In this document: one piece after another, positions 1-64,000 of the stretch
Layout of the letters: every line of letters begins with the position of its first letter
How positions within the stretch are numbered: the stretch's first letter is position 1
Source of the DNA: Burkholderia ambifaria
GTDB lineage: Bacteria; Pseudomonadota; Gammaproteobacteria; Burkholderiales; Burkholderiaceae
NCBI RefSeq assembly: GCF_001443045.1
Contig: NZ_LKPJ01000005.1
Location: forward strand, 152,900 to 216,899
Direction: 5' to 3'
Length of the DNA stretch: 64,000 bases
Program-made: the position numbers and the translations under genes
Notes under the pieces: generated by a model
Database searches by the model: none
The model's input: the letters and a program-made list of their open reading frames with translations, nothing else
Told to the model about the DNA's origin: nothing

Positions 1-1
1 C

Positions 2-760
2 CCCGCCGATCCGGCGCTGCACCGCACGGTATCCGACGCACAGCCGGACTTCATCTTCTCGTTCTACTACCGCCACGTGCTGCCGGTGGACCTGCTCGCG
101 ATCGCGCCGCGCGGCGCGTACAACATGCACGGTTCGCTGCTGCCGAAATACCGGGGTCGGGTACCGACCAACTGGGCCGTGCTGAACGGCGAAACGGAGA
201 CCGGCGCGACGCTGCACGAGATGGCCGCAAAGCCGGACGCCGGCGCGATCATCGGCCAGACCGCGGTGCCGATCCTGCCCGACGACACGGCCACGCAGGT
301 GTTCGACAAGGTGACGGTCGCCGCCGAGCAGACGCTCTGGCGCGTGCTGCCCGCGCTGCTCGCGGGCGACGCGCCGCATCTGCCGAACGATCTCGCGAGC
401 GGCAGCTACTACGGCGGCCGCAAGCCGGAAGACGGCCGCATCGACTGGTCGAAGCCGGCCGCGCAGGTCTACAACCTGGTGCGCGCGGTCGCGCCTCCGT
501 ATCCGGGCGCGTTCACCGACGTCGGCGGCACGCGTTTCGTGGTCGCCCGCGCACGCCTCGCGGCGCCCGGCAGCGCCGCCGCCTCGGCCGCGGCAGATTT
601 GCCGCCCGGCCTGCACGTAAGCGATAATGCGCTATTCGGCGTCTGCGGCGACCGCCGCGCCCTATCCATTCTCGAGCTGTGGCAGCAGCGCGACGGCAGC
701 GAAACCGTCGTGACGCCCGCGGAATTCGCGCAGTTCATTCATTCTTCCCGTCATTCATGA
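2..760 (+). CDS. arnA: UDP-L-Ara4N formyltransferase (ArnA N-terminal activity), 5' end outside the window
   Basis: The reading frame is open from the first bases, so the true start lies upstream and about 252 residues are visible. It carries the formyltransferase hallmark NMHGSLLPKYRG with the catalytic Asn and His, followed by the Asp in KPDAGAIIG, matching the Asn-His-Asp triad of ArnA and Met-tRNA formyltransferases. The enzyme transfers a formyl group from 10-formyl-THF to UDP-4-amino-4-deoxy-L-arabinose in the cytoplasm, a step in making the L-Ara4N that masks lipid A phosphates. In E. coli this is the N-terminal half of ArnA. Here the frame ends at a TGA that overlaps the ATG of the next gene, which supplies the other half, so the two are translationally coupled. 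L-Ara4N synthesis is reported as essential in Burkholderia cenocepacia. Confidence 0.85.
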   Translation, partial: PADPALHRTVSDAQPDFIFSFYYRHVLPVDLLAIAPRGAYNMHGSLLPKYRGRVPTNWAVLNGETETGATLHEMAAKPDAGAIIGQTAVPILPDDTATQVFDKVTVAAEQTLWRVLPALLAGDAPHLPNDLASGSYYGGRKPEDGRIDWSKPAAQVYNLVRAVAPPYPGAFTDVGGTRFVVARARLAAPGSAAASAAADLPPGLHVSDNALFGVCGDRRALSILELWQQRDGSETVVTPAEFAQFIHSSRHS

Positions 761-1812
761 AAGCAAAAAAAGTCCTGATCCTGGGTGTGAACGGCTTCAT
801 CGGCCATCACCTGTCGAAGCGCATTCTTGAAACCACCGATTGGGAAGTGTTCGGTATGGACATGCAGACCGATCGGCTGGGCGATCTCGTCAACCACGAG
901 CGGATGCATTTCTTCGAAGGCGACATCACGATCAACAAGGAGTGGGTCGAGTATCACGTGAAGAAGTGCGACGTGATCCTGCCGCTCGTCGCGATCGCGA
1001 CGCCCGCGACCTACGTCCAGCAGCCGCTGCGCGTGTTCGAGCTCGACTTCGAGGCGAACCTGCCGATCGTGCGTTCGGCCGTCAAGTACGGCAAGCATCT
1101 CGTGTTCCCGTCGACCTCCGAGGTCTACGGCATGTGCTCGGACGAGCAGTTCGATCCGGATGCATCGGCGCTCACCTACGGCCCGATCAACAAGCCGCGC
1201 TGGATCTACGCGTGCTCGAAGCAGCTGATGGACCGCGTGATCTGGGGCTACGGGATGGAAGGCCTGAACTTCACGCTGTTCCGTCCGTTCAACTGGATCG
1301 GCCCGGGCCTCGACTCGATCTACACGCCGAAGGAAGGCAGCTCGCGCGTGGTCACGCAGTTCCTCGGCCACATCGTGCGCGGCGAGAACATCAGCCTCGT
1401 CGACGGCGGCTCGCAAAAGCGCGCGTTCACGGACATCGACGACGGCATCAGCGCGCTGATGAAGATCATCGAGAACAAGAACGGTGTCGCGTCGGGCAAG
1501 ATCTACAACATCGGGAATCCGAAGAATAACTTCTCGGTTCGCGAGCTCGCGCACAAGATGCTCGAACTGGCCGCCGAGTTCCCGGAGTACGCCGATCTGG
1601 CCAAGCAGGTGCAGCTCGTCGAAACGACGTCGGGCGCGTACTACGGCAGCGGCTACCAGGACGTGCAGAACCGCGTGCCGAAGATCGACAACACGATGCA
1701 GGAGCTCGCATGGGCGCCGCAATCGACGTTCGACGACGCGCTGCGCAAGATCTTCGAAGCGTATCGCGGCCACGTCGCCGACGCGCGCGCGCTCGTCGAA
1801 CAGCAAGGCTGA
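757..1812 (+). CDS. arnA: UDP-glucuronate decarboxylase, NAD-dependent (ArnA C-terminal activity)
   Basis: A 351-residue short-chain dehydrogenase/epimerase-type protein with an N-terminal Rossmann fold (GVNGFIGHHL near residue 10), the Ser-Glu pair in STSEVYG and the Tyr-x3-Lys of YACSK. These correspond to the catalytic residues of the C-terminal domain of E. coli ArnA, which oxidatively decarboxylates UDP-glucuronate to UDP-4-keto-pentose. The ATG at 757 overlaps the TGA of the formyltransferase (ATGA), and arnD follows after 13 nt. The gene is therefore a stand-alone version of what is half of a fused protein in enterobacteria. Length and start fit the family well. Confidence 0.88.
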   Translation: MKAKKVLILGVNGFIGHHLSKRILETTDWEVFGMDMQTDRLGDLVNHERMHFFEGDITINKEWVEYHVKKCDVILPLVAIATPATYVQQPLRVFELDFEANLPIVRSAVKYGKHLVFPSTSEVYGMCSDEQFDPDASALTYGPINKPRWIYACSKQLMDRVIWGYGMEGLNFTLFRPFNWIGPGLDSIYTPKEGSSRVVTQFLGHIVRGENISLVDGGSQKRAFTDIDDGISALMKIIENKNGVASGKIYNIGNPKNNFSVRELAHKMLELAAEFPEYADLAKQVQLVETTSGAYYGSGYQDVQNRVPKIDNTMQELAWAPQSTFDDALRKIFEAYRGHVADARALVEQQG

Positions 1813-1825
1813 CCGGGACGCTCGC

Positions 1826-2722
1826 TTGGCTCGTATCGTTCTCAAGATCGACGTCGACACGCTGCGCGGCACGCGCGAAGGCGTGCCGAACCTCGCGCGC
1901 ATCTTCGACCGCTTCAGTGCGCGCGCGACCTTCCTCTTCAGCCTCGGGCCCGATCACACGGGCTGGGCGCTGCGGCGCGTGTTCCGCCCCGGCTTCCTAA
2001 AGAAGGTGTCGCGCACGTCGGTGGTCGAGCATTACGGCGTGAAGCAGCTGATGTACGGCGTGCTGCTGCCGGGCCCCGACATCGGCCGCCGTGCGATCGC
2101 CGACATGCGCGCGATCCACGAGGCCGGCTTCGAATGCGGGATCCACACGTGGGATCACGTGTACTGGCAGGACAACGTGCGCGTGCGCGATCGCGACTGG
2201 ACCGCGCGCGAAATGCAGAAGAGCCACGCACGCTTCGTCGACGTCTTCGGCGCGCCGCCCGTCACGCACGGCGCGGCCGGCTGGCAGATGAACGACGCGG
2301 CGTTCGAGCAGATCGACGCATGGGGGATGCGCTACGCATCCGACGGTCGCGGCCATTCGCCGTACCTGCCCGTGGTCGGCGGCCGCACGCTGTCGCACGT
2401 GCAGATGCCGACCACGCTGCCGACGCTCGACGAAGTGCTCGGCATCGACGGCGTCGACACGCACAATGTCGCCGCGCATATCCTGAAGTTCACGGAAACC
2501 AACCCGCACGACCAGGTGTTCACGCTGCACGCGGAACTGGAAGGCCAGAAGCTCGCGGCCGTGTTCGAGCAACTGCTCGCCGGCTGGCGCGCGCAGGGCC
2601 ATACGTTTGTGACGATGGGCGATTACCACGCGACGCTGGACCGCGACTCGCTGCCATCGTACCCTGTCACGTGGGGCGAGATTCCCGGGCGCTCCGGCGA
2701 ACTGATCGTCCAGCCCGACTGA
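1826..2722 (+). CDS. arnD: 4-deoxy-4-formamido-L-arabinose-phosphoundecaprenol deformylase ArnD
   Basis: A 298-residue NodB-type polysaccharide deacetylase. The conserved opening KIDVDTLRGTREGVPNL contains the catalytic and metal-binding Asp, and HTWDHVYWQD supplies the histidine pair. ArnD removes the formyl group from undecaprenyl-phosphate-linked Ara4FN at the inner membrane so that ArnT can transfer L-Ara4N to lipid A. The frame is open much further upstream, inside the previous gene, but homology starts at LARIVLKIDVD, so a TTG start at 1826 is the best choice. It lies 13 nt after the decarboxylase stop. It is the last recognisable arn gene here. Confidence 0.85.
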   Translation: MARIVLKIDVDTLRGTREGVPNLARIFDRFSARATFLFSLGPDHTGWALRRVFRPGFLKKVSRTSVVEHYGVKQLMYGVLLPGPDIGRRAIADMRAIHEAGFECGIHTWDHVYWQDNVRVRDRDWTAREMQKSHARFVDVFGAPPVTHGAAGWQMNDAAFEQIDAWGMRYASDGRGHSPYLPVVGGRTLSHVQMPTTLPTLDEVLGIDGVDTHNVAAHILKFTETNPHDQVFTLHAELEGQKLAAVFEQLLAGWRAQGHTFVTMGDYHATLDRDSLPSYPVTWGEIPGRSGELIVQPD

Positions 2723-2830
2723 GTTCGCGCGCGCCGGCGCCGCGTGCCGCGCCCTTGCGGCGTGCCGCCGCGACGCCCCGCCGAACCGCGCCGCCCGAGC
2801 GGCGCCTTTCCATAACAACAGGAGAAACAC

Positions 2831-3292
2831 GTGTCCGTCGAAGTTGACCGTCAAGTTCCCGATTTCACCGCACCGGCTACGGGCGGCGACATTTCGCTGT
2901 CCGACCTGAAGGGCAAGAAGCTCGTCCTGTATTTCTATCCGAAGGACAACACGCCGGGCTGCACGACCGAAGGCCTGCAGTTCCGCGATCTCTATCCGAA
3001 GTTCAAGAAGGCCGGCGCCGAAGTCATCGGCGTGTCGCGCGACAGCCTGCGCTCGCATGACAATTTCAAGGCAAAGCTCGAACTGCCGTTCCCGCTGATT
3101 TCCGATGCCGACGAAGCACTGTGCGCGCTGTTCGATGTCATCAAGATGAAGAAGATGTATGGCAAGGAAGTGCGCGGAATCGAGCGTTCGACGTTCCTCA
3201 TCGACGCCGACGGCGTGCTTCGCCAGGCATGGCGCGGCATCAAGGTGCCCGGTCACGTGGACGACGTGCTAAGTGCTGTACAAGCGCTTTGA
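2831..3292 (+). CDS. bcp: Thioredoxin-dependent peroxiredoxin, BCP/PrxQ family
   Basis: A 153-residue AhpC/TSA-fold peroxidase that reduces H2O2 and organic hydroperoxides in the cytoplasm. The start is GTG, with AGGAG about 6 nt upstream. The peroxidatic cysteine is Cys44 in the motif PKDNTPGCTTEG. The second cysteine that E. coli BCP has five residues later is a Leu here, and the only other cysteine is Cys98 (ALCALF). The enzyme must therefore act as a 1-Cys type or use Cys98 as an alternative resolving residue. It sits 108 nt after arnD and is followed by a likely small-RNA region. Confidence 0.9.
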   Translation: MSVEVDRQVPDFTAPATGGDISLSDLKGKKLVLYFYPKDNTPGCTTEGLQFRDLYPKFKKAGAEVIGVSRDSLRSHDNFKAKLELPFPLISDADEALCALFDVIKMKKMYGKEVRGIERSTFLIDADGVLRQAWRGIKVPGHVDDVLSAVQAL

Positions 3293-3305
3293 GGCGCGTT
3301 ATATT
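3277..3305 (+). promoter_or_regulatory. Candidate sigma70 promoter at the end of bcp
   Basis: TGTACA (3277-3282), a 17-nt spacer and TATATT (3300-3305) match the sigma70 consensus at 4/6 and 5/6 positions. It overlaps the last codons of bcp and would start transcription near 3312, upstream of a strong terminator at 3408-3445. This is inferred from sequence only. Confidence 0.4.
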
Positions 3306-3311
3306 GGGCCG

Positions 3312-3445
3312 CAATGAATGCCAGTTCGCCCCATATTTCTCGTAGCTGCGCCGGTGCCCGTTGCGATGCTTCCCGGCACCTGACGCGCATCACGACGGTA
3401 TCAGCCGAGCCGCATGTCCCTGTCGATGGGGCAGCGGCTTTTTTT
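3312..3445 (+). ncRNA. Candidate small RNA in the bcp-phoH gap
   Basis: A stretch of about 134 nt that begins just after a plausible promoter and ends at an intrinsic terminator. It contains a GGTGCC/GGCACC stem around 3353-3380 and a terminal AGCCGC/GCGGCT stem. I see no credible coding frame in it. It might instead be the 3' untranslated end of bcp mRNA. I cannot match it to a known RNA family by eye. Confidence 0.4.
3408..3445 (+). terminator. Rho-independent terminator downstream of bcp
   Basis: The arms AGCCGC (3408-3413) and GCGGCT (3434-3439) close an inner CCC/GGG stem and are followed by seven T residues. It ends the bcp transcript and/or the candidate small RNA. The rest of the gap, 3446-3624, shows only the phoH leader. 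Confidence 0.8.
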
Positions 3446-3624
3446 ATGGACTGCGCGCCGGCCCTCGGTCCGGCCCTCACCCTGTCAAGGAGCTGATCGA
3501 CACTTAGGCGAACCGGCTAGACGAAACTCCTGTGCGCCACCGCGCGCAAACTGCATGCGTCTACGTCACGCAGGATGCGATCAGCGGCGCACTTCATGCG
3601 ACACGATTCCTCCCGAGGGACACC

Positions 3625-5445
3625 ATGCCTTTGCCTACTCCCCCCAGCAAGCTCGGCAGCCTGCTGCCGCCCGACGAATACAAGGCGAAAGCGCGGCCCG
3701 CGAAAGCCGCGAAGAAATCCGCCGAAGGGGACGCATCCACAGCCGGTGACTATGGCCCGGCCAGCGTGGCCCAACCGATGACCGAAGCCGCGAACACGGT
3801 CGCACCGCTGCGTGCGGTCGCGCCGTCGTCGGCGCAACCGGCCGCAAGCACGCCTGCGCGCGGCCGCAAGACCAAGCAGACGGCAGCGCTGCTGCAGCCG
3901 ATGCAGGCACCGGCAGAACCCGCGCCCGCCGAAACCGCCGCGCCGGTCGTTGCGCGCAACGACAAGCCGGCCGCTGGTAAACCGGCCGCGACGCCCGCGC
4001 GCGATGCCGGCGCCGCGACGAAGTCGCGCAGCCACAAGCCGGCCGAAGCCGAACTGCAAAAGCTGTTCGTGCTCGACACCAACGTGCTGATGCACGACCC
4101 GAGCAGCCTCTTCCGCTTCGAGGAACACGACGTCTATCTGCCGATGATGACGCTCGAGGAGCTCGATAACCACAAGAAGGGGATGTCCGAGGTCGCGCGC
4201 AACGCGCGCCAGGTGAGCCGCACGCTCGACGCGCTGGTCGCCGATGGCGGCCCGATCTCGACCGGCATTCCGCTGTCGCGCCTCGGCAGCCGCGAGGCGC
4301 TCGGCCGGCTGTACTTCCAGACGAAGCTCGCCGACATCGCGCCGGTCGAAGGCCTGCCCGAGGGCAAGGCCGACAACCAGATCCTCGGCGTCGTGCGTGC
4401 GCTGCAGCGCGACCGGCCGGATCGCCAGGTCGTGCTGGTGTCGAAAGACATCAACATGCGGATCAAGGCGCATGCGCTCGGCCTGCCCGCGGAAGACTAC
4501 TTCAACGACCAGGTACTCGAGGACAAGGACCTCCTCTATTCCGGCGTGCGCGAACTGCCGCAGGACTTCTGGACCAAGCATGCGAAGGGAATGGAGAGCT
4601 GGCAGGACACGAAGACGGGCACCACGTACTACCGCGTGACGGGCCCGCTCGTCGCGTCGATGCTCGTCAACGAGTTCGTCTATCTCGAACCGCAGAACGG
4701 CGAACCGACGTTCCACGCGATCGTCCGCGAGCTGAACGGCAAGACGGCGCTGCTGCAGACGCTGCGCGACTACAGCCACCACAAGAACAACGTGTGGGGC
4801 ATTACCGCGCGCAACCGCGAGCAGAACTTCGCGCTGAACCTGCTGATGAACCCCGAGATCGACTTCGTCACGCTGCTCGGCCAGGCCGGCACCGGCAAGA
4901 CGCTCGTCGCGCTCGCGGCCGGCCTCGCGCAGGTGCTCGACGACAAGCGCTACAACGAGATCATCGTGACGCGCGCAACCGTCCCCGTCGGCGAGGACAT
5001 CGGGTTCCTGCCCGGCACCGAGGAAGAGAAGATGCAGCCGTGGATGGGTGCATTCGACGACAACCTCGAAGTGCTGCAGAAGACCGACGACGCAGCCGGC
5101 GAATGGGGCCGCGCGGCCACGCAGGAGCTGATCCGTTCGCGCCTGAAGGTGAAGAGCATGAACTTCATGCGCGGCCGCACGTTCGTCGACAAGTACCTGA
5201 TCATCGACGAAGCGCAGAACCTGACGCCGAAGCAGATGAAGACGCTCGTGACGCGCGCGGGCCCCGGCACGAAGATCGTGTGCCTCGGCAACATCGCGCA
5301 GATCGACACGCCTTACCTGACGGAAGGCAGCTCGGGCCTGACCTACGTCGTCGACCGCTTCAAGGGCTGGGGCCACAGCGGCCACGTGACGCTCGCGCGC
5401 GGCGAACGATCGCGGCTCGCCGACTACGCGTCGGACATCCTGTAA
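3625..5445 (+). CDS. PhoH-family ATPase with N-terminal PIN domain
   Basis: A 606-residue protein in three parts: a low-complexity Ala/Pro/Lys-rich N-terminus (residues 1-145), a PIN nuclease-like domain starting at FVLDTNVLMHD (about 145-290), and a PhoH P-loop ATPase domain with Walker A GQAGTGKT near 420 and Walker B LIIDEAQ near 525. PIN-PhoH proteins (PhoH2 type) are reported as RNA helicase/ribonucleases in other bacteria, so an RNA-processing role is inferred. The ATG at 3625 is chosen because GAGGGA lies 4 nt upstream. An in-frame upstream extension to 3532 lacks conservation features. A terminator follows at once. Confidence 0.85.
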   Translation: MPLPTPPSKLGSLLPPDEYKAKARPAKAAKKSAEGDASTAGDYGPASVAQPMTEAANTVAPLRAVAPSSAQPAASTPARGRKTKQTAALLQPMQAPAEPAPAETAAPVVARNDKPAAGKPAATPARDAGAATKSRSHKPAEAELQKLFVLDTNVLMHDPSSLFRFEEHDVYLPMMTLEELDNHKKGMSEVARNARQVSRTLDALVADGGPISTGIPLSRLGSREALGRLYFQTKLADIAPVEGLPEGKADNQILGVVRALQRDRPDRQVVLVSKDINMRIKAHALGLPAEDYFNDQVLEDKDLLYSGVRELPQDFWTKHAKGMESWQDTKTGTTYYRVTGPLVASMLVNEFVYLEPQNGEPTFHAIVRELNGKTALLQTLRDYSHHKNNVWGITARNREQNFALNLLMNPEIDFVTLLGQAGTGKTLVALAAGLAQVLDDKRYNEIIVTRATVPVGEDIGFLPGTEEEKMQPWMGAFDDNLEVLQKTDDAAGEWGRAATQELIRSRLKVKSMNFMRGRTFVDKYLIIDEAQNLTPKQMKTLVTRAGPGTKIVCLGNIAQIDTPYLTEGSSGLTYVVDRFKGWGHSGHVTLARGERSRLADYASDIL

Positions 5446-5481
5446 CGCGCGACCGGCTCCCCGCCGGCTCTCGACGCCACG

Positions 5482-5515
5482 CGGCGCTCCATTTCCGGAG
5501 CGCCGTTTTTATTTT
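5482..5515 (+). terminator. Rho-independent terminator after the PhoH gene
   Basis: CGGCGCTCC (5482-5490) pairs with GGAGCGCCG (5497-5505) across a 6-nt loop and is followed by TTTTTATTTTT. Confidence 0.9.
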
Positions 5516-5681
5516 TGGGGTCGGGAATGTTGGTCATGTTTCGTTACGCAACAACCTCACTTACGCGCGAAACTTCAAGTAAATTCTCAGGAATGGTTGC
5601 CTAAGCCCCGCCGGAACGTCTACCATCGGGTCTGTCTGTTGTCATACGATTCGCGAGTGCGCCGCGCTCGTCCGCCTTGTC

Positions 5682-6734
5682 ATGCTTCGAATCTGGGTTC
5701 CCGTCGCCGTCGTTTCACTGCTCGCGGCCTGCTCCAGCGTGCCGCCGCAGTCGGCCTCGCGCACCTCCGGCATGAAGATCACGACGCCGCGCGCATTCCC
5801 CCCGCCCGCCAATTTCCCGAAATTCGTCGATCACAGCGTCGGCCAGGAAGAAATCTCGATCCAGGCGATGAGCCTCGTCGGCGTGCCTTATCGCTGGGGC
5901 GGCAACACGCCAGCGAGCGGCTTCGACTGCAGCGGGCTCGTGCGCTACGTGATCGGCCGCGCGGCAGACGTGAACCTGCCGCGCACGACCGCCGACATGA
6001 GCAGCCGCGGCGTGTCGATCGACCCCGACCAGGTCGCGCCAGGCGACCTGATCTTCTTCAATACGACCGGACGCCCGCACTCGCACGTCGGCATCTATGT
6101 CGGCAAGCTGCGCTTCGTCAACGCGCCGTCGACCGGCGGCACCGTACGGCTCGATTACCTGACGAACCCGTATTGGGCCAAGCGCTTCGACGGTATTCGC
6201 CGTGTCGCGCCGCCGCGCGGCACGCCTGCCCCGTTCGATGCGCCGACCTACGAGGCACGGCGCGACGCACCGGCTGCCGTCGTCACTGCCGCCGCGCAGC
6301 GACAGCCTGCCTATGCCGCTCCGCAAGCCAGCTCGGCCCCGTCGGCCGCACCGATCGTGCAAGCCGCACCGGTCGCAGCGACCGCTGCGGTTGCCCCGGC
6401 AGCCGCACCCGCCGTCGATCCGTACGAACCGCCGCCGCGCGTGCAGGCCGCTCGGCAGCAGGCAACCTCGGCGAACGGCGACATGACCGCCCTGACCGCC
6501 AATGCGGCGGCGTCTGGCCCGGCAGAGGTCGGCACGCAGATTCCGACGACGACGCTGACGGCCGCCCAGGCGGCCGCATTCGATGACGAACCGCCACCCG
6601 CGGCGGCCGCACCGTCGCCGCGCACCACCGAACCCGTGCAGGTGCTGCGGGCGTCGACGCAATCCGCGCCCGTCAGTCCGCGCACCGGCACGGCGGACGA
6701 TCCGATCGCCCGCTTCGCGAACGGAAGTTACTGA
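5682..6734 (+). CDS. NlpC/P60-family lipoprotein, murein endopeptidase (C40)
   Basis: A 350-residue protein. The N-terminus MLRIWVPVAVVSLLAAC is a lipoprotein signal peptide with lipobox LAAC (Cys17). Residues about 60-180 form an NlpC/P60 peptidase with the catalytic Cys in GFDCSGLV and the His in SHVGIYVG. It should be anchored to the outer membrane and cleave peptide cross-links or stem peptides of peptidoglycan. The C-terminal half, from about residue 190, is a long Ala/Pro-rich low-complexity tail of unknown role, longer than in Spr/NlpC of E. coli. The gene is monocistronic between two terminators. Confidence 0.85.
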   Translation: MLRIWVPVAVVSLLAACSSVPPQSASRTSGMKITTPRAFPPPANFPKFVDHSVGQEEISIQAMSLVGVPYRWGGNTPASGFDCSGLVRYVIGRAADVNLPRTTADMSSRGVSIDPDQVAPGDLIFFNTTGRPHSHVGIYVGKLRFVNAPSTGGTVRLDYLTNPYWAKRFDGIRRVAPPRGTPAPFDAPTYEARRDAPAAVVTAAAQRQPAYAAPQASSAPSAAPIVQAAPVAATAAVAPAAAPAVDPYEPPPRVQAARQQATSANGDMTALTANAAASGPAEVGTQIPTTTLTAAQAAAFDDEPPPAAAAPSPRTTEPVQVLRASTQSAPVSPRTGTADDPIARFANGSY

Positions 6735-6794
6735 CGTCGCACATCCTCCGGCGGCAGCCCCGCCATGGGCCACCCCTTTCCCGAGCACCAAAGA

Positions 6795-6830
6795 AAATGC
6801 GCCGCAACCTCGCGGTTTGCGGCGCATTTC
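6795..6830. terminator. Bidirectional terminator between the NlpC/P60 gene and pit
   Basis: An almost perfect inverted repeat, AAATGCGCCGCAA against TTGCGGCGCATTT, with an A-run on the left and a T-run on the right. It can serve both the rightward lipoprotein gene and the leftward pit gene. Confidence 0.85.
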
Positions 6831-6853
6831 GTGTCGATCCGGCAGCGGCGGAA

Positions 6854-7864
6854 TCAGAAGATCTGGTGCCCGAGCCACCAGCCGCCGGCCGCGAACAGCG
6901 CGGAAGCCGGCAGCGTCAGCACCCACGCCCACACGATGTTGCCGGCGACGCCCCAGCGCACGGCCGACAGCTTCTGCGTCGCGCCGACACCGACGATCGC
7001 GCCGGTAATCGTGTGCGTGGTCGACACGGGAATGCCAAGGAACGACGCGATGAACAGCGTGATCGCCCCGCCGCTTTCGGCACAGAAACCACCGACCGGC
7101 TTGAGCTTCGTGATCTTCTGGCCCATCGTGCGCACGATGCGCCAGCCGCCGAATAGCGTGCCGAGGCCCATCGACAGGTAGCACGCGCCGATCACCCACG
7201 CGGGCGGCGCATCGGACGTCGCCGACGCATAGCCCGTCGCGATCAGCAGCATCCAGATGATGCCGATTGTCTTCTGCGCGTCGTTGCCGCCGTGGCCCAG
7301 GCTGTACAGGCCGGCCGACAGCAGCTGGAGCCGGCGGAAGCGCCTGTCGACCTTGCTTGGGGCGGTACGGAAGTACAACCATGACACGCCGAGCATGAAC
7401 AGCGAGCCGAGGATGAAGCCGAGCAGCGGCGAGATGAAGATGAACGCGACGGTCTTGAGCAACCCGTCGATGTTCAGCGAACCCCAGCCGGACTTTGCGA
7501 GCGCTGCGCCGACGAGGCCGCCGATCAGTGCATGCGACGAGCTCGACGGAATCCCGTAGTACCACGTGATCACGTTCCAGCCAATCGCACCAACCAGCGC
7601 GCCGAACACGACGTAGTGGTCGACGATCTCGGGATCGATCGTGCCTTTACCGACGGTCTGCGCGACCTTCAGGTGGAAAATGAAGTACGCGATGACGTTG
7701 AACGCTGCCGCGAACACCACGGCTTGCTGGGGCTTCAGCACCCCGGTCGACACGACGGTGGCGATCGAGTTCGCGGCGTCGTGGAAGCCGTTCATGAAGT
7801 CGAATACGAGCGCGACGAGCACGAGCGTCGCGACCATCCATAGGGCGAGTTGTATCGAATGCAT
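6854..7864 (-). CDS. pit: Low-affinity inorganic phosphate transporter, PiT family
   Basis: A 336-residue integral membrane protein with about ten hydrophobic segments. It carries the duplicated PiT signature: GFHDAANSIATVVS near residue 26 and HGGNDAQKTIGI near 190. It imports metal-phosphate coupled to the proton gradient. It ends in a bidirectional terminator and lies 10 nt downstream of the PhoU-like gene, with which it forms an operon. This pairing of a DUF47 protein with Pit is common in bacteria. Confidence 0.92.
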   Translation of the reverse strand: MHSIQLALWMVATLVLVALVFDFMNGFHDAANSIATVVSTGVLKPQQAVVFAAAFNVIAYFIFHLKVAQTVGKGTIDPEIVDHYVVFGALVGAIGWNVITWYYGIPSSSSHALIGGLVGAALAKSGWGSLNIDGLLKTVAFIFISPLLGFILGSLFMLGVSWLYFRTAPSKVDRRFRRLQLLSAGLYSLGHGGNDAQKTIGIIWMLLIATGYASATSDAPPAWVIGACYLSMGLGTLFGGWRIVRTMGQKITKLKPVGGFCAESGGAITLFIASFLGIPVSTTHTITGAIVGVGATQKLSAVRWGVAGNIVWAWVLTLPASALFAAGGWWLGHQIF

Positions 7865-7874
7865 CGTGGTCCGC

Positions 7875-8501
7875 TCAGGCGTTTTCCAGCACGATGCCTT
7901 CGATGATGTTCGCGACGTCCTCGCACTTGTCGGTGATCTCTTCGAGCAGTTCGTAGATCGCCTTCAGCTTGATGAGCGTCTTCACGTCGTCTTCCTCGCG
8001 GAACAGCTTCGACATCGCCGCACGCAGCACACGATCGGCCTCCGACTCCCAGCGGTCGATCTCCTCGCACTGCTTGAGGATCTGCGCCGACTGCTTCATG
8101 TCGGACAGCAATCCGACGGCCTGCTGCACGTGTTGCGCCGACTGCGTGACGATGTGCGCGAGTTGGCTCGCCTCCGACGTGACGGACTGCACGTCGTACA
8201 GCGACACGGCCGTCGCGACGTCTTCCATCAGGTCGAGGATGTCGTCCATCGTCGTGATCAGCTTGTGGATCTCGTCGCGATCGAGCGGCGTGATGAAGGT
8301 CTTGTGCAGCAGATCGATCGCTTCATGCGTCAGCTTGTCCGCGGCCTTCTCGGCGGTCTGCACGTTTTGCTTGTGAATCTCGGCGTCGGCGAGATTGTCG
8401 ATCAGCAGTTCGAGTTCGCGGCCACCGGAAACGATGTGCTTCGCGTGCGCGTTGAAGAGTTCAAAGAACTTGCCCTCGGTGGGCATGAATCGACCGAACA
8501 T
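7875..8501 (-). CDS. DUF47/PhoU-like protein paired with Pit
   Basis: A 208-residue, all-helical protein of the TIGR00153/DUF47 family, distantly related to PhoU. It is rich in Glu, Asp and Lys and has no membrane segment. Proteins of this type are encoded next to Pit transporters and are thought to modulate phosphate uptake, but the mechanism is not well established. The start is an ATG at 8501. The 146-nt gap to the end of dnaB holds nothing I recognise. Confidence 0.85.
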   Translation of the reverse strand: MFGRFMPTEGKFFELFNAHAKHIVSGGRELELLIDNLADAEIHKQNVQTAEKAADKLTHEAIDLLHKTFITPLDRDEIHKLITTMDDILDLMEDVATAVSLYDVQSVTSEASQLAHIVTQSAQHVQQAVGLLSDMKQSAQILKQCEEIDRWESEADRVLRAAMSKLFREEDDVKTLIKLKAIYELLEEITDKCEDVANIIEGIVLENA

Positions 8502-8647
8502 GGGATTCCTGAGAGATTGTCAAACGACTGTCACGAAAACGGGCGATATTGTACCGGTTTAGGTCGCGACGCGACGCGCGCATATGCGCGCGCCGGGATT
8601 GGATACAACGCTTGGTGAAATAAGGGTTTACATCCGGCGCGGAAGCG

Positions 8648-10030
8648 TTACTCCCCGTAGAAGTTCTGCGCCCCTGCAAAGTTGTCGAACTTCGTGTATT
8701 GCCCCAGGAACGTGAGCCGAACGGGACCGATCGGACCGTTACGCTGTTTGCCGATGATGATCTCGGCCGTTCCCTTGTCCGGGCTGTCCGGATTGTAAAC
8801 CTCGTCGCGATAAATGAACAGGATCACGTCCGCGTCCTGTTCGATTGCGCCCGATTCACGCAAGTCGGACATCACCGGACGCTTGTTCGGACGCTGCTCC
8901 AGCCCGCGGTTCAGCTGCGACAGCGCGATCACCGGCACGTCCAGCTCCTTCGCCAGACTCTTCAGCGATCGCGAGATTTCCGAGATTTCGGTCGCGCGGT
9001 TCTCGCCCTGCGACGAGCCCGACATCAGCTGCAGGTAGTCGACGATGATCAGGCCGAGCTTGCCGCATTGCCGCGCAAGACGTCGTGCGCGCGAGCGCAA
9101 CTCCATCGGGTTCAGGCCGCCCGTCTCGTCGATGAAGAGCTGCGCCTCGCTCATCTTCTGCACCGCGTGCGTCAGCTTCGGCCAATCTTCGTCCGTCAGT
9201 CGGCCGGTACGCATCCGGTGCTGGTCGAGCCGGCCGATCGAGCCGAGCATACGCATCACGAGCTGCGTACCCGGCATTTCCATCGAGAACACCGCCACGG
9301 GCAACCCATACTCGACCGCGACGTATTCGCCGATGTTCATCGAGAACGCCGTCTTACCCATCGACGGACGCCCTGCCACGATGATCAGTTCGCCGCCGTG
9401 CATTCCGGACGTCATCCGGTCGAGGTCGACGAAGCCCGTCGGCGTGCCCGTGACGTCGCTCGGGTTCGCGGTGTGATACAGCGTGTCGATTCGCTCGACG
9501 ACCTGCGTGAGCAGCGGGCCGATCTCGAGGAAGCCCTGGTTGCCGCGCGCGCCCTCTTCGGCGATCGAGAACACTTTCGACTCGGCCTCGTCGAGCAGTT
9601 GACGGACTTCCTTGCCCTGCGGATTGAACGCGTCGGCCGAGATTTCATCGGCGACTGACACGAGCCGGCGCAGCACCGCACGGTCGCGCACGATTTCCGC
9701 ATAGCGGCGGATGTTCGCGGCGCTCGGCGTGTTCTGCGCGAGTGCGTTCAGGTACGCAAGCCCGCCGACGTCGTCGGCCTTGCCGGACGTGGTCAGCGCT
9801 TCGTACACGGTCACGACGTCGGCCGGGCGCGTCGACGCGATCAGCCGGCCGATGTGCTCGTAGATGATCCGGTGGTCGTAGCGATAGAAGTCACCCTGCG
9901 ACAGGAAGTCGGCAATCCGGTCCCATGCCGCGTTGTCGAGCAACAGGCCGCCGAGCACCGACTGCTCGGCTTCGACCGAATGCGGCGGGACTTTCAGCGA
10001 TTCGATTTGAGGATCTTGCGGCGCGTTCAT
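8648..10030 (-). CDS. dnaB: Replicative DNA helicase DnaB
   Basis: A 460-residue hexameric helicase that unwinds DNA at the replication fork. The N-terminal DnaG-interaction domain begins near PPHSVEAEQSVLGGLLLD (residues 16-33) and is followed by a RecA-like domain with Walker A GRPSMGKT near 218 and Walker B LIIVDYLQLM near 325. No intein or other insertion is present. It lies downstream of rplI on the same strand, a common beta-proteobacterial arrangement with the S6-PriB-S18-L9 operon, but a terminator separates them, so it probably has its own promoter. Confidence 0.96.
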   Translation of the reverse strand: MNAPQDPQIESLKVPPHSVEAEQSVLGGLLLDNAAWDRIADFLSQGDFYRYDHRIIYEHIGRLIASTRPADVVTVYEALTTSGKADDVGGLAYLNALAQNTPSAANIRRYAEIVRDRAVLRRLVSVADEISADAFNPQGKEVRQLLDEAESKVFSIAEEGARGNQGFLEIGPLLTQVVERIDTLYHTANPSDVTGTPTGFVDLDRMTSGMHGGELIIVAGRPSMGKTAFSMNIGEYVAVEYGLPVAVFSMEMPGTQLVMRMLGSIGRLDQHRMRTGRLTDEDWPKLTHAVQKMSEAQLFIDETGGLNPMELRSRARRLARQCGKLGLIIVDYLQLMSGSSQGENRATEISEISRSLKSLAKELDVPVIALSQLNRGLEQRPNKRPVMSDLRESGAIEQDADVILFIYRDEVYNPDSPDKGTAEIIIGKQRNGPIGPVRLTFLGQYTKFDNFAGAQNFYGE

Positions 10031-10094
10031 GGGTTGGGATTATCGCGAATAACCTACGACGATGCTAGAGAGACGGGCGCCGGCGAACAGGCAA

Positions 10095-10131
10095 TAAAAA
10101 AGGCAGGCCCCGGTTGCCCGGGCGCCTGCCC
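10095..10131 (-). terminator. Rho-independent terminator of the rpsF-rplI operon
   Basis: Read on the minus strand, GGGCAGGCGC and the complementary GGCCTGCC arm form a GC-rich stem followed by TTTTTT. Confidence 0.85.
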
Positions 10132-10172
10132 TTGTCCGGACGGCGGAAGCCGCCCGGAAAGCTTGCGTATGC

Positions 10173-10625
10173 TTACGCGTGGTCGCCGATCACGTTGATC
10201 GTGACGTCGACGACGACGTCCGTGTGCAGCGCGACCTGAACGACGTGCTCGCCGATCATCTTCAGCGGGCCTTCCGGCATGCGAACTTGCAGCTTCTCGA
10301 CTTCGAAACCTGCCTTCTTCAGCAGTTCCGCGACGTCGCCGTTCGTGACCGAGCCGAACAGACGGCCGTCGACGCCCGACTTCTGCGTGACTTCGAACGA
10401 TTGGCCGTTCAGCTTCTCGCCGACTGCCTGCGATGCTGCCAGCTTTTCAGCGGCGATCTTTTCGAGTTCAGCGCGGCGAACTTCGAATTCGGCGATCGCT
10501 TCCTTCGTTGCACGGCGAGCCTTGCGGTTCGGGATCAGGAAGTTGCGAGCGTAACCGTCCTTGACCTTGACGATATCGCCGAGGTTGCCCAGATTGGCGA
10601 CTTTTTCCAACAGAATGATTTGCAT
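10173..10625 (-). CDS. rplI: 50S ribosomal protein L9
   Basis: A 150-residue protein starting [17 protein letters not shown], the invariant L9 N-terminus that binds 23S rRNA. A long connecting helix and a C-terminal domain follow. It is the last gene of the rpsF-priB-rpsR-rplI operon, 27 nt after rpsR, and is followed by a terminator. Confidence 0.97.
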
Positions 10626-10652
10626 TCGAATTCTCCTTATTGCGTCGCCTGA

Positions 10653-10928
10653 TTACGCCTTGTGCTGATCGGTGTACGGCAGCAGCGCGAGGAAACGCGC
10701 ACGCTTGATTGCCGTATCCAGCTGACGCTGATAGTGCGCCTTCGTACCCGTCAGACGAGCCGGCGTGATCTTGCCGTTTTCGCCGATGAAGTCCTTCAGC
10801 GTTTCCGTGTCCTTGTAGTCGATCTGCTCGACGCCGGCTGCCGTGAAACGGCAGAACTTCTTGCGCTTGAAGAGCGGGTTTTGTTGCTGACGACGCTTGT
10901 CGAATTTCTTACCAGTCGGGCGGGCCAT
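10653..10928 (-). CDS. rpsR: 30S ribosomal protein S18
   Basis: A 91-residue basic protein with the S18 core ([32 protein letters not shown]). It pairs with S6 on the 30S platform. It lies 4 nt downstream of priB and 27 nt upstream of rplI. Confidence 0.97.
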
Positions 10929-10932
10929 GATT

Positions 10933-11232
10933 TCAGTCCTTTCCTATGTCCTGCAATGCAGTGATGTGAAACACCAAGGTTCTCGCGTTGCGGCTTTTCT
11001 TTGCCAGGAAGCCCGTGAACAGCGTCTCGACGCCCATTTCACGACTTTCCAGCTTGCCGCTCGCCTCACCGGCCGCCACCGCCTCGATCGTCATTTCGAC
11101 CTGACGGGGAATGCCTGCTTCGACGACTTCCGTGCGGTGATGCAACGTGGCGCTTGCGATCGGAACACCTGCCGGCGTATATCGCACCGGTGCGCGTTCG
11201 ACGACGCTCGCCGTCAATTGCAACCTGTTCAC
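10933..11232 (-). CDS. priB: Primosomal replication protein N (PriB)
   Basis: A 99-residue single-domain OB-fold protein related to SSB, with a GTG start ([21 protein letters not shown]). PriB stabilises PriA on branched DNA and helps reload DnaB at stalled forks. It lies between rpsF and rpsR, as in E. coli and most beta-proteobacteria, which supports the assignment. Confidence 0.92.
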
Positions 11233-11272
11233 GTGAGTGGCGCGCTCCTTGGTGGCTTAATAAGTGACTAAC

Positions 11273-11647
11273 TTAAGCCTGCGCTTCGGTCGGCTGAGCT
11301 GCAGCCGCCTTCTTGGCTTCTTCGCGCTGAACTTCCTTCATCATCGGCGACGGGCCGGTCTCGGCCTTCTTCATCTTGACGATGAGGTGACGCAGCACGG
11401 CGTCGTTGAACTTGAACGCGTGTTCGAGTTCGTCGAGCGTCGTCTGGTCGCACTCGATGTTCATGCAGACGTAGTGAGCCTTCGCGAGTTTCTCGATCAT
11501 GTAGGCCAGCTGGCGACGGCCCCAGTCTTCGACACGGTGGATCTGGCCGCCGTGCGTCGTGATCGTGGTCTTGTAACGCTCGATCATCGCGGGCACTTGC
11601 TCGCTTTGATCGGGGTGCACGATGAATACGATTTCGTAATGACGCAT
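11273..11647 (-). CDS. rpsF: 30S ribosomal protein S6
   Basis: A 124-residue protein starting [19 protein letters not shown], the typical S6 opening. A longer frame adds nine residues upstream, but AAGGAG at 11654-11659 sits correctly for the ATG at 11647. The C-terminal tail is Ala/Lys/Glu-rich and low in complexity. First gene of the operon. Confidence 0.97.
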
Positions 11648-11713
11648 TACACACTCCTTGTGGATTGAAGCCACCCGGGCGTCTGAACCGGTGTGGCAAG
11701 TGAGAAGCCGAAG

Positions 11714-11742
11714 ATTTTAACCCGGATACGGGGCGCACGCAA
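11714..11742 (-). promoter_or_regulatory. Sigma70 promoter of the rpsF operon
   Basis: On the minus strand, TTGCGT (11737-11742), a 17-nt spacer and TAAAAT (11714-11719) give a near-consensus promoter about 65 nt upstream of the rpsF ATG. Confidence 0.65.
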
Positions 11743-11889
11743 CACCGATCGGCAATTTCCGACCGGATTCGGCCATGTTTTCAAAGACTTGAATCGTGCC
11801 GACGGTCGAAACGGCCGTCGGCGTGCCCGCCCAGAAATCGGGGCTCGAATAATCGCGTGCAGATTCCGGGCCGACGACGCGGCCTGCCG

Positions 11890-12786
11890 TCACTCGCTGC
11901 GCGCCTCGCCAAGCCGCGCGTCGAGCGCCGCCCTGAACTCGGCCAGCGCCGACGGCTCGGCGTCGGTCACGGCCCACCAGGTCATCCCGGCCGCCTCCCA
12001 GCGATCGAGCGCGTAGCCCTGCGACACGGTCGCGTACGGCGCGGCCTCCCGGCCAACGCCTGCCGGCCGCACGTACACGTCGATCACGTGCTGCCGGTAT
12101 CGGTACACGAGTACCGCGACGCGACGCCGCCCGACGTAGTCGAGCCGGCCGCCCGCGAGCGGGAAACCGCTCGCCGACAGGTCCTCGACCGGCGGCGCAT
12201 AGTCGAGCCGGCCGTTGAACCACGGCTTGACCGTATGCCGGTCGGTCGAAATCACGTCGATGTCGCGCGCCGACAGGCCGGCCCGCACGTGGCTCGCGAC
12301 CAGCTCGTCGACCGCCTGGTCGGTTTCGGCATGGCGGGCCGACAACGTCACCCCCGCCGCCGCAAGCGCAACCACCAGCGCCACGCCCCAGCCGAGCCCG
12401 GGCAGCACCGTGATGCGCGGCCCCGGTCCGGCAGACGCCGGGCGAGCCGATACGCCACGTCCGGCCGGCCACGAGAACCAGCGGCGACCGTTCGGCCGAG
12501 GCCGAGGCCGCGCCGCTGCGTCGGGCGCCGCTTCCGACGGGGCCGGCCCGCGCTCCTGCGCACCCCGTCCCGCCGGCAGCGCCGCCAGGATGCCCGCGCG
12601 CAGCGCATCCGGCGCGCGGTGATAGTCGGCCTGCCGCACGGCCCGCCCCAGCGCGACGATCCGCTCGCGTTCGCGACGGCACGCATCACACCCCTCGACA
12701 TGCCGCTGGACGCGCAATGCATCGGGCGCCGACAGCTCGCGGTCGACGTCCGCGTCCAGCAACGCTCGCGCTTCGTTACAGTCCAT
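11890..12786 (-). CDS. Transmembrane anti-sigma factor (zinc-finger type)
   Basis: A 298-residue protein. The N-terminal anti-sigma domain holds the zinc motif His-x3-Cys-x2-Cys (HVEGCDAC, about residues 27-34). A Pro/Arg-rich linker, a membrane segment near residues 125-150 (GWGVALVVALAAAGVTL) and a periplasmic C-terminal region follow. It should hold the co-encoded ECF sigma factor at the membrane. The ATG at 12786 lies 11 nt inside the end of the sigma gene, giving translational coupling. The signal it senses cannot be told from sequence. Confidence 0.82.
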   Translation of the reverse strand: MDCNEARALLDADVDRELSAPDALRVQRHVEGCDACRRERERIVALGRAVRQADYHRAPDALRAGILAALPAGRGAQERGPAPSEAAPDAAARPRPRPNGRRWFSWPAGRGVSARPASAGPGPRITVLPGLGWGVALVVALAAAGVTLSARHAETDQAVDELVASHVRAGLSARDIDVISTDRHTVKPWFNGRLDYAPPVEDLSASGFPLAGGRLDYVGRRRVAVLVYRYRQHVIDVYVRPAGVGREAAPYATVSQGYALDRWEAAGMTWWAVTDAEPSALAEFRAALDARLGEARSE

Positions 12787-13417
12787 CGATCGCCTCCGAT
12801 GCGGTTCCGCTTGGCGACGCACGTCCCGGCACGGGTCCGGACGTCGGCGCCTGCACGCCGCCCAGCAGCGCGGCGAGCTTGCGCCGGCCGCGTGCGAGCC
12901 GCGACATCACGGTGCCGACCGGTACGTCGGCAATCGCCGCGATCTCGCGGTAGCTCAGGTCCTCCATCTCGCGCAGCACCAGCACCTCGCGGTATTCGGG
13001 CGGCAGCTTCGCGAGCGCCGCGTTCACGAGCCGCACGTTCTCGCCGCGCAGCAGATGCGCGAGCGGATCCTCGGTCGCCGGCTGCCAGTCGTCGGGCACG
13101 TCGGTATCGTCGAGCGTGTCAGGCAGCGCGACTTCGTGCGCATGCGTGCGCCGCCGCCATTCCGTGTACCAGGTGTGGCGCACGATCGTCAGCAGCCACG
13201 GCCGCGCGTTATCGCCGCGACACGAATCGACGAAGCGCAGCGCGCGCATGCATGCGTCCTGAACGACGTCGTCCGCATCGCCCGCGTTGCCGCTCAGCCA
13301 GCGCGCGAGGTTGTACGCGGCGTCGAGATGCGGCAGCACGAGCGCGCGAAACCGCTCGCCGCGCGCAACCGCGTCGTCCTCTGCCCGCTCGTCGACCGCC
13401 TGTCCGGCTTGCCCCAC
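12776..13417 (-). CDS. ECF-family RNA polymerase sigma factor
   Basis: A 213-residue sigma factor with region 2 (AYNLARWLSGNAGDADDVVQDACMRA shortened: ARWLSGN through VVQDA) at about 35-60 and region 4 (LPPEYREVLVLREME, SYREIAAI, VGTVMSRLARGR) at about 140-190. There is no region 1 or 3, as expected for ECF factors. The start is GTG at 13417, with GGGAGG 4-5 nt upstream; the nearby ATG at 13419 is out of frame. It is co-transcribed with the overlapping anti-sigma gene. Confidence 0.88.
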   Translation of the reverse strand: MGQAGQAVDERAEDDAVARGERFRALVLPHLDAAYNLARWLSGNAGDADDVVQDACMRALRFVDSCRGDNARPWLLTIVRHTWYTEWRRRTHAHEVALPDTLDDTDVPDDWQPATEDPLAHLLRGENVRLVNAALAKLPPEYREVLVLREMEDLSYREIAAIADVPVGTVMSRLARGRRKLAALLGGVQAPTSGPVPGRASPSGTASEAIDGL

Positions 13418-13509
13418 ATGGCCTCCCTGGTCCTGGCGGCCAAAGCCGCGCCCGTCTCGCGTCCGTTCCCGCGCCCGATGCCCGGACAGACCGGCAGCGT
13501 GCGCACTCG

Positions 13510-13543
13510 ATGACCTTACCGCCGCTGCGTCGAGTTTATTCCC
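13510..13543 (-). promoter_or_regulatory. Possible ECF-type promoter of the sigma/anti-sigma pair
   Basis: On the minus strand, GGGAATAAA (13535-13543) resembles ECF -35 elements of the GGAAT class, and GTCAT (13510-13514) follows about 18 nt later, some 93 nt before the sigma start. It suggests autoregulation but is only a pattern match. Confidence 0.3.
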
Positions 13544-13590
13544 GCACGAAGCCGACGAAGTGCAAAAAATGCCGGGACCTGCCGCGCCCG

Positions 13591-14502
13591 TTACGGCGTG
13601 CTGCTCCAGTAGCCGGGGCGCGCATACGCTTCGCGCAGGTAGTCGATGAAGTAGCGCACGCGCGCGGGCACGTAGCGCTGCTGCGGATAGACCGCGAGGA
13701 TGTCGTAGTCCGGCAGCGCGTATTCGTCGAGCACCGTCTCGAGTTCGCCCGTCTCGAGCTGCGCGGCGATCTCCCAGGTCGAGCGCCAGCCGAGCCCGAG
13801 GCTCTCGGCCACCCAGCGATGCAGCAGCTCGCCGTCGTTGCAGTCGAGATTGCCGGCCACCCGCATCGTCACGATCTTGCCGTGGCGCTGGAAATACCAG
13901 CCGCGGTTCTGGCCGCCCTGCAGATTAAACGCGAGACAGTTGTGCCTGAGCAGGTCGTCGAGCGACTTCGGGCGGCCGTGCTTGCGGAAATACTCGGGGG
14001 TGCCGCACACGACGCGCCGGTTCGACGCGAGCTTCACCGCGACGAAGTTCGGATCGACCGAGCCGCCGATCCGGATCGACAGGTCGTAGCCTTCTCGCAC
14101 GAGATCGACGACGCGATCGGTCAGGTTGAACGACAGCTGCATTTCCGGCTTGTCGGCGAGGAACCCAGGCGCATGGGGCGCAACATGCTTGCGGCCGAAC
14201 GCGGCCGGCGCGGACACGATCAGGTGCCCGCTGACCGCACGCCGCCCGGCGGCCAGCTCGTTCTCGGCCTGGTCCCATTCGGACAGCAGCCCGCGACAGC
14301 GCTCGAGGAATGCGGCGCCCTCCTCGCTGACCACCAGCCGCCGCGTCGAGCGGTACATCAGCTTCACGCCAAGGCGCTTCTCGAGCGCGTCGATACGCCG
14401 CCCGAGCACCACCGGTGATACGCCCTCCTCGAGCGCCGCCGCCGCGAGGCTGCCCGCGTCCGCGACTCGCACGAACGTCTCGATCTGCTTGAAACGATCC
14501 AT
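13591..14502 (-). CDS. LysR-family transcriptional regulator
   Basis: A 303-residue regulator with an N-terminal winged helix-turn-helix (MDRFKQIETFVRVADAGSLA, then RRIDALEKRLGVKL) and a C-terminal substrate-binding domain (LIVSAPAAFGRKHVAPH onward). A longer frame to 14556 is open, but the fold begins at the ATG at 14502. It is divergent from gcl-hyi-glxR, so control of the glyoxylate operon is likely. The inducer is unknown, and it belongs to the broad LysR group resembling CrgA/DsdC-type regulators. Confidence 0.88.
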   Translation of the reverse strand: MDRFKQIETFVRVADAGSLAAAALEEGVSPVVLGRRIDALEKRLGVKLMYRSTRRLVVSEEGAAFLERCRGLLSEWDQAENELAAGRRAVSGHLIVSAPAAFGRKHVAPHAPGFLADKPEMQLSFNLTDRVVDLVREGYDLSIRIGGSVDPNFVAVKLASNRRVVCGTPEYFRKHGRPKSLDDLLRHNCLAFNLQGGQNRGWYFQRHGKIVTMRVAGNLDCNDGELLHRWVAESLGLGWRSTWEIAAQLETGELETVLDEYALPDYDILAVYPQQRYVPARVRYFIDYLREAYARPGYWSSTP

Positions 14503-14673
14503 CTCCCGTCTCCGTCCCGGCTCCGACACCGGCGGGAAGCCCCGTCCGGCCGTCATTCCATACTTTTAGTTTCGAAATAAGCGACTTCGGCTGATCTTAT
14601 CAAACCTTTCCTGCGTCCCTAAAGTGTTCCCAACAGACCGATTCGCAAGATCCGCACATTCAAGGAGACATTC
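14503..14673. promoter_or_regulatory. Divergent regulator-gcl intergenic region with a small dyad
   Basis: A 171-nt AT-richer gap between the LysR gene and gcl. It contains the perfect dyad TTTCGAAA (14570-14577) in a TTTTAG/AATAAG context, a plausible LysR-type site, and AAGGAG just before the gcl ATG. No promoter boxes are clear. Confidence 0.35.
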
Positions 14674-16449
<1,776 letters not shown>

Positions 16450-16492
16450 AGCGCACGACATTTTTGACTGACCGACCGAAGAGGCTTAGCTC

Positions 16493-17302
16493 ATGCCGAA
16501 GTTTGCTGCAAACCTGACCATGCTGTTCAACGAAGTGCCGTTCCTCGACCGCTTCAAGGCGGCCGCGGACGCGGGCTTCGACGCCGTCGAGTTCCTGTTC
16601 CCGTACCCGTATGCGAAAGAGGAACTCGCCGAGCGGCTCGAGACGCACCGCCTGCGCCTCGTGCTGCACAACCTGCCCGCCGGCAACTGGGACCAGGGCG
16701 AGCGCGGCATCGCGTGCCTGCCCGATCGCGTCGGCGAGTTCCAGGAAGGCGTCGGCCGTGCGATCGAATACGCGAAGGCGCTGAAGGTGCCGCAGCTGAA
16801 CTGCCTCGTCGGCATCCCGTCGGCGAGCACGGCGCGCGACAAGACCTTCGTCACGATCGTCGACAACCTGCGCTTCGCCGCCGACGTGCTGAAGCGCGAA
16901 GGCATCCGCCTGCTCGTCGAGCCGTGCAACAGTTTCGACATCCCGGGCTTCGCGCTGAACCGCTCGTCCGAAGGGCTCGACGTGATCCGCGCGGTCGGCT
17001 CGGACAACCTGTTCCTGCAGTACGACATCTATCACATGCAGCGCATGGAAGGCGAACTGGCCGCGACGATCGAACGCAACCTCGCGTCGATCGGCCACGT
17101 CCAGCTCGCGGACAACCCGGGCCGCAACGAGCCGGGTACGGGCGAGATCAACTACGCGTTCCTGTTCGCGCTGCTCGACCGGCTCGGCTATGCCGGCTAT
17201 GTCGGCTGCGAATACAAGCCCCGCACCACCACGACGGAAGGGCTCGGCTGGCTGCAAAGCGTCGCCGGCTGCGCACCGGGCTCGGCGCGCCGCGCCGCCT
17301 GA
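16493..17302 (+). CDS. hyi: Hydroxypyruvate isomerase
   Basis: A 269-residue TIM-barrel protein of the xylose isomerase-like AP endonuclease family, starting MPKFAANLTMLFNEVPFLDRF. It interconverts hydroxypyruvate and tartronate semialdehyde. Metal-binding acidic residues are visible in LLVEPCNSFDIPGF and YDIYHMQ, and the C-terminal GCEYKP motif is present. It lies between gcl and glxR, 43 nt after gcl. Confidence 0.93.
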   Translation: MPKFAANLTMLFNEVPFLDRFKAAADAGFDAVEFLFPYPYAKEELAERLETHRLRLVLHNLPAGNWDQGERGIACLPDRVGEFQEGVGRAIEYAKALKVPQLNCLVGIPSASTARDKTFVTIVDNLRFAADVLKREGIRLLVEPCNSFDIPGFALNRSSEGLDVIRAVGSDNLFLQYDIYHMQRMEGELAATIERNLASIGHVQLADNPGRNEPGTGEINYAFLFALLDRLGYAGYVGCEYKPRTTTTEGLGWLQSVAGCAPGSARRAA

Positions 17303-17344
17303 GATCCGCCCTTCCCGCTTTCGCCCCTATAGGAGACTTTACAC

Positions 17345-18238
17345 ATGGCAACCATCGGTTTCATCGGCCTCGGCATCATGGGCGCGCACATGGCGCGCAA
17401 CCTGCTCAAGGGCGATCATCAGCTCGTCGTGAACGGTGCGTTCCCGATCCCGGACGACCTGCGCGCGAGCGCGAAGGTCGTCGCGAACTCGACCGAAGTC
17501 GCGCAGAACGCGGACATCATCATCTCGATGGTGCCGGACACGCCCGACGTGCGTAACGTGCTGTTCGCCGACGACGGCGTCGCAAAGGGCCTGACGGCCG
17601 GCAAGCTCGTGATCGACATGAGCTCGATCTCGCCGCTCGACACGCAGGAATTCGCGAAGCAGATCAACGCGCTCGGTTGCGACTACCTCGACGCGCCGGT
17701 GTCGGGCGGCGAAGTCGGCGCACGTGAAGCGACGCTGACGATCATGGTCGGCGGCCCGGAACAGGCATTCGAGCGCGCGAAGCCGCTGTTCGAGAAGATG
17801 GGCAAGAACATCACGCTCGTCGGCGACAACGGCGCGGGCCAGACCTGCAAGGTCGCGAACCAGATCATCGTCGCGCTGAACATCGAAGCGGTCGGCGAAG
17901 CACTGCTGTTCGCCGCACGCTCGGGCGCCGATCCCGAGCGCGTGCGCCAGGCGCTGATGGGCGGCTTCGCCGCATCGCGCATCCTCGAAGTGCACGGCGC
18001 GCGCATGACGAAGCGCACGTTCGATCCGGGCTTCCGCATCGAGCTGCACCAGAAGGACCTGAACCTCGCGCTCGACGGCGCACGCAAGCTCGGTCTCGCA
18101 CTGCCGCACACGGCGAGCGCGCAGCAACTGTTCAGCGTGTGTGCGTCGCACGGCGGCAAGGCATGGGATCACTCGGCGCTCGTGCGTGCGCTCGAGATCA
18201 TGTCGAACTTCGAAATCGGCCAGACGCCGGCTGCGTAA
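17345..18238 (+). CDS. glxR: 2-hydroxy-3-oxopropionate (tartronate semialdehyde) reductase
   Basis: A 297-residue beta-hydroxyacid dehydrogenase. The NAD(P)-binding motif GFIGLGIMGAHMARNL lies at the N-terminus, DAPVSGGEVGA forms the substrate loop, and the catalytic Lys is in GAGQTCKVANQ. It reduces tartronate semialdehyde to D-glycerate, completing the glyoxylate-to-glycerate route. The preceding AGGAG and a 42-nt gap to hyi support one operon. Confidence 0.94.
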   Translation: MATIGFIGLGIMGAHMARNLLKGDHQLVVNGAFPIPDDLRASAKVVANSTEVAQNADIIISMVPDTPDVRNVLFADDGVAKGLTAGKLVIDMSSISPLDTQEFAKQINALGCDYLDAPVSGGEVGAREATLTIMVGGPEQAFERAKPLFEKMGKNITLVGDNGAGQTCKVANQIIVALNIEAVGEALLFAARSGADPERVRQALMGGFAASRILEVHGARMTKRTFDPGFRIELHQKDLNLALDGARKLGLALPHTASAQQLFSVCASHGGKAWDHSALVRALEIMSNFEIGQTPAA

Positions 18239-18395
18239 CGCGGATGCCGCGGCGCGCGTTTCGCTGCAACGGCGAACGCGCGCGACGAATGCTCGCGATC
18301 CGGCCGCGGCCGATCGCATCGATGCACGAATACACGTGCATCACGGTGGGGCGTCCCGCCACGCATCGCTGAACGCGTGCGCGACGGGGCGAAAA

Positions 18396-18421
18396 ACGCC
18401 GCTCTGGGCTGAGAGCGGCGT
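18396..18421 (-). terminator. Minus-strand intrinsic terminator with no assigned gene
   Basis: ACGCCGCTCT (18396-18405) and AGAGCGGCGT (18412-18421) form a perfect 10-bp stem with a 6-nt loop. Read on the minus strand it is followed by TTTTTC; on the plus strand there is no U-tract. No minus-strand gene lies upstream of it before 18695. Confidence 0.6.
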
Positions 18422-18622
18422 GGTGGGGTCCGCAGCGGCACCCGGCGGCGCCGGGGAAGCCTTGGTCGGTCAGACGTCGTCGTCGGGTGTCCGCCTGTCG
18501 GATTTCGCGTATTACATTTCTTTACGTTCACGCGTACGATTTTTCATGCAATCGTCGTGATGAACGCCTACACTTTCGCCACGCCTTTCGAGAAATCCGC
18601 CGCGCTTGCGCTCACTCCGGTG
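18422..18622. other. Unassigned intergenic stretch between glxR and kbp
   Basis: Part of the 457-nt gap 18239-18695. It lies between a minus-strand and a plus-strand terminator, contains an AT-rich segment near 18505-18550, and could hold a small RNA on either strand. A 56-codon plus frame (18560-18730) has no clear ribosome site and runs into kbp, so I do not call it a gene. Confidence 0.3.
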
Positions 18623-18647
18623 ACCGCGCCCAGCGCGGTGTTTTTTT
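18623..18647 (+). terminator. Plus-strand terminator just upstream of kbp
   Basis: ACCGCGC (18623-18629) pairs with GCGCGGT (18633-18639) over a 3-nt loop, followed by G and seven Ts. It lies 48 nt before the kbp ATG, so it either ends an upstream transcript (gcl operon or a small RNA) or attenuates kbp. Confidence 0.65.
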
Positions 18648-18695
18648 CGCCACTTCACGGCGCGTTTTCTTTTCAACCACCTAGGGAGTGCAGCG

Positions 18696-19166
18696 ATGGG
18701 TCTTCTTTCGTTTATCAAAGAGGCGGGTGAAAAACTGCTGGGTCACGCTGACGCACAAGCGGCGGAAGATCCGAATGCCGCGAACCAGACCGCGGCCGAC
18801 GCGATCAAGAACTACATCAGCACGCAAGGTCTCGACACGTCGAACCTGACCGTCGCGTTCGACGGCGCGTCGCGCACGGTCACGCTGTCGGGCAGCGTCG
18901 CCGACCTCGACACGAAGGCGAAGGTCAAGGTCGCGGCCGGCAACGTGCAAGGCGTCGCGGGCGTAAACGACGACGACCTTCAGCCGGACGATCCGGAAAT
19001 TCAGTACCACGACGTGAAGCCGGGCGACACGCTGTCGGCGATCGCCAAGGAAGTGTATGGCGACGCGAACGAGTATCCGGCGATCTTCGAGGCGAACAAG
19101 CCGATGCTGTCGAGCCCGGACCGGATCTACCCGGGCCAGAAGCTCGTGATTCCGCCGCAGTCCTGA
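18696..19166 (+). CDS. kbp: BON-LysM protein, Kbp (YgaU)-like
   Basis: A 156-residue soluble protein with an N-terminal BON domain (about 35-95) and a C-terminal LysM domain (YHDVKPGDTLSAIAKEVYG to YPGQKLVIP, about 103-153). The layout and length match E. coli Kbp/YgaU, a cytoplasmic potassium-binding protein induced by osmotic stress. No signal peptide is present, so the LysM domain is unlikely to meet peptidoglycan. It is monocistronic, with AGGGAG upstream and a strong terminator downstream. Confidence 0.88.
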   Translation: MGLLSFIKEAGEKLLGHADAQAAEDPNAANQTAADAIKNYISTQGLDTSNLTVAFDGASRTVTLSGSVADLDTKAKVKVAAGNVQGVAGVNDDDLQPDDPEIQYHDVKPGDTLSAIAKEVYGDANEYPAIFEANKPMLSSPDRIYPGQKLVIPPQS

Positions 19167-19190
19167 GCAATCGCGCAGTAACTGACGCAA

Positions 19191-19219
19191 AAAAAGGCAG
19201 GCCATCGGCCTGCCTTTTT
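19191..19219. terminator. Bidirectional terminator between kbp and the asparaginase gene
   Basis: AAGGCAGGCC and GGCCTGCCTT flank a 3-nt loop, with A-runs to the left and T-runs to the right. Confidence 0.9.
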
Positions 19220-19256
19220 CATGCGCGCCGCGTGCCGCCCGATCGGCGGCCGTCGG

Positions 19257-20279
19257 TCACAGCATGTCGAATGCGCGTTGCAGCGCATCGCGCCCGTGAA
19301 TGCCGTTCGCGAGCGCCAGCATCAGCAGCACGCGCGCCTTGAACGGACTCAGCGACCCGGCGCTCACGAAACCGAGCGCATCGTCGTTCGCGGCGCCGTT
19401 GCGCATCACGTGCCCCGAGCCGACGCGCGACGCGCGCACCACGGCAACGCCCGCGTTCACCGCATCGGCGAGCGCGGCCTGCAGCGTCGCATGGATCGAC
19501 CCGTTGCCGGTGCCCGCGACGACGAGGCCGCGCACGCCGGCCGCGACGAGTGCATCGACGGCCGTGCGAGTCACGCCCGCATAGCTCGCGACGACTTCGA
19601 CCGGCGGCCATGCCGCGGCGATCGCCAGATGCGCATCGCGCGAGCGCGTCACGCGGCGCGCGAATTCGACGCGGCCGTCCTGCACCCAGCCGAGCGCGCC
19701 CAGCTCCGGCGACTGGAATGCGTCGACTGCGTAGGTGCTCGTCTTCAGGACGTCGCGGGCGCCGTGGATCCGGTTGTTGAACGCGACGAGCACACCCTGC
19801 CCGCGCGCGGCCGGGTGAGCGGCGACCGTCACCGCGTTGAGCAGGTTCAGCGGGCCGTCGGACGACAGCGCGGTAGCCGGCCGCATCGCGGCTGTCAGCA
19901 CGACCGGCTTGTCGCCGGTCACGACCAGATGCAGCGCGTACGCCGTTTCCTCGAGCGTGTCGGTACCGTGGGTGATCACGATGCCGTCGATCGCCGGATC
20001 GGCCATCAGCGCGTCGATGCGCGCGGCGAGCGTATTCCACAGCGGCAGCGCGAGATCCTTGCTGTCGATGCTGGCGACCTGCTCGGCGTCGATGCGCGCG
20101 ACCGACGCGAGCGCCGGCACCGCGTCGAGCAGGAAATTGACGCCGAGCGCGCCGGCCTGGTAGCCGGCCGTGCTGGCGGCGTCCGGCGCGGCGCCGGCGA
20201 TCGTGCCGCCGGTGGCGAGTACGGCGATGCGCGGCAGGGCCGTCGCGGACGAAGGGGATGCGGGGTTCGGAGTATTCAT
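19257..20279 (-). CDS. L-asparaginase (type II-like fold)
   Basis: A 340-residue asparaginase/glutaminase that hydrolyses Asn to Asp and ammonia. It has the N-terminal nucleophile motif VLATGGTIAG, the second motif ITHGTDTLEETAYAL with the catalytic Thr-Asp, and the conserved TAAMRPATALSSDGPLNLL. The open frame extends to 20534, but the homologous region starts at the ATG at 20279. No export signal is evident at that start, so it may be cytoplasmic despite its type II-like sequence. Confidence 0.9.
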   Translation of the reverse strand: MNTPNPASPSSATALPRIAVLATGGTIAGAAPDAASTAGYQAGALGVNFLLDAVPALASVARIDAEQVASIDSKDLALPLWNTLAARIDALMADPAIDGIVITHGTDTLEETAYALHLVVTGDKPVVLTAAMRPATALSSDGPLNLLNAVTVAAHPAARGQGVLVAFNNRIHGARDVLKTSTYAVDAFQSPELGALGWVQDGRVEFARRVTRSRDAHLAIAAAWPPVEVVASYAGVTRTAVDALVAAGVRGLVVAGTGNGSIHATLQAALADAVNAGVAVVRASRVGSGHVMRNGAANDDALGFVSAGSLSPFKARVLLMLALANGIHGRDALQRAFDML

Positions 20280-20551
20280 GGCCGCGATTGTAATGGCTCG
20301 CGGCCGGCATCCGGTAGGTTCTGCATGCATGGCGGGCCGGACGCCGAGCGTCATGGTTTGTCCCGAGCACCGGCGCGCGCACGCACCGTCAACGGCTGCG
20401 CGGCCCGCCGCGTTATAGAAAGGCCGTTCTGGTGTTTTCACATTGATTTGCCATAATCGGAGCGCGCGGCGCGATGCGGCCCTGTTGCCGTTGCGCCGGG
20501 CTTCGTGACGGCGTCGATATAAAACGCAATTCACCCCATGGGAGTGTCGAA

Positions 20552-20842
20552 ATGAAAATCCAATCGCTCGTAGCCGCAGTGCTTCTCGGCGGCATGCTGG
20601 CGTCCCCCGCTTTCGCGGCGAACAGCCAGCAGGACAAGATGAAGGCCTGTAACACCCAGGCCGCCGGCAAGACGGGCGACGAACGCAAGGCGTTCATGAA
20701 GGACTGCCTGTCGGCCAAGCCCGCGAAGAAGATGACGCAGCAGGAAAAGATGAAGGCCTGCAACACCCAGGCCGCCGACAAGAAGGGCGACGACCGCAAG
20801 GCATTCATGAAGAGCTGCCTGAGCAACCAGCCGGCCGCCTGA
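20552..20842 (+). CDS. PsiF-repeat secreted protein
   Basis: A 96-residue protein with a clear signal peptide (MKIQSLVAAVLLGGMLASPAFA) and two tandem copies of the PsiF repeat, each of the form QxKMKACNTQAAxKKGDxRKAFMKxCLS and carrying two cysteines. E. coli psiF is induced by phosphate starvation. The function is unknown. The start at 20552 is set by the signal peptide and the GGGAG upstream. Confidence 0.85.
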   Translation: MKIQSLVAAVLLGGMLASPAFAANSQQDKMKACNTQAAGKTGDERKAFMKDCLSAKPAKKMTQQEKMKACNTQAADKKGDDRKAFMKSCLSNQPAA

Positions 20843-20861
20843 GTTCCCGCGCTCCCGCACG

Positions 20862-20897
20862 AATGCCGCGCACCGCTTTGGCGGGCGCGGCATTTTT
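20862..20897 (+). terminator. Terminator after the psiF-like gene
   Basis: AATGCCGCGC pairs with GCGCGGCATT across the loop and is followed by TTTTTG. The gap from here to 21162 shows no other feature. Confidence 0.85.
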
Positions 20898-21162
20898 GTT
20901 TTCGTTGCACGCGCATCGACGCAGGCGATGACGCCGGATACGCCACCGAACCGCCGGACGGCCGGTTCCACACCGCCGCCCCGATACATGCCGCCGTCCT
21001 CCCACCCCGCTTTCCGGGCGCGCCGTGCGAATGCCGCCACATGGTGCGGCAATTCGCCGCGATTTCTTCTATGATGGCTGCAACGCGGCCCATCCAAGTA
21101 CAAGAAGCGCCATCGGGCCGCCCTCGAGACGGACGCGCACGCCGCGTCAAACGGAGGCATGG

Positions 21163-21621
21163 ATGGCATGGAGACAACACCGCTGGTTCCGCCGCTGGCT
21201 GATCGTGATCGTGTTCTGGGCCGTGCCCGTCGCGATCGTCGCCGTGCGCGAGATCCGCGAGGAAATGGCGTACAACAAGGCCGACCTGCAGCTCGCGCTG
21301 ACCACCTGGCAGCTCACCGACGCGCAGCAGGCCGCGGGCGCCGCCGCGAAGTGCCACGGGGATCCTGACGTGGCACGCGCGGCCGGCTGCCCCGCCGACG
21401 TGCTGGCCGCCAACGCGGCTCGCCAACAGGCGGCCCGCGACGAATACGTGGTGCGCCGCAATACGCTCGCCGGTTACCTGTGGCACGCGTTCGTCGGCTA
21501 CTGGGTCGTGCCGGCCGCGTTCCTGTTCGCGTGCGGTGTCGTGATCGCGCTGATCCGCCGCGCATTGCGGCGCCCGCCGATCAAGCCGCCCACCCCGCCG
21601 GCACCGCCCGTCACGCACTGA
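21163..21621 (+). CDS. Hypothetical two-segment membrane protein
   Basis: A 152-residue protein with two predicted membrane helices, near residues 11-27 (WLIVIVFWAVPVAIVAV) and 110-130 (YWVVPAAFLFACGVVIALI). The soluble segment between them has two cysteines (KCHGD, GCPAD), and the tail is Pro-rich. CGGAGG lies 6 nt before the ATG at 21163. I do not recognise a family. It stands alone between a terminator and the next lipoprotein gene. Confidence 0.65.
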   Translation: MAWRQHRWFRRWLIVIVFWAVPVAIVAVREIREEMAYNKADLQLALTTWQLTDAQQAAGAAAKCHGDPDVARAAGCPADVLAANAARQQAARDEYVVRRNTLAGYLWHAFVGYWVVPAAFLFACGVVIALIRRALRRPPIKPPTPPAPPVTH

Positions 21622-21848
21622 CGCGCGCCGCCGCGCCTGGTTCCCGTTTTTCCTCCCCACCGTCGGCCGCGCGACGCGTCGGTGTGCGCGCGCCGATTCG
21701 TCCGTTGGCACGCCGCGACATCCTCCAGATGATTTGACGCTTTTTCACGCGCCGACGAAATGGGGTTGTAATCCGCTGTGATATAACTGCCGACGTGACC
21801 CGCTCCTGAGCGAGACTCACTCCGAACATCATCCGCTGGAGAAGAACG

Positions 21849-22436
21849 ATGCAAAAACGGAATCTTGTGCTGAAAGCCGCCGCTGCGCTGATCGTCGGCA
21901 GCCTTGCGCTCACCGGCTGCACCACCACCCCTGACAAGCCCGACAACGCGGCGACCAACGCGTCGAAGCGTCAGGCGATCGATGCGAGTGTCGATGCCAC
22001 GCTGTCGCGCCTGTATTCCACGGTCAAGGGTTCGCGTGAACTCGTCGCGAAATCGCGCGGCGTGCTGGTCTTCCCGGACGTGATCCAGGCCGGCTTCATC
22101 GTCGGCGGCCAGACCGGCAACGGCGCACTGCGCGTCGGCGGCAGCACGGTCGGCTACTACAACACGTCGTCGCTGTCGGTCGGCCTGCAGGCCGGCGCGC
22201 AGTCGAAGGCGATCGTGTTCCTGTTCATGACGCAGGAAGCGCTCGACGAATTCCGCGGCTCGGACGGCTGGGCCGCCGGCGCCGGCGCCTCGGTCGCGCT
22301 CGTGAAGATGGGCGCGAACGGTGCGGTCGATACGACCACGGCCACCGCACCGGTCCAGGTCATCGTGCTGACCAACGCCGGCCTGATGGGCGACGTGTCG
22401 ATCAACGGCACGAAGGTCACGAAGCTGAAGATCTGA
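21849..22436 (+). CDS. YSC84-domain lipoprotein, BPSL1445-like
   Basis: A 195-residue protein with a lipoprotein signal peptide (lipobox LTGC, Cys23) and a YSC84/SYLF-like domain filling the rest (LVFPDVIQAGFIVGGQTGNGAL through VLTNAGLMGDVSINGTKV). Close relatives in Burkholderia are annotated as BPSL1445-family lipoproteins, some known as serological antigens. It is expected on the outer membrane; the biochemical role is unknown. GGAG precedes the ATG. Confidence 0.88.
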   Translation: MQKRNLVLKAAAALIVGSLALTGCTTTPDKPDNAATNASKRQAIDASVDATLSRLYSTVKGSRELVAKSRGVLVFPDVIQAGFIVGGQTGNGALRVGGSTVGYYNTSSLSVGLQAGAQSKAIVFLFMTQEALDEFRGSDGWAAGAGASVALVKMGANGAVDTTTATAPVQVIVLTNAGLMGDVSINGTKVTKLKI

Positions 22437-22485
22437 CGCTGCGGCGTTCTCGCCCGTGCGCGCCGCGCGCGGGCGACATGCAAAC

Positions 22486-22517
22486 GGCGATGCCCTCGCG
22501 GACATCGCCTTTTTTTT
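22486..22517 (+). terminator. Terminator after the YSC84 lipoprotein gene
   Basis: GGCGATG pairs with CATCGCC over a 10-nt loop and is followed by eight T residues. Confidence 0.85.
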
Positions 22518-22543
22518 ATCCGCGTACCTGGTGCATCAGGGCA

Positions 22544-23608
22544 TCAGGTCGTCGAGTCGATCACCTTGAAGCGCGAGCGCTTCTGCGCGCGGATCAGCGA
22601 CTGGTACACGTCGACGTACTGCTGCGCCATCCGCCGCGACGTGAAACGCTCCTCGAAGCGCTGCCGCACGCGTGCGCGCGGCAGCAGGTGCAGCCGGTTC
22701 ACGGCTGCGACCGCACTGATCTCGTCCTCGACGATGAAGCCCGACACGCCCTCGTCCAGCACTTCCGGCACCGCGCCGCGATTGAACGCGATCACCGGCG
22801 TGCCGCACGACATCGCCTCGATCATCACCAGCCCGAACGGCTCCGGCCAATCGATCGGAAACAGCAGCGCATGCGCGCCCGACAGGAATTCGGCCTTCTG
22901 GTGATCGGCGATCTCGCCGATGTATTCAACGTGCGGCAGCGCGAAAAGCGGCTTGATCTCCCGTTCGAAGTATTCCTGGTCGGCCGCGTCGATCTTCGCG
23001 GCGATCCGGATCGGCAGCCCGCACTGGCGCGCGATGCGAATCGCCGTGTCGACCCGCTTCTCCGGCGAGATGCGGCCGAGAAACGCGAGATAGCGCGGCT
23101 CGACGGGCTGCGGCAGGTACAGCGTATCGGGCAGCCCGTGGTAGACGGTCGTCAGCCATTTCGCCTGCGGCAGCGGCTGGCGCTGCGAATTCGAGATCGA
23201 GATCACCGGCGCGGTGTTGAACGTGTCGAACACCGGTTGCTGTTCGGGCAGGTCGAGCCGGCCGTGCAGCGTCGTCACGAATGGCGTTTCCTGTCGGTTG
23301 AAGACAGAAAACGAGTAGTAGTCCATGTGGAAATGGAGCACGTCGAAGTCCTTCGCGCGGCGCGCGACCGTCTCCATCAGCAGCATGTGCGGTGCGACAC
23401 GGTCGCGGATCGACGAGTCGAGCCGCAGCGCGCGCGGCCACACCGGTTCGAGCTTCGCCTGGGTCGTCGAATCGCCGCTGGCGAACAGCGTCACGTCATG
23501 GCCGAGGTCGACGAGCGCCTCGGTAATGTAGGACACGACGCGCTCCGTGCCGCCGTACAGCTTTGGCGGTACGGATTCGGTCAGCGGGGCGATCTGAGCA
23601 ATTCTCAT
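22544..23608 (-). CDS. Glycosyltransferase, family 4
   Basis: A 354-residue GT-B fold enzyme. It starts MRIAQIAPLTESVPPKLYGG and has an N-terminal acceptor domain; the C-terminal GT4 motif is FLGRISPEKRVDTAIRIA followed by the E-x7-E region EAMSCGTPVIAFNRGAVPE. The sugar and acceptor are not evident; proteins of this type act on exopolysaccharide or small glycosides. The ATG at 23608 is preceded by AGGAGAC. It is flanked by convergent and unrelated genes, not a polysaccharide cluster. Confidence 0.85.
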   Translation of the reverse strand: MRIAQIAPLTESVPPKLYGGTERVVSYITEALVDLGHDVTLFASGDSTTQAKLEPVWPRALRLDSSIRDRVAPHMLLMETVARRAKDFDVLHFHMDYYSFSVFNRQETPFVTTLHGRLDLPEQQPVFDTFNTAPVISISNSQRQPLPQAKWLTTVYHGLPDTLYLPQPVEPRYLAFLGRISPEKRVDTAIRIARQCGLPIRIAAKIDAADQEYFEREIKPLFALPHVEYIGEIADHQKAEFLSGAHALLFPIDWPEPFGLVMIEAMSCGTPVIAFNRGAVPEVLDEGVSGFIVEDEISAVAAVNRLHLLPRARVRQRFEERFTSRRMAQQYVDVYQSLIRAQKRSRFKVIDSTT

Positions 23609-23868
23609 GGTCCACGTCTCCTGTGTCCTCGTTCGGCCGGCAGGGGGCTCGTCCACTTCCGGCTGCGGGCAGCGCGCCGGCAGGTTATCCCATTATTATT
23701 CGCGATCCCGATGCCCGGAAGCGCGGCTCTTTCATTTTATGGGGGTTGTTACAGACAGGATACATTCGTCTCGGGCCCGCCCGCACCGCTTCGGTGCAGC
23801 TTGACCGGCGCAGCGGGCGACCGACGGCGTGTCTCTACCGGCAGGCCGCACGCCCGCCGCCCTGCCCG

Positions 23869-25044
23869 TCAGCGCGACGGCCACTTCCACGGCGGCAGGT
23901 CGCGCGTGTCCGCATCGACGAGCACGGTCGCGCCGAGTTGCTTGTCGAGCACCAGCGACTCGCAGCCGGCCTCGCGTTCGAGCGTCGCGATGAGCCGCGC
24001 CGCATGCGATACGACCAGCACCTGCGAACGCCGCGCGGCCTGCGCGATCAGCCGGCCAAGCGCCGGCAGCAGATCGGGGTGCAGGCTCGTCTCCGGTTCG
24101 TTCAGCACCATCAGCGCGGGCGGTCGCGGCGTCAGCAGCGCGGCCGCGAGCAGCAGGTAGCGCAGCGTACCGTCCGACAGCTCGGCGGCCGACAGCGGCC
24201 GCAGCAGCCCCGGCTGGCGCATCAGCACGTCGAAGCGGCCGCGGCCGCCCGGATTGTCGATGTCGATCGACGCCCCGGGGAATGCGTCGTCGATCGCCGC
24301 ATCGAGCGCGGCGGCGTCGCCGATCTCGCGGATCGTCTGCAGTGCGGCCGCCAAGTCGGCGCCGTCGTCCGCGAGCACCGGCGTATGGGTGCCGATGTGC
24401 GACTGCCGGGCCGGCGCCTGCGCGTCGGTCCGGAAGTGATCGTAGAAACGCCACGAGCGGATCCGCTCGCGCACCGCGATCATCTCCGGCGCGCCGACCG
24501 GATCGGCGAACTCGGTCATCATGCTGTCGAAACTCGCGACCGGCTGCGGTACCGTGTGCCAGTCGCCCGCACCGGTGCGGGTGCGGATCTGCGCGTCCTG
24601 CCGGTCGACCAGCAGCGTCGACGGGCGCAGCAGCGCGCCGCCCCAGATGCATTCGCGCTTCACGACGGGATCGAGTGCGAACTGCGACCGGCTCGGGGTC
24701 GGCAAGCCGAGATCGATCGCATAGCCGAAATCGTCGCCCGCGAAACCGAGCTTGAGACTCACGGGGCCGCTGCGCACCGTGCCGGTCACCGGCGTGTCGC
24801 CGCTCAGCATCGAGCGAGAAAAGCGCTCGGGGCCGGCCCACAGCGTCGACGGCAGCCCGCCTTCGCGCGCGAGCGACGGAATCACACGCCCCTGCGCGGT
24901 GTCGGCCAGCAGCCGCAGCGCGCGGTACACGCTCGACTTGCCGCTGCCGTTCGGCCCCGTGACGACGGTAAGCGCCGCGAGCGGCACGATCAGCTCGCGC
25001 AGCGAGCGGTAGTTGGCAACGGCGAGTGTCTTCAGCGCGGTCAT
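23869..25044 (-). CDS. AAA family ATPase, RecF/OLD-like
   Basis: A 391-residue SMC-like ATPase with Walker A VTGPNGSGKSS near residue 30, a signature-like ELSDGTLRYL near 290 and Walker B LMVLNEPETSLHPDLL near 315, then a switch His in VVSHAARLI. No TOPRIM or nuclease domain follows. Such single-gene ATPases are common and poorly characterised; some relatives are partners in phage defence, but there is no partner gene here. It lies 17 nt downstream of the MscS-like gene on the same strand. Confidence 0.8.
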   Translation of the reverse strand: MTALKTLAVANYRSLRELIVPLAALTVVTGPNGSGKSSVYRALRLLADTAQGRVIPSLAREGGLPSTLWAGPERFSRSMLSGDTPVTGTVRSGPVSLKLGFAGDDFGYAIDLGLPTPSRSQFALDPVVKRECIWGGALLRPSTLLVDRQDAQIRTRTGAGDWHTVPQPVASFDSMMTEFADPVGAPEMIAVRERIRSWRFYDHFRTDAQAPARQSHIGTHTPVLADDGADLAAALQTIREIGDAAALDAAIDDAFPGASIDIDNPGGRGRFDVLMRQPGLLRPLSAAELSDGTLRYLLLAAALLTPRPPALMVLNEPETSLHPDLLPALGRLIAQAARRSQVLVVSHAARLIATLEREAGCESLVLDKQLGATVLVDADTRDLPPWKWPSR

Positions 25045-25061
25045 GGAAGGAATGTCGGCGG

Positions 25062-26267
25062 CTATCGCGACCAGGGGCGCGCGTTCAGCGGCCTTCGGTG
25101 GCCTTCGGTGGCCTTCGGATCGGCCGCGGTGTTGGCCGCCGTGCTGGCGGCGGGCGGCCGCGCATGCGGCCGCTCGGGATTCGGCTCGCCCGGCGCCGAT
25201 TCGTGCGGATACAACTCCATCCGGCTGCGCGGCAGGCATTGCGGAAAACGCGCCTGCAGATACGCGATCAAGCCCTCGCGCACGCGGCAGCGCAGGTCCC
25301 AGCACGCCGACGAATCGACCGCGCTCACGAGCGCGCGCAACTGCATCGCGCGCTCGGTCGCGTCGGTCACCTGCAGCACCTGCACGCGGCCGTCCCACTC
25401 GGGCGCCGCATGGACGAGCCGCGCGAGCTCCTCGCGCAGCGGCGCAAGCGGCGTGCGGTAGTCGACCGACAGGTAGACCGTGCCGATGATCTCCGAGCTG
25501 CTGCGCGTCCAGTTCGTGAACGGGTTTTCGATGATCCACTGCAACGGAACGACCAGCCGGCGCTGGTCCCACAGCCGCACCGACACGAACGAGCCGGTGA
25601 TTTCCTCGATGCGGCCCCACTCGCCCTGGATCACGACGACGTCGTCGAGCCGGATCGGCTGCGTGAGCGCGATCTGCAGCCCCGCGATCAGGTTGCCGAG
25701 CACCGGGCGCGCGGCGATACCGGCAACCAGCCCCGCGACGCCGGCTGACGCCAGCAGGCTCGCGCCGATCTGGCGCACGTTCGGGAACGTCATCAGCGCG
25801 GCGCCCGTGCCGATGATCACGATGAGTACCATCACGGTACGCACGAGCACCTTGGCCTGCGTGTGGACGCGCCGCGCGTGGAGGTTGTCGGCCGCATCCA
25901 TCGGATGAGCCTGGATGATCGCATCGCCGACCCCGGCCGCGAGCCGCACCAGCAGCCAGGTCAGCGACACGATGGAGCCGACCGCGGCCGCGGTACGCAT
26001 TCCGCGTACGAACGACATGCCGTCGTCCGCCTGGACCCACAGGAATTCCAGCGCAAGCAGCCCGAGCGTGACGAGCGACGGTTTGTCGATGCAGCGCAGG
26101 ATCACGCTCATCAGCGGATACGGCTGCGCGATCCGCTTGACGATGCGTGCACCGAGACGATGCACGATCACGACGACGAGTACGACGATAGCCGACACGC
26201 ACAGCGTGCCGAGCCACGAATGCAACGGCGCATCGGCGATGCGCTGCAGTTCCTCGATTGAAATCAT
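25062..26267 (-). CDS. Mechanosensitive ion channel, MscS family
   Basis: A 401-residue membrane protein with four hydrophobic segments in residues 15-185 and the MscS pore/beta domain (GASLLASAGVAGLVAGIAAR to LQIALTQPIRLDDVVVI, about 185-235). It opens under membrane tension to release solutes. The ATG at 26267 is preferred to an upstream open extension. The C-terminus is Pro/Ala/His-rich, and the corresponding DNA at 25090-25119 is a 10-bp tandem repeat. Confidence 0.88.
   Translation of the reverse strand: MISIEELQRIADAPLHSWLGTLCVSAIVVLVVVIVHRLGARIVKRIAQPYPLMSVILRCIDKPSLVTLGLLALEFLWVQADDGMSFVRGMRTAAAVGSIVSLTWLLVRLAAGVGDAIIQAHPMDAADNLHARRVHTQAKVLVRTVMVLIVIIGTGAALMTFPNVRQIGASLLASAGVAGLVAGIAARPVLGNLIAGLQIALTQPIRLDDVVVIQGEWGRIEEITGSFVSVRLWDQRRLVVPLQWIIENPFTNWTRSSSEIIGTVYLSVDYRTPLAPLREELARLVHAAPEWDGRVQVLQVTDATERAMQLRALVSAVDSSACWDLRCRVREGLIAYLQARFPQCLPRSRMELYPHESAPGEPNPERPHARPPAASTAANTAADPKATEGHRRPLNARPWSR
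25090..25119. repeat. 10-bp tandem repeat, three copies, in the 3' end of the MscS-like gene
   Basis: GGCCTTCGGT occurs three times head to tail, the last copy ending in A. The unit is not a multiple of three, so gain or loss of one copy would shift the frame for the last residues of the protein and the spacing to the ATPase gene. Confidence 0.8.
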
Positions 26268-26363
26268 CGGCGCCCGGGATGCTTCTGTTATGAGGCGCAG
26301 CGGCCTCGTCCTGGATGCGTCGGCGACGTCCGGGCGGCGCATGCGCCCGAACCCGGCGTCAGA

Positions 26364-26720
26364 TCAGTTGCCGCTTCTGCAGGGAAACGCCTTGCCGAGA
26401 CCGAGCGACACCGCGGTGCTCGCGTTGTAGTCGGCCAGCTTCGGGTTCTCCGCGATGTACTTGCGCACCGCATCGGTCATCTGCTGCGCCCGGATGTCGG
26501 GCGGCAGGCAGAAATACTGCCCGACGCGCGGCCCGGTCGTGCCGCCGATCGCGTCGATGGTGTTGTAGACGCCATCGGCGGCGCCTTCGATGTAGGCCGC
26601 GCACGACGCCCGCGACTTGACGTCAGTCTTCGCGCACAGCCGGTCGAGATCCGCGCCCGTGAAAGCCGCCGCCGACAACGGCACGGCAAACGCCGCGGCA
26701 CAAAACATAGCCCGCAACAT
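26364..26720 (-). CDS. Rap1a/Tai-like small periplasmic protein
   Basis: A 118-residue protein with a signal peptide (about 1-19, ending SAAAF) and a compact domain with four cysteines (LCAKTD, SCAAYIEGAADG, FCLPPD, FPCRSGN). The Cys spacing and the YIEGAADG motif fit the Rap1a/Tai immunity-protein domain, whose founders neutralise type VI secretion amidases. No effector or T6SS gene is adjacent, so an immunity role here is only an inference from the fold. Confidence 0.65.
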   Translation of the reverse strand: MLRAMFCAAAFAVPLSAAAFTGADLDRLCAKTDVKSRASCAAYIEGAADGVYNTIDAIGGTTGPRVGQYFCLPPDIRAQQMTDAVRKYIAENPKLADYNASTAVSLGLGKAFPCRSGN

Positions 26721-26790
26721 GGTGTTCCTTATGTCAATGCGACGCGAGGCCGCTCACTGCGCTGACCGGCGCGGCGGCCGGACGCCCGCT

Positions 26791-26812
26791 GCCGGCCGGC
26801 TTCCGGCCGGCC
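26791..26812. other. GC-rich inverted repeat between the Rap1a-like and ankyrin genes
   Basis: GCCGGCCGG and CCGGCCGGC form a perfect 9-bp stem around a 3-4 nt loop. There is no T-tract on either side, so it is at best a weak terminator or a pause site. Confidence 0.4.
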
Positions 26813-26842
26813 GGGCGCGCTCCGCCACCGCGCCGAAAACCG

Positions 26843-27553
26843 TCATTTTGCACTCTTTTGAGCATCTGCCGGCGCCGATGCGCCGACGCGCACCGTCCGC
26901 TTGCTCAGGATATCGATCGCGTCCGGCGCCTTGTAGTGCTTCGCGAACTCGAGTGCGGTGATGCCGAGCTGGTTCTTCACCTGCGGATCGGCGCCCTGAT
27001 CGAGCAGCAGGTTGACCGTCGTCGCATGGTTGCCGCGGGCGGCCATCATCAGCGGCGTCGTGCCGTTCGGCGACGCCGTGTCGATATAGGCGTCATGGTC
27101 GAGCAAGACCTTGACGACCGCGTCCTGGCCGTTGGTGGCCGCGTAGTGCAGCGGCGCCCAGCCCTTCTTGCTGACTTCAGCGCCCTTGTCGATCAGCAAC
27201 TTGACGAGCCCGACGTCGCCGTTCAGCGATGCGAGCATCAGCGCGTTCTCGCCGGCCTTGTCTTCCTTCTCGAGGTCGACGTTCGGCGTCGTGGCGAGCG
27301 CCGCCGCGACCTTGTCGGATTTCTCGCGTGCGGCGATCACGAGCAGCGGGTCGCCGTTCGGCGCGAGCGTGTTCGGATCGAGCTTGCCGCTCTTCAACTG
27401 CTTGCCGATGTCGTCGATGTCGTCGAACTTGACCGCCTTGACGATCGCGTCGCGCGACTCGGCATGCGCGCCGGCAGCGGCAATGAGGCTGCTCGCGACG
27501 AGCGCGGCGGCGACGAGTGCGCGCTTGGGCAGGTATGTGGTCGGCTTCGTCAT
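26843..27553 (-). CDS. Secreted ankyrin-repeat protein
   Basis: A 236-residue protein with a signal peptide (RALVAAALVASSLIAAAGAHA, cleaved near residue 32) and about five ankyrin repeats (for example GWAPLHYAATNGQDAVVKVL and GTTPLMMAARGNHATTVNLL). It should be periplasmic; ankyrin repeats bind proteins, but the partner is unknown. AAGGAG precedes the ATG at 27553. It follows tatD by 43 nt on the same strand and may be in the same transcript. Confidence 0.85.
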   Translation of the reverse strand: MTKPTTYLPKRALVAAALVASSLIAAAGAHAESRDAIVKAVKFDDIDDIGKQLKSGKLDPNTLAPNGDPLLVIAAREKSDKVAAALATTPNVDLEKEDKAGENALMLASLNGDVGLVKLLIDKGAEVSKKGWAPLHYAATNGQDAVVKVLLDHDAYIDTASPNGTTPLMMAARGNHATTVNLLLDQGADPQVKNQLGITALEFAKHYKAPDAIDILSKRTVRVGASAPADAQKSAK

Positions 27554-27596
27554 TGTTGTGGGCTCCTTCCCTGGGTTGTCGGCTGGACGCGCGTCG

Positions 27597-28376
27597 TTAG
27601 CGGGCGATCTTGAACAGCCGGAAAAAGTTCTGCGTCGTCGCATCGGCCAGCGCCTCGACGGCGATCCCGCGCTCGGATGCGATAAAGCGTCCGACATGGC
27701 TGACGTACGCAGGTTCATTCGGCTTGCCGCGATACGGCACCGGCGCGAGGTACGGCGAGTCGGTCTCGATCAGCAGCCGGTCGAGCGGCACGCGCCGCGC
27801 GACGTCCTGCACGTCGGTCGCGTTCTTGAACGTGACGATGCCCGACAGCGAGATATGGAAGTTCTGCGCGAGCGCCTGCTCGGCGACCGGCCACGGCTCC
27901 GTGAAGCAGTGCATCACGCCGCCCGGCACGTCGGCGCGCTCCTCGGCCATGATCCGCAGCGTGTCCTCCGACGATGAGCGCGTATGGATGATCAGCGGCT
28001 TCATCGTCGCGGTCGCCGCACGGATATGCGTGCGAAAGCGCTCGCGCTGCCATTCCATGTCGGCGATCGAGCGGCCTTCGAGGCGGTAGTAGTCGAGGCC
28101 CGTCTCGCCGATCGCGACGACCTTCGGGTGCGCGGCCAGCTCGACCAGTTCCGCGAGCGTCGGCTCCCGGGCGTCCTCGTGATCCGGATGCACGCCGACC
28201 GACGCATAGACGTTGTCGTGCGCCTGTGCGATCGCGAGCACGTCGGGCAGCGTCTCGAAGTCGACCGATACACACAGCGCGTGCGTGACGTCGTGCTCGC
28301 GCATGTTCTCCAGCACGGCTGGCAGGCGGTCGGCGAGACCCTTGAAATTGATGTGACAGTGAGAATCGACGAACAT
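27597..28376 (-). CDS. tatD: TatD-family metal-dependent hydrolase
   Basis: A 259-residue TIM-barrel amidohydrolase with all expected metal ligands: DSHCHI at the start, GETGLDYY, a His in IIHTRSS, HCFTEP and the Asp of ETDSPYLAP. TatD-family proteins are Mg-dependent DNases or D-tyrosyl-DNA/RNA-processing enzymes. It follows holB on the same strand, the usual tmk-holB-tatD order. The exact subfamily (YcfH or TatD) is not settled. Confidence 0.85.
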   Translation of the reverse strand: MFVDSHCHINFKGLADRLPAVLENMREHDVTHALCVSVDFETLPDVLAIAQAHDNVYASVGVHPDHEDAREPTLAELVELAAHPKVVAIGETGLDYYRLEGRSIADMEWQRERFRTHIRAATATMKPLIIHTRSSSEDTLRIMAEERADVPGGVMHCFTEPWPVAEQALAQNFHISLSGIVTFKNATDVQDVARRVPLDRLLIETDSPYLAPVPYRGKPNEPAYVSHVGRFIASERGIAVEALADATTQNFFRLFKIAR

Positions 28377-28454
28377 CGTGTTTCCTGAATTCGTAAGACG
28401 AGCGCTATGCGCTCGCCGGCAATCGTTGCCCCGCCGGAAGGAAACAATACGCGC

Positions 28455-29483
28455 TCACGCGAACATTTCCCGATAACCGAGAAACAGTTCCTCGAACACG
28501 AGCCGGGCATTGAGCGGATGGTTCTCGACGGTCCGCTGGCGTGTCACGGCTTTCATGAAGCGCGCGAACGCATTCGCGTCGACGGCTTGCGCGCAGCGCG
28601 CGAGCGCGCCCGCCTGCATCGGGAAGTAGCGCGGCGCGCCCGCCATCCGCTGCGCGAGCAGATCGTACAGCCAGCGCTGCAGCCAGCCGAGCACCAGCGG
28701 CACCGGCAGTTTCTGCAGCGTCTCGCCGCAGGCGAACGGATCGCACGCCGCGCCGGCCGCGAGCTGGCCAAGCGTGAAATCGCGCAGCGGACGGTTCTCG
28801 TCGCTCGCGAGCGCCAGCGCGGCAAGCGGCGCGCCGCCGGCTTCGGCGAGCAGCGCGCGCGCATCGTCGACACCCTGCGTCGCAAGCCACGCCGCGGCCG
28901 CGTCGGGCGCGGGCACGGTCATCGGCCACTGCCGGCAGCGGCTGATGATGGTCGGCAGCAGCCGGTCGATGCGTGCCGAGACCAGCAGGAACACGACGCC
29001 GGACGGCGGCTCCTCCAGCGTCTTCAGCAGCGCGTTCGACGCGGCGACGTTCAGCGCCTCGGCCGGATACAGCACGACGACGCGCGCGCCGCCGCGGTGC
29101 GAACCGACCCCGCAGAAGTCGAGCAACGCACGCACCTGCTCGATCTTGATCTCCTTGCTCGGCGCGCGCGTCTTCTTGCCGCCGTCGTCCGCGTCGGCCG
29201 GCTTCGCGTCGTCGGCCGCGCCCGGCGCTTCGCCCGCGAGCGCCTCGGGCAGCACGATCCGGTAGTCCGGATGGTTGCCCTGCGCGAACCACGTGCAGGC
29301 CGCGCAAGTGCCGCACGGCTCGCCGTTCGACTGCGGCGCTTCGCACAGGAAGCCCTGCGCGAGATGCTGCGCGAACTGCAGCTTGCCGATCCCGGCCTGG
29401 CCATGCAGCAGCAGCGCATGCGGCCATTGCGGGCGCAGTTGCTGCAAGCGATTCCAGTCGTCGGTCTGCCACGGGTAGATCAT
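28455..29483 (-). CDS. holB: DNA polymerase III subunit delta prime
   Basis: A 342-residue clamp-loader subunit with the start MIYPWQTDDWNRLQQL, a P-loop-like HGQAGIGKLQFA near residue 27, a zinc module (CGTCAACTWF) and the conserved ALLKTLEEPP (about 156-165). Residues 95-125 form an Ala/Asp/Lys-rich insertion. An open extension runs upstream into tmk, but the ATG at 29483 matches the family start. It lies 17 nt downstream of tmk. Confidence 0.93.
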   Translation of the reverse strand: MIYPWQTDDWNRLQQLRPQWPHALLLHGQAGIGKLQFAQHLAQGFLCEAPQSNGEPCGTCAACTWFAQGNHPDYRIVLPEALAGEAPGAADDAKPADADDGGKKTRAPSKEIKIEQVRALLDFCGVGSHRGGARVVVLYPAEALNVAASNALLKTLEEPPSGVVFLLVSARIDRLLPTIISRCRQWPMTVPAPDAAAAWLATQGVDDARALLAEAGGAPLAALALASDENRPLRDFTLGQLAAGAACDPFACGETLQKLPVPLVLGWLQRWLYDLLAQRMAGAPRYFPMQAGALARCAQAVDANAFARFMKAVTRQRTVENHPLNARLVFEELFLGYREMFA

Positions 29484-29500
29484 TGGTGCTTTCCTTCGTG

Positions 29501-30121
29501 TTACAGCGCGGCGAGCACGCGTTCGAGCTGCTGACGGATCTCGGGAATCGACTGCGTCGCGTCGACGATCGCGAAGCGGTGCGGCGCCTCTTCCGCGCGC
29601 CGCAGATATTCGCCGCGGGTGCGCGAGAAAAACGCGTCCGACTCGCTTTCGAACTTGTCGGGCATGCGCGCGGCGCCGCGACGCTCGCTCGCCACCTGCG
29701 GCGCGACGTCGAACAGCACCGTCAGGTCGGGCTGGAACCCGCCCTGCACCCACCGCTCGAGCGTCTCGAGCTTGTCGCGCGGCAGCCCGCGACCGCCGCC
29801 CTGGTACGCGAACGTCGCGTCGGTGAAGCGATCGGACACGACCCAGTCGCCGCGCGCGAGCGCGGGCTCGATCACGAGCGCGAGGTGCTCGCGGCGCGCG
29901 GCGAACATCAGCAGCGCTTCGGTCTCGAGATCCATCGGCTGGTTCAGCAGGATCTCGCGCAGCTTCTCGCCGAGCTGCGTACCGCCCGGCTCGCGGGTGA
30001 CGACGACCTGCCGGCCGGCCGCGGCCAGCTTACCCTGAAGGCGTTCGCAGAACCATTGCAGGTGGGTGGTCTTCCCCGCCCCGTCGATGCCTTCGAACGT
30101 GATGAATTTACCGCTCGCCAT
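29501..30121 (-). CDS. tmk: Thymidylate kinase
   Basis: A 206-residue P-loop kinase that phosphorylates dTMP to dTDP. It has [16 protein letters not shown] at the N-terminus, the DR motif in [19 protein letters not shown], and [13 protein letters not shown]. Its ATG shares one base with the TAA of mltG (TAATG), a sign of translational coupling within the mltG-tmk-holB-tatD operon. Confidence 0.96.
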
Positions 30122-31140
30122 TATTGACCTCGTATGTACTTGTCCACGGCCTTGTTATGATCGCCGAGCGTGTCCGAGAATACGCTCGTGCCGTCGCCCT
30201 TCGCGACGAAATAGAGCGCGCTCGTCGGGGCCGGATTGATCGCCGCTTGCAGCGAGGCGACGCCCGGCAGGGCGATCGGCGTCGGCGGCAGCCCACGGCG
30301 CGTATAGGTATTGTAAGGAGTGTCGGCCTGCAGGTCGCGCTTGCGCAGGCGGCCGTCGTACGCGTCGCCGAGGCCGTAGATCACCGACGGATCGGTCTGC
30401 AGCGGCATCCCGATGCGCAGCCGGTTCGCGAACACCGCAGCGACGAACGCGCGGTCGGCCGCATGGCCCGTTTCCTTTTCGACGATCGACGCAATCGTCA
30501 GCGCTTCGTAAGGCGACTTGTACGGCAGCCCCGGCGCGCGTGCGGCCCACGCTTCGTCGAGACGCGTCTGCATCAGGTGGTACGCGCGCCGGTAGATGTT
30601 CAGGTCGCTCGTGCCCTTGTCGAACAGGTAGGTATCCGGGAAGAACAGCCCCTCGCCGCTGCCGCGCTGGATCGCGCTGTCCGACGCGCCGATCGCGCGC
30701 AGCAGCTCGGCGTCGCTCATGCCGGCCGTTGCATGCGCGAGGTCGGGATTGCCGTCGAGTTCCGCGCGCATCCGTTTGAAGGTCCAGCCTTCGATCACGG
30801 TGGCGACGTACTCGTTCACGTCGCCGCGGGCGATCTTCTGCAGCACGTCGTACGGCGTGACGCCGGTCTTGAATTCGTAGTTGCCGGACTTGAGCCGGCT
30901 CGACAGCCCGAGCAGGCGCGTCATCGCGACGAAACCGAACGGCTCGATCGGCACGCCGCCGCGCTTGAGCTGCAGCGCGACGCTCTTCACGCTGCTGCGC
31001 GGCTTGATCGTGACGTCGAGCGACGCAGCGCCCAGCAGCAGCGGCCGGGTTGCCCAGTAATACCCGCCGCCCGCGCCGGCAGCGGCCACAACGACGGCCA
31101 GCGCCACGACCGTCGCGGCGCATTTCTTCAGTAGGGACAT
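30121..31140 (-). CDS. mltG: Endolytic murein transglycosylase MltG
   Basis: A 339-residue YceG-like enzyme that cleaves nascent glycan strands and helps set their length. A single N-terminal membrane segment (residues 8-28) leads into a periplasmic domain. The catalytic Glu lies in [10 protein letters not shown], and [12 protein letters not shown] and [17 protein letters not shown] are family signatures. A longer frame to 31257 is open, but the ATG at 31140 places the membrane anchor correctly. Confidence 0.92.
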
Positions 31141-31217
31141 GGAAACGTGACTCAGGTAAGACCCATATAATACTTGCTCGCCTTCGTCAAAGTCAGGGTT
31201 GACTGTTCCCTCATTCC

Positions 31218-32252
31218 ATGAGCACACCGTTCGCTTCACCGGCCGCCCAGGCCGCATCCGTCTCGCTCCCCGTTTTCCCCCGCGCGTCCGCCGCCGATTT
31301 CGACGCGCCGGGCGCCTGCATGCCGCTTGCGCAGTTCGGCGTGATCGACGTGGCCGGCGACGACGCCGCGACGTTCCTGCACAGCCAGCTCACCAACGAC
31401 ATCGAACATCTCGACGCCGCGAGTGCGCGCCTGTCCGGCTACTGCTCGGCGAAGGGCCGCCTGCTCGCGTCGTTCCTCGCCTGGCGCGCCGGTCACGGCG
31501 TGCGCCTGCTGGTCTCGAAGGATGTCCAGGCCGCCGTGCAGAAACGGTTGTCGATGTTCGTGCTGCGCGCGAAGGCGAAGCTGACGGACGCGAGCGACAC
31601 GCTCGCGGTGGTCGGCTTCGCGGGCGACGTGCGCGACGCGCTGTCGGGGATCTTCGATGCGCTGCCGGACGGCGTGCACGTGAAGGTCGACGGCCCGGCC
31701 GGCGCGCTGATCCGCGTGCCGGACGCGGCCGGCCGCAAGCGCTACCTGTGGATCGGGCCGCGCGCGGAAGTCGACGCGCGTCTCGCCGCGCTCGCCGGCA
31801 CGCTGCCGGTCGTGTCGCCGGCCGTCTGGGACTGGCTCGACGTGCGCGCGGGCGAGCCGCGCATCACGCAGCCGGCCGTCGAACAGTTCGTGCCGCAGAT
31901 GGTCAACTTCGACGTGATCGGCGCCGTTAACTTCAGGAAGGGGTGCTACCCGGGCCAGGAAGTCGTCGCGCGCAGCCAGTACCGCGGCACGATCAAGCGC
32001 CGCACCGCGCTCGCGCACGTCGCCGGCGAGACCGACACCGTGCATGCCGGCGTCGAGCTGTTCCACAGCGACGACCCGGGTCAGCCGTGTGGCATGATCG
32101 TCAACGCGGCGGCCGCGCCCGCGGGCGGCGTCGACGCGCTCGTCGAGATCAAGCTGGCCGCGCTCGACAACGGCACGGTGCACCTCGGTTCGGCCGACGG
32201 TCCGGCGCTCGCGTTCGACGCGCTGCCGTACGCGTGGCCGACGGAAGCGTGA
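31218..32252 (+). CDS. ygfZ: tRNA-modifying/Fe-S cluster repair protein YgfZ
   Basis: A 344-residue folate-binding protein of the GcvT-like family with the invariant KGCYPGQEVVAR motif near residue 240. YgfZ helps maintain Fe-S enzymes such as MiaB under oxidative stress. It is divergent from mltG; their starts are 77 nt apart, with an AT-rich segment (ATATAAT near 31166) in the gap. The length is typical. Confidence 0.92.
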   Translation: MSTPFASPAAQAASVSLPVFPRASAADFDAPGACMPLAQFGVIDVAGDDAATFLHSQLTNDIEHLDAASARLSGYCSAKGRLLASFLAWRAGHGVRLLVSKDVQAAVQKRLSMFVLRAKAKLTDASDTLAVVGFAGDVRDALSGIFDALPDGVHVKVDGPAGALIRVPDAAGRKRYLWIGPRAEVDARLAALAGTLPVVSPAVWDWLDVRAGEPRITQPAVEQFVPQMVNFDVIGAVNFRKGCYPGQEVVARSQYRGTIKRRTALAHVAGETDTVHAGVELFHSDDPGQPCGMIVNAAAAPAGGVDALVEIKLAALDNGTVHLGSADGPALAFDALPYAWPTEA

Positions 32253-32328
32253 CGTACTGACAACCTGTTCGCACGCCGGCCCGCAGATGGCGGCCGGCGC
32301 GCGATGTTTCCTGCGAGAGATTCGCCCG

Positions 32329-33174
32329 ATGTGTCTGATTGCCTTCGACTGGCAGCCTGATGCCGCCGCCGGTCCTGTCTTTACCCTGACCGCCAACCGC
32401 GACGAATTCTTTCGCCGTACGAGTGCGCCGCTTTCGTGGTGGGAGGACGTGCCGGGCGTGCTGGCCGGCCGCGATCTCGAAGCGGGCGGCACGTGGCTCG
32501 GCGTGTCGCGCGACGGCCGCTTCGCGGCGCTGACCAATTACCGCGCGCCGTTCGACATTCGCGCGGGCGCGCCGACCCGCGGCAAGCTCGTGTCCGATTT
32601 CCTCCGCGGCCCGTCCGTCGCGCCGCTCGATTACCTCGGCGAACTGGCCGAGCATGCGGCCGTGTACAACGGCTTCAACCTGCTGGTCGGCGACTGGAAG
32701 CGGCGCGAGCTCGCATGGTTCTGCAACCGCGCGGCCGAAGGCGAAACCGGTGTCGCCGCGCCGGTCGCGATCGTCGCCGGCGTGCATGCGCTGTCGAACG
32801 CGCGGCTCGATACGCCTTGGCCGAAAGTCGTGCGCAAGCGCGCGGAGCTCGGCACGCTGCTGACCGACAACCCGACCCCGTCGCTTGACGAACTGATCGA
32901 GCTGATGCGCGATCCGCATGTCGCGGACGACGACGCGCTGCCGCACACCGGCATTCCGATCGAGCGCGAGCGTGCGCTGTCGGCTGCGTTCATCGAGACG
33001 CCGGAATACGGTACGCGCGGCACGACCGCGCTGCGCGTGACGATGAAGGAAGGCGTACGGATGACGGTCGACATCAAGGAACGCTGCGACGACGACGGCT
33101 CGCACCGCACCGCTCGCCCGGGCACGTTCGAGCGCACGTTCACGTTCGACATCGACGCGACGCAGCCGCGCTGA
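32329..33174 (+). CDS. NRDE/TANGO2-family protein
   Basis: A 281-residue protein beginning MCLIAFDWQPDA, with Cys2 positioned as an N-terminal nucleophile, and the family-defining motif TANRDEFF near residue 25. TANGO2-type proteins are predicted Ntn-hydrolases; recent work in animals links them to haem or lipid handling, but the bacterial role is uncertain. The ATG at 32329 is chosen over an upstream one so that Cys2 becomes N-terminal. Confidence 0.85.
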   Translation: MCLIAFDWQPDAAAGPVFTLTANRDEFFRRTSAPLSWWEDVPGVLAGRDLEAGGTWLGVSRDGRFAALTNYRAPFDIRAGAPTRGKLVSDFLRGPSVAPLDYLGELAEHAAVYNGFNLLVGDWKRRELAWFCNRAAEGETGVAAPVAIVAGVHALSNARLDTPWPKVVRKRAELGTLLTDNPTPSLDELIELMRDPHVADDDALPHTGIPIERERALSAAFIETPEYGTRGTTALRVTMKEGVRMTVDIKERCDDDGSHRTARPGTFERTFTFDIDATQPR

Positions 33175-33190
33175 ACCTGCGCGTGCGGCG

Positions 33191-33631
33191 CTAGGGCGCG
33201 CGCGCCATCTCGACGTGCGGCACGCCCACTTCGACGAACGGATCGCCGATCGTCGTGAAGCCGTGCCGCACATAGAACGACACCGCGGCATCCAGCGCGT
33301 AGAGCCGCACGACCGGCTCGCCGCGGTGCCGCGCCGCATCCAGCAGCGCGTGCAGCACGGCCGATCCGGCGCCCTGCCCGCGCGCGTCGGCCAGCACCGC
33401 GACGCGACCGATCGTGCCGGAGCGCAACAGCCGCCCCGTCGCGACCGCGCGGCGTGTGCCGGTCGCCGCGTCGACCCGGTAGGCCACCGCGTGCAGCGAC
33501 AACGGATCCTCGTCGTCGAGCTCCCATTCCGGCGGAATCCGCTGCTCGCGCACGAACACCGCATCGCGAATGCGCGCGGCATCGCCGCCCAGCACCGTCC
33601 AGTCGCCCGTTTCCACCCAGCCGTCGGTCAT
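33191..33631 (-). CDS. GNAT N-acetyltransferase, ElaA/YjcF-like
   Basis: A 146-residue acyltransferase with VFVREQRIPPEWELDDED near residue 25 and the acetyl-CoA binding motif VAVLADARGQGAGSAVLHAL near 78. The EQxxPxxxE-type N-terminal motif is typical of the ElaA/YjcF branch. The substrate is unknown. It is 34 nt downstream of the hydrolase gene on the same strand. Confidence 0.82.
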   Translation of the reverse strand: MTDGWVETGDWTVLGGDAARIRDAVFVREQRIPPEWELDDEDPLSLHAVAYRVDAATGTRRAVATGRLLRSGTIGRVAVLADARGQGAGSAVLHALLDAARHRGEPVVRLYALDAAVSFYVRHGFTTIGDPFVEVGVPHVEMARAP

Positions 33632-33665
33632 CGCTTCCTCCGCGCGGCGTCGGGCGCCGCCATCG

Positions 33666-34625
33666 TCAAACGTCGTCGAATGCGGCCCTGAGCGCCGCCA
33701 CCGCGTCGGCATGCGCGGCCCGCACCTCGGGCACATAGCCGCCCATCTTGAAGAACTCGTGGATCATCCCCGGATAGCAGGCGAGCGTGACCGTGTTGCC
33801 GGCCGCACGCAGCTTGTCCGCATACGCGGCGCCCTCGTCGCTCAGCGGATCGTATTCGGCCGTCGCGATCCATGCCGGTGCGACACCGGCGAACGACGGT
33901 GCATCGCGCCTGCCGTCGAGCGGCGCGAAACGCCAGTCGTCGCGATCGGACCGATCGCGCACGTATTGCGTGAAGAACCACTGGATCGTGTCCTGCGTCA
34001 GCAGGTAGCCGTTCGCGAGGCGCGCGTGCGATTCGGTGTCCTGGTGGCCCGTCACGCCCGGATAGATCAGCATCTGCAGCGCAAGATCGATGCCCGCGTC
34101 GCGCGCGAGCACCGCGCAGACGGTCGCGAGCGTGCCGCCCGCGCTGTCGCCGCCGACCGCGAGCCGCGTCGCGTCGATGCCGAACGCGGCGGCCTCGCGA
34201 TGCAGCCAGCGCAATGCGTCGTCGGCGTCGTTCACCGCGGTCGGAAACTTGTGTTCGGGCGCGAGCCGGTAGTCGACCGACAGCACCGCGCACTGTGCAT
34301 CGCGCGCGAACATCCGGCACAGCGCGTCGTGCGTATCGACGCTGCCGACCGTGAAGCCGCCGCCATGGTAATAGACGAGCGCCGGCAGCGGCTCGGCGAG
34401 GCTCGGTTCGACCGGCACGTACAGCCGCGCGCCGATCGTGCGGCCGTCGCGCGTCGGCACGACGCAGGCCTCGACCGAATGCATCGGCGCGGGCGCGACG
34501 TCGAGGATCGGCGCGCTCTTCTCGTACGCGGCGCGCGCCTGCTGCGGCGTCTGGTGGTGATAGGACGGACGTTTCGCGCGCTCGACCATGTCGAGCACCT
34601 GGGCGATCTTCGGATTCAGCGGCAT
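33666..34625 (-). CDS. Alpha/beta hydrolase, hormone-sensitive-lipase family esterase
   Basis: A 319-residue esterase/lipase with the oxyanion motif YYHGGGF near residue 83, the nucleophile motif GGDSAGGTLA near 155, Asp in YDPLSDEG and His in PGMIHEFF. It should hydrolyse short-chain esters. A longer frame starts at 34679, but the MPLNPKI start at 34625 fits relatives. It lies 61 nt downstream of the reductase gene. Confidence 0.88.
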   Translation of the reverse strand: MPLNPKIAQVLDMVERAKRPSYHHQTPQQARAAYEKSAPILDVAPAPMHSVEACVVPTRDGRTIGARLYVPVEPSLAEPLPALVYYHGGGFTVGSVDTHDALCRMFARDAQCAVLSVDYRLAPEHKFPTAVNDADDALRWLHREAAAFGIDATRLAVGGDSAGGTLATVCAVLARDAGIDLALQMLIYPGVTGHQDTESHARLANGYLLTQDTIQWFFTQYVRDRSDRDDWRFAPLDGRRDAPSFAGVAPAWIATAEYDPLSDEGAAYADKLRAAGNTVTLACYPGMIHEFFKMGGYVPEVRAAHADAVAALRAAFDDV

Positions 34626-34686
34626 CGGTGAGGACGGCGCGTGCGGCGCCGCGAGCGGACAAGCGTCACATGATGCCATGCGCGGG

Positions 34687-35685
34687 TCAGACGAGCTGCA
34701 CGAGCTGCTTGCCGAAATTGCGCCCCTTCAGGAGCCCGACGAACGCCTCCGGCGCCCGCTCGAGCCCGTACGCAATCGTCTCGCGGTAATGCAGCTGCTT
34801 CGTCGCAACGAGTTCGCCGAGTTCAGCCAGCGCGGGCGACCACGCGTCGGGATGCTCGAACACGATGAAGCCCCGCATCGTCAGCCGCGAGCGCAGGATC
34901 AGGCCCGGATTCGCGAGCGGTACGGGCACGCCGTCGTAGCCGGCGATCATCCCGCACACGGCAATCCGGCCGAACGCGTTCATGCGCGCCATCGTCGCGT
35001 CGAGCACCGCGCCGCCGACGTTCTCGAAGCAGCCGTCGACGCCGTCCGGCGTCGCGGCAGCCAGGTCGTCGGTCAGCCGGCCGGCCTTGTAGTCGACGCA
35101 CGCGTCGAAGCCGAGCGTGTCGACTACGTAGCGGCACTTGTCGGGGCCGCCGGCAATCCCGACCGCGCGACATCCGGCACGTTTCGCGAGCTGGCCGACG
35201 ACGCTGCCGACCGCGCCGCTCGCCGCACTGACCACGACGGTTTCGCCGGCCTTCGGCGCGATGATCCGGTTCAGCCCGACCCACGCGGTCACCCCCGGCA
35301 TGCCGGCCACGCCGAGCCATGCGGACAGCGGCACCCGCGACGTGTCGACCTTGCGCAGCCCGCTGCCGGTCGACGTGCCGTATTCCTGCCAGCCGAACTG
35401 GCCGACCACCTGCTCGCCGACCGCAAAATCCGGATGCCGGGACTCGATCACCTCGCCCGCCGTGCCGCCGATCATCACCTCGTTCAACGGCTGCGGCGCC
35501 GCGTACGACTTCGCATCGTTCATGCGTCCGCGCATGTACGGATCGAGCGACAGGAAGTGGTTGCGCACCCGCAGTTCGCCGTCCGCCAGCGGGGCGAGCG
35601 GGGTTTCGACGAGCCGGAAGTTGTCGGTGCTCGCGACGCCTTGCGGGCGCGACACGAGCAGGATCTGGCGGTTGACCATGTTCAT
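34687..35685 (-). CDS. NADP-dependent oxidoreductase, CurA/leukotriene B4 dehydrogenase-like
   Basis: A 332-residue zinc-independent medium-chain reductase. It has a GroES-like N-terminus with SLDPYMRGRM near residue 47, and the nucleotide-binding motif VVVSAASGAVGSVVGQLAK near 147. No structural-zinc cysteines are present. Relatives reduce alpha,beta-unsaturated ketones or curcumin. Start choices are the ATGs at 35685 or 35679. Confidence 0.88.
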   Translation of the reverse strand: MNMVNRQILLVSRPQGVASTDNFRLVETPLAPLADGELRVRNHFLSLDPYMRGRMNDAKSYAAPQPLNEVMIGGTAGEVIESRHPDFAVGEQVVGQFGWQEYGTSTGSGLRKVDTSRVPLSAWLGVAGMPGVTAWVGLNRIIAPKAGETVVVSAASGAVGSVVGQLAKRAGCRAVGIAGGPDKCRYVVDTLGFDACVDYKAGRLTDDLAAATPDGVDGCFENVGGAVLDATMARMNAFGRIAVCGMIAGYDGVPVPLANPGLILRSRLTMRGFIVFEHPDAWSPALAELGELVATKQLHYRETIAYGLERAPEAFVGLLKGRNFGKQLVQLV

Positions 35686-35751
35686 TGCAGCCTCCCTGGC
35701 CTCATTCGCGCGTATCGTCGTCCCGCTGCGCATCCGAGCCTCAAAACGAAA

Positions 35752-35778
35752 CGGCCCTGCCTTTGATCAGGCAGGGCC
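35752..35778 (-). terminator. Terminator of the thioesterase gene
   Basis: On the minus strand, GGCCCTGCCT and its complement AGGCAGGGCC form a 10-bp stem followed by GTTTCGTTTT. Confidence 0.75.
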
Positions 35779-35792
35779 GCGCGTTCCGGCGC

Positions 35793-36272
35793 TTACGCGT
35801 CGCTCGGGCCGGGCTGGGCATCCGGTGCCGTGTGCGTGCGTTGCCGCTTGATGTCGCGGCCCACCGCGAGCCGCCGCATGTACTTGAACGTGCCGAGCGC
35901 CTTCGCGACGAAGTTGCCGTCGCTGTCACGCACTTCGCCTTCGCAGTACGCCATCGTCGTCGAACGATGCATCACGCGTCCATACGCGCGCAGTTCGCCG
36001 CGCCCCGGCTGCATGAAGTTCACCTTCATCTCGACCGTGACGACACCGACGCCGTCGTCGGTCAGGCTGCGCGCGGCCATCGCGAGCGCGATGTCCGACA
36101 GCGTCATCGTCACGCCGCCGTGCGCGATGCTCCACGTGTTCATGTGCCGCTCGTCGAGCGGCAGCACGATTTCGCTCGCCCCATCCTTCGCGGACACGAG
36201 CCGCACGCCGAGCAGATCGACGAACGGACTTTCAATCGACGGGCCGTCCGTCGGGGACGCCGCGTCGCTCAT
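35793..36272 (-). CDS. PaaI/YdiI-type hotdog-fold thioesterase
   Basis: A 159-residue hotdog thioesterase with the conserved NTWSIAHGGVTMTLSDIAL near residue 50, in which the HGG turn binds CoA. The C-terminal 20 residues are an extra Arg/Pro-rich tail. The substrate is unknown. Its ATG overlaps the TGA of the Dabb-domain gene upstream (ATGA), so the two are coupled. Confidence 0.87.
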   Translation of the reverse strand: MSDAASPTDGPSIESPFVDLLGVRLVSAKDGASEIVLPLDERHMNTWSIAHGGVTMTLSDIALAMAARSLTDDGVGVVTVEMKVNFMQPGRGELRAYGRVMHRSTTMAYCEGEVRDSDGNFVAKALGTFKYMRRLAVGRDIKRQRTHTAPDAQPGPSDA

Positions 36273-36586
36273 CGTGCCGCGCTTTCGGACAGATAGTCGA
36301 CGCACTGGCGCGATTCGGCCACCGCAACGACGAATTTCTTCACTTCCTGGTGAACCGGGTGCACCTGATACGCATCGAGCGCGGCCTGGTCCGTGAAATC
36401 GGACACGAGCACGACGTCCGACGTCGCGTCGAGGCCCGGCGTCGCCACGCCGACGTCGAGTTGCAGAATACCCGGCACGAGGTCGCGGCAGCCTTCGAGC
36501 TTTTCCTTCAACTTTAGTGCGTTCTGCGCGCGCGTGCCGCCTTCGGCCGATTCCTTCAGCTTCCACATCACGATATGTCTGATCAC
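36269..36586 (-). CDS. Dabb-family (stress-responsive A/B barrel) protein
   Basis: A 105-residue protein with the Dabb signature IRHIVMWKLK at the start and LVSDFTDQAALDAYQVHPVHQ near residue 65. The start is GTG at 36586 with CAGGAG 8 nt upstream; a longer frame has no ribosome site. Dabb proteins form dimeric barrels, some with decarboxylase or cyclase activity. It is coupled to the following thioesterase. Confidence 0.85.
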   Translation of the reverse strand: MIRHIVMWKLKESAEGGTRAQNALKLKEKLEGCRDLVPGILQLDVGVATPGLDATSDVVLVSDFTDQAALDAYQVHPVHQEVKKFVVAVAESRQCVDYLSESAAR

Positions 36587-36894
36587 TTCCGTTGCTCCTG
36601 TTCGTGTTGATTCGCCATTCCGGCCGAAACCCTCGCCGGTCATGGATGTTCCACTGCTCCGCCATTCACGCGCGCCGGCAAGCGCGGCCGGCCACGGGAA
36701 CGCGGATGTCCAAACGGGCATCATTTCACACCTGCGGCAGCGATGCCCGCTTTTTCTCCGCCTCTCTCGCCGATGCCAGGCCCCCGCTCGCGAGTGCCGG
36801 CCCGCCAGACTAGCCTGCGCCAACGAACAGTAACCAGAGGTTCGCCTGCCCGGTTGCCGACGTGGCGTTCCGGGCCGCACCCGGACGCCGTGAT
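36587..36894. other. 308-nt gap without a recognisable gene
   Basis: The region between the Dabb and isochorismatase-like genes is of lower coding quality. I see no terminator, tRNA or credible gene in it. Confidence 0.5.
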
Positions 36895-37425
36895 TCACTT
36901 GATCAGTTGCAGCACGTCGCGAAAACGCGGATGCCGGCTGGAGCCCAGCCATTCGAACCCGATCATCTCGACGGTCGCAATCTCCACACCCTTCGCCCGG
37001 AGCCTGTCGATCGCCGCATCGCGATCCACCGTCTTGCGAGAGCCCACGGCATCGCGGACCACCGTGACTTTACGGCCGCTACGCAACAAGCCGAAGGCCG
37101 TTTGCAACACGCAGACGTGTGCCTCGCAACCGGCAACGATGACATTGCTGCGCTCGGCCGGAAGCGCATCGGCCAGACCATCCGCGCACGCGTCGAAATG
37201 GTCCTTGGCCACGGTCTCCGAGCACAACTCCTTGAGGTCCGACACGTTCTCGCCAAGCCGGAGCGGACTCTGCTCGGTACCGATGACCGGCACCTCGAAG
37301 ATCCGCGCAATTCGGCCGAGCCGAACGGCCTGTGCCACGACAAGCGTCCCGTCGTGGATCGCCGGCATCAGTCGGGGCTGAAAATCAACCAATACGAGCA
37401 CTGAATCGTCGGGTACGTGTAGCAC
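36895..37425 (-). CDS. Isochorismatase-like cysteine hydrolase
   Basis: A 176-residue hydrolase of the isochorismatase-like fold. The catalytic Asp is in VLVDFQ near residue 10, the Lys is in the central region (AKDHFDA) and the Cys is in GCEAHVCVLQTAFGL near 110. The start is GTG at 37425, with GGAG 8 nt upstream, rather than the TTG at 37449. The substrate is unknown (YcaC-like amidase or similar). Codon use is less GC-biased than in the neighbours, and it abuts a truncated gene, which hints at acquisition. Confidence 0.82.
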   Translation of the reverse strand: MLHVPDDSVLVLVDFQPRLMPAIHDGTLVVAQAVRLGRIARIFEVPVIGTEQSPLRLGENVSDLKELCSETVAKDHFDACADGLADALPAERSNVIVAGCEAHVCVLQTAFGLLRSGRKVTVVRDAVGSRKTVDRDAAIDRLRAKGVEIATVEMIGFEWLGSSRHPRFRDVLQLIK

Positions 37426-37585
37426 CGCGCATTCTCCAAAATAATGCAAAGGCGATCTCGACCGCCGCCGATCGTCGATGAAACGCCCGGCTCCGCGAAG
37501 GACCGAAATCGAAAGCGGAGGAAGCCTCCAAGCCTACCAAATTTGTCGGCTTCGACGAGTGACCCGCGGGCATTGCAGTTCGTGA

Positions 37586-38113
37586 CCGGAATTCAAAGGC
37601 GGCTTCGCGCTGCTGTTCGGCACGCCGCCGGACGACGAACTCCAGCGGATCGTCACCGATGTCGGGATGCTGATCGCGAACCCCGCCTATGCGAGCCAGG
37701 CGCTGTGGCCGAAGTTCACGAGTTCCGCGTATCACGGCACGGTGATCTGGTCGTGGCAGCAGGCGATGTGGGTCGCCGGGCTCGATCGGCAGCTCGCGCG
37801 CCAGGACCTGTCGGACACGACGCGCACGCTGCTGACGCAGGCACGGCAGACGATCTGGCAAGTGATCTCGAACGGACGCGACATGCGCACGTCGGAGATG
37901 TGGACCTGGTCATACGTCAACGGCCAGTACCAGACCGATGCATTCGGCACGCGCAGCGCGGATGCGACCGAGGCCAATGCGGCGCAGCTATGGAGCACGA
38001 CGTATCTCGTGATCCGCGATCCGCAACTGCGCTCGGGCAAGTACTGGTGGCAGGCGTCGCAGCGGATGCGGGATGCGCAGCCCGAGAAAGCGGCGGCCGT
38101 TGCGTCGCGATAG
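37586..38113 (+). pseudogene. 3' remnant of an unidentified tryptophan-rich protein gene
   Basis: An open frame of 175 codons with normal Burkholderia codon use that starts directly after an in-frame TGA (37583-37585), without a start codon until the ATG at 37667. The protein has about ten Trp residues (WSWQQAMWV, WTWSY, YWWQ) and looks like the C-terminal part of a larger helical domain, perhaps an alpha/alpha-barrel glycosidase-like fold. It appears to be the tail of a gene whose 5' part was lost. The parent family is not identified. Confidence 0.6.
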
Positions 38114-38135
38114 ATGACCTGCCAGTCAAACGAAA

Positions 38136-38163
38136 GCCCCGCACGCGGATTCACGTGCGGGGC
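38136..38163 (-). terminator. Terminator of the diguanylate cyclase gene
   Basis: GCCCCGCAC and GTGCGGGGC form a 9-bp stem. The minus strand continues TTTCGTTT, so it most likely serves the leftward GGDEF gene. Confidence 0.6.
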
Positions 38164-38259
38164 CTCGTCCAGGTTGTCCGCGAACCGCGGTGTCCGTCAC
38201 ATCGCCCCATCGTGCTGCATTTGCACGCGCCGCGTCGCCGGATGCGCGGCGGTCGTTCG

Positions 38260-39660
38260 TCAGTGCGCGACCACGCGATTGCGCCCGTCGCGCTTGGCCT
38301 GGTACAGCCGTTCATCGACCGCGCGCAGCAACGCATCGACCGTGCTGCCGTCGACGCCGTACTGCGCGACGCCGACGCTGACCGTCACCTGCACGCGCTT
38401 GAAATCCAGCCCGAACGGCGAACTCGCGATCGACGAACGCACGCGCTCGGCCGTCATGCGCGCGCCTTCGAGCGGCATCTCGGGCAACAGCGCCATGAAC
38501 TCCTCGCCGCCGACCCGCGCAAGCGCGCCCGCCGGACGAATCGCCTCGAGACACTGGCGCACGACGCCGCGCAGCACCTCGTCGCCGATCTGGTGCCCGT
38601 ACGCGTCGTTGATGTGCTTGAAGTTGTCGAGATCGAGCGCGAGCAGGCAGAACGGCGTGCCGTCGCGCTCCGCGCGGACGATCTCGCGCTCGATCTGCGC
38701 GATGAACTGACGGCGATTCGACGCCCCCGTCATCGGATCGGTCGCGGCCATGTACTCGAGCTTCTGGTTCGTGCGCCGCAACTCCTGCAGCGCACTCTCG
38801 GTGCGCGCCATCGATTCCGACAGCCGGCTCATCAGGTCCTCCTGGCTGTAGATCGCCGAGAACGAGCGGGTCGTCTGCAGCGCCTGGACGACGCCGTAGC
38901 TGAGCAGGAAGAATCCACCCGCGAAGATCGCATGCGCGAGCCACCACATGTGGTTCCACGGCTTGCCGAGCATGAACGCGAGCGACGACAGCGCGAACGC
39001 CATGATCGACATGCCGTAGATCACCATCAGCGGCGAACGGATGCGCCGTGCAAGCAGCACGCCGACATTCAGCAGCGAAAACACCAGCGCGCCGCCTTCC
39101 ATCGACATCCGCGTGCCCAGCGCGCCGGCGATCGGCGAATACGCAATGTACGCAACCGCCACGTTGATGGTCATGAAAAACGCGATCCACGGCAGCCAGG
39201 TTCGCGCACGCGTACGCTTCTCCGCGCGATCGGGCGGATCCGAATACGACAGCAGGCCCGTCAGCAACAGGATCGACATCACGAGACGAGACGCGGGTCC
39301 GTACAGCAGGAACAGCCAGATATTGTGGTGCGCCATCCCGGTGAAGAGACCGTGCAGCGCGTAGATCATCGCGAAACCGAGAAAGCCGAGTGTCAGCCAG
39401 CGCAGCAGCGGCTCGCCGGACGACCGGTAGCACACCCACGTCACGTACGTGACGAACGCGCCCTCGAGGGTTGCGGCCGCGATCGCGATTTCATGGAATG
39501 CGTGGCTCTCGAACACGACGTGCGGGTCGCTGAAGAACCACAGATAGCCAATCAGATAGGCCGGCAGCAATGCGAATCCGACCAGCAGGCATTTTGCGTA
39601 GAGCCTCGCGGCCGCGCTGACGACGCGCGGCGGTTCCCCGGCTGCATAGATCGTGCTCAA
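38260..39660 (-). CDS. Membrane GGDEF diguanylate cyclase
   Basis: About 466 residues. Roughly seven hydrophobic helices fill the first 265 residues, a short coiled-coil linker follows (ESMARTESALQELRRTNQKLEY), then a GGDEF domain starting at DPMTGASNRRQF with the active site RVGGEEF. It should make cyclic di-GMP at the inner membrane. The position of the usual inhibitory RxxD site is not conserved (RPAG), so product feedback is likely absent. The start is uncertain: TTG at 39660 has GGGG 6 nt upstream, and GTG at 39717 is an alternative. Confidence 0.85.
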   Translation of the reverse strand: MSTIYAAGEPPRVVSAAARLYAKCLLVGFALLPAYLIGYLWFFSDPHVVFESHAFHEIAIAAATLEGAFVTYVTWVCYRSSGEPLLRWLTLGFLGFAMIYALHGLFTGMAHHNIWLFLLYGPASRLVMSILLLTGLLSYSDPPDRAEKRTRARTWLPWIAFFMTINVAVAYIAYSPIAGALGTRMSMEGGALVFSLLNVGVLLARRIRSPLMVIYGMSIMAFALSSLAFMLGKPWNHMWWLAHAIFAGGFFLLSYGVVQALQTTRSFSAIYSQEDLMSRLSESMARTESALQELRRTNQKLEYMAATDPMTGASNRRQFIAQIEREIVRAERDGTPFCLLALDLDNFKHINDAYGHQIGDEVLRGVVRQCLEAIRPAGALARVGGEEFMALLPEMPLEGARMTAERVRSSIASSPFGLDFKRVQVTVSVGVAQYGVDGSTVDALLRAVDERLYQAKRDGRNRVVAH

Positions 39661-39974
39661 TTTATTCCCCGTTCGGTCTGCTGCGTGGTTCGAACGTCCA
39701 CGGCGCCGGAAACGCACGATGCATCGTCTTCGCCGGCTACCGGAAACGCGCCGCGTGCGGTGGTGCGACGCACGCGCTGGCCCATCCCGCCGAAAGGCAA
39801 ATGTCAGAGCAAGTATAGATGCGGCAATTCGTTTGACAAGTAAGGGGAAACGGCAACATCGAATCCGCGCCGTTTATCTCCCGACCCTTACGAATCGTAT
39901 GCAATGGTGCCGATTCGTCGCGCGGTCGCGACTTCCGTCGAAGGAAGCCGCAACCGCCGCACAGCCAAAAAAAA
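39661..39974. other. Intergenic gap upstream of the GGDEF gene
   Basis: About 300 nt with an AT-rich segment near 39800-39850 that could hold the GGDEF promoter. I see no gene or RNA in it. Confidence 0.4.
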
Positions 39975-41153
39975 TCAGATGATTTCGAACAGGCCGGCCG
40001 CCCCTTGCCCGCCGCCGATGCACATCGTGACGACCACGTATTTCACGCCGCGCCGCTTGCCTTCGATCAGCGCATGGCCCGTCAGGCGCGCCCCCGATAC
40101 GCCGTACGGATGGCCGACCGCGATCGCGCCGCCGTTCACGTTCAGGCGGTCGTCAGGAATTCCGAGCGTGTCGCGGCAGTACAGCACCTGCACCGCGAAC
40201 GCTTCGTTCAGCTCCCACAGGCCGATGTCGTCGACTTTCAGGCCTGCCTGCTTCAGCAGCTTCGGCACCGCGAATACCGGGCCGATGCCCATCTCGTCCG
40301 GCTCGCAACCGGCCACCGCGAAACCGCGGAACACGCCGAGCGGCTGCAGCCCTTCGCGCTGCGCGACATCCGCGTTCATCACCACGCATGCCGACGCGCC
40401 GTCCGAGAACTGGCTCGCGTTGCCTGCGGTGATCACGCCGCCCGGCACGGCCGAACGGATCTTCGACACGCCTTCGAGCGTCGTGTCGGGCCGGATGCCT
40501 TCGTCGGCCGACACCGTCACGTCCTGCGTGAACAGCCGGCCCGTCGCCTTGTCGGCGATGCCCGCGCGCACGGTGATCGGCACGATCTCGTCACGGAAGC
40601 GCCCGGCTTCCTGCGCGGCCGCGGCCCGCAGTTGCGACTGCACGCCGTACTCGTCCTGCCGCTCCTTCGCGATGCCATAGCGCTTCGCGACGTTCTCCGC
40701 CGTCTGCAGCATGTTCCAGTAAATCTCGGGCTTGTGCTGGACGAGCCAGCCCTCCTGGATCATGTGGTGGTTCATCTCGTTCTGCACGCACGAGATCGAT
40801 TCGACGCCGCCTGCGACATACACGTCGCCCTCGCCCGCGATGATCCGCTGTGCGGCGAGCGCGATCGTCTGCAGTCCAGACGAGCAGAAACGATTCACCG
40901 TCATCCCCGGCACGCTCACCGGCAGGCCGGCGCGCAGCGCGATCTGCCGCGCGATGTTGGCGCCGGTCGCGCCTTCCGGGTTCGCGCAGCCCATGATCAC
41001 GTCCTCGATGCGCGCGGGGTCCAGCTTCGCGCGTTCGAGTGCCGCGGCGACCACGTGGCCGCCGAGCGTCGCGCCGTGCGTCATGTTGAATGCGCCGCGC
41101 CACGATTTCGCGAGCGGCGTGCGTGCGGTCGATACGATTACGGCTTCGGTCAT
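39975..41153 (-). CDS. Acetyl-CoA C-acyltransferase (thiolase)
   Basis: A 392-residue thiolase. The acyl-accepting Cys is in [16 protein letters not shown] near residue 90, His is in [10 protein letters not shown] near 350, and the second Cys is in [17 protein letters not shown] near 378. It can cleave 3-ketoacyl-CoA in beta-oxidation or run in the acetoacetyl-CoA direction. It ends a same-strand run (acyl-CoA ligase, FadB-like, nicotinamidase, thiolase) with a 43-nt gap before it. Confidence 0.93.
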
Positions 41154-41196
41154 GCGAATCTCCTTCGGTCCTGCTTCATGTCCTGATGGGAATGCG

Positions 41197-41829
41197 CTAC
41201 GCCGTCGGGCGCGCGCCCGCGGACGTCACATGTGCGACGCCCGCCGCCTGCATCTGTTGCCATGCGTGCGCGAGCGACCCGTTCAGGTCGATCGCGCGGC
41301 ACGCATCGTTGATCACTGCGGCTTCGAAACCGGCCGCGCGCGCGTCGAGCGCCGACCACGCGACGCAATAGTCGGTCGCGAGGCCACAACACCACACGCG
41401 CTTCGCGCCGAGTTCGCGCAGATAGCCGGCGAGCCCCGTGCGCGTCGTGCGGTCGGCTTCGACGAACGCGGAATAGCTGTCGACCTGCGCGTCGCCGCCC
41501 TTGCGGATCACGAGCCTCGCATGCGGGATGTCGAGGTCGCGATGCAGCGCCGCGCCTTCGGTGTCCCGCACGCAGTGCACGGGCCACAGCACCTGCTCGC
41601 CGTACGGCAGCGCGAGCGTCGAGAACGGCTCGCGCCCCGCATGGTTCGCCGCGAACGACACATGTTCGCGCGGGTGCCAGTCCTGCGTGAGCACGACCTG
41701 GTCGAAGCGTTGCGCGAGCGCGTTGATCACCGGCACGACCGCGTCGCCGTCCGGCACCGCGAGTGCGCCGCCCGGCATGAAGTCGTACTGCACGTCGATC
41801 ACGAGCAACACGTCGTCAGTGCGTTTCAT
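41197..41829 (-). CDS. pncA: Nicotinamidase
   Basis: A 210-residue cysteine hydrolase that deamidates nicotinamide to nicotinate for NAD salvage. It has the catalytic Asp in [18 protein letters not shown], metal ligands in [16 protein letters not shown], Lys in VIRKG and Cys in [15 protein letters not shown]. It lies between the FadB-like gene and the thiolase with 43-nt gaps on both sides, which suggests one transcript. Confidence 0.93.
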
Positions 41830-41872
41830 TGCGTTTCTCCTTGCGAGCCAGGTCGTGCCGTTACGCGGGCCG

Positions 41873-43957
41873 TCAGCCGTTGAACCCGCGCCCGGCCGCC
41901 GCCAGCTCGACGATCGACGGCGCGAGCTGCCACGCATCGCCGTTCGGTGCGGCCGCGTAGCGGCGGATCGCCCGTTCGACGTTGTAGAGGCCGACCATGT
42001 CCGCGTACAGCATCGGGCCGCCACGCCACAGCGGGAAGCCATACCCGGTCAGATAGACCATGTCGATGTCGGACGCCTTCGACGCGATCTTCTCCTCGAG
42101 AATCTTCGCACCCTCATTGACGAGCGCGAACACGAGCCGCTCGACGATCTCGTCGTCGCCGATCTTGCGCCGCTCGACGCCCCGCTCCTTCGAATACGCG
42201 ACGACCATCTCGTCGACGAGCGCCGACGGCTTCGCCTTGCGCTCGCCCGGCACGTAGTCGTACCAGCCGCCACCCGTCTTCTGGCCGAAGCGGCCCTGCT
42301 CGCACAGGCGGTCGGCGATCTTCGAGTACTGCAGATCGGGCTGCTCGACATAGCGGCGCTTGCGGATCGCCCAGCCGATGTCGTTGCCGGCGAGGTCGCT
42401 CATCCGGAACGGGCCCATCGCGAAACCGAACTTCTCGATCGCACGATCGACCTGCGCGGGCAGCGCGCCTTCCTCGAGCATGAAGAGCGCCTGGCGGATG
42501 TACTGCTCGATCATCCGGTTGCCGATGAAACCGTCGCACACGCCCGACACCACCGCCGTCTTGCGAATCTTCTTGGCGACCGCCATCACGGTGGCGAGCA
42601 CGTCCTTCGCGGTCTGCGCGCCGCGCACGACCTCGAGCAGCTTCATCACGTTCGCGGGACTGAAGAAGTGCATGCCGACCACGTCCTGCGGACGCTTCGT
42701 GAACGCGGCGATCTTGTCGACGTCGAGCGTCGACGTGTTCGACGCGAGAATCGCACCCGGCTTCGCCACCGCGTCGAGCTGGCCGAACACCTGCTCCTTC
42801 ACGCCGAGTTCCTCGAATACGGCCTCGACGATCAGGTCGGCATCCTTCAGGTCGTCGTAGGACAGCGTCGGCGTGATCAGCGCCATGCGCGCGTCGAGCT
42901 TCTGCTGCGTGAGCTTGCCCTTCTTTACCTGCGCGTCGTAGTTCTTGCGAATCGTGGCCAGCCCGCGGTCGAGTGCGTCCTGCTTCGTCTCGAGGAGCGT
43001 GACGGGCAGCCCCGCGTTGATGAAGTTCATCGCGATCCCGCCGCCCATCGTGCCCGCGCCGATCACGCCGACGCGGCGAATCTCGCGCACCGGCGTATCG
43101 GCCGGCACGTCGGGAATCTTGCTCGCCGCGCGCTCGCCGAAGAACGCATGGCGCAGCGCGCGGCTTTCCGGCGTCATCATCAGCGCGACGAAGCCGTCGC
43201 GCTCGGCGACGCTGCCCTTGTCGAAGCCGTTCAGCACGCCGGCCTCGATCGCGTCGATGCACTTGTGCGGCGCGGGGAAATTCGGCGCGGCGGCGCGCGC
43301 CGAATTGCGCGCGAACTGGATGAAGCCCGCGGCGTTCTCGTGGACGATCTTGCGATCGCGCACGCGCGGATGCGGCCCCTTCTGCGCGCCGACCTTGCGC
43401 GCGAATACGACGGCCGCGTCGAGCAGGTCGCCGTCGGCCATTTCGTCGAACAGCCCGCTCGTCGCGAGCTGCTCCGACGGCACCGGCGCGCCCGACACGA
43501 TCATGTTCAGCGCGGTTTCGAGCCCCACCGCACGCGGCAGCCGCTGCGTGCCGCCGGCGCCCGGCAGCAGGCCGAGCTTCACTTCAGGCAGCGCGACCTG
43601 CGCACCGGGCGCCGCGACACGATAGTGCGCGCCGAGCGCGAGCTCCAGGCCGCCGCCCATCACGACGCTGTGCAGCGCCGCGACGACCGGCTTCGCGCTC
43701 GCCTCCACCGCGCGGATCACGGTGTGCAGCGTCGGCTCCTGCAGTGCCTTCGGGGTATTGAATTCGGTGATGTCGGCGCCGCCCGAGAACGCGCGGCCCG
43801 CGCCGGTCAGGACGATCGCCGTGACCGACGGATCCTGCACGGCGCGATCGAGCGCCTCCAAGACGCCCTGGCGCGTCGACAGGCCGAGCCCGTTGACGGG
43901 CGGATTGTTGAGCGTGATGACGGCCACGCCGTCGCGAATCGAGTAATCCACTGCCAT
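41873..43957 (-). CDS. 3-hydroxyacyl-CoA dehydrogenase/enoyl-CoA hydratase multienzyme
   Basis: A 694-residue FadB/FadJ-like beta-oxidation enzyme. An enoyl-CoA hydratase/isomerase domain fills residues 1-190 (AFSGGADITEF, MGGGLELALGAHYRV), followed by a dehydrogenase Rossmann domain (VGVIGAGTMGGGIAMNF near 297) and two C-terminal helical domains (VGMHFFSPANVM, GFGFAM-type motifs). It is shorter than E. coli FadB. GGAGG lies 7 nt before the ATG at 43957, chosen over the ATG at 43975. Confidence 0.93.
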   Translation of the reverse strand: MAVDYSIRDGVAVITLNNPPVNGLGLSTRQGVLEALDRAVQDPSVTAIVLTGAGRAFSGGADITEFNTPKALQEPTLHTVIRAVEASAKPVVAALHSVVMGGGLELALGAHYRVAAPGAQVALPEVKLGLLPGAGGTQRLPRAVGLETALNMIVSGAPVPSEQLATSGLFDEMADGDLLDAAVVFARKVGAQKGPHPRVRDRKIVHENAAGFIQFARNSARAAAPNFPAPHKCIDAIEAGVLNGFDKGSVAERDGFVALMMTPESRALRHAFFGERAASKIPDVPADTPVREIRRVGVIGAGTMGGGIAMNFINAGLPVTLLETKQDALDRGLATIRKNYDAQVKKGKLTQQKLDARMALITPTLSYDDLKDADLIVEAVFEELGVKEQVFGQLDAVAKPGAILASNTSTLDVDKIAAFTKRPQDVVGMHFFSPANVMKLLEVVRGAQTAKDVLATVMAVAKKIRKTAVVSGVCDGFIGNRMIEQYIRQALFMLEEGALPAQVDRAIEKFGFAMGPFRMSDLAGNDIGWAIRKRRYVEQPDLQYSKIADRLCEQGRFGQKTGGGWYDYVPGERKAKPSALVDEMVVAYSKERGVERRKIGDDEIVERLVFALVNEGAKILEEKIASKASDIDMVYLTGYGFPLWRGGPMLYADMVGLYNVERAIRRYAAAPNGDAWQLAPSIVELAAAGRGFNG

Positions 43958-44140
43958 CTGCCTGCCTCCATGCATCGCGCGCCGGGGTGGCTGCGCTTCA
44001 TTGTGCGCGGTCGAACAGCCGCATGTCCGGATCGAACGGAGGCAGCATACAACAAAAAAGCACGGTCGTTCAATTTGAATTTTTTCCCGACCCGGGGGCC
44101 GGATCGGGCGACCGCTCGGTGGACCGTCGCCGGTCCCGGC

Positions 44141-45784
44141 TTACGGCTCGCAGACCGCTGTCGGCAGCACGTAGTCGCGGAACGTCTCGCGCAGCTTCAA
44201 CTTCTGCAGCTTGCCGGTCGCGGTGTGCGGCAGCGATTCGACGAACACGACGTCGTCGGGCACCCACCACTTCGCGACCTTGCCCTCGTAGAACGCGAGC
44301 AGCGCGTCGCGGGTCAGGTTCGCCCCCTCGCGCGGCACCACGACGAGCAGCGGACGCTCGGTCCATTTCGGGTGCGCACACGCGATGCACGCGGCTTCGG
44401 CGACGCCCGGGTGCGCGATCGCGACGTTCTCGATGTCGATCGAGCTGATCCACTCGCCGCCCGACTTGATCACGTCCTTGCTGCGGTCGGTGATCTGCAG
44501 GAAGCCATCGGGGTCGATCGTCGCGACGTCGCCGGTCGGGAACCAGCCGTCCGACAGTGGCGACGTATCGCTCTTGAAGTAGTGATCGATCACCCATGGC
44601 CCGCGCACCTGCAGTTCGCCGAACGCTATGCCATCCCACGGCAGTTCGCGGCCGTCGTCGCCGACGATCCGCATGTCGACGCCGCAGATCACGCGCCCCT
44701 GCTTCTCGAGCAGCCGGCGCTGCGCGTCGAGCGGCCGCTGCGACTGCGCCCAGTTCAGCTTCGCGAGCGTGCCGAGCGGCGACAGCTCGGTCATCCCCCA
44801 CGCGTGGATCACGCGCACGCCGTATTCGTCCTCGAACGTGCGCAGCATCGCGGGCGGGCATGCGGAGCCGCCGATCACCGTGCGGTTCAGCGTCGAGAAG
44901 CGCACGCCGGCCTCGCGCATGTAGTTCAGCAGTCCGAGCCACACGGTCGGCACGCCCGCGGAGAACGTCACGCGCTCGGCCTCCATCAGTTCGTACAACG
45001 ACTTGCCGTCGAGGTCCTTGCCGGGCAGCACGAGCTTGCCGCCCGTGAGCGGCACCGCGTACGGCAACCCCCATGCGTTCACATGGAACATCGGCACGAC
45101 CGGCAGCACCGCATCCAGCGCCGACAGGTTCATCGCGTCGGGCAGCGCCGCACCGTACGCGTGCAGCACCGTCGAGCGATGCGAATACAGCACGCCCTTC
45201 GGGTTGCCGGTCGTGCCCGACGTGTAGCAGAGGCCCGACGCCTGCAGTTCGTCGAGGCGTGGCCAGTCGTAGCGGCCGTCCTCGGCGTCGACGAGCGTTT
45301 CATAGCACAGGTACGGCGTCGCACCGGACGGCAGGTGCGCTGCGTCCGTCATCGCGACCCAGCCCTTCACGTGCGGGCATTGCGGCGCGATCGCATCGAC
45401 GAGCGGCGCGAAATTGATGTCGAAGAAGACGTAGCTGTCTTCCGCGTGATTGACGATGTAGGCGATCTGCTCGGGAAAGAGGCGCGGGTTGATCGTATGG
45501 CACACGGCGCCCATCCCGCCGATCCCGTAATACGCCTCCAGATGCCGGTAGCCGTTCCAGGCCAGCGTGCCGACGCGCTCGCCCGATTCGACGCCGAGCC
45601 GTGCGAGCGCCTGCGCGAGGCGCTTCGCGCGTTGCTCGCAGTCGCGGTACGTGTAGCGATGCAGGTCGCCTTCCACTCGCTTCGACACGATCTCCGTGTC
45701 GCCCGCATAACGCGCGGCATGCGCGATCAGCGACGACACCAGCAACGGCATGTCCATCATCTGACCCAGCAACGGCTTACCCAT
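44141..45784 (-). CDS. Fatty-acid/medium-chain acyl-CoA synthetase
   Basis: A 547-residue adenylate-forming ligase. The AMP-binding P-loop is [19 protein letters not shown] near residue 185, the aromatic/acid motif [13 protein letters not shown] is near 330, and the C-terminal catalytic Lys lies in [13 protein letters not shown] near 522. It activates fatty acids to acyl-CoA. The chain-length preference cannot be read from sequence. It is followed after 183 nt by the FadB-like gene, consistent with a beta-oxidation cluster. Confidence 0.9.
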
Positions 45785-45948
45785 CGTCTTGTTCTCCCTG
45801 AAGGACGCGAATCGGTGACCAGCCTCGAAGCGGTGCGCCTGCCTGCTGCCCGTCCACGGACCGGACAGGCCAGACGCCGGGCGCGCGGGCTACCATGCGG
45901 GCGGCGCGGCGCCGCCTTACAATATCGGCTTACCCAGAGGCGCTCAAC

Positions 45949-47517
45949 ATGTCGTTTTCCCGAAGCGCAGCCGATACGGCTGACACTCTCCCCGACCTCG
46001 CCGCCACGCTCGGCACGCCGGCCGATGACGCGTTCGTCACGCTCGGCGACGCGTTTCATACGCGGCTGCCGGCCGCGCCGTTGCCCGCGCCGTACGTCGT
46101 CGGCTTTTCCGACGAAGTCGCGCAGTTGCTCGGCCTGCCGGCCTCGCTCGCGGCACGTCCCGGATTCGCCGAGCTGTTCGCCGGCAACCCGACGCGCGAC
46201 TGGCCCGCGAACGCGATGCCGTACGCATCGGTGTATTCCGGTCACCAGTTCGGCGTATGGGCCGGCCAGCTCGGCGACGGCCGCGCGCTGACGGTCGGTG
46301 AACTCCCCGGCGCCGACGGCCAGCGCTACGAACTGCAGCTCAAGGGCGGCGGCCGCACGCCGTATTCGCGGATGGGCGACGGCCGCGCGGTGCTGCGTTC
46401 GTCGATCCGCGAATTCCTGTGTTCGGAAGCGATGCATCATCTCGGCATTCCGACCACGCGCGCGCTCACGGTAATCGGCTCCGACCAGCCGGTCGTGCGC
46501 GAGGAGATCGAGACGTCGGCCGTCGTCACGCGCGTGTCGGCGAGCTTCGTGCGCTTCGGCCACTTCGAGCACTTCTTCTCGAACGATCGCCCGGACCTGC
46601 TGCGCCAGCTCGCCGATCACGTGATCGACCGCTTCTACCCGGCATGCCGCGATGCCGACGATCCGTACCTCGCGCTGCTCGAAGCCGCGATGCTGCGCAC
46701 GGCCGACCTCGTCGCGCAATGGCAGGCGGTCGGCTTCTGCCACGGCGTAATGAACACCGACAACATGTCGATCCTCGGCGTGACGATCGATTACGGTCCG
46801 TTCGGCTTCGTCGACGCGTTCGACGCGAACCACATCTGCAACCACTCCGACACGAGCGGCCGCTACGCGTACCGCATGCAGCCGCGCATCGCGCACTGGA
46901 ACTGCTACTGCCTCGCGCAGGCGCTGCTGCCGCTGATCGGGCTGCAGCACGGGATCGCCGATGACGATGCACGCGCCGAGCGCGCGGTCGACGATGCGCA
47001 GGCCGTGCTCGCGAAGTTTCCGGAACGCTTCGGCCCCGCGCTCGAACGCGCGATGCGTGCGAAGCTCGGCCTCGAGCTCGAACGCGAGAACGACGCCGAA
47101 CTCGCGAACAAGCTGCTCGAGACGATGCATGCGAGCCATGCGGACTTCACGCTGACGTTCCGTCACCTCGCGCAGTTGTCGAAGCACGACGCGAGCCGCG
47201 ACGCGCCGGTGCGCGACCTGTTCATCGACCGCGACGCGTTCGACGCGTGGGCGAACCTCTACCGCGCGCGGCTGTCCGAGGAGCCGCGCGACGACGCGGC
47301 CCGCGCGGCCGCGATGAATCGCGTGAACCCGAAATACGTGCTGCGCAACCATCTGGCCGAAGTCGCGATCCGGCGCGCGAAGGAAAAGGACTTTTCCGAA
47401 GTCGAACGGCTCGCGCAGGTGCTGCGCCGGCCGTTCGACGAACAACCGGAACATGAAGCGTATGCGGCATTGCCGCCCGACTGGGCCGGGTCGCTCGAAG
47501 TGAGCTGCTCGTCGTGA
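45949..47517 (+). CDS. selO: Protein adenylyltransferase SelO (YdiU)
   Basis: A 522-residue pseudokinase that transfers AMP to Ser, Thr or Tyr residues of proteins, linked to redox homeostasis. Family motifs are [19 protein letters not shown] near residue 100, [20 protein letters not shown] near 130, [13 protein letters not shown] near 265 and DYGPFGFVD. The ATG at 45949 is chosen over an upstream start. msrB follows 38 nt later on the same strand, another redox-repair enzyme. Confidence 0.93.
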
Positions 47518-47555
47518 CCCGCACGACCCGGCCGACCGATCAGGAGAACTCTCAC

Positions 47556-47987
47556 ATGTCACACGATTCCGACGATAAAACCTACCCGTACCGGAAGGAC
47601 GATGCCGAACTGCGCCGCCGGCTCACGCCGATGCAGTACGAGGTCACGCAGCATGCGGCGACCGAGCGCGCGTTCACCGGCGAATACACCGACACCGAGG
47701 ACGCCGGCATCTATAAATGCGTCGTCTGCAGCACGCCGCTGTTCGAATCCGGCGCGAAATTCCATTCGGGCTGCGGCTGGCCCAGCTACTTCAAGCCGCT
47801 CAACGGCGAGGTGATCGACGAGAAGATCGACCGCTCGCACGGGATGGTGCGTGTCGAAGTCCGCTGCAACCATTGCGGCGCGCATCTCGGCCACGTGTTC
47901 GAGGACGGCCCGCGCGACCAGACCGGTTTGCGGTACTGCATCAATTCGGCTGCGTTAAACTTCGAGTCCCGACCCGAAAACGAATGA
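47556..47987 (+). CDS. msrB: Peptide-methionine (R)-S-oxide reductase MsrB
   Basis: A 143-residue methionine sulfoxide reductase. Two CxxC pairs (CVVC, CNHC) bind zinc, the substrate region is GWPSYFKPL and the catalytic Cys lies in [12 protein letters not shown]. It repairs the R-epimer of oxidised methionine. The ATG at 47556 has AGGAG upstream. Likely co-transcribed with selO. Confidence 0.95.
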
Positions 47988-48111
47988 GCGGTGCCGGACG
48001 GATCGATCGGGCAGCCTTGCCGGCTGCTCCGATCCCGGACGGTGGCGCCTGGCGGGTCCCCACAACGGTGAAAGGCCGCGCAATGCGGCCTTTCACGCAG
48101 CTGCGAGCGCC

Positions 48112-48642
48112 ATGAAATTCCTGTTCGATCTGTTTCCGATCATCCTGTTTTTCGCCGCCTTCAAGGTCTGGGGCATCTTCACCGCCACCGCCGTCGCGAT
48201 CGTCGCGACGCTGGCCCAGGTCGCGTGGGTCGCCTTCCGGCACCGGAAGGTCGACACGATGCTGTGGGTCAGCCTCGGCGTGATCGTCGTCTTCGGCGGC
48301 GCCACCCTCGTCCTGCATGACGAAAAATTCATTCAATGGAAACCGACTGTGCTGTACTGGCTGTTTGCGATCGGGCTGTTCGCCGCGCGCTATGCGTTCG
48401 GCAACAACCTGATCGAGAAGATGATGGGCAAGCAGCTCACGCTGCCACACCCCGTGTGGGACAAGCTGAATGTCGCGTGGGCGTTGTTCTTCGCGGTGCT
48501 CGGCGTCGCGAACCTGTACGTGGTACACAACTTCACCGAATCGCAATGGGTGAACTTCAAGCTGTTCGGCACGACGGGCGCGATGGTCGTATTCATCATC
48601 CTGCAGAGCCTGTGGCTCACGAAGTACCTGAAGGACGAATGA
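48112..48642 (+). CDS. yciB: Septation protein A / intracellular septation protein YciB
   Basis: A 176-residue membrane protein with about five helices, starting [17 protein letters not shown] and ending in [15 protein letters not shown], both strongly conserved in YciB. It affects envelope integrity and cell division. It lies 1 nt before the bolA-like gene (TGA then ATG), as is usual in beta-proteobacteria. Confidence 0.94.
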
Positions 48643-48643
48643 C

Positions 48644-48952
48644 ATGACCGACGCCTTTCTGAACGCCTCGCCCGACGAACGCATCGCGCTGATCGAAGCG
48701 CGCCTCACCGCATCGCTCGCACCGCTGTCGCTCACCGTGCGCGACGACAGCGCGCAGCACGCGGGTCACGCCGGCGCGGCTGCGGGCGGCCACTTCACGG
48801 TCACGATCGTGTCGGCCGCCTTCGCGGGCAAGCCTCGCGTCGCGCGGCATCGGCTGGTGTATGATGCGCTCGCTGATGCGATGCAGCGCGGCATTCACGC
48901 GCTTGCGATCGTGGCTTACACGCCCGAAGAATTCAACGAATCTTCAATCTAG
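48644..48952 (+). CDS. BolA family protein
   Basis: A 102-residue KH-like protein ending in HRLVYDALADAMQRGIHALAIVAYTPEEF, the typical BolA C-terminus. BolA proteins work with monothiol glutaredoxins in Fe-S handling and in some cases bind DNA. It belongs to the yciB-bolA-peptidyl-prolyl isomerase cluster; 18 nt separate it from the next gene. Confidence 0.92.
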   Translation: MTDAFLNASPDERIALIEARLTASLAPLSLTVRDDSAQHAGHAGAAAGGHFTVTIVSAAFAGKPRVARHRLVYDALADAMQRGIHALAIVAYTPEEFNESSI

Positions 48953-48970
48953 TCTCAACAGGAATTCCCG

Positions 48971-49753
48971 ATGATCCTGAAATCCCCCCGCCTGTGGGTC
49001 GCGGCGGCTGCTTTTGCAGCGGCACCGGCATTCGCCCAGAACATCGCCGTCGTCAACGGCACGCCGATTCCGAAGTCGCGCGCCGATGCGATGGTCGCGC
49101 AGCTCGTCCAGCAAGGACAGACCGACAGCCCGCAACTGCAGCAGGCCGTGCGCCAGGAACTCGTGAACCGCGAAATCCTGATGCAGGAAGCGATCCGCGA
49201 AGGCATCCCGAACCGTCCGGACGTGAAGGCGCAGGTCGCCGTCGCGCAGCAGACGGTCGTGCTGCGCTCGATGATCGAGAGCTTCCTGAAGAAGAACCAG
49301 CCGACCGACGCGGAAGTGAAGGCGCGCTATGACGATCTCGTGAAGGGTGCCGGCGGCAACCGCGAGTACCACCTGCACCACATCCTCGTCGACAGCGAGC
49401 AGCAGGCGAAGGACCTGATCGCGAAGATCAAGGCCGGCGCGAAGTTCGAGGATCTCGCGAAGCAGTACTCGAAGGATCCGGGTTCGGGCAAGAACGGCGG
49501 CGATCTCGACTGGTCCGACCCGAAGGCGTACGTACCGGAATTCGCGGCGGCAGCGCAGAAGCTGCAGAAAGGCCAGATGACCGACACGCCGGTGAAGACG
49601 CAGTTCGGCTGGCACATCATCCGTGTCGACGACATCCGCGACATCGCCCCGCCGCCGTTCGACCAGGTGAAGGCGCAGATCGCGCAGCAACTCGTGCAGC
49701 AGAAGCTGCAGGCGTTCGAGGAAGGTCTGCGCCAGCAGGCGAAGATCCAGTAA
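48971..49753 (+). CDS. Periplasmic parvulin-type peptidyl-prolyl isomerase
   Basis: A 260-residue protein with a signal peptide (MILKSPRLWVAAAAFAAAPAFA), a SurA/PrsA-like helical N-terminal region (residues 25-120) and one parvulin domain (YHLHHILVDSEQQAKDLI to FGWHIIRVDDIR, about 130-225). It should assist folding of exported proteins. A strong terminator follows. Confidence 0.92.
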   Translation: MILKSPRLWVAAAAFAAAPAFAQNIAVVNGTPIPKSRADAMVAQLVQQGQTDSPQLQQAVRQELVNREILMQEAIREGIPNRPDVKAQVAVAQQTVVLRSMIESFLKKNQPTDAEVKARYDDLVKGAGGNREYHLHHILVDSEQQAKDLIAKIKAGAKFEDLAKQYSKDPGSGKNGGDLDWSDPKAYVPEFAAAAQKLQKGQMTDTPVKTQFGWHIIRVDDIRDIAPPPFDQVKAQIAQQLVQQKLQAFEEGLRQQAKIQ

Positions 49754-49775
49754 CGTCGGCGACGCTCGCTCACGC

Positions 49776-49810
49776 AAAGGCCGCTCTCTGTGGAGCGGCC
49801 TTTTTCTTTT
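49776..49810 (+). terminator. Terminator after the parvulin gene
   Basis: AGGCCGCTC and GAGCGGCCT form the stem, followed by TTTTTCTTTTT. Confidence 0.9.
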
Positions 49811-49858
49811 TCAGGTGCGCTTGCTTGCGGTCAACCGATCCACACCGCGGCCGCGCAC

Positions 49859-49890
49859 AAGAAAAAGCCGCTTCAAGGCGGCTTTTCAGA
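49859..49890 (-). terminator. Terminator of the GNAT gene (and purL transcript)
   Basis: AAGCCGC/GCGGCTT stem with a short loop; the minus strand reads into TTTTTCTT. Confidence 0.75.
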
Positions 49891-49925
49891 ACGGCAGGAT
49901 CACGTACGGGCAGCGCAGCGAACCG

Positions 49926-50468
49926 CTATGCCGGATAGAACGCAGCGTGATAACGGACCTCCCCCGACGGCCGCGGCGCGGCGTCGTCGAACGCCAGCGC
50001 GAGGAAATACTCGGGTGGCGCCCCCGGGAACACGAGATCGCCGGACGGCGCGAAGCCGAAACGCGCGTAGTACGCGGGATCGCCGAGCACGACGCAGCCG
50101 CGCGCACCGAGCCGGCGCAACGCGTCGAGCCCCGTGCGCACGAGTCCCGCACCGATGCTCTGGCGCTGGCACTCGGGCCGCACCGCGAGCGGCACAAGCC
50201 CATACCACGCGTGGCTGCCGGCCGGCTCGCCGCCGATCGACACCGGCGAGAACGCGACATGGCCGATCACGCGGTCATCACGCTCCGCAACGAGCGACAC
50301 GCCGAGCGCGCCGTCCGCGCGCAGCGCGTCGACGATCTGCCGCTCGAACTGCCCGTGCTGCGGTTCGCCCTCGAACGCGGCCACGATCACGCGACCGATC
50401 GCCTCGACGTCGCTCGCGCGTTCGTCGCGCAGCGTGACGATCTCGACCGGTGCGTGCGGATCGAACAT
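49926..50468 (-). CDS. GNAT N-acetyltransferase, YhbS-like
   Basis: A 180-residue acetyltransferase with the acetyl-CoA motif LVPLAVRPECQRQSIGAGLV near residue 95 and the YhbS-type GDPAYYARFGFAP near 130. The substrate is unknown. Its ATG shares a base with the TGA of purL (TGATG), so it is probably translated from the purL message. Confidence 0.88.
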   Translation of the reverse strand: MFDPHAPVEIVTLRDERASDVEAIGRVIVAAFEGEPQHGQFERQIVDALRADGALGVSLVAERDDRVIGHVAFSPVSIGGEPAGSHAWYGLVPLAVRPECQRQSIGAGLVRTGLDALRRLGARGCVVLGDPAYYARFGFAPSGDLVFPGAPPEYFLALAFDDAAPRPSGEVRYHAAFYPA

Positions 50469-53400
50469 CAGCCGATCCAGCGGCGTGCGTTACGGAACAC
50501 GCGCATCCACGGGCTCGCTTCGTCCCACCCTTCCGGATGCCAGCTCATCGTGACCGTGCGGTGCACGCGCTCCATGTGCGGCATCAGCACCGAGAAGCGG
50601 CCGTCGGCCGTCGTGACCGACGTGATGCCGGCCGGCGACCCGTTCGGGTTGAACGGATAGCGCTCGGTCGCTTCGCCGCGGTGGTCGACGTAGCGCATCG
50701 CGACCGCGACGCGATCGATGTCGCCCTGCTGCGAGAAGTCCGCATAGCCTTCGCCGTGCGCGACCGCCACCGGAATCCGCGAGCCTTCCATCCCTGCGAA
50801 GAAGATCGACGGCGACTTCTCGACCTCGACGAACGAGAAGCGCGCCTCGAACTGCTCGGACTTGTTGCGCGTGAACTTCGGCCACGCTTCGGCACCCGGA
50901 ATCATCGACGCGAGGCTCGACAGCATCTGGCAACCGTTGCAGATGCCGAGTGCGAACGTGTCGGGGCGCGCGAAGAAGGCCGAGAACATGTCGGCAAGGT
51001 TCGCGTTGAAGCGGATCGTCTTCGCCCAGCCTTCGCCGGCACCCAGCACGTCGCCGTACGAGAAGCCGCCGCACGCCACCGCGCCCGCGAAATCGGCGAG
51101 CGTCGCACGACCGGCCAGCAGGTCGCTCATGTGCACGTCGTGCGCATCGAAGCCCGCGCGGTCGAACGCGTACGCCGTTTCAAGGTGCGAATTCACGCCC
51201 TGCTCGCGCAGGATCGCGACGCGCGGGCGAGCGCCCGTCGCAATGAACGGCGCGGCGATGTCGTCGGCCGGATCGAACGTCAGCACCGGCGAGATGCCCG
51301 GGTCGGCCGCATCGAGCAGCGCGTCGTATTCGGCATCCGCACACGCGGGGTTATCGCGCAGGCGCGCGATGCGCCAACTCACTTCACCCCATGCACGATG
51401 AAGTTCGGCGCGCGGCGCGTCGAAGACCTTCTTCGCGTCGCGGTACACCTCGATCACGTCGCGATCGTTGACCGTTCCGATCACGTGCGAGCACGCCGAC
51501 AGGCCGAACTCGCGCAGCGCGCCCAGCACCGCGTCGCGATCGGCCGCGCGCACCTGCACGACGGCGCCGAGCTCTTCCGAGAACAACGCGCGCAGCGTGC
51601 GATCCTCGCGACGGCCGCTCGTCTGCTTCGCCCAGTCCTTCGCGTCGCCGTAGTCGGACTCGTGATTCGGGTCGAGCGTCAGCATGTCGACGTTCAGCGA
51701 CACGCCCGCGTGACCCGCGAACGCCATTTCGCACACTGTCGCCCACAGGCCGCCGTCCGAGCGGTCGTGGTACGCGAGCAGCTTGTCTTGCGCGTTGAGC
51801 GACTGGATCGCGTTGAAGAAGCGCTTCAGGTCTTCCGGATCGTCGACGTCCGGCGTCGCATCACCGACCTGCTGCGTGACCTGTGCGAAGATGCTGCCGC
51901 CCATCCGGTTCTTGCCGCGACCGAGATCGATCGCGATCAGCACGCTGTCGCCTGCGTCGGCGATGCGGCGCAGTTGCGGCGTCAGGTGACGGCGCACGTC
52001 CTCGACCGGCGCGAACGCCGAGATGATCAGCGACACCGGCGACACCACTTCCTTCGCGATGCCCTGCTCGTCCCACTTGGTCTTCATCGACAGCGAATCC
52101 TTGCCGACCGGAATGCCGATCCCGAGCGCCGGGCACAGTTCCATGCCAATCGCCTTGACCGTGTCGAACAGCGCGGCGTCCTCGCCGGCCGTGCCGCATG
52201 CGGCCATCCAGTTCGCCGACAGCTTCAGCTTGTCGAGCGACGCGATCGGCGCGCTCGCGATGTTCGTGATCGCCTCGCCAACGGCCATGCGGCCCGATGC
52301 CGGCGCGTCGATCACCGCGAGCGGCGTGCGCTCGGCCATCGTCATCGCCTCGCCCTTGAAGCCCGCGTAGTCGAGCGCGGTCACCGCGCAGTCGGCCACC
52401 GGCACCTGCCACGGGCCGACCATCTGATCGCGCACCGACGTGCCGCCGACCGAACGGTCGCCGATCGTGATCAGGAACGACTTGCTGCCGACCGTCGGGT
52501 GCTTCAGCACGTCGACCGCGACTGCCGACAGCGCGACGCCCGTCACGTCGACCGGCGCACGCTCGGTGGCGACACGCGTGACGTCGCGGTGCATGCGCGG
52601 CGGCTTGCCGAGCAGCACTTCCATCGGCATATCGACCGGGTACTCCTCGACGCCCGTCGCTTCGTCGTCGACGAGCTTCAGCTCGCGTTCGTCGGTCGCG
52701 ACGCCGACCACCGCGAACGGGCAGCGCTCACGCGCGCAGATTGCCTCGAAGCGCGGCAGGTCGGCCGGCGCAATCGCCAGCACGTAGCGCTCCTGCGCTT
52801 CGTTCGACCAGATTTCGCGCGGCGACAGGCCCGATTCCTCGAGTGCGACCTTGCGCAGTTCGAAGCGCGCACCCTTGCCCGCGCCGTCGACGATTTCGGG
52901 GAACGCGTTCGACAGGCCGCCCGCGCCGACGTCATGGATGCTCAGGATCGGGTTTTCCGCGCCGAGCTGCCAGCAGCCGTTGATCACTTCCTGTGCGCGA
53001 CGCTCGATTTCCGGGTTGCCGCGCTGCACCGAATCGAAGTCGAGTTCGGCCGTGTTCGCGCCGGTCGCCATCGAGCTCGCGGCGCCGCCGCCCATCCCGA
53101 TCCGCATGCCGGGGCCGCCGATCTGGATCAGGAGCGAGCCTGCCGGCACGTCATGCTTGTGCGTATGTTGATCGGCGATGTTACCGAGGCCGCCCGCGAT
53201 CATGATCGGCTTGTGATAGCCATGCACCTTCCCGCCGACGTTCTGCTCGTACACGCGGAAGTAGCCGCCAAGGTTCGGGCGGCCGAATTCGTTGTTGAAC
53301 GCGGCGCCGCCGAGCGGGCCGTCGATCATGATCTGCAGCGGCGATGCGATGCGATCCGGACGGCCGTACGGGCCATGCGCGTCGTTCGGGTTGCGCTCGC

Positions 53401-54532
53401 CGACCGGCTGAGCCGCGTCGCGTGCGTTTTCCCACGACTGGCGTGCGTCGGGCAGATCGAGGTTCGACACGGTGAAGCCGGTGAGGCCGGCCTTCGGACG
53501 CGCGCCGCGGCCCGTCGCGCCTTCGTCGCGGATCTCGCCGCCCGCGCCGGTCGCCGCGCCCGGGAACGGCGAGATCGCCGTCGGGTGGTTGTGCGTCTCG
53601 ACCTTCATCAGCGTGTGCGTGAGCTCGGTGTGGCGGCCATAGCGTTCACCAGGCTCGCCGGCCGCACCCGCGTTGCGCGGGAACCAGCGTTCGGCTTCGG
53701 CGCCGACCATGATCGACGAGTTGTCCGAATACGCGACGATCGTCCCCTGCGGGCTCAGCTTTTCGGTGTTGCGGATCATCGCGAACAGCGACATGTCCTG
53801 CTCCTGCCCGTCGATCGTCCACTGCGCGTTGAAGATCTTGTGGCGGCAGTGCTCGCTGTTCGCCTGCGCGAACATCATCAGCTCGACGTCGGTCGGGTTG
53901 CGTTCGAGCTTGCGGAACGCGTCGACCAGATAGTCGATCTCGTCGTCGGCAAGCGCGAGACCCAGCTCGACGTTCGCGCGCTCGAGCGCGCCGCGGCCGA
54001 TGCCCAGCACGTCGACGGTTGCGAGCGGCTTGGCCGGCAGTTCGTCGAACAGGTGCTTCGCGTCGTCGCGCGCGGCGACCACGCTTTCGGTCATCCGGTC
54101 ATGCAGCGCGGCCGCGACCGCTGCGCGCGCATCGTCGGACAGCGCCTTCTTGCCGCCGAGCAGGCCCGACTTCAGCGTGACCGTGAACTCGACGCCGCGC
54201 TCGATGCGGCGTACCTGCGTGAGGCCGCAGTGCTGCGCGATATCGGTCGCCTTGCTCGCCCACGGCGAAACCGTGCCGAAGCGCGGCAGCACGACGAAGG
54301 TCTCGGCCGTCCCCTTTTCGGCCGCCGGCTCGAACGGCGCGCCGTAGTGCATCAGCGCGTCGATGCGGGCGCTGTCGTCGGCCGACAACGGCTCGACCGC
54401 ATTGACGAAGTGCAGGAACTGGCCGCGCACCGCGACGATGTTGGCGTCGATTTGCCTGAGCGTGTCGAGCAGACGGGTTTGACGGAAATCGGAGAGGGCC
54501 GAAGCGCCGGGAAAACACGAGAAGTGAGCCAT
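50468..54532 (-). CDS. purL: Phosphoribosylformylglycinamidine synthase
   Basis: A 1354-residue large-type PurL that converts FGAR to FGAM with glutamine and ATP in purine synthesis. The N-terminal domain and linker ([25 protein letters not shown]) lead to two AIRS-like halves (TEL-type motif [26 protein letters not shown] region), and the C-terminal class I glutaminase has the Cys in [13 protein letters not shown] and the His-x-Glu of SWHPEGWDE. The start is the ATG at 54532. The 51-nt stretch between it and the group II intron is its only remaining proximal leader. GNAT overlaps its end. Confidence 0.97.
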
Positions 54533-54625
54533 GGGCTGGACTGACGTCGATGAGTCGCGCGAGGTGGCGACGTGGGGCGAAAGGTAGGGTAGCCCCACCC
54601 TCCTTACGGAGAGGGGGCCCCCTAA

Positions 54626-54659
54626 GAACCGTACGTGCGAGTTTCCCCGCATACGGCTC
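54626..54659 (-). ncRNA. Group II intron domain V
   Basis: The 34-nt catalytic hairpin, with GAGCCGTATG on one arm and CGTACGGTTC on the other, has the AGC catalytic triad and a GAAA-type loop. It lies 24 nt after the maturase stop codon, followed by the domain VI stem (CCCC/GGGG around a GTAA loop). Confidence 0.88.
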
Positions 54660-54683
54660 AAGCCTACAAGAGCAAAGTCTGGC

Positions 54684-56384
54684 CTACGGCCAGACCGGCT
54701 TAGTTACTGCAATTTTACCGGCGTGCACTTGGCTGTGACAGTCCGGATGCAGCAGAACCCGGTTGGAGAGTGAGTCCGACCCGCCATACCTCTGGTACTC
54801 CAGATGGTGGTCGTGCCAGCCTGATTCTTCAGTCAGGGCGCAGCCACAATGCGCACAACAGCCGCCTTGTGACAGATACAGCGAGGCCAATTGCTTGCGG
54901 TAACGCATCGAATACAACATGCGTTCCTGCCGCAGTTCTTCGCCGTACTGCTCCATCGCAGGGTCAAAGGGATTGAAGTCCCCTTTCACCTTCTTGTGCC
55001 TTCTGATTTCCGTACCGCTGAGTTGGTACAAGGTCAGAAGACCCTTACTGCCATCGTCCCGCACTACGGGCGCGGCAAACACCCAATTTCGGTTTCCGAC
55101 CGTGTGAAAATATTTCTTCTTCACCCAGTCCTTGCCCTTGTTCGGATGCCGCCGTTTCGACCACCGCCGGAGCCTCGCAACTACCAGATGCTCCATGCGG
55201 GTGTACGCCTGCTTGGCAACTACGGGTCTGTGATACTGAGCCCATCCCCGTAGCATCGGGTTCAACAGAACGATCAAACGCTCCTGCGTCACCGCCTTAT
55301 TGCCGCTGATCGTTTCCGCCACCTTGCGATAGAACGCTTGAAAGTTCTTTTTGCTTGGCTTGATGAGTAGCTTTCCCGAGTACTTCCGGAAATTCCACCC
55401 AAGGAAATCGAAGCCATCGTTGATGTGAACGATCCGCGTTTTCTCCTCCGACAGTTGCAGCCCTCGTTTTGCGAGAAATGCCTCCATCCAAGGTCGGACC
55501 TCGCTCTCCAACACCTCGACTGAGATGCCGGTTACTACGAAGTCATCCGCGTACCGCACCACCCTCACCTTCAGCTTCTTGGCTTTCACGATCCCAAACT
55601 TCGCATCAAGATGCGCAGCAAGTTGCCGTTCCAGCCCATTCAGCGTCACATTGGCCAACGTCGGGGAAATGATGCCTCCCTGTGGCGTACCGGCCTCAGT
55701 CACCTGAAACTGACCTTCGTGAATCAGGCCAGCCTTCAACCACTTCCGGAGGATCTCCTTGTCCATCGGGACATGGTCGACCAACCAGTCGTGGTTGATG
55801 TGGTCGAAGCAGCCCTTGATGTCCGCCTCTAGGACCCATTGGACCGAAGCCTTCTGGGAAAGCGAGACGAACAACTGGGCCATGGCATCGGCCGTCGAGC
55901 GATTTTTCCTGAACCCATATGAGTTCGGGTCGCTCGTCGATTCCGACACCGGCTCCAAAGCCAGCAAATACAGGGCTTGCATCGCCCTGTCCCGCATGGT
56001 CGGTATGCCCAGAGGGCGTAACTTCCCATTGGCCTTGGGGATAAAGACTCTCCGTAAGGGCAGAGGCTTATATCCGCGCCGCTTCAACGTACCGATGGCT
56101 TCCCATCGGCTCTCAGGCGACTTCCATAGTTCGCGATCGACTCCAGCCGTTCGCGCACCCTGGTTTTGCGTAACACGTCGTACCGCATACAACTTCGCGG
56201 ACAACGTGCGGGTCAGCAGCCGTTGAAGGGCTTTCACCCTGCGCCAGTCACCTTCCCGCGTCGCCTTCGCAATTCGAATCTGCATCCCTCTCACGTTCCG
56301 TTCCACGCGGCGCCAATCAACGGCTTGCCAGCGGTCCGGCGCATGGGAAAGCGCAGACCCACCCTTACGGGCAGATACTCTCAT
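54684..56384 (-). CDS. ltrA: Group II intron reverse transcriptase/maturase with HNH endonuclease
   Basis: A 566-residue intron-encoded protein. An N-terminal RT-0/maturase region is followed by RT motifs including the active site [10 protein letters not shown] (YADD at 278-281), a domain X/maturase region, and a C-terminal HNH module (residues about 507-555) with [19 protein letters not shown] and CHSQVH. All catalytic residues look intact, so splicing and mobility should be possible. The ATG at 56384 has AGGAG 7 nt upstream; an open extension to 56477 lies in ribozyme sequence. The type resembles chloroplast-like introns. Confidence 0.9.
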
Positions 56385-57499
56385 GCTGCTCTCCTGCTCA
56401 AAGAAGTGAATCCCTGCGCGGAGAGCAACACGCCCCTTGCGGGAGCGTTTTGCTCCCACAAGGGATAAGAACAACACTGATGGCTAAGAAGCCACCAGCG
56501 ATCACCATTTCAGCTTGAGGGTTAGTCAGCCATCTTGCGACGGTAGACCAGACGGAAGTCTGCCCGCTTTCGCGTGAGGTAATGTCCCAACCTCTATCCG
56601 CGCCATTACAGCGCGGCATTCGCTTTTTCCGTCCTCCCATACCCGCACGGTCTACAGCGTTCCTTGCGGTTCGCCTGCCGAGCGTACTGCCTCGGCAACC
56701 ATACGGGCTTACCACGTTCCCGGCGTGTCACACGACTGGTTTAGGTCCTGCCTCTCCCCCGGCGGTCCGATGACGACGTAACCCGAACCTTCAACGGGTT
56801 ATCCGACCGCGTACCATTTTGGTCAGTGCCTATCATCAGCTTTTGGCACCACAATTATTACGAGGTTTATCAGCAGTTCACATACGTTGACCCTGCCAGT
56901 CAGCCTAGCTCCTCGATCCCTTGCTGCTAGGGATCTCCAAGTAGTGGTCTCACGATCACTACCTGCCCGAAACATCCGGAGGCTTCGTTGTCGGGAGAGC
57001 TTCACACCCCACCGTTACCAGTGACGCATGTCTCCCTAGGCTACTGCTGGTCGTACAACAGGTTCCCTACCTCTCCAACCGCAAGAGAGATGGAACAATG
57101 ACACACCGAGCTTTACGCTCGTCTCAAGCTTCGAAACCCCAAGCCGCGAGCGGCTCAGGGGATTGCAAACGACATCCCACCCTGTCGGCGGAGATGAAGC
57201 CGCTGACTGGGCGGAACCTGACGGTAATCAGGTCAATGCAATGCGACGTCCGGCGGAATGCAGCATGCCGGTCATCGCCAATGGCGATACCCGGCATACC
57301 CCCACCGGGTTCGCTTCGATACAAGAAAGTACAGCGCTTGTGGGCAGTTGCACTTGGGAACTCGCGCTCCTTCATGATGCACCGCGTTGTACTTTTCGCA
57401 GCCGGTCAAGGTCATACCGCACCTTCCAGACACTGCTAGTCGATGTCCCTTACGTTGGGACGACCCGGACACGAGCGTGCGTGTCGCACGAAGGCCGTA

Positions 57500-57505
57500 A
57501 TTATA
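57500..57505 (-). promoter_or_regulatory. TATAAT -10 box likely belonging to purL
   Basis: A perfect TATAAT on the minus strand, preceded by GGG. Only 10 nt separate it from the predicted intron 5' end at 57489. A -35 at 17-nt spacing is poor (GTCTGG), so an activator or an extended -10 may be used. Confidence 0.5.
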
Positions 57506-57635
57506 CCCGGAAGTCGGTCGCCCCAGACCGGCTGATCGGCACGGGTCGCGCACCGCGACGGTGCACCGGCACCCGCGCGCCCAACCGCCCCGCCGGGCCT
57601 GCGTGCGCGGCCGCGGCAACCGGCGGCAACCGGCG

Positions 57636-57684
57636 GCGGCACGACGGCGGCACGACGGCGGCACGACGGCGGCACGACGGCGGA
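57636..57684. repeat. 11-bp tandem repeat between purL and the oxidoreductase gene
   Basis: GGCGGCACGAC is repeated four times exactly (57636-57679) with a partial fifth copy, and is preceded by a degenerate GGCGGCAACC pair. It lies about 130 nt upstream of both the purL -10 box and the oxidoreductase ATG. Confidence 0.9.
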
Positions 57685-57811
57685 ACAGGATAGGCTCGCG
57701 TGGCGCCGGTTCGCGCGATTTTGGCGCTATCATTCTTGGTTCACCGGGCCGCGGGCCCGTCAGCGAATTCTCACCGGGCGGCTTGTGCGCCGCCCGTCAT
57801 CGAAGCAATCC

Positions 57812-59116
57812 ATGGATGTCATCGTCATCGGCGGCGGAATCAGCGGCGTCGCCACCGCCTACCAGCTGCGCGCGGCCGGCCATCGCGTGTGCGTGGTCGA
57901 ACGCCACGCGACCGTCGCGCAGGGCTCGACCTACGGCGACGGCGGCACGCTGCTGCCGAGCCCGCTCGACGTCTGGTTCGGCCCGACCTTCATGCGCCAG
58001 CGCCAGCCGCGCGACACCGGCATCGTCTACAAGCCGGGCTTCAACGGCGGCGTGCGCCGCTTCGTCAAGCAGCTCGCCGCGCTGCGCGAGCCCGACGCAT
58101 TCGCCGCGCAGTACGCGCGGCTGCGCCCGCTGATCGACGCGTCGCGCGAGTCGCTCGCCGACATCGAGGCGCGCTTCCAGCTCGAATTCGAGCAGAAACC
58201 GGGGATCCTGCACGTCGTGCGCGACCCGCGCGACTGGGAAGCGCTGCAGCCGGCACTCGACCTGCTGCGCACGCTCGACCAGCCGTACCGCGTGCTCACC
58301 GCCGACGAATGCGCGGCACTCGAGCCGTCGGTGCCGGCCGAGCCCGGCTTCGCCGGCGGCGTACTGCTCGAGAGCGAGCGCACCGGAAACTGCCCGTTGT
58401 TCGCGAAGCTGGTCAAGCAAACGCTCGACGAGCATGGCGTGCAGTTCCGCTTCGGCGCGGACGTCGCCGCGATCCGCGTCGACACCGGCCGCGCCGCGGT
58501 CGAGCTCGCAGCGCCGGCCGGGGGCCGGCATGCGACGAAGGCGCGCGAGGTCGACGTGATTTCGGCCGACGCGATCGTGATCGCCGCCGGCGCCGGCAGC
58601 CTGCCGCTGCTCGAGCGGCTCGGCTGGCGGCTGCCGCTGCATCCGGTCCGCGCCCATACGCTGACCGCGCCGGTCGCGTACGAAGAACATGCGCCGCACC
58701 TGAGCGTCGTCGATTCGATCAAGCGGATCTCGATCACGCGCACCCATCAGCGGCTGCGCGTCGGTGGCGGTGCCGTGCTGCAGAGCCTCGCCGACACCGC
58801 GAAGCCGCTCCCCGAGCCGCTGTCCGAGGCCGCGCTCGCGCTGCTCGGCCAGGCCGTCCACGACTGGGTGCCGGGCGCCGCGAAGATTTCCGCGGCCCTC
58901 TCGTGGCAAGGCACGCAGCTGCTGTCACCGGACGGCCTGCCGGTCGTCGGTCCGACCCCGCATTCGCGCGTGTTCGTCAATTTCGGCCACGGCCCGGCCG
59001 GTTGGGGCCTCGCGTGCGGGTCTGCTAAAGTGGTGACCGACTGTCTGGGCGGCGACACGCAGCAGTGGCCCGCCGACACCCTCGCCGCGCTGAGCGCCGC
59101 GCGCTTCACGACCTGA
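57812..59116 (+). CDS. FAD-dependent D-amino acid dehydrogenase-like oxidoreductase
   Basis: A 434-residue DadA-type flavoprotein. The dinucleotide-binding motif is MDVIVIGGGISGVATAYQL at the N-terminus, with STYGDGGTLLPSPLD next and the C-terminal FAD contact VNFGHGPAGWGLACGSAKVV near 395. DadA relatives oxidise D-amino acids at the membrane and pass electrons to the respiratory chain. The start is the ATG at 57812 (MDVIVIG); an upstream frame has no homology. The amine substrate is not known. Confidence 0.87.
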   Translation: MDVIVIGGGISGVATAYQLRAAGHRVCVVERHATVAQGSTYGDGGTLLPSPLDVWFGPTFMRQRQPRDTGIVYKPGFNGGVRRFVKQLAALREPDAFAAQYARLRPLIDASRESLADIEARFQLEFEQKPGILHVVRDPRDWEALQPALDLLRTLDQPYRVLTADECAALEPSVPAEPGFAGGVLLESERTGNCPLFAKLVKQTLDEHGVQFRFGADVAAIRVDTGRAAVELAAPAGGRHATKAREVDVISADAIVIAAGAGSLPLLERLGWRLPLHPVRAHTLTAPVAYEEHAPHLSVVDSIKRISITRTHQRLRVGGGAVLQSLADTAKPLPEPLSEAALALLGQAVHDWVPGAAKISAALSWQGTQLLSPDGLPVVGPTPHSRVFVNFGHGPAGWGLACGSAKVVTDCLGGDTQQWPADTLAALSAARFTT

Positions 59117-59156
59117 CCGCCGCGGGCCCGTCCCGGGCGGCTCCCTGCCCGCCGCC

Positions 59157-60710
59157 ATGACCCCGATGACGAATGCCCGCCCGCGTCCCGATCCAGCCCC
59201 GCTCGCGCTGCTGCGCGTCGCCGACCTGCGCGCGGCCGAGACGGCCGCAACCGCCGAACTGCCGCCGCACACGCTGATGGGCCGCGCGGGCGCCGCCGCC
59301 GCGCGCTGGCTGTCCGAATGGGTCGCCGGCGACGAACGTCCGGTCTGGTTCGCGGTCGGCCCCGGCAACAACGGCGGCGACGCACTGGTCGCCGCCGCGC
59401 AACTGCAGCAGCTCGGCGTCGCGACGCAGGCGTGGATGCCGGTGCCGGTCAAGCCGGACGATGCGCAATGGGCGCTCGGCCTCGCGCGCGCGGCCGGCGT
59501 GCCGCTGTCGACCGAACCGCCCGCCTCGCTCGACGATTACGCGTGGGTCGTCGACGGTCTGTTCGGCATCGGCCTCGGCCGCGCACTCGACGGCCCGTTC
59601 GCCGCACAGGCCGCGCGCATCGCCGCACACACACGAAACGGCGGCCGCGTGCTCGCGCTCGACGTGCCGAGCGGACTGGACAGCGACACGGGCCGGATCG
59701 TCGGCGCGGGCGTCGCCGTCGCCGCAACGCATACGCTCACCTTCATCGGCGCAAAGCCGGGCCTTTACACCGGCGACGGCCGCGATCTCGCCGGCGAGAT
59801 CGACGTCGCGTCGCTCGACGTCGCACCGCCTGCCGCACCCGCCGTCCTGCTGAATGCGCCGGCACGGTTCGCCGCCGCGCTGCCCGCTCGCGCGTTCGCG
59901 TCGCACAAGGGCACGTTCGGCAGCCTCGCGGTGCTCGGCGGCGACACCGGCATGTGCGGCGCGCCGATCCTCGCCGCGCGTGCCGCGCTGTTCGTGGGCG
60001 CCGGCAAGGTGCATGTCGGCTTTCTCGGCGCCGGCGCGCCGCCGTACGATCCGCCGTTTCCCGAACTGATGCTGCACCCGGCCGACGGCCTCGACCTCGA
60101 TGCGATGTCCGCGATCGCGGCAGGCTGCGGCCTCGGCACGCGCGAGGCCGCGGCAACCCTCGTGCACGACGTGCTCGCGCACGACGCCGTGACGCTGCTC
60201 GACGCCGACGCGCTGAACCTCGTCGCGACCCACGCCGATCTCGCCGCCGCCGTTGCCGCTCGCGGCGCGCGCGGCATCGCGTGCGTGCTGACGCCGCATC
60301 CGCTCGAGGCAGCGCGGCTGCTCGGCAGCGACACCGCGACGGTGCAGCACGACCGGCTCGCTGCGGCCCAGGCGCTCGCCGCGCGCTACGCGAGCATCGT
60401 CGTGCTGAAGGGTTCGGGCACGGTGATTGCGGCGCCCGACGGCCGCCTCACGATCAACCCGACCGGCAACGCCGCGCTCGCGACCGGCGGCACCGGCGAC
60501 GTGCTCGGCGGCCTGATCGGCGCGTTGCTCGCGCAGCGCGTCGCCCCGTACGAGGCGGCGCTCGCAGGCGTGTACCTGCACGGCCTCGCGGCCGACACGC
60601 TGACCGCGAACGGCACGGGCCCGGCCGGCCTCACCGCGGGCGAACTCGCGCCAATGGTGCGCGCGCTGATCAATCGCCTTTTTTACCCGTCGCCGCGCGC
60701 CGCCATATAA
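59157..60710 (+). CDS. nnrD: Bifunctional NAD(P)H-hydrate epimerase / ADP-dependent dehydratase
   Basis: A 517-residue fusion that repairs hydrated NADH and NADPH. The N-terminal YjeF_N epimerase domain (to about 215) has [13 protein letters not shown] near residue 67. The C-terminal kinase-like dehydratase domain has [13 protein letters not shown] near 380, the [19 protein letters not shown] motif near 435 and the GTGD active site. The ATG at 59157 is followed closely by another ATG. It follows the oxidoreductase by 40 nt. Confidence 0.95.
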
Positions 60711-60822
60711 CGCCGCTATACTGGGTGCCCCCGCCGCACGGCGGGTCCTCTCGTCCGCCGGCCATCCGATCCCGATGCGCCGGCGCGGCATTCCTCCCGA
60801 TTCACGCTTCACTCGAACCGCC

Positions 60823-62445
60823 ATGACGCTGAATTCGCTCCCCGCCTGGACTGCCCTTCAATCCCACTTCGAACAGATCCGCCATGCGCGGCTGCGCGAC
60901 TGGTTCGCACCGGAAAACGACCGCGCGCCGACCCGTGCCGAACGCTTCACGATCCCCGGCGGCGGCCTTGCGGCCGATTTCTCGAAAAACCGCATCAACG
61001 ACGACACGCTGCGCCTGCTCGTGCAGCTGGCCCGCGAAGCGGGCGTCGAAGCGCGCCGCGACGCGATGTTCGCCGGCGAGATCGTCAACCCGACCGAAGG
61101 CCGCGCCGCGCTGCACACGGCATTGCGCGCGACCGACCCGCACGCGCCGTTCCATGCGCAGGTCAGCGCCGAGCGCGCGAAGATGGCGACCTTCGCACGC
61201 GCCGTGCGCAGCGGCGCGTGGACCGGCTACACCGGCAAGCGCATCCGCCACGTGATCAACATCGGTATCGGCGGCTCGGATCTCGGGCCGAAGATGGTCA
61301 CGCACGCGCTGCACCATGTCGCGACGCCGGAGCTCTCGACGCACTTCGTGTCGAACGTCGACGGCGCCGATCTCGCGCGCGTGCTCGAACAGGTCGATCC
61401 GGAAGAAACGCTCGCGATCATCGTGTCGAAAACGTTCACGACGCTCGAGACGATGACGAACGCACGCTCGCTGCGCGACTGGTTCGTCGCGCGCGGCTGC
61501 CCCGAGGACGCGCTCGCGAAGCACTTCGTCGGCGTGTCGGCAAACCCGGCCGAAGTCGTGAAGTTCGGGATCGCCGCGGACAACGTGTTCGAAATGTGGG
61601 ACTGGGTCGGCGGCCGCTACTCGCTGTGGTCGGCGGTCGGCCTGTCGATCATGATCGCGATCGGGCCCGAGCAGTTCGACGAACTGCTCGCGGGCGCGAA
61701 CGACATGGACCGCCATTTCCGCGAAGCGCCGCTCGAGCGCAACCTGCCGGTGCTGCTCGGCCTGATCGGCATCTGGTATCGCAACTTCTTCGGCTCGCAG
61801 AGCTATCTCGTCGCGCCGTATTCGGAAGCGCTGCACTACCTGCCGTCGTACCTGCAGCAGCTCGAGATGGAAAGCAACGGCAAGTCCGCGCGCCTGGACG
61901 GCACGTTCGTCGACTACCCGACGTCGGCCGTCACGTGGGGCGAGCCGGGCACCAACGGCCAGCACGCGTTTTTCCAGATGCTGCACCAGGGCCCGACGAT
62001 CGTGCCGATCGACTTCATCGCAGTGCTCACGCCCGAGCATCCGCTCGCGAGCCATCATCCGAAGCTGCTCGCGAACTGCTTCGCGCAAAGTGAAGCGCTG
62101 ATGCTCGGCCGCACGCTCGACGAAGCGCGCAAGGTCGCCGGGCCGGCCAAGGAAGCGCTCGCGCCGCACCTGACGTTCCCCGGCAACCGTCCGACGACGA
62201 CGCTGCTGGTGGATGCGCTGACACCGCGCACGCTCGGCGCGCTGATCGCGCTCTACGAGCACAAGGTGCTGGTGCAGGCGACGGTGTGGGACATCAATCC
62301 GTTCGACCAGTGGGGTGTCGAGCTCGGCAAGATTCTCGGCAAGGTCGTCGAAGCCGACCTGTCGGCCGAGTCGGTCGATCCCGCGAAGCACGATTCGTCG
62401 ACGACCGCACTGATCGAGCGCGCGCGTGCGGCGCTCAAGCGCTGA
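60823..62445 (+). CDS. pgi: Glucose-6-phosphate isomerase
   Basis: A 540-residue isomerase interconverting glucose-6-phosphate and fructose-6-phosphate. Signatures include [16 protein letters not shown] near residue 145, [15 protein letters not shown] near 205 and [18 protein letters not shown] near 325. The ATG at 60823 ([12 protein letters not shown]) matches the family start. It lies 112 nt after nnrD. Confidence 0.96.
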
Positions 62446-62519
62446 CGCGACGACGTCATGCGCATGCCGTTCGCGCGGGGCGATGTGCCGCGCGAACGGC
62501 GCAAGAATTCAGTGTCGCG

Positions 62520-63221
62520 CTACGCCGCGTGCGGGGCGACGATCCGTCCTGTGTCGAGGGTGACCATCGTCGCGCAGCGCCGCGCGAGTTCGGCATCGTG
62601 CGTGACCAGCACGAGCGTCGCGCCGTGCGTGCGATTCAGTTCGAACATCAGGTCGATGACCGCGTGGCCCGTGGCCGCGTCGAGGCTGCCGGTCGGTTCG
62701 TCGGCGAACAGGATCGACGGATGCGTGACGAACGCGCGCGCGAGCGCGACGCGCTGCTGCTCGCCGCCCGACAGCAGCTTCGGATAATGTGCGGTGCGCT
62801 CGCCGAGACCGACCTGTACGAGCAGCGCGCGGGCACGCTCGGCCGCGTCGCGCGCACTGATGCCGCCCTGCAGTTCGAGCGGCAGCATCACGTTCTCGAG
62901 CGCCGTCAGGTGCGGCATCAACTGGAACGACTGGAACACGAACCCGACTGCGCCGTTGCGCAGCGCGGCGCGCTCGTCCTCGTCGAGCTGGTCGAGCGCG
63001 CGGCCGAGCAGGCGAACCGTGCCGCTTGTCGCACTGTCCAACCCCGCAAGCAGGCCGAGCAGCGTCGATTTACCCGACCCCGATGCACCGACGATCGCGA
63101 GGCTGCTGCCGGGCCGCACGGCGAGCGTGATGCCGTCGAGGATCGTCAGCTCGCCCGTAGCGTCGGCGACCCGCTTGCACACGTCATGGACTTCGATGAT
63201 CGGATCGGTAATCTTGAACAT
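62520..63221 (-). CDS. ABC transporter ATP-binding protein, LolD/YbbA-like
   Basis: A 233-residue ATPase with Walker A GASGSGKST near residue 46, Q-loop FVFQSFQLMPHLTALENV, signature LSGGEQQRVALARA near 151 and Walker B ILFADEPTGSLD near 171. It belongs to the lipoprotein-release/MacB-type branch, and its divergence from tesA copies the E. coli ybbA-tesA arrangement, so YbbA is the best call. The permease partner is outside the window. Its ATG overlaps the divergent tesA ATG. Confidence 0.9.
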   Translation of the reverse strand: MFKITDPIIEVHDVCKRVADATGELTILDGITLAVRPGSSLAIVGASGSGKSTLLGLLAGLDSATSGTVRLLGRALDQLDEDERAALRNGAVGFVFQSFQLMPHLTALENVMLPLELQGGISARDAAERARALLVQVGLGERTAHYPKLLSGGEQQRVALARAFVTHPSILFADEPTGSLDAATGHAVIDLMFELNRTHGATLVLVTHDAELARRCATMVTLDTGRIVAPHAA

Positions 63222-63900
63222 GGACACGACATTCCGCTGGAAAAGACGCACGGCACTCGCCGTGCTGCTGGGTACGCTGCTCGCAGTAACCGTGCCCGCG
63301 CGCGCCGCGACGGCGGCGGCCTCGGCATCGGGCCAGGGCCGGCCCGCGCTCGTCGTGCTCGGCGACAGCCTGTCGGCCGAATACGGGCTGCCGCGCGACA
63401 CCGGCTGGGTGGCGCTGCTGCGGCAACGGCTCGCGACCGAGCGAATCGATTATAGCGTCGCGAACGCAAGCGTCAGCGGCGACACCACGAGCGGCGGGCG
63501 TGCACGGCTGCCCGCGGTGCTGCAACGGCTCAAGCCGTCGATCATCGTCGTCGAGCTCGGTTCGAACGACGCGCTGCGCGGCGTGCCGCTCGCGACGACC
63601 GAGCAGAACCTGCGCGGCATCATCGCCGATGCGCGGCAGGCACGCGCGAAGGTCGTGCTGGTCGGCATGTACGTACCGCCCAACTACGGGCCCGACTACA
63701 CGCAGAAATTCCACGCGGTCTATACGCGACTGTCGAAGGAGTTCGGCGTCCCGCTCGTGCCGTTCCTGCTGGCCGGCATCGAGAACAAGCCGGAGATGTT
63801 CCAGTCGGACCAGATGCATCCCGCGCAGCAGGCGCAGGGCATCCTGCTCGACAACGTCTGGCCGGCGCTGAAGCCGCTGCTCGGCAAGCCGCGCGGCTGA
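63220..63900 (+). CDS. tesA: Arylesterase/acyl-CoA thioesterase TesA (GDSL)
   Basis: A 226-residue SGNH hydrolase with a signal peptide (KRRTALAVLLGTLLAVTVPARA) and the block I motif VVLGDSLSAEYG, block III ELGSNDALRG and the C-terminal Asp-His (QMHPAQ). It should be periplasmic and act on acyl esters or thioesters. Two starts are possible, the ATG at 63220 or one at 63196; both overlap the divergent ABC gene's start region. A terminator follows. Confidence 0.92.
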   Translation: MDTTFRWKRRTALAVLLGTLLAVTVPARAATAAASASGQGRPALVVLGDSLSAEYGLPRDTGWVALLRQRLATERIDYSVANASVSGDTTSGGRARLPAVLQRLKPSIIVVELGSNDALRGVPLATTEQNLRGIIADARQARAKVVLVGMYVPPNYGPDYTQKFHAVYTRLSKEFGVPLVPFLLAGIENKPEMFQSDQMHPAQQAQGILLDNVWPALKPLLGKPRG

Positions 63901-63925
63901 CCTGACGACTCGCCGCCGGAAAGCA

Positions 63926-63953
63926 AAAAGCCCCGCTTCGCGCGGGGCTTTTT
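63926..63953 (+). terminator. Terminator after tesA
   Basis: AAGCCCCGC and GCGGGGCTT form the stem around TTCGC, followed by TTTTT. Confidence 0.93.
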
Positions 63954-64000
63954 GTCGTTGCGTGCGAAACCGTGAACGACGCTTCGCTTGGTTGCCGCTT

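Follow-up and report, generated by a model that had tools for sequence, protein, structure and literature searches.

The intron at the purL locus

The stretch of DNA that we have analysed, referred to here as the window, comprises 64,000 nucleotides from Burkholderia ambifaria (contig NZ_LKPJ01000005.1, positions 152,900 to 216,899), and the features described below are all located on its minus strand: the gene purL, encoding phosphoribosylformylglycinamidine synthase (50468..54532, with its start at 54532; NCBIfam NF003672 equivalog, 2125 bits), the 5' leader of purL (54533..54583), which the comparison with empty sites identifies as the 3' exon, a complete group IIB intron (54584..57489), delimited by Rfam matches and by the empty sites of congeners, and the -10 box TATAAT of the purL promoter (57500..57505), recognised from its sequence and from the box found at 45 of 46 sites of the intron family.

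The intron starts with GTGCGACACG and ends with CCCTAC. Its conserved ribozyme segment (56909..57062) is matched in the Rfam search by RF02012 (group-II-D1D4-7) with 117.9 bits, and its 3' end by RF00029 (D5-D6) with 66.8 bits, both above the gathering score. Domain V (54626..54659, 34 nt), located by RF00029 and by its fold, and domain VI (54584..54624), located by its fold, form as expected within the terminal 79 nt of the intron; the bulged adenosine of domain VI, A54590, the seventh nucleotide counting from the intron 3' end, is likely the branch point according to this predicted fold. The intron-encoded protein (IEP; 54684..56384), as seen in domain and family searches, combines a reverse transcriptase (RT) with the YADD motif, a maturase domain (X) and a C-terminal HNH endonuclease, in the order RVT_N-RVT_1-GIIM-HNH, and is matched by TIGR04416 with 379 bits; its start codon is placed after relatives, and a GTG codon at 56477 is an alternative start. 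By sequence criteria, the element is a group II intron: the 34-nt domain V, the bulged adenosine in domain VI and the RT/maturase reading frame with its catalytic motif occur together with a GUGCG 5' start, an AY 3' end and a precise insertion without duplication. The first-pass annotation of the window had described an intact group II intron between a -10 box and purL, an HNH-type maturase with YADD and a 34-nt domain V; the Rfam matches, the fold, the reading frame and the empty sites agree with this description, as do the domain order of the protein and the RF00029 match.

The interrupted purL leader

The purL leader and gene start find matches in 65/65 genomes of the genus, the match in G057 being weak and chance-like. 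Thirty purL loci were returned from this search, one of them being that of the window itself; at all 29 others (L007-L035) the site is free of the intron and nucleotides 57490 and 54583 are adjacent, with one base fewer at the exon joint in L011. The junction 57490/54583 that had been predicted from the window thus matches the joined ends at 29/29 fetched congener loci, and the insertion at purL is accompanied by neither duplication nor deletion. In the alignment of the 28 empty sites (L011 omitted), the block TATAATTaCGGCCTTC / CTTTCGCCCC is invariant save for one column and the -10 box is identical in every row, while the DNA farther upstream is variable. The earlier view that the intron splits a conserved -10 box from purL and interrupts its leader is borne out by this comparison.

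Transcription from this box presumably starts near 57493, at the usual spacing, within the stretch IBS1 that pairs with the intron (see below); the 5' exon in the RNA would consequently be about 2-6 nt long and would not contain the second paired stretch, IBS2, which agrees with the few-nucleotide 5' exon that had been expected from the box. If purL were instead driven by a promoter within the 3' part of the intron, the upstream box would be irrelevant: two overlapping sigma70-like matches (9 of 12 positions, with one shared -10 hexamer) do occur at 54741-54712 on the purL strand, but two matches are near chance, since shuffled sequences give 0.9 +/- 1.0, and TAAAAT is present in the corresponding 100-nt stretch of 13 of 54 relatives. 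We consider an internal promoter decidedly improbable.

A -10 box 10-12 nt upstream of related introns

The comparison has been extended to 112 intron copies with a 5' end found, the window included, which were grouped by eye into 46 distinct insertion sites. The copies come from relatives of the IEP (the best 80 of 338), from genomes of the same order and family and from two other close copies in the same genome. The site counts do not include L043, whose 5' part lies off the contig, L093 and L147, which have no 5' end by motif, matches listed without a locus, or L124 and L188-L191, which are outside the site survey; L118 and L133 have been kept apart as outside tests.

A hexamer TAnnnT is located upstream of the intron at 45/46 sites, ending 10 nt before it at 38 sites, 11 nt at five and 12 nt at two; counted per copy, the box is at -16 in 93, at -17 in 14, at -18 in three and absent in two of the 112. 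Blocks of four offsets elsewhere upstream, used as controls, contain TAnnnT at 0-2 of the 46 sites, and among the first 32 sites, 28 have the box at exactly -16 (binomial probability 5e-57 at the observed base composition). The box has been found by searching positions -15 to -18, so that T1, A2 and T6 are present at 45/45 sites by construction; evidence independent of its definition comes solely from the position count and from how the remaining bases covary. In 20 distant introns (IEP identity <=57%; L117, L119-L123, L125-L129, L131, L132, L135, L141-L145 and L174, with 5' ends placed by the GTGCGA motif), TAnnnT occurs at -14 to -19 in none.

Bases 3 to 5 of the box are mostly T/C, A and A at the 45 sites. 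The box has the consensus TAnAAT in common with the -10 element of 1733 mapped promoters of B. cenocepacia, for which the available text also describes a weak -35 element (PMC4603805). A -35 signal is not clear upstream of our boxes, where the best match to TTGACA scores 2.53 of 6, compared with 2.00-2.51 in control windows.

Within the genome of the window, all three close copies follow the same rule, the other two preceding a cytochrome c gene and psd. The psd site is free of the intron in 29/29 fetched congener loci, where the box reads TATCCT (17 loci) or TATGCT (12 loci); in the psd copy, L003, the 3' junction deviates from the empty-site joint by a single base (one C). The arrangement at purL, which the first-pass annotation had treated as special to this gene, is therefore a feature of the intron lineage, given that the identical geometry occurs at 45/46 sites. 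The accompanying proposal, that the intron is a regulatory device coupling purine synthesis to splicing, drew on its position ahead of purL and on nothing else; the same arrangement precedes many unrelated genes and the intron is absent from the 29 fetched congener purL loci, so that we reject this coupling, the chance of which we regard as close to negligible.

Base pairing between the intron and its target

In order to identify the bases that connect the intron with its target, the 5' ribozyme parts of 110 copies were aligned and one copy per site (45) was tested for Watson-Crick complementarity. Among 27,435 pairs of a variable intron column with a variable exon position, the top 17 are all EBS-IBS contacts, some of which are listed twice, in box-anchored and in splice-anchored coordinates.

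At purL, IBS2 (57498..57503) consists of the last four bases of the -10 box and the next two, i.e. T57503 followed by AATTA (57502-57498), and is supported by covariation at 42-45 of 44-45 sites per variable position; its partner is the EBS2 loop AATAATT (56853..56859), placed by covariation and by the register test described below. A56859, which is intron base 631, pairs with base 3 of the box (T57503), and TAATT (56857-56853) pairs with bases 4-6 and the two bases that follow. The Watson-Crick counts are 45/45 for box base 3, 44/45 for base 4, 44/44 for base 5, and 45/45 and 42/45 for the following two bases; base 6, a T, is opposite an A conserved in 45/45. For the invariant T1 and A2, no co-varying intron base was found at the 45 sites. 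The first-pass annotation had paired a GTAAT element of the intron with the exon sequence ATTAC, which is the wrong register: covariation over the 45 sites places EBS2 at 56857-56853 and directs it into the -10 box.

EBS1 (GAAGGT, 56787..56792) pairs with IBS1 (GCCTTC, 57490..57495), both identified by covariation. The pairing is Watson-Crick at 45/45 sites at -3 and -4, and at 36, 31, 38 and 41 of 45 sites at -1, -2, -5 and -6, rising to 43 to 45 of 45 with G-U pairs included. Six of the seven EBS1 positions that had been proposed for this loop covary (56792-56787 with 57490-57495); the seventh falls away, exon position -7 being complementary at 4/45 sites, no better than shuffles. At each of the positions that are read, 0/2000 shuffles reach the observed Watson-Crick count. 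EBS3 is a G at 56754, i.e. intron position 736, and faces C54583, with which the 3' exon begins; tested against position +1, this contact is Watson-Crick at 44/44 sites.

The pairing scheme assigns the lineage to group IIB, with a 3' exon base that is recognised by EBS3 rather than by delta and an EBS2-IBS2 pairing that is present; it does not have the features of terminator-targeting group IIC introns, given the presence of EBS2 and the insertion 10-12 nt 3' of -10 boxes.

The sites with a displaced box provide the register test. Where the box ends 11 or 12 nt before the intron, EBS2 matches it 6/6 in the register of the box at 17/17 loci and just 1-2/6 in a fixed register; at the 10-nt sites, 223/227 EBS2 contacts hold, against 51/227 after a shift by one. 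This result bears on the view that the introns home to specific sites of any kind and survive only in gene leaders, the -10 box being incidental. Insertion into coding sequence would be costly, and one non-promoter site does exist (L114/L115, see below); survival alone should, however, also preserve insertions 20, 30 or 50 nt deeper in the leader, yet the distance is 10 nt at 38/46 sites, and the EBS2 loop follows the displaced box, which strongly disfavours this view. We regard it as very improbable.

Genes and RNA elements downstream of the insertion sites

At 39/45 sites, a protein-family or tRNA match is located downstream of the intron in the sense direction, and L158, placed by its riboswitch, adds one more. 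The downstream features are purL, two cytochrome c genes, psd, argF, a PtsN-like gene, a barnase-type ribonuclease gene, a ResA-like gene, an aminotransferase gene, an O-antigen-ligase-like gene, hpnD, uvrC, secA, ispB (twice), a DUF4126 gene, a zinc-ribbon gene, prfB, tRNA-Ser, an MFS gene, ppsA, rpiA, fimV, ribF, lptD (twice), a PCuAC gene, hisZ, pmbA, grxD, coaBC, darP, secB, tRNA-Leu, lepA, yjbE, hflK, zapD and ahcY; the matches of ResA, PtsN, the aminotransferase, the L099 cytochrome, the L060 ispB and both lptD genes are below the curated NCBIfam score. No downstream family was found at the cut-offs used for L108, L159, L160, L162 and L166. Many of the genes have housekeeping functions; several, among them secA, prfB and psd, we take to be essential, and the earlier assumption that group II introns avoid essential genes does not fit their location here. 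When the flanks of 31 sites are joined, many chance ORFs of at least 80 aa cross the junction in this GC-rich DNA; in L108, this test yields a minus-strand ORF of 642 aa.

Four sites carry RNA elements at the intron 3' end that indicate where the RNA begins. The models of the ZTP riboswitch (L158), the SAH riboswitch (L173) and the manganese riboswitch (L161, below the gathering score) begin 2, 5 and 7 bases, respectively, inside the intron 3' end, and in L140 a tRNA-Leu is located 5 nt 3' of the intron. Riboswitch transcripts of B. cenocepacia start 0-14 nt before the annotated element in the available text of PMC4603805, which places the insertion point close to the transcript start.

Distant relatives and exceptions

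Two introns outside the covariation set, whose boxes were first noticed by eye, serve as outside tests: L118 (IEP 57% identity) and L133 (43%) have TATTAT and TATAAT, respectively, 9 nt upstream of the intron. From each box an EBS2 heptamer can be predicted, five of its positions being variable and two constant; it is found 7/7 in both introns and occurs once in the first 1.1 kb of each, among 11 (L118) and 7 (L133) CGT-anchored candidates. L133 precedes a gene which, from its N-terminus, we take to be typA-like.

The one site without TAnnnT, shared by L114 and L115, has a G at base 1 and keeps A2 and T6, and the EBS2 geometry holds there with 6 and 7 of 7 contacts. This site follows the stop codon of a gene that we take to be ompA-like; it is not a promoter, so that a promoter is not strictly required. 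In L051, the hexamer that is read is TACTTT, offset by 2 nt from the better-looking TATACT.

Both observations favour a plain-motif reading, in which the ribonucleoprotein (RNP) requires a T, an A and a T at set positions together with EBS pairing, and -10 boxes are hit as carriers of this motif, with no link to transcription: at L114/L115, A2 and T6 are kept and the EBS2 geometry is unchanged away from a promoter, and L051 uses the poorer of two hexamers. However, given the observed base composition, about 0.7% of positions carry TAnnnT, and most targets of such a motif should be intragenic; here, a named gene or tRNA follows in sense orientation at 39/45 sites, and a riboswitch at one more, a bias to which survival could have added. 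On balance, this reading is possible but unlikely.

In a quick tree of 86 IEP rows, a set of 69 with SH-aLRT 99 comprises the 66 promoter rows together with L118, L114 and L115. L133 fits the rule but is located outside this set, on a very long branch; the tree therefore does not establish a single origin, and L133 suggests that the number of lineages following the rule is more than one. Searches of 57 and 274 genomes for L133-like introns recovered only L133, a search based on L118 returned only L118 and introns already known, and no further relative exceeding 54% identity emerged from a phylum search of 299 genomes. On plasmids, 989 records match, none of them containing 80% of the intron at a single location; among the matches listed, 29 of 30 rows correspond to one 135-nt ribozyme segment.

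A promoter as the proposed DNA target

We propose that the introns form a mobile group IIB lineage that uses the sigma70 promoter as its DNA target, a reading to which we assign a probability of about 0.82 on the sequence comparisons above. In this code, the intron is located 10-12 nt (9 nt in the two distant relatives) 3' of a TAnnnT box; EBS2 reads bases 3-6 of the box and the two that follow, EBS1 the last six bases before the insertion, and EBS3 the first base after it. T1 and A2 would be read by the intron-encoded protein, by analogy with the RTs of EcI5 and Ll.LtrB, which read flanking bases according to the available text of PMC3898094.

Insertion at this point would leave the core promoter (-35 to about +4) whole upstream of the intron, and the intron would thus be transcribed by the host promoter. 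Whether or not the exons are ligated, freeing the 3' exon should then suffice to give the downstream mRNA, tRNA precursor or riboswitch a near-native 5' end. EBS2 matches, at nearly all positions, bases that this promoter should not transcribe, which suggests selection, or a choice of site, at the DNA level; the maintenance of EBS2 would thus reflect selection for reverse splicing into DNA. The intron ahead of purL would be tolerated as a resident and would not act as a purine regulator.

The stretch that is read by RNA begins at box base 3, ends one base beyond the insertion point and covers about -10 to +5, close to the span of the non-template strand in the transcription bubble, which extends from -11A to about +2 in the available text of PMC4496690; this near coincidence suggests an attack on melted promoters. 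That the RNP invades promoters while they are melted, so that retrohoming would be coupled to transcription initiation, is a tentative extension of the promoter-target proposal and, in our judgement, distinctly unlikely. The unread T1 and A2 are located at the upstream edge of the bubble. On the same tentative reading, insertion at the start site could also allow an intron to persist without ligating exons, as a 3' exon freed alone would restore a near-native RNA.

Relation to known group II introns

An RT-maturase-HNH protein is common to the present lineage and to EcI5, whose protein also carries the HNH domain. Known IIA and IIB introns, EcI5 among them, likewise pair with their targets through EBS1, EBS2 and EBS3 and have an RT that reads flanking bases; in the sources available in part to us, they are described as highly site-specific, whereas the present lineage reads a generic -10 box before many genes, and its EBS2, unlike theirs, also reaches box base 3, with a nucleotide that is not part of the continuous helix.

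Group IIC introns are found 3' of transcription terminators or within attC sites (PMC4424553 and PMC3522654, in their available parts). The present lineage resembles them in being specialised on one class of regulatory sites at many places; it differs in being located at promoters instead of terminators, in having an EBS2 that is present and used, and in that the host promoter should transcribe it. A possible analogue of the melted-promoter hypothesis is RmInt1, which, as described in the available text of PMC3898094 (see also PMC8914252), reverse splices into single-stranded DNA during replication: both would use DNA opened by a host process, with RmInt1 lacking the En domain and relying on replication.

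A 2015 review distinguishes, in its available part, three kinds of target among bacterial group II introns, i.e. homing sites, terminators and attC (PMC4424553), and the available parts of PMC4465626, PMC4028801 and PMC3522654 add no promoter target. Among the matches listed in the open-access literature, which leaves subscription papers mostly outside, promoter-targeting group II introns were not found; the present lineage would thus represent group IIB introns with a new class of target, not found in print. Promoters would be a fourth target type, located where a transcription unit begins and not, like terminators, where it ends, and would explain introns ahead of secA, prfB, lptD, ispB and psd, against the view that housekeeping genes are avoided. 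The covariation map amounts to a base-by-base target code derived from natural sequences alone, and the promoter target makes splicing from a 5' exon just a few nucleotides long, the expression of the downstream gene and riboswitch function behind an intron accessible to testing.

The groEL introns of Azotobacter are likewise residents at an essential gene, where they are located at or near the stop codon and not at a promoter, as described in the available part of PMC4465626. L114 and L115 of the present family are also located after a stop codon.

Insertion points at a gene start and after a stop codon

The introns of this lineage are usually located 10-12 nt downstream of a TAnnnT -10 box, which is read by the EBS2 loop. 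At locus L100, where TATCAT is situated 10 nt upstream of the insertion point, the intron interrupts a PCuAC copper-chaperone gene inside its first two codons (ATGA|ACGCAC), an arrangement as for a leaderless mRNA. Loci L114 and L115 are the sole sites without a full -10 box: the insertion occurs 3' of the stop codon of a gene that we take to be ompA-like, and the EBS2 geometry is retained at both; a shift of target type inside the intron lineage is possible.

Relatives in tRNA-Gly genes

Three relatives with an IEP identity of 55% (L119, L131 and L121, from genomes G301 and G375) interrupt a tRNA-Gly gene, by eye on the 3' side of the anticodon stem, and the intron of each has a whole tRNA-Gly gene of its own (ARAGORN: tcc, ccc and ccc, respectively); the positions for intron and tRNA-Gly are 643 and 1398-1471 in L119, 637 and 1391-1464 in L131, and 633 and 1395-1468 in L121. 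In all three, the anticodon of the intron-borne gene apparently equals that of the interrupted gene (by eye), and the intron-borne copy is possibly a built-in replacement for the latter.

Elements within the intron and plasmid records

Directly after the maturase ORF of the window intron, a terminator-like hairpin followed by a T-rich stretch is located at 54676-54696 (minus strand). It could reduce the amount of transcription that continues into purL, and several relatives show short inverted repeats of a similar kind. In L002, the copy of the same genome that is inserted at a cytochrome c gene, the 5' ribozyme part seemingly contains an additional ORF, estimated by eye at about 100 aa, around position 1200 of the reverse complement.

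Part of the window intron is matched in 989 plasmid records, mostly from Klebsiella and Escherichia (e.g. NZ_CP065610.1); in 29 of the 30 plasmid matches listed, the match is the same 135-nt stretch (intron 811-945, ~82% identity), which on the plasmids adjoins a different intron protein. The Pseudomonas aeruginosa "plasmid" pPH2PALO530 (CP075775.1, L136 1-2837), both ends of which coincide exactly with the boundaries of a lineage-type intron, is probably no plasmid but either an intron DNA circle or a repeat that has been collapsed.

Elsewhere in the window, the Burkholderia sRNA BcKCsr2 (RF02883) is located at 3314-3445 on the plus strand (137 bits).
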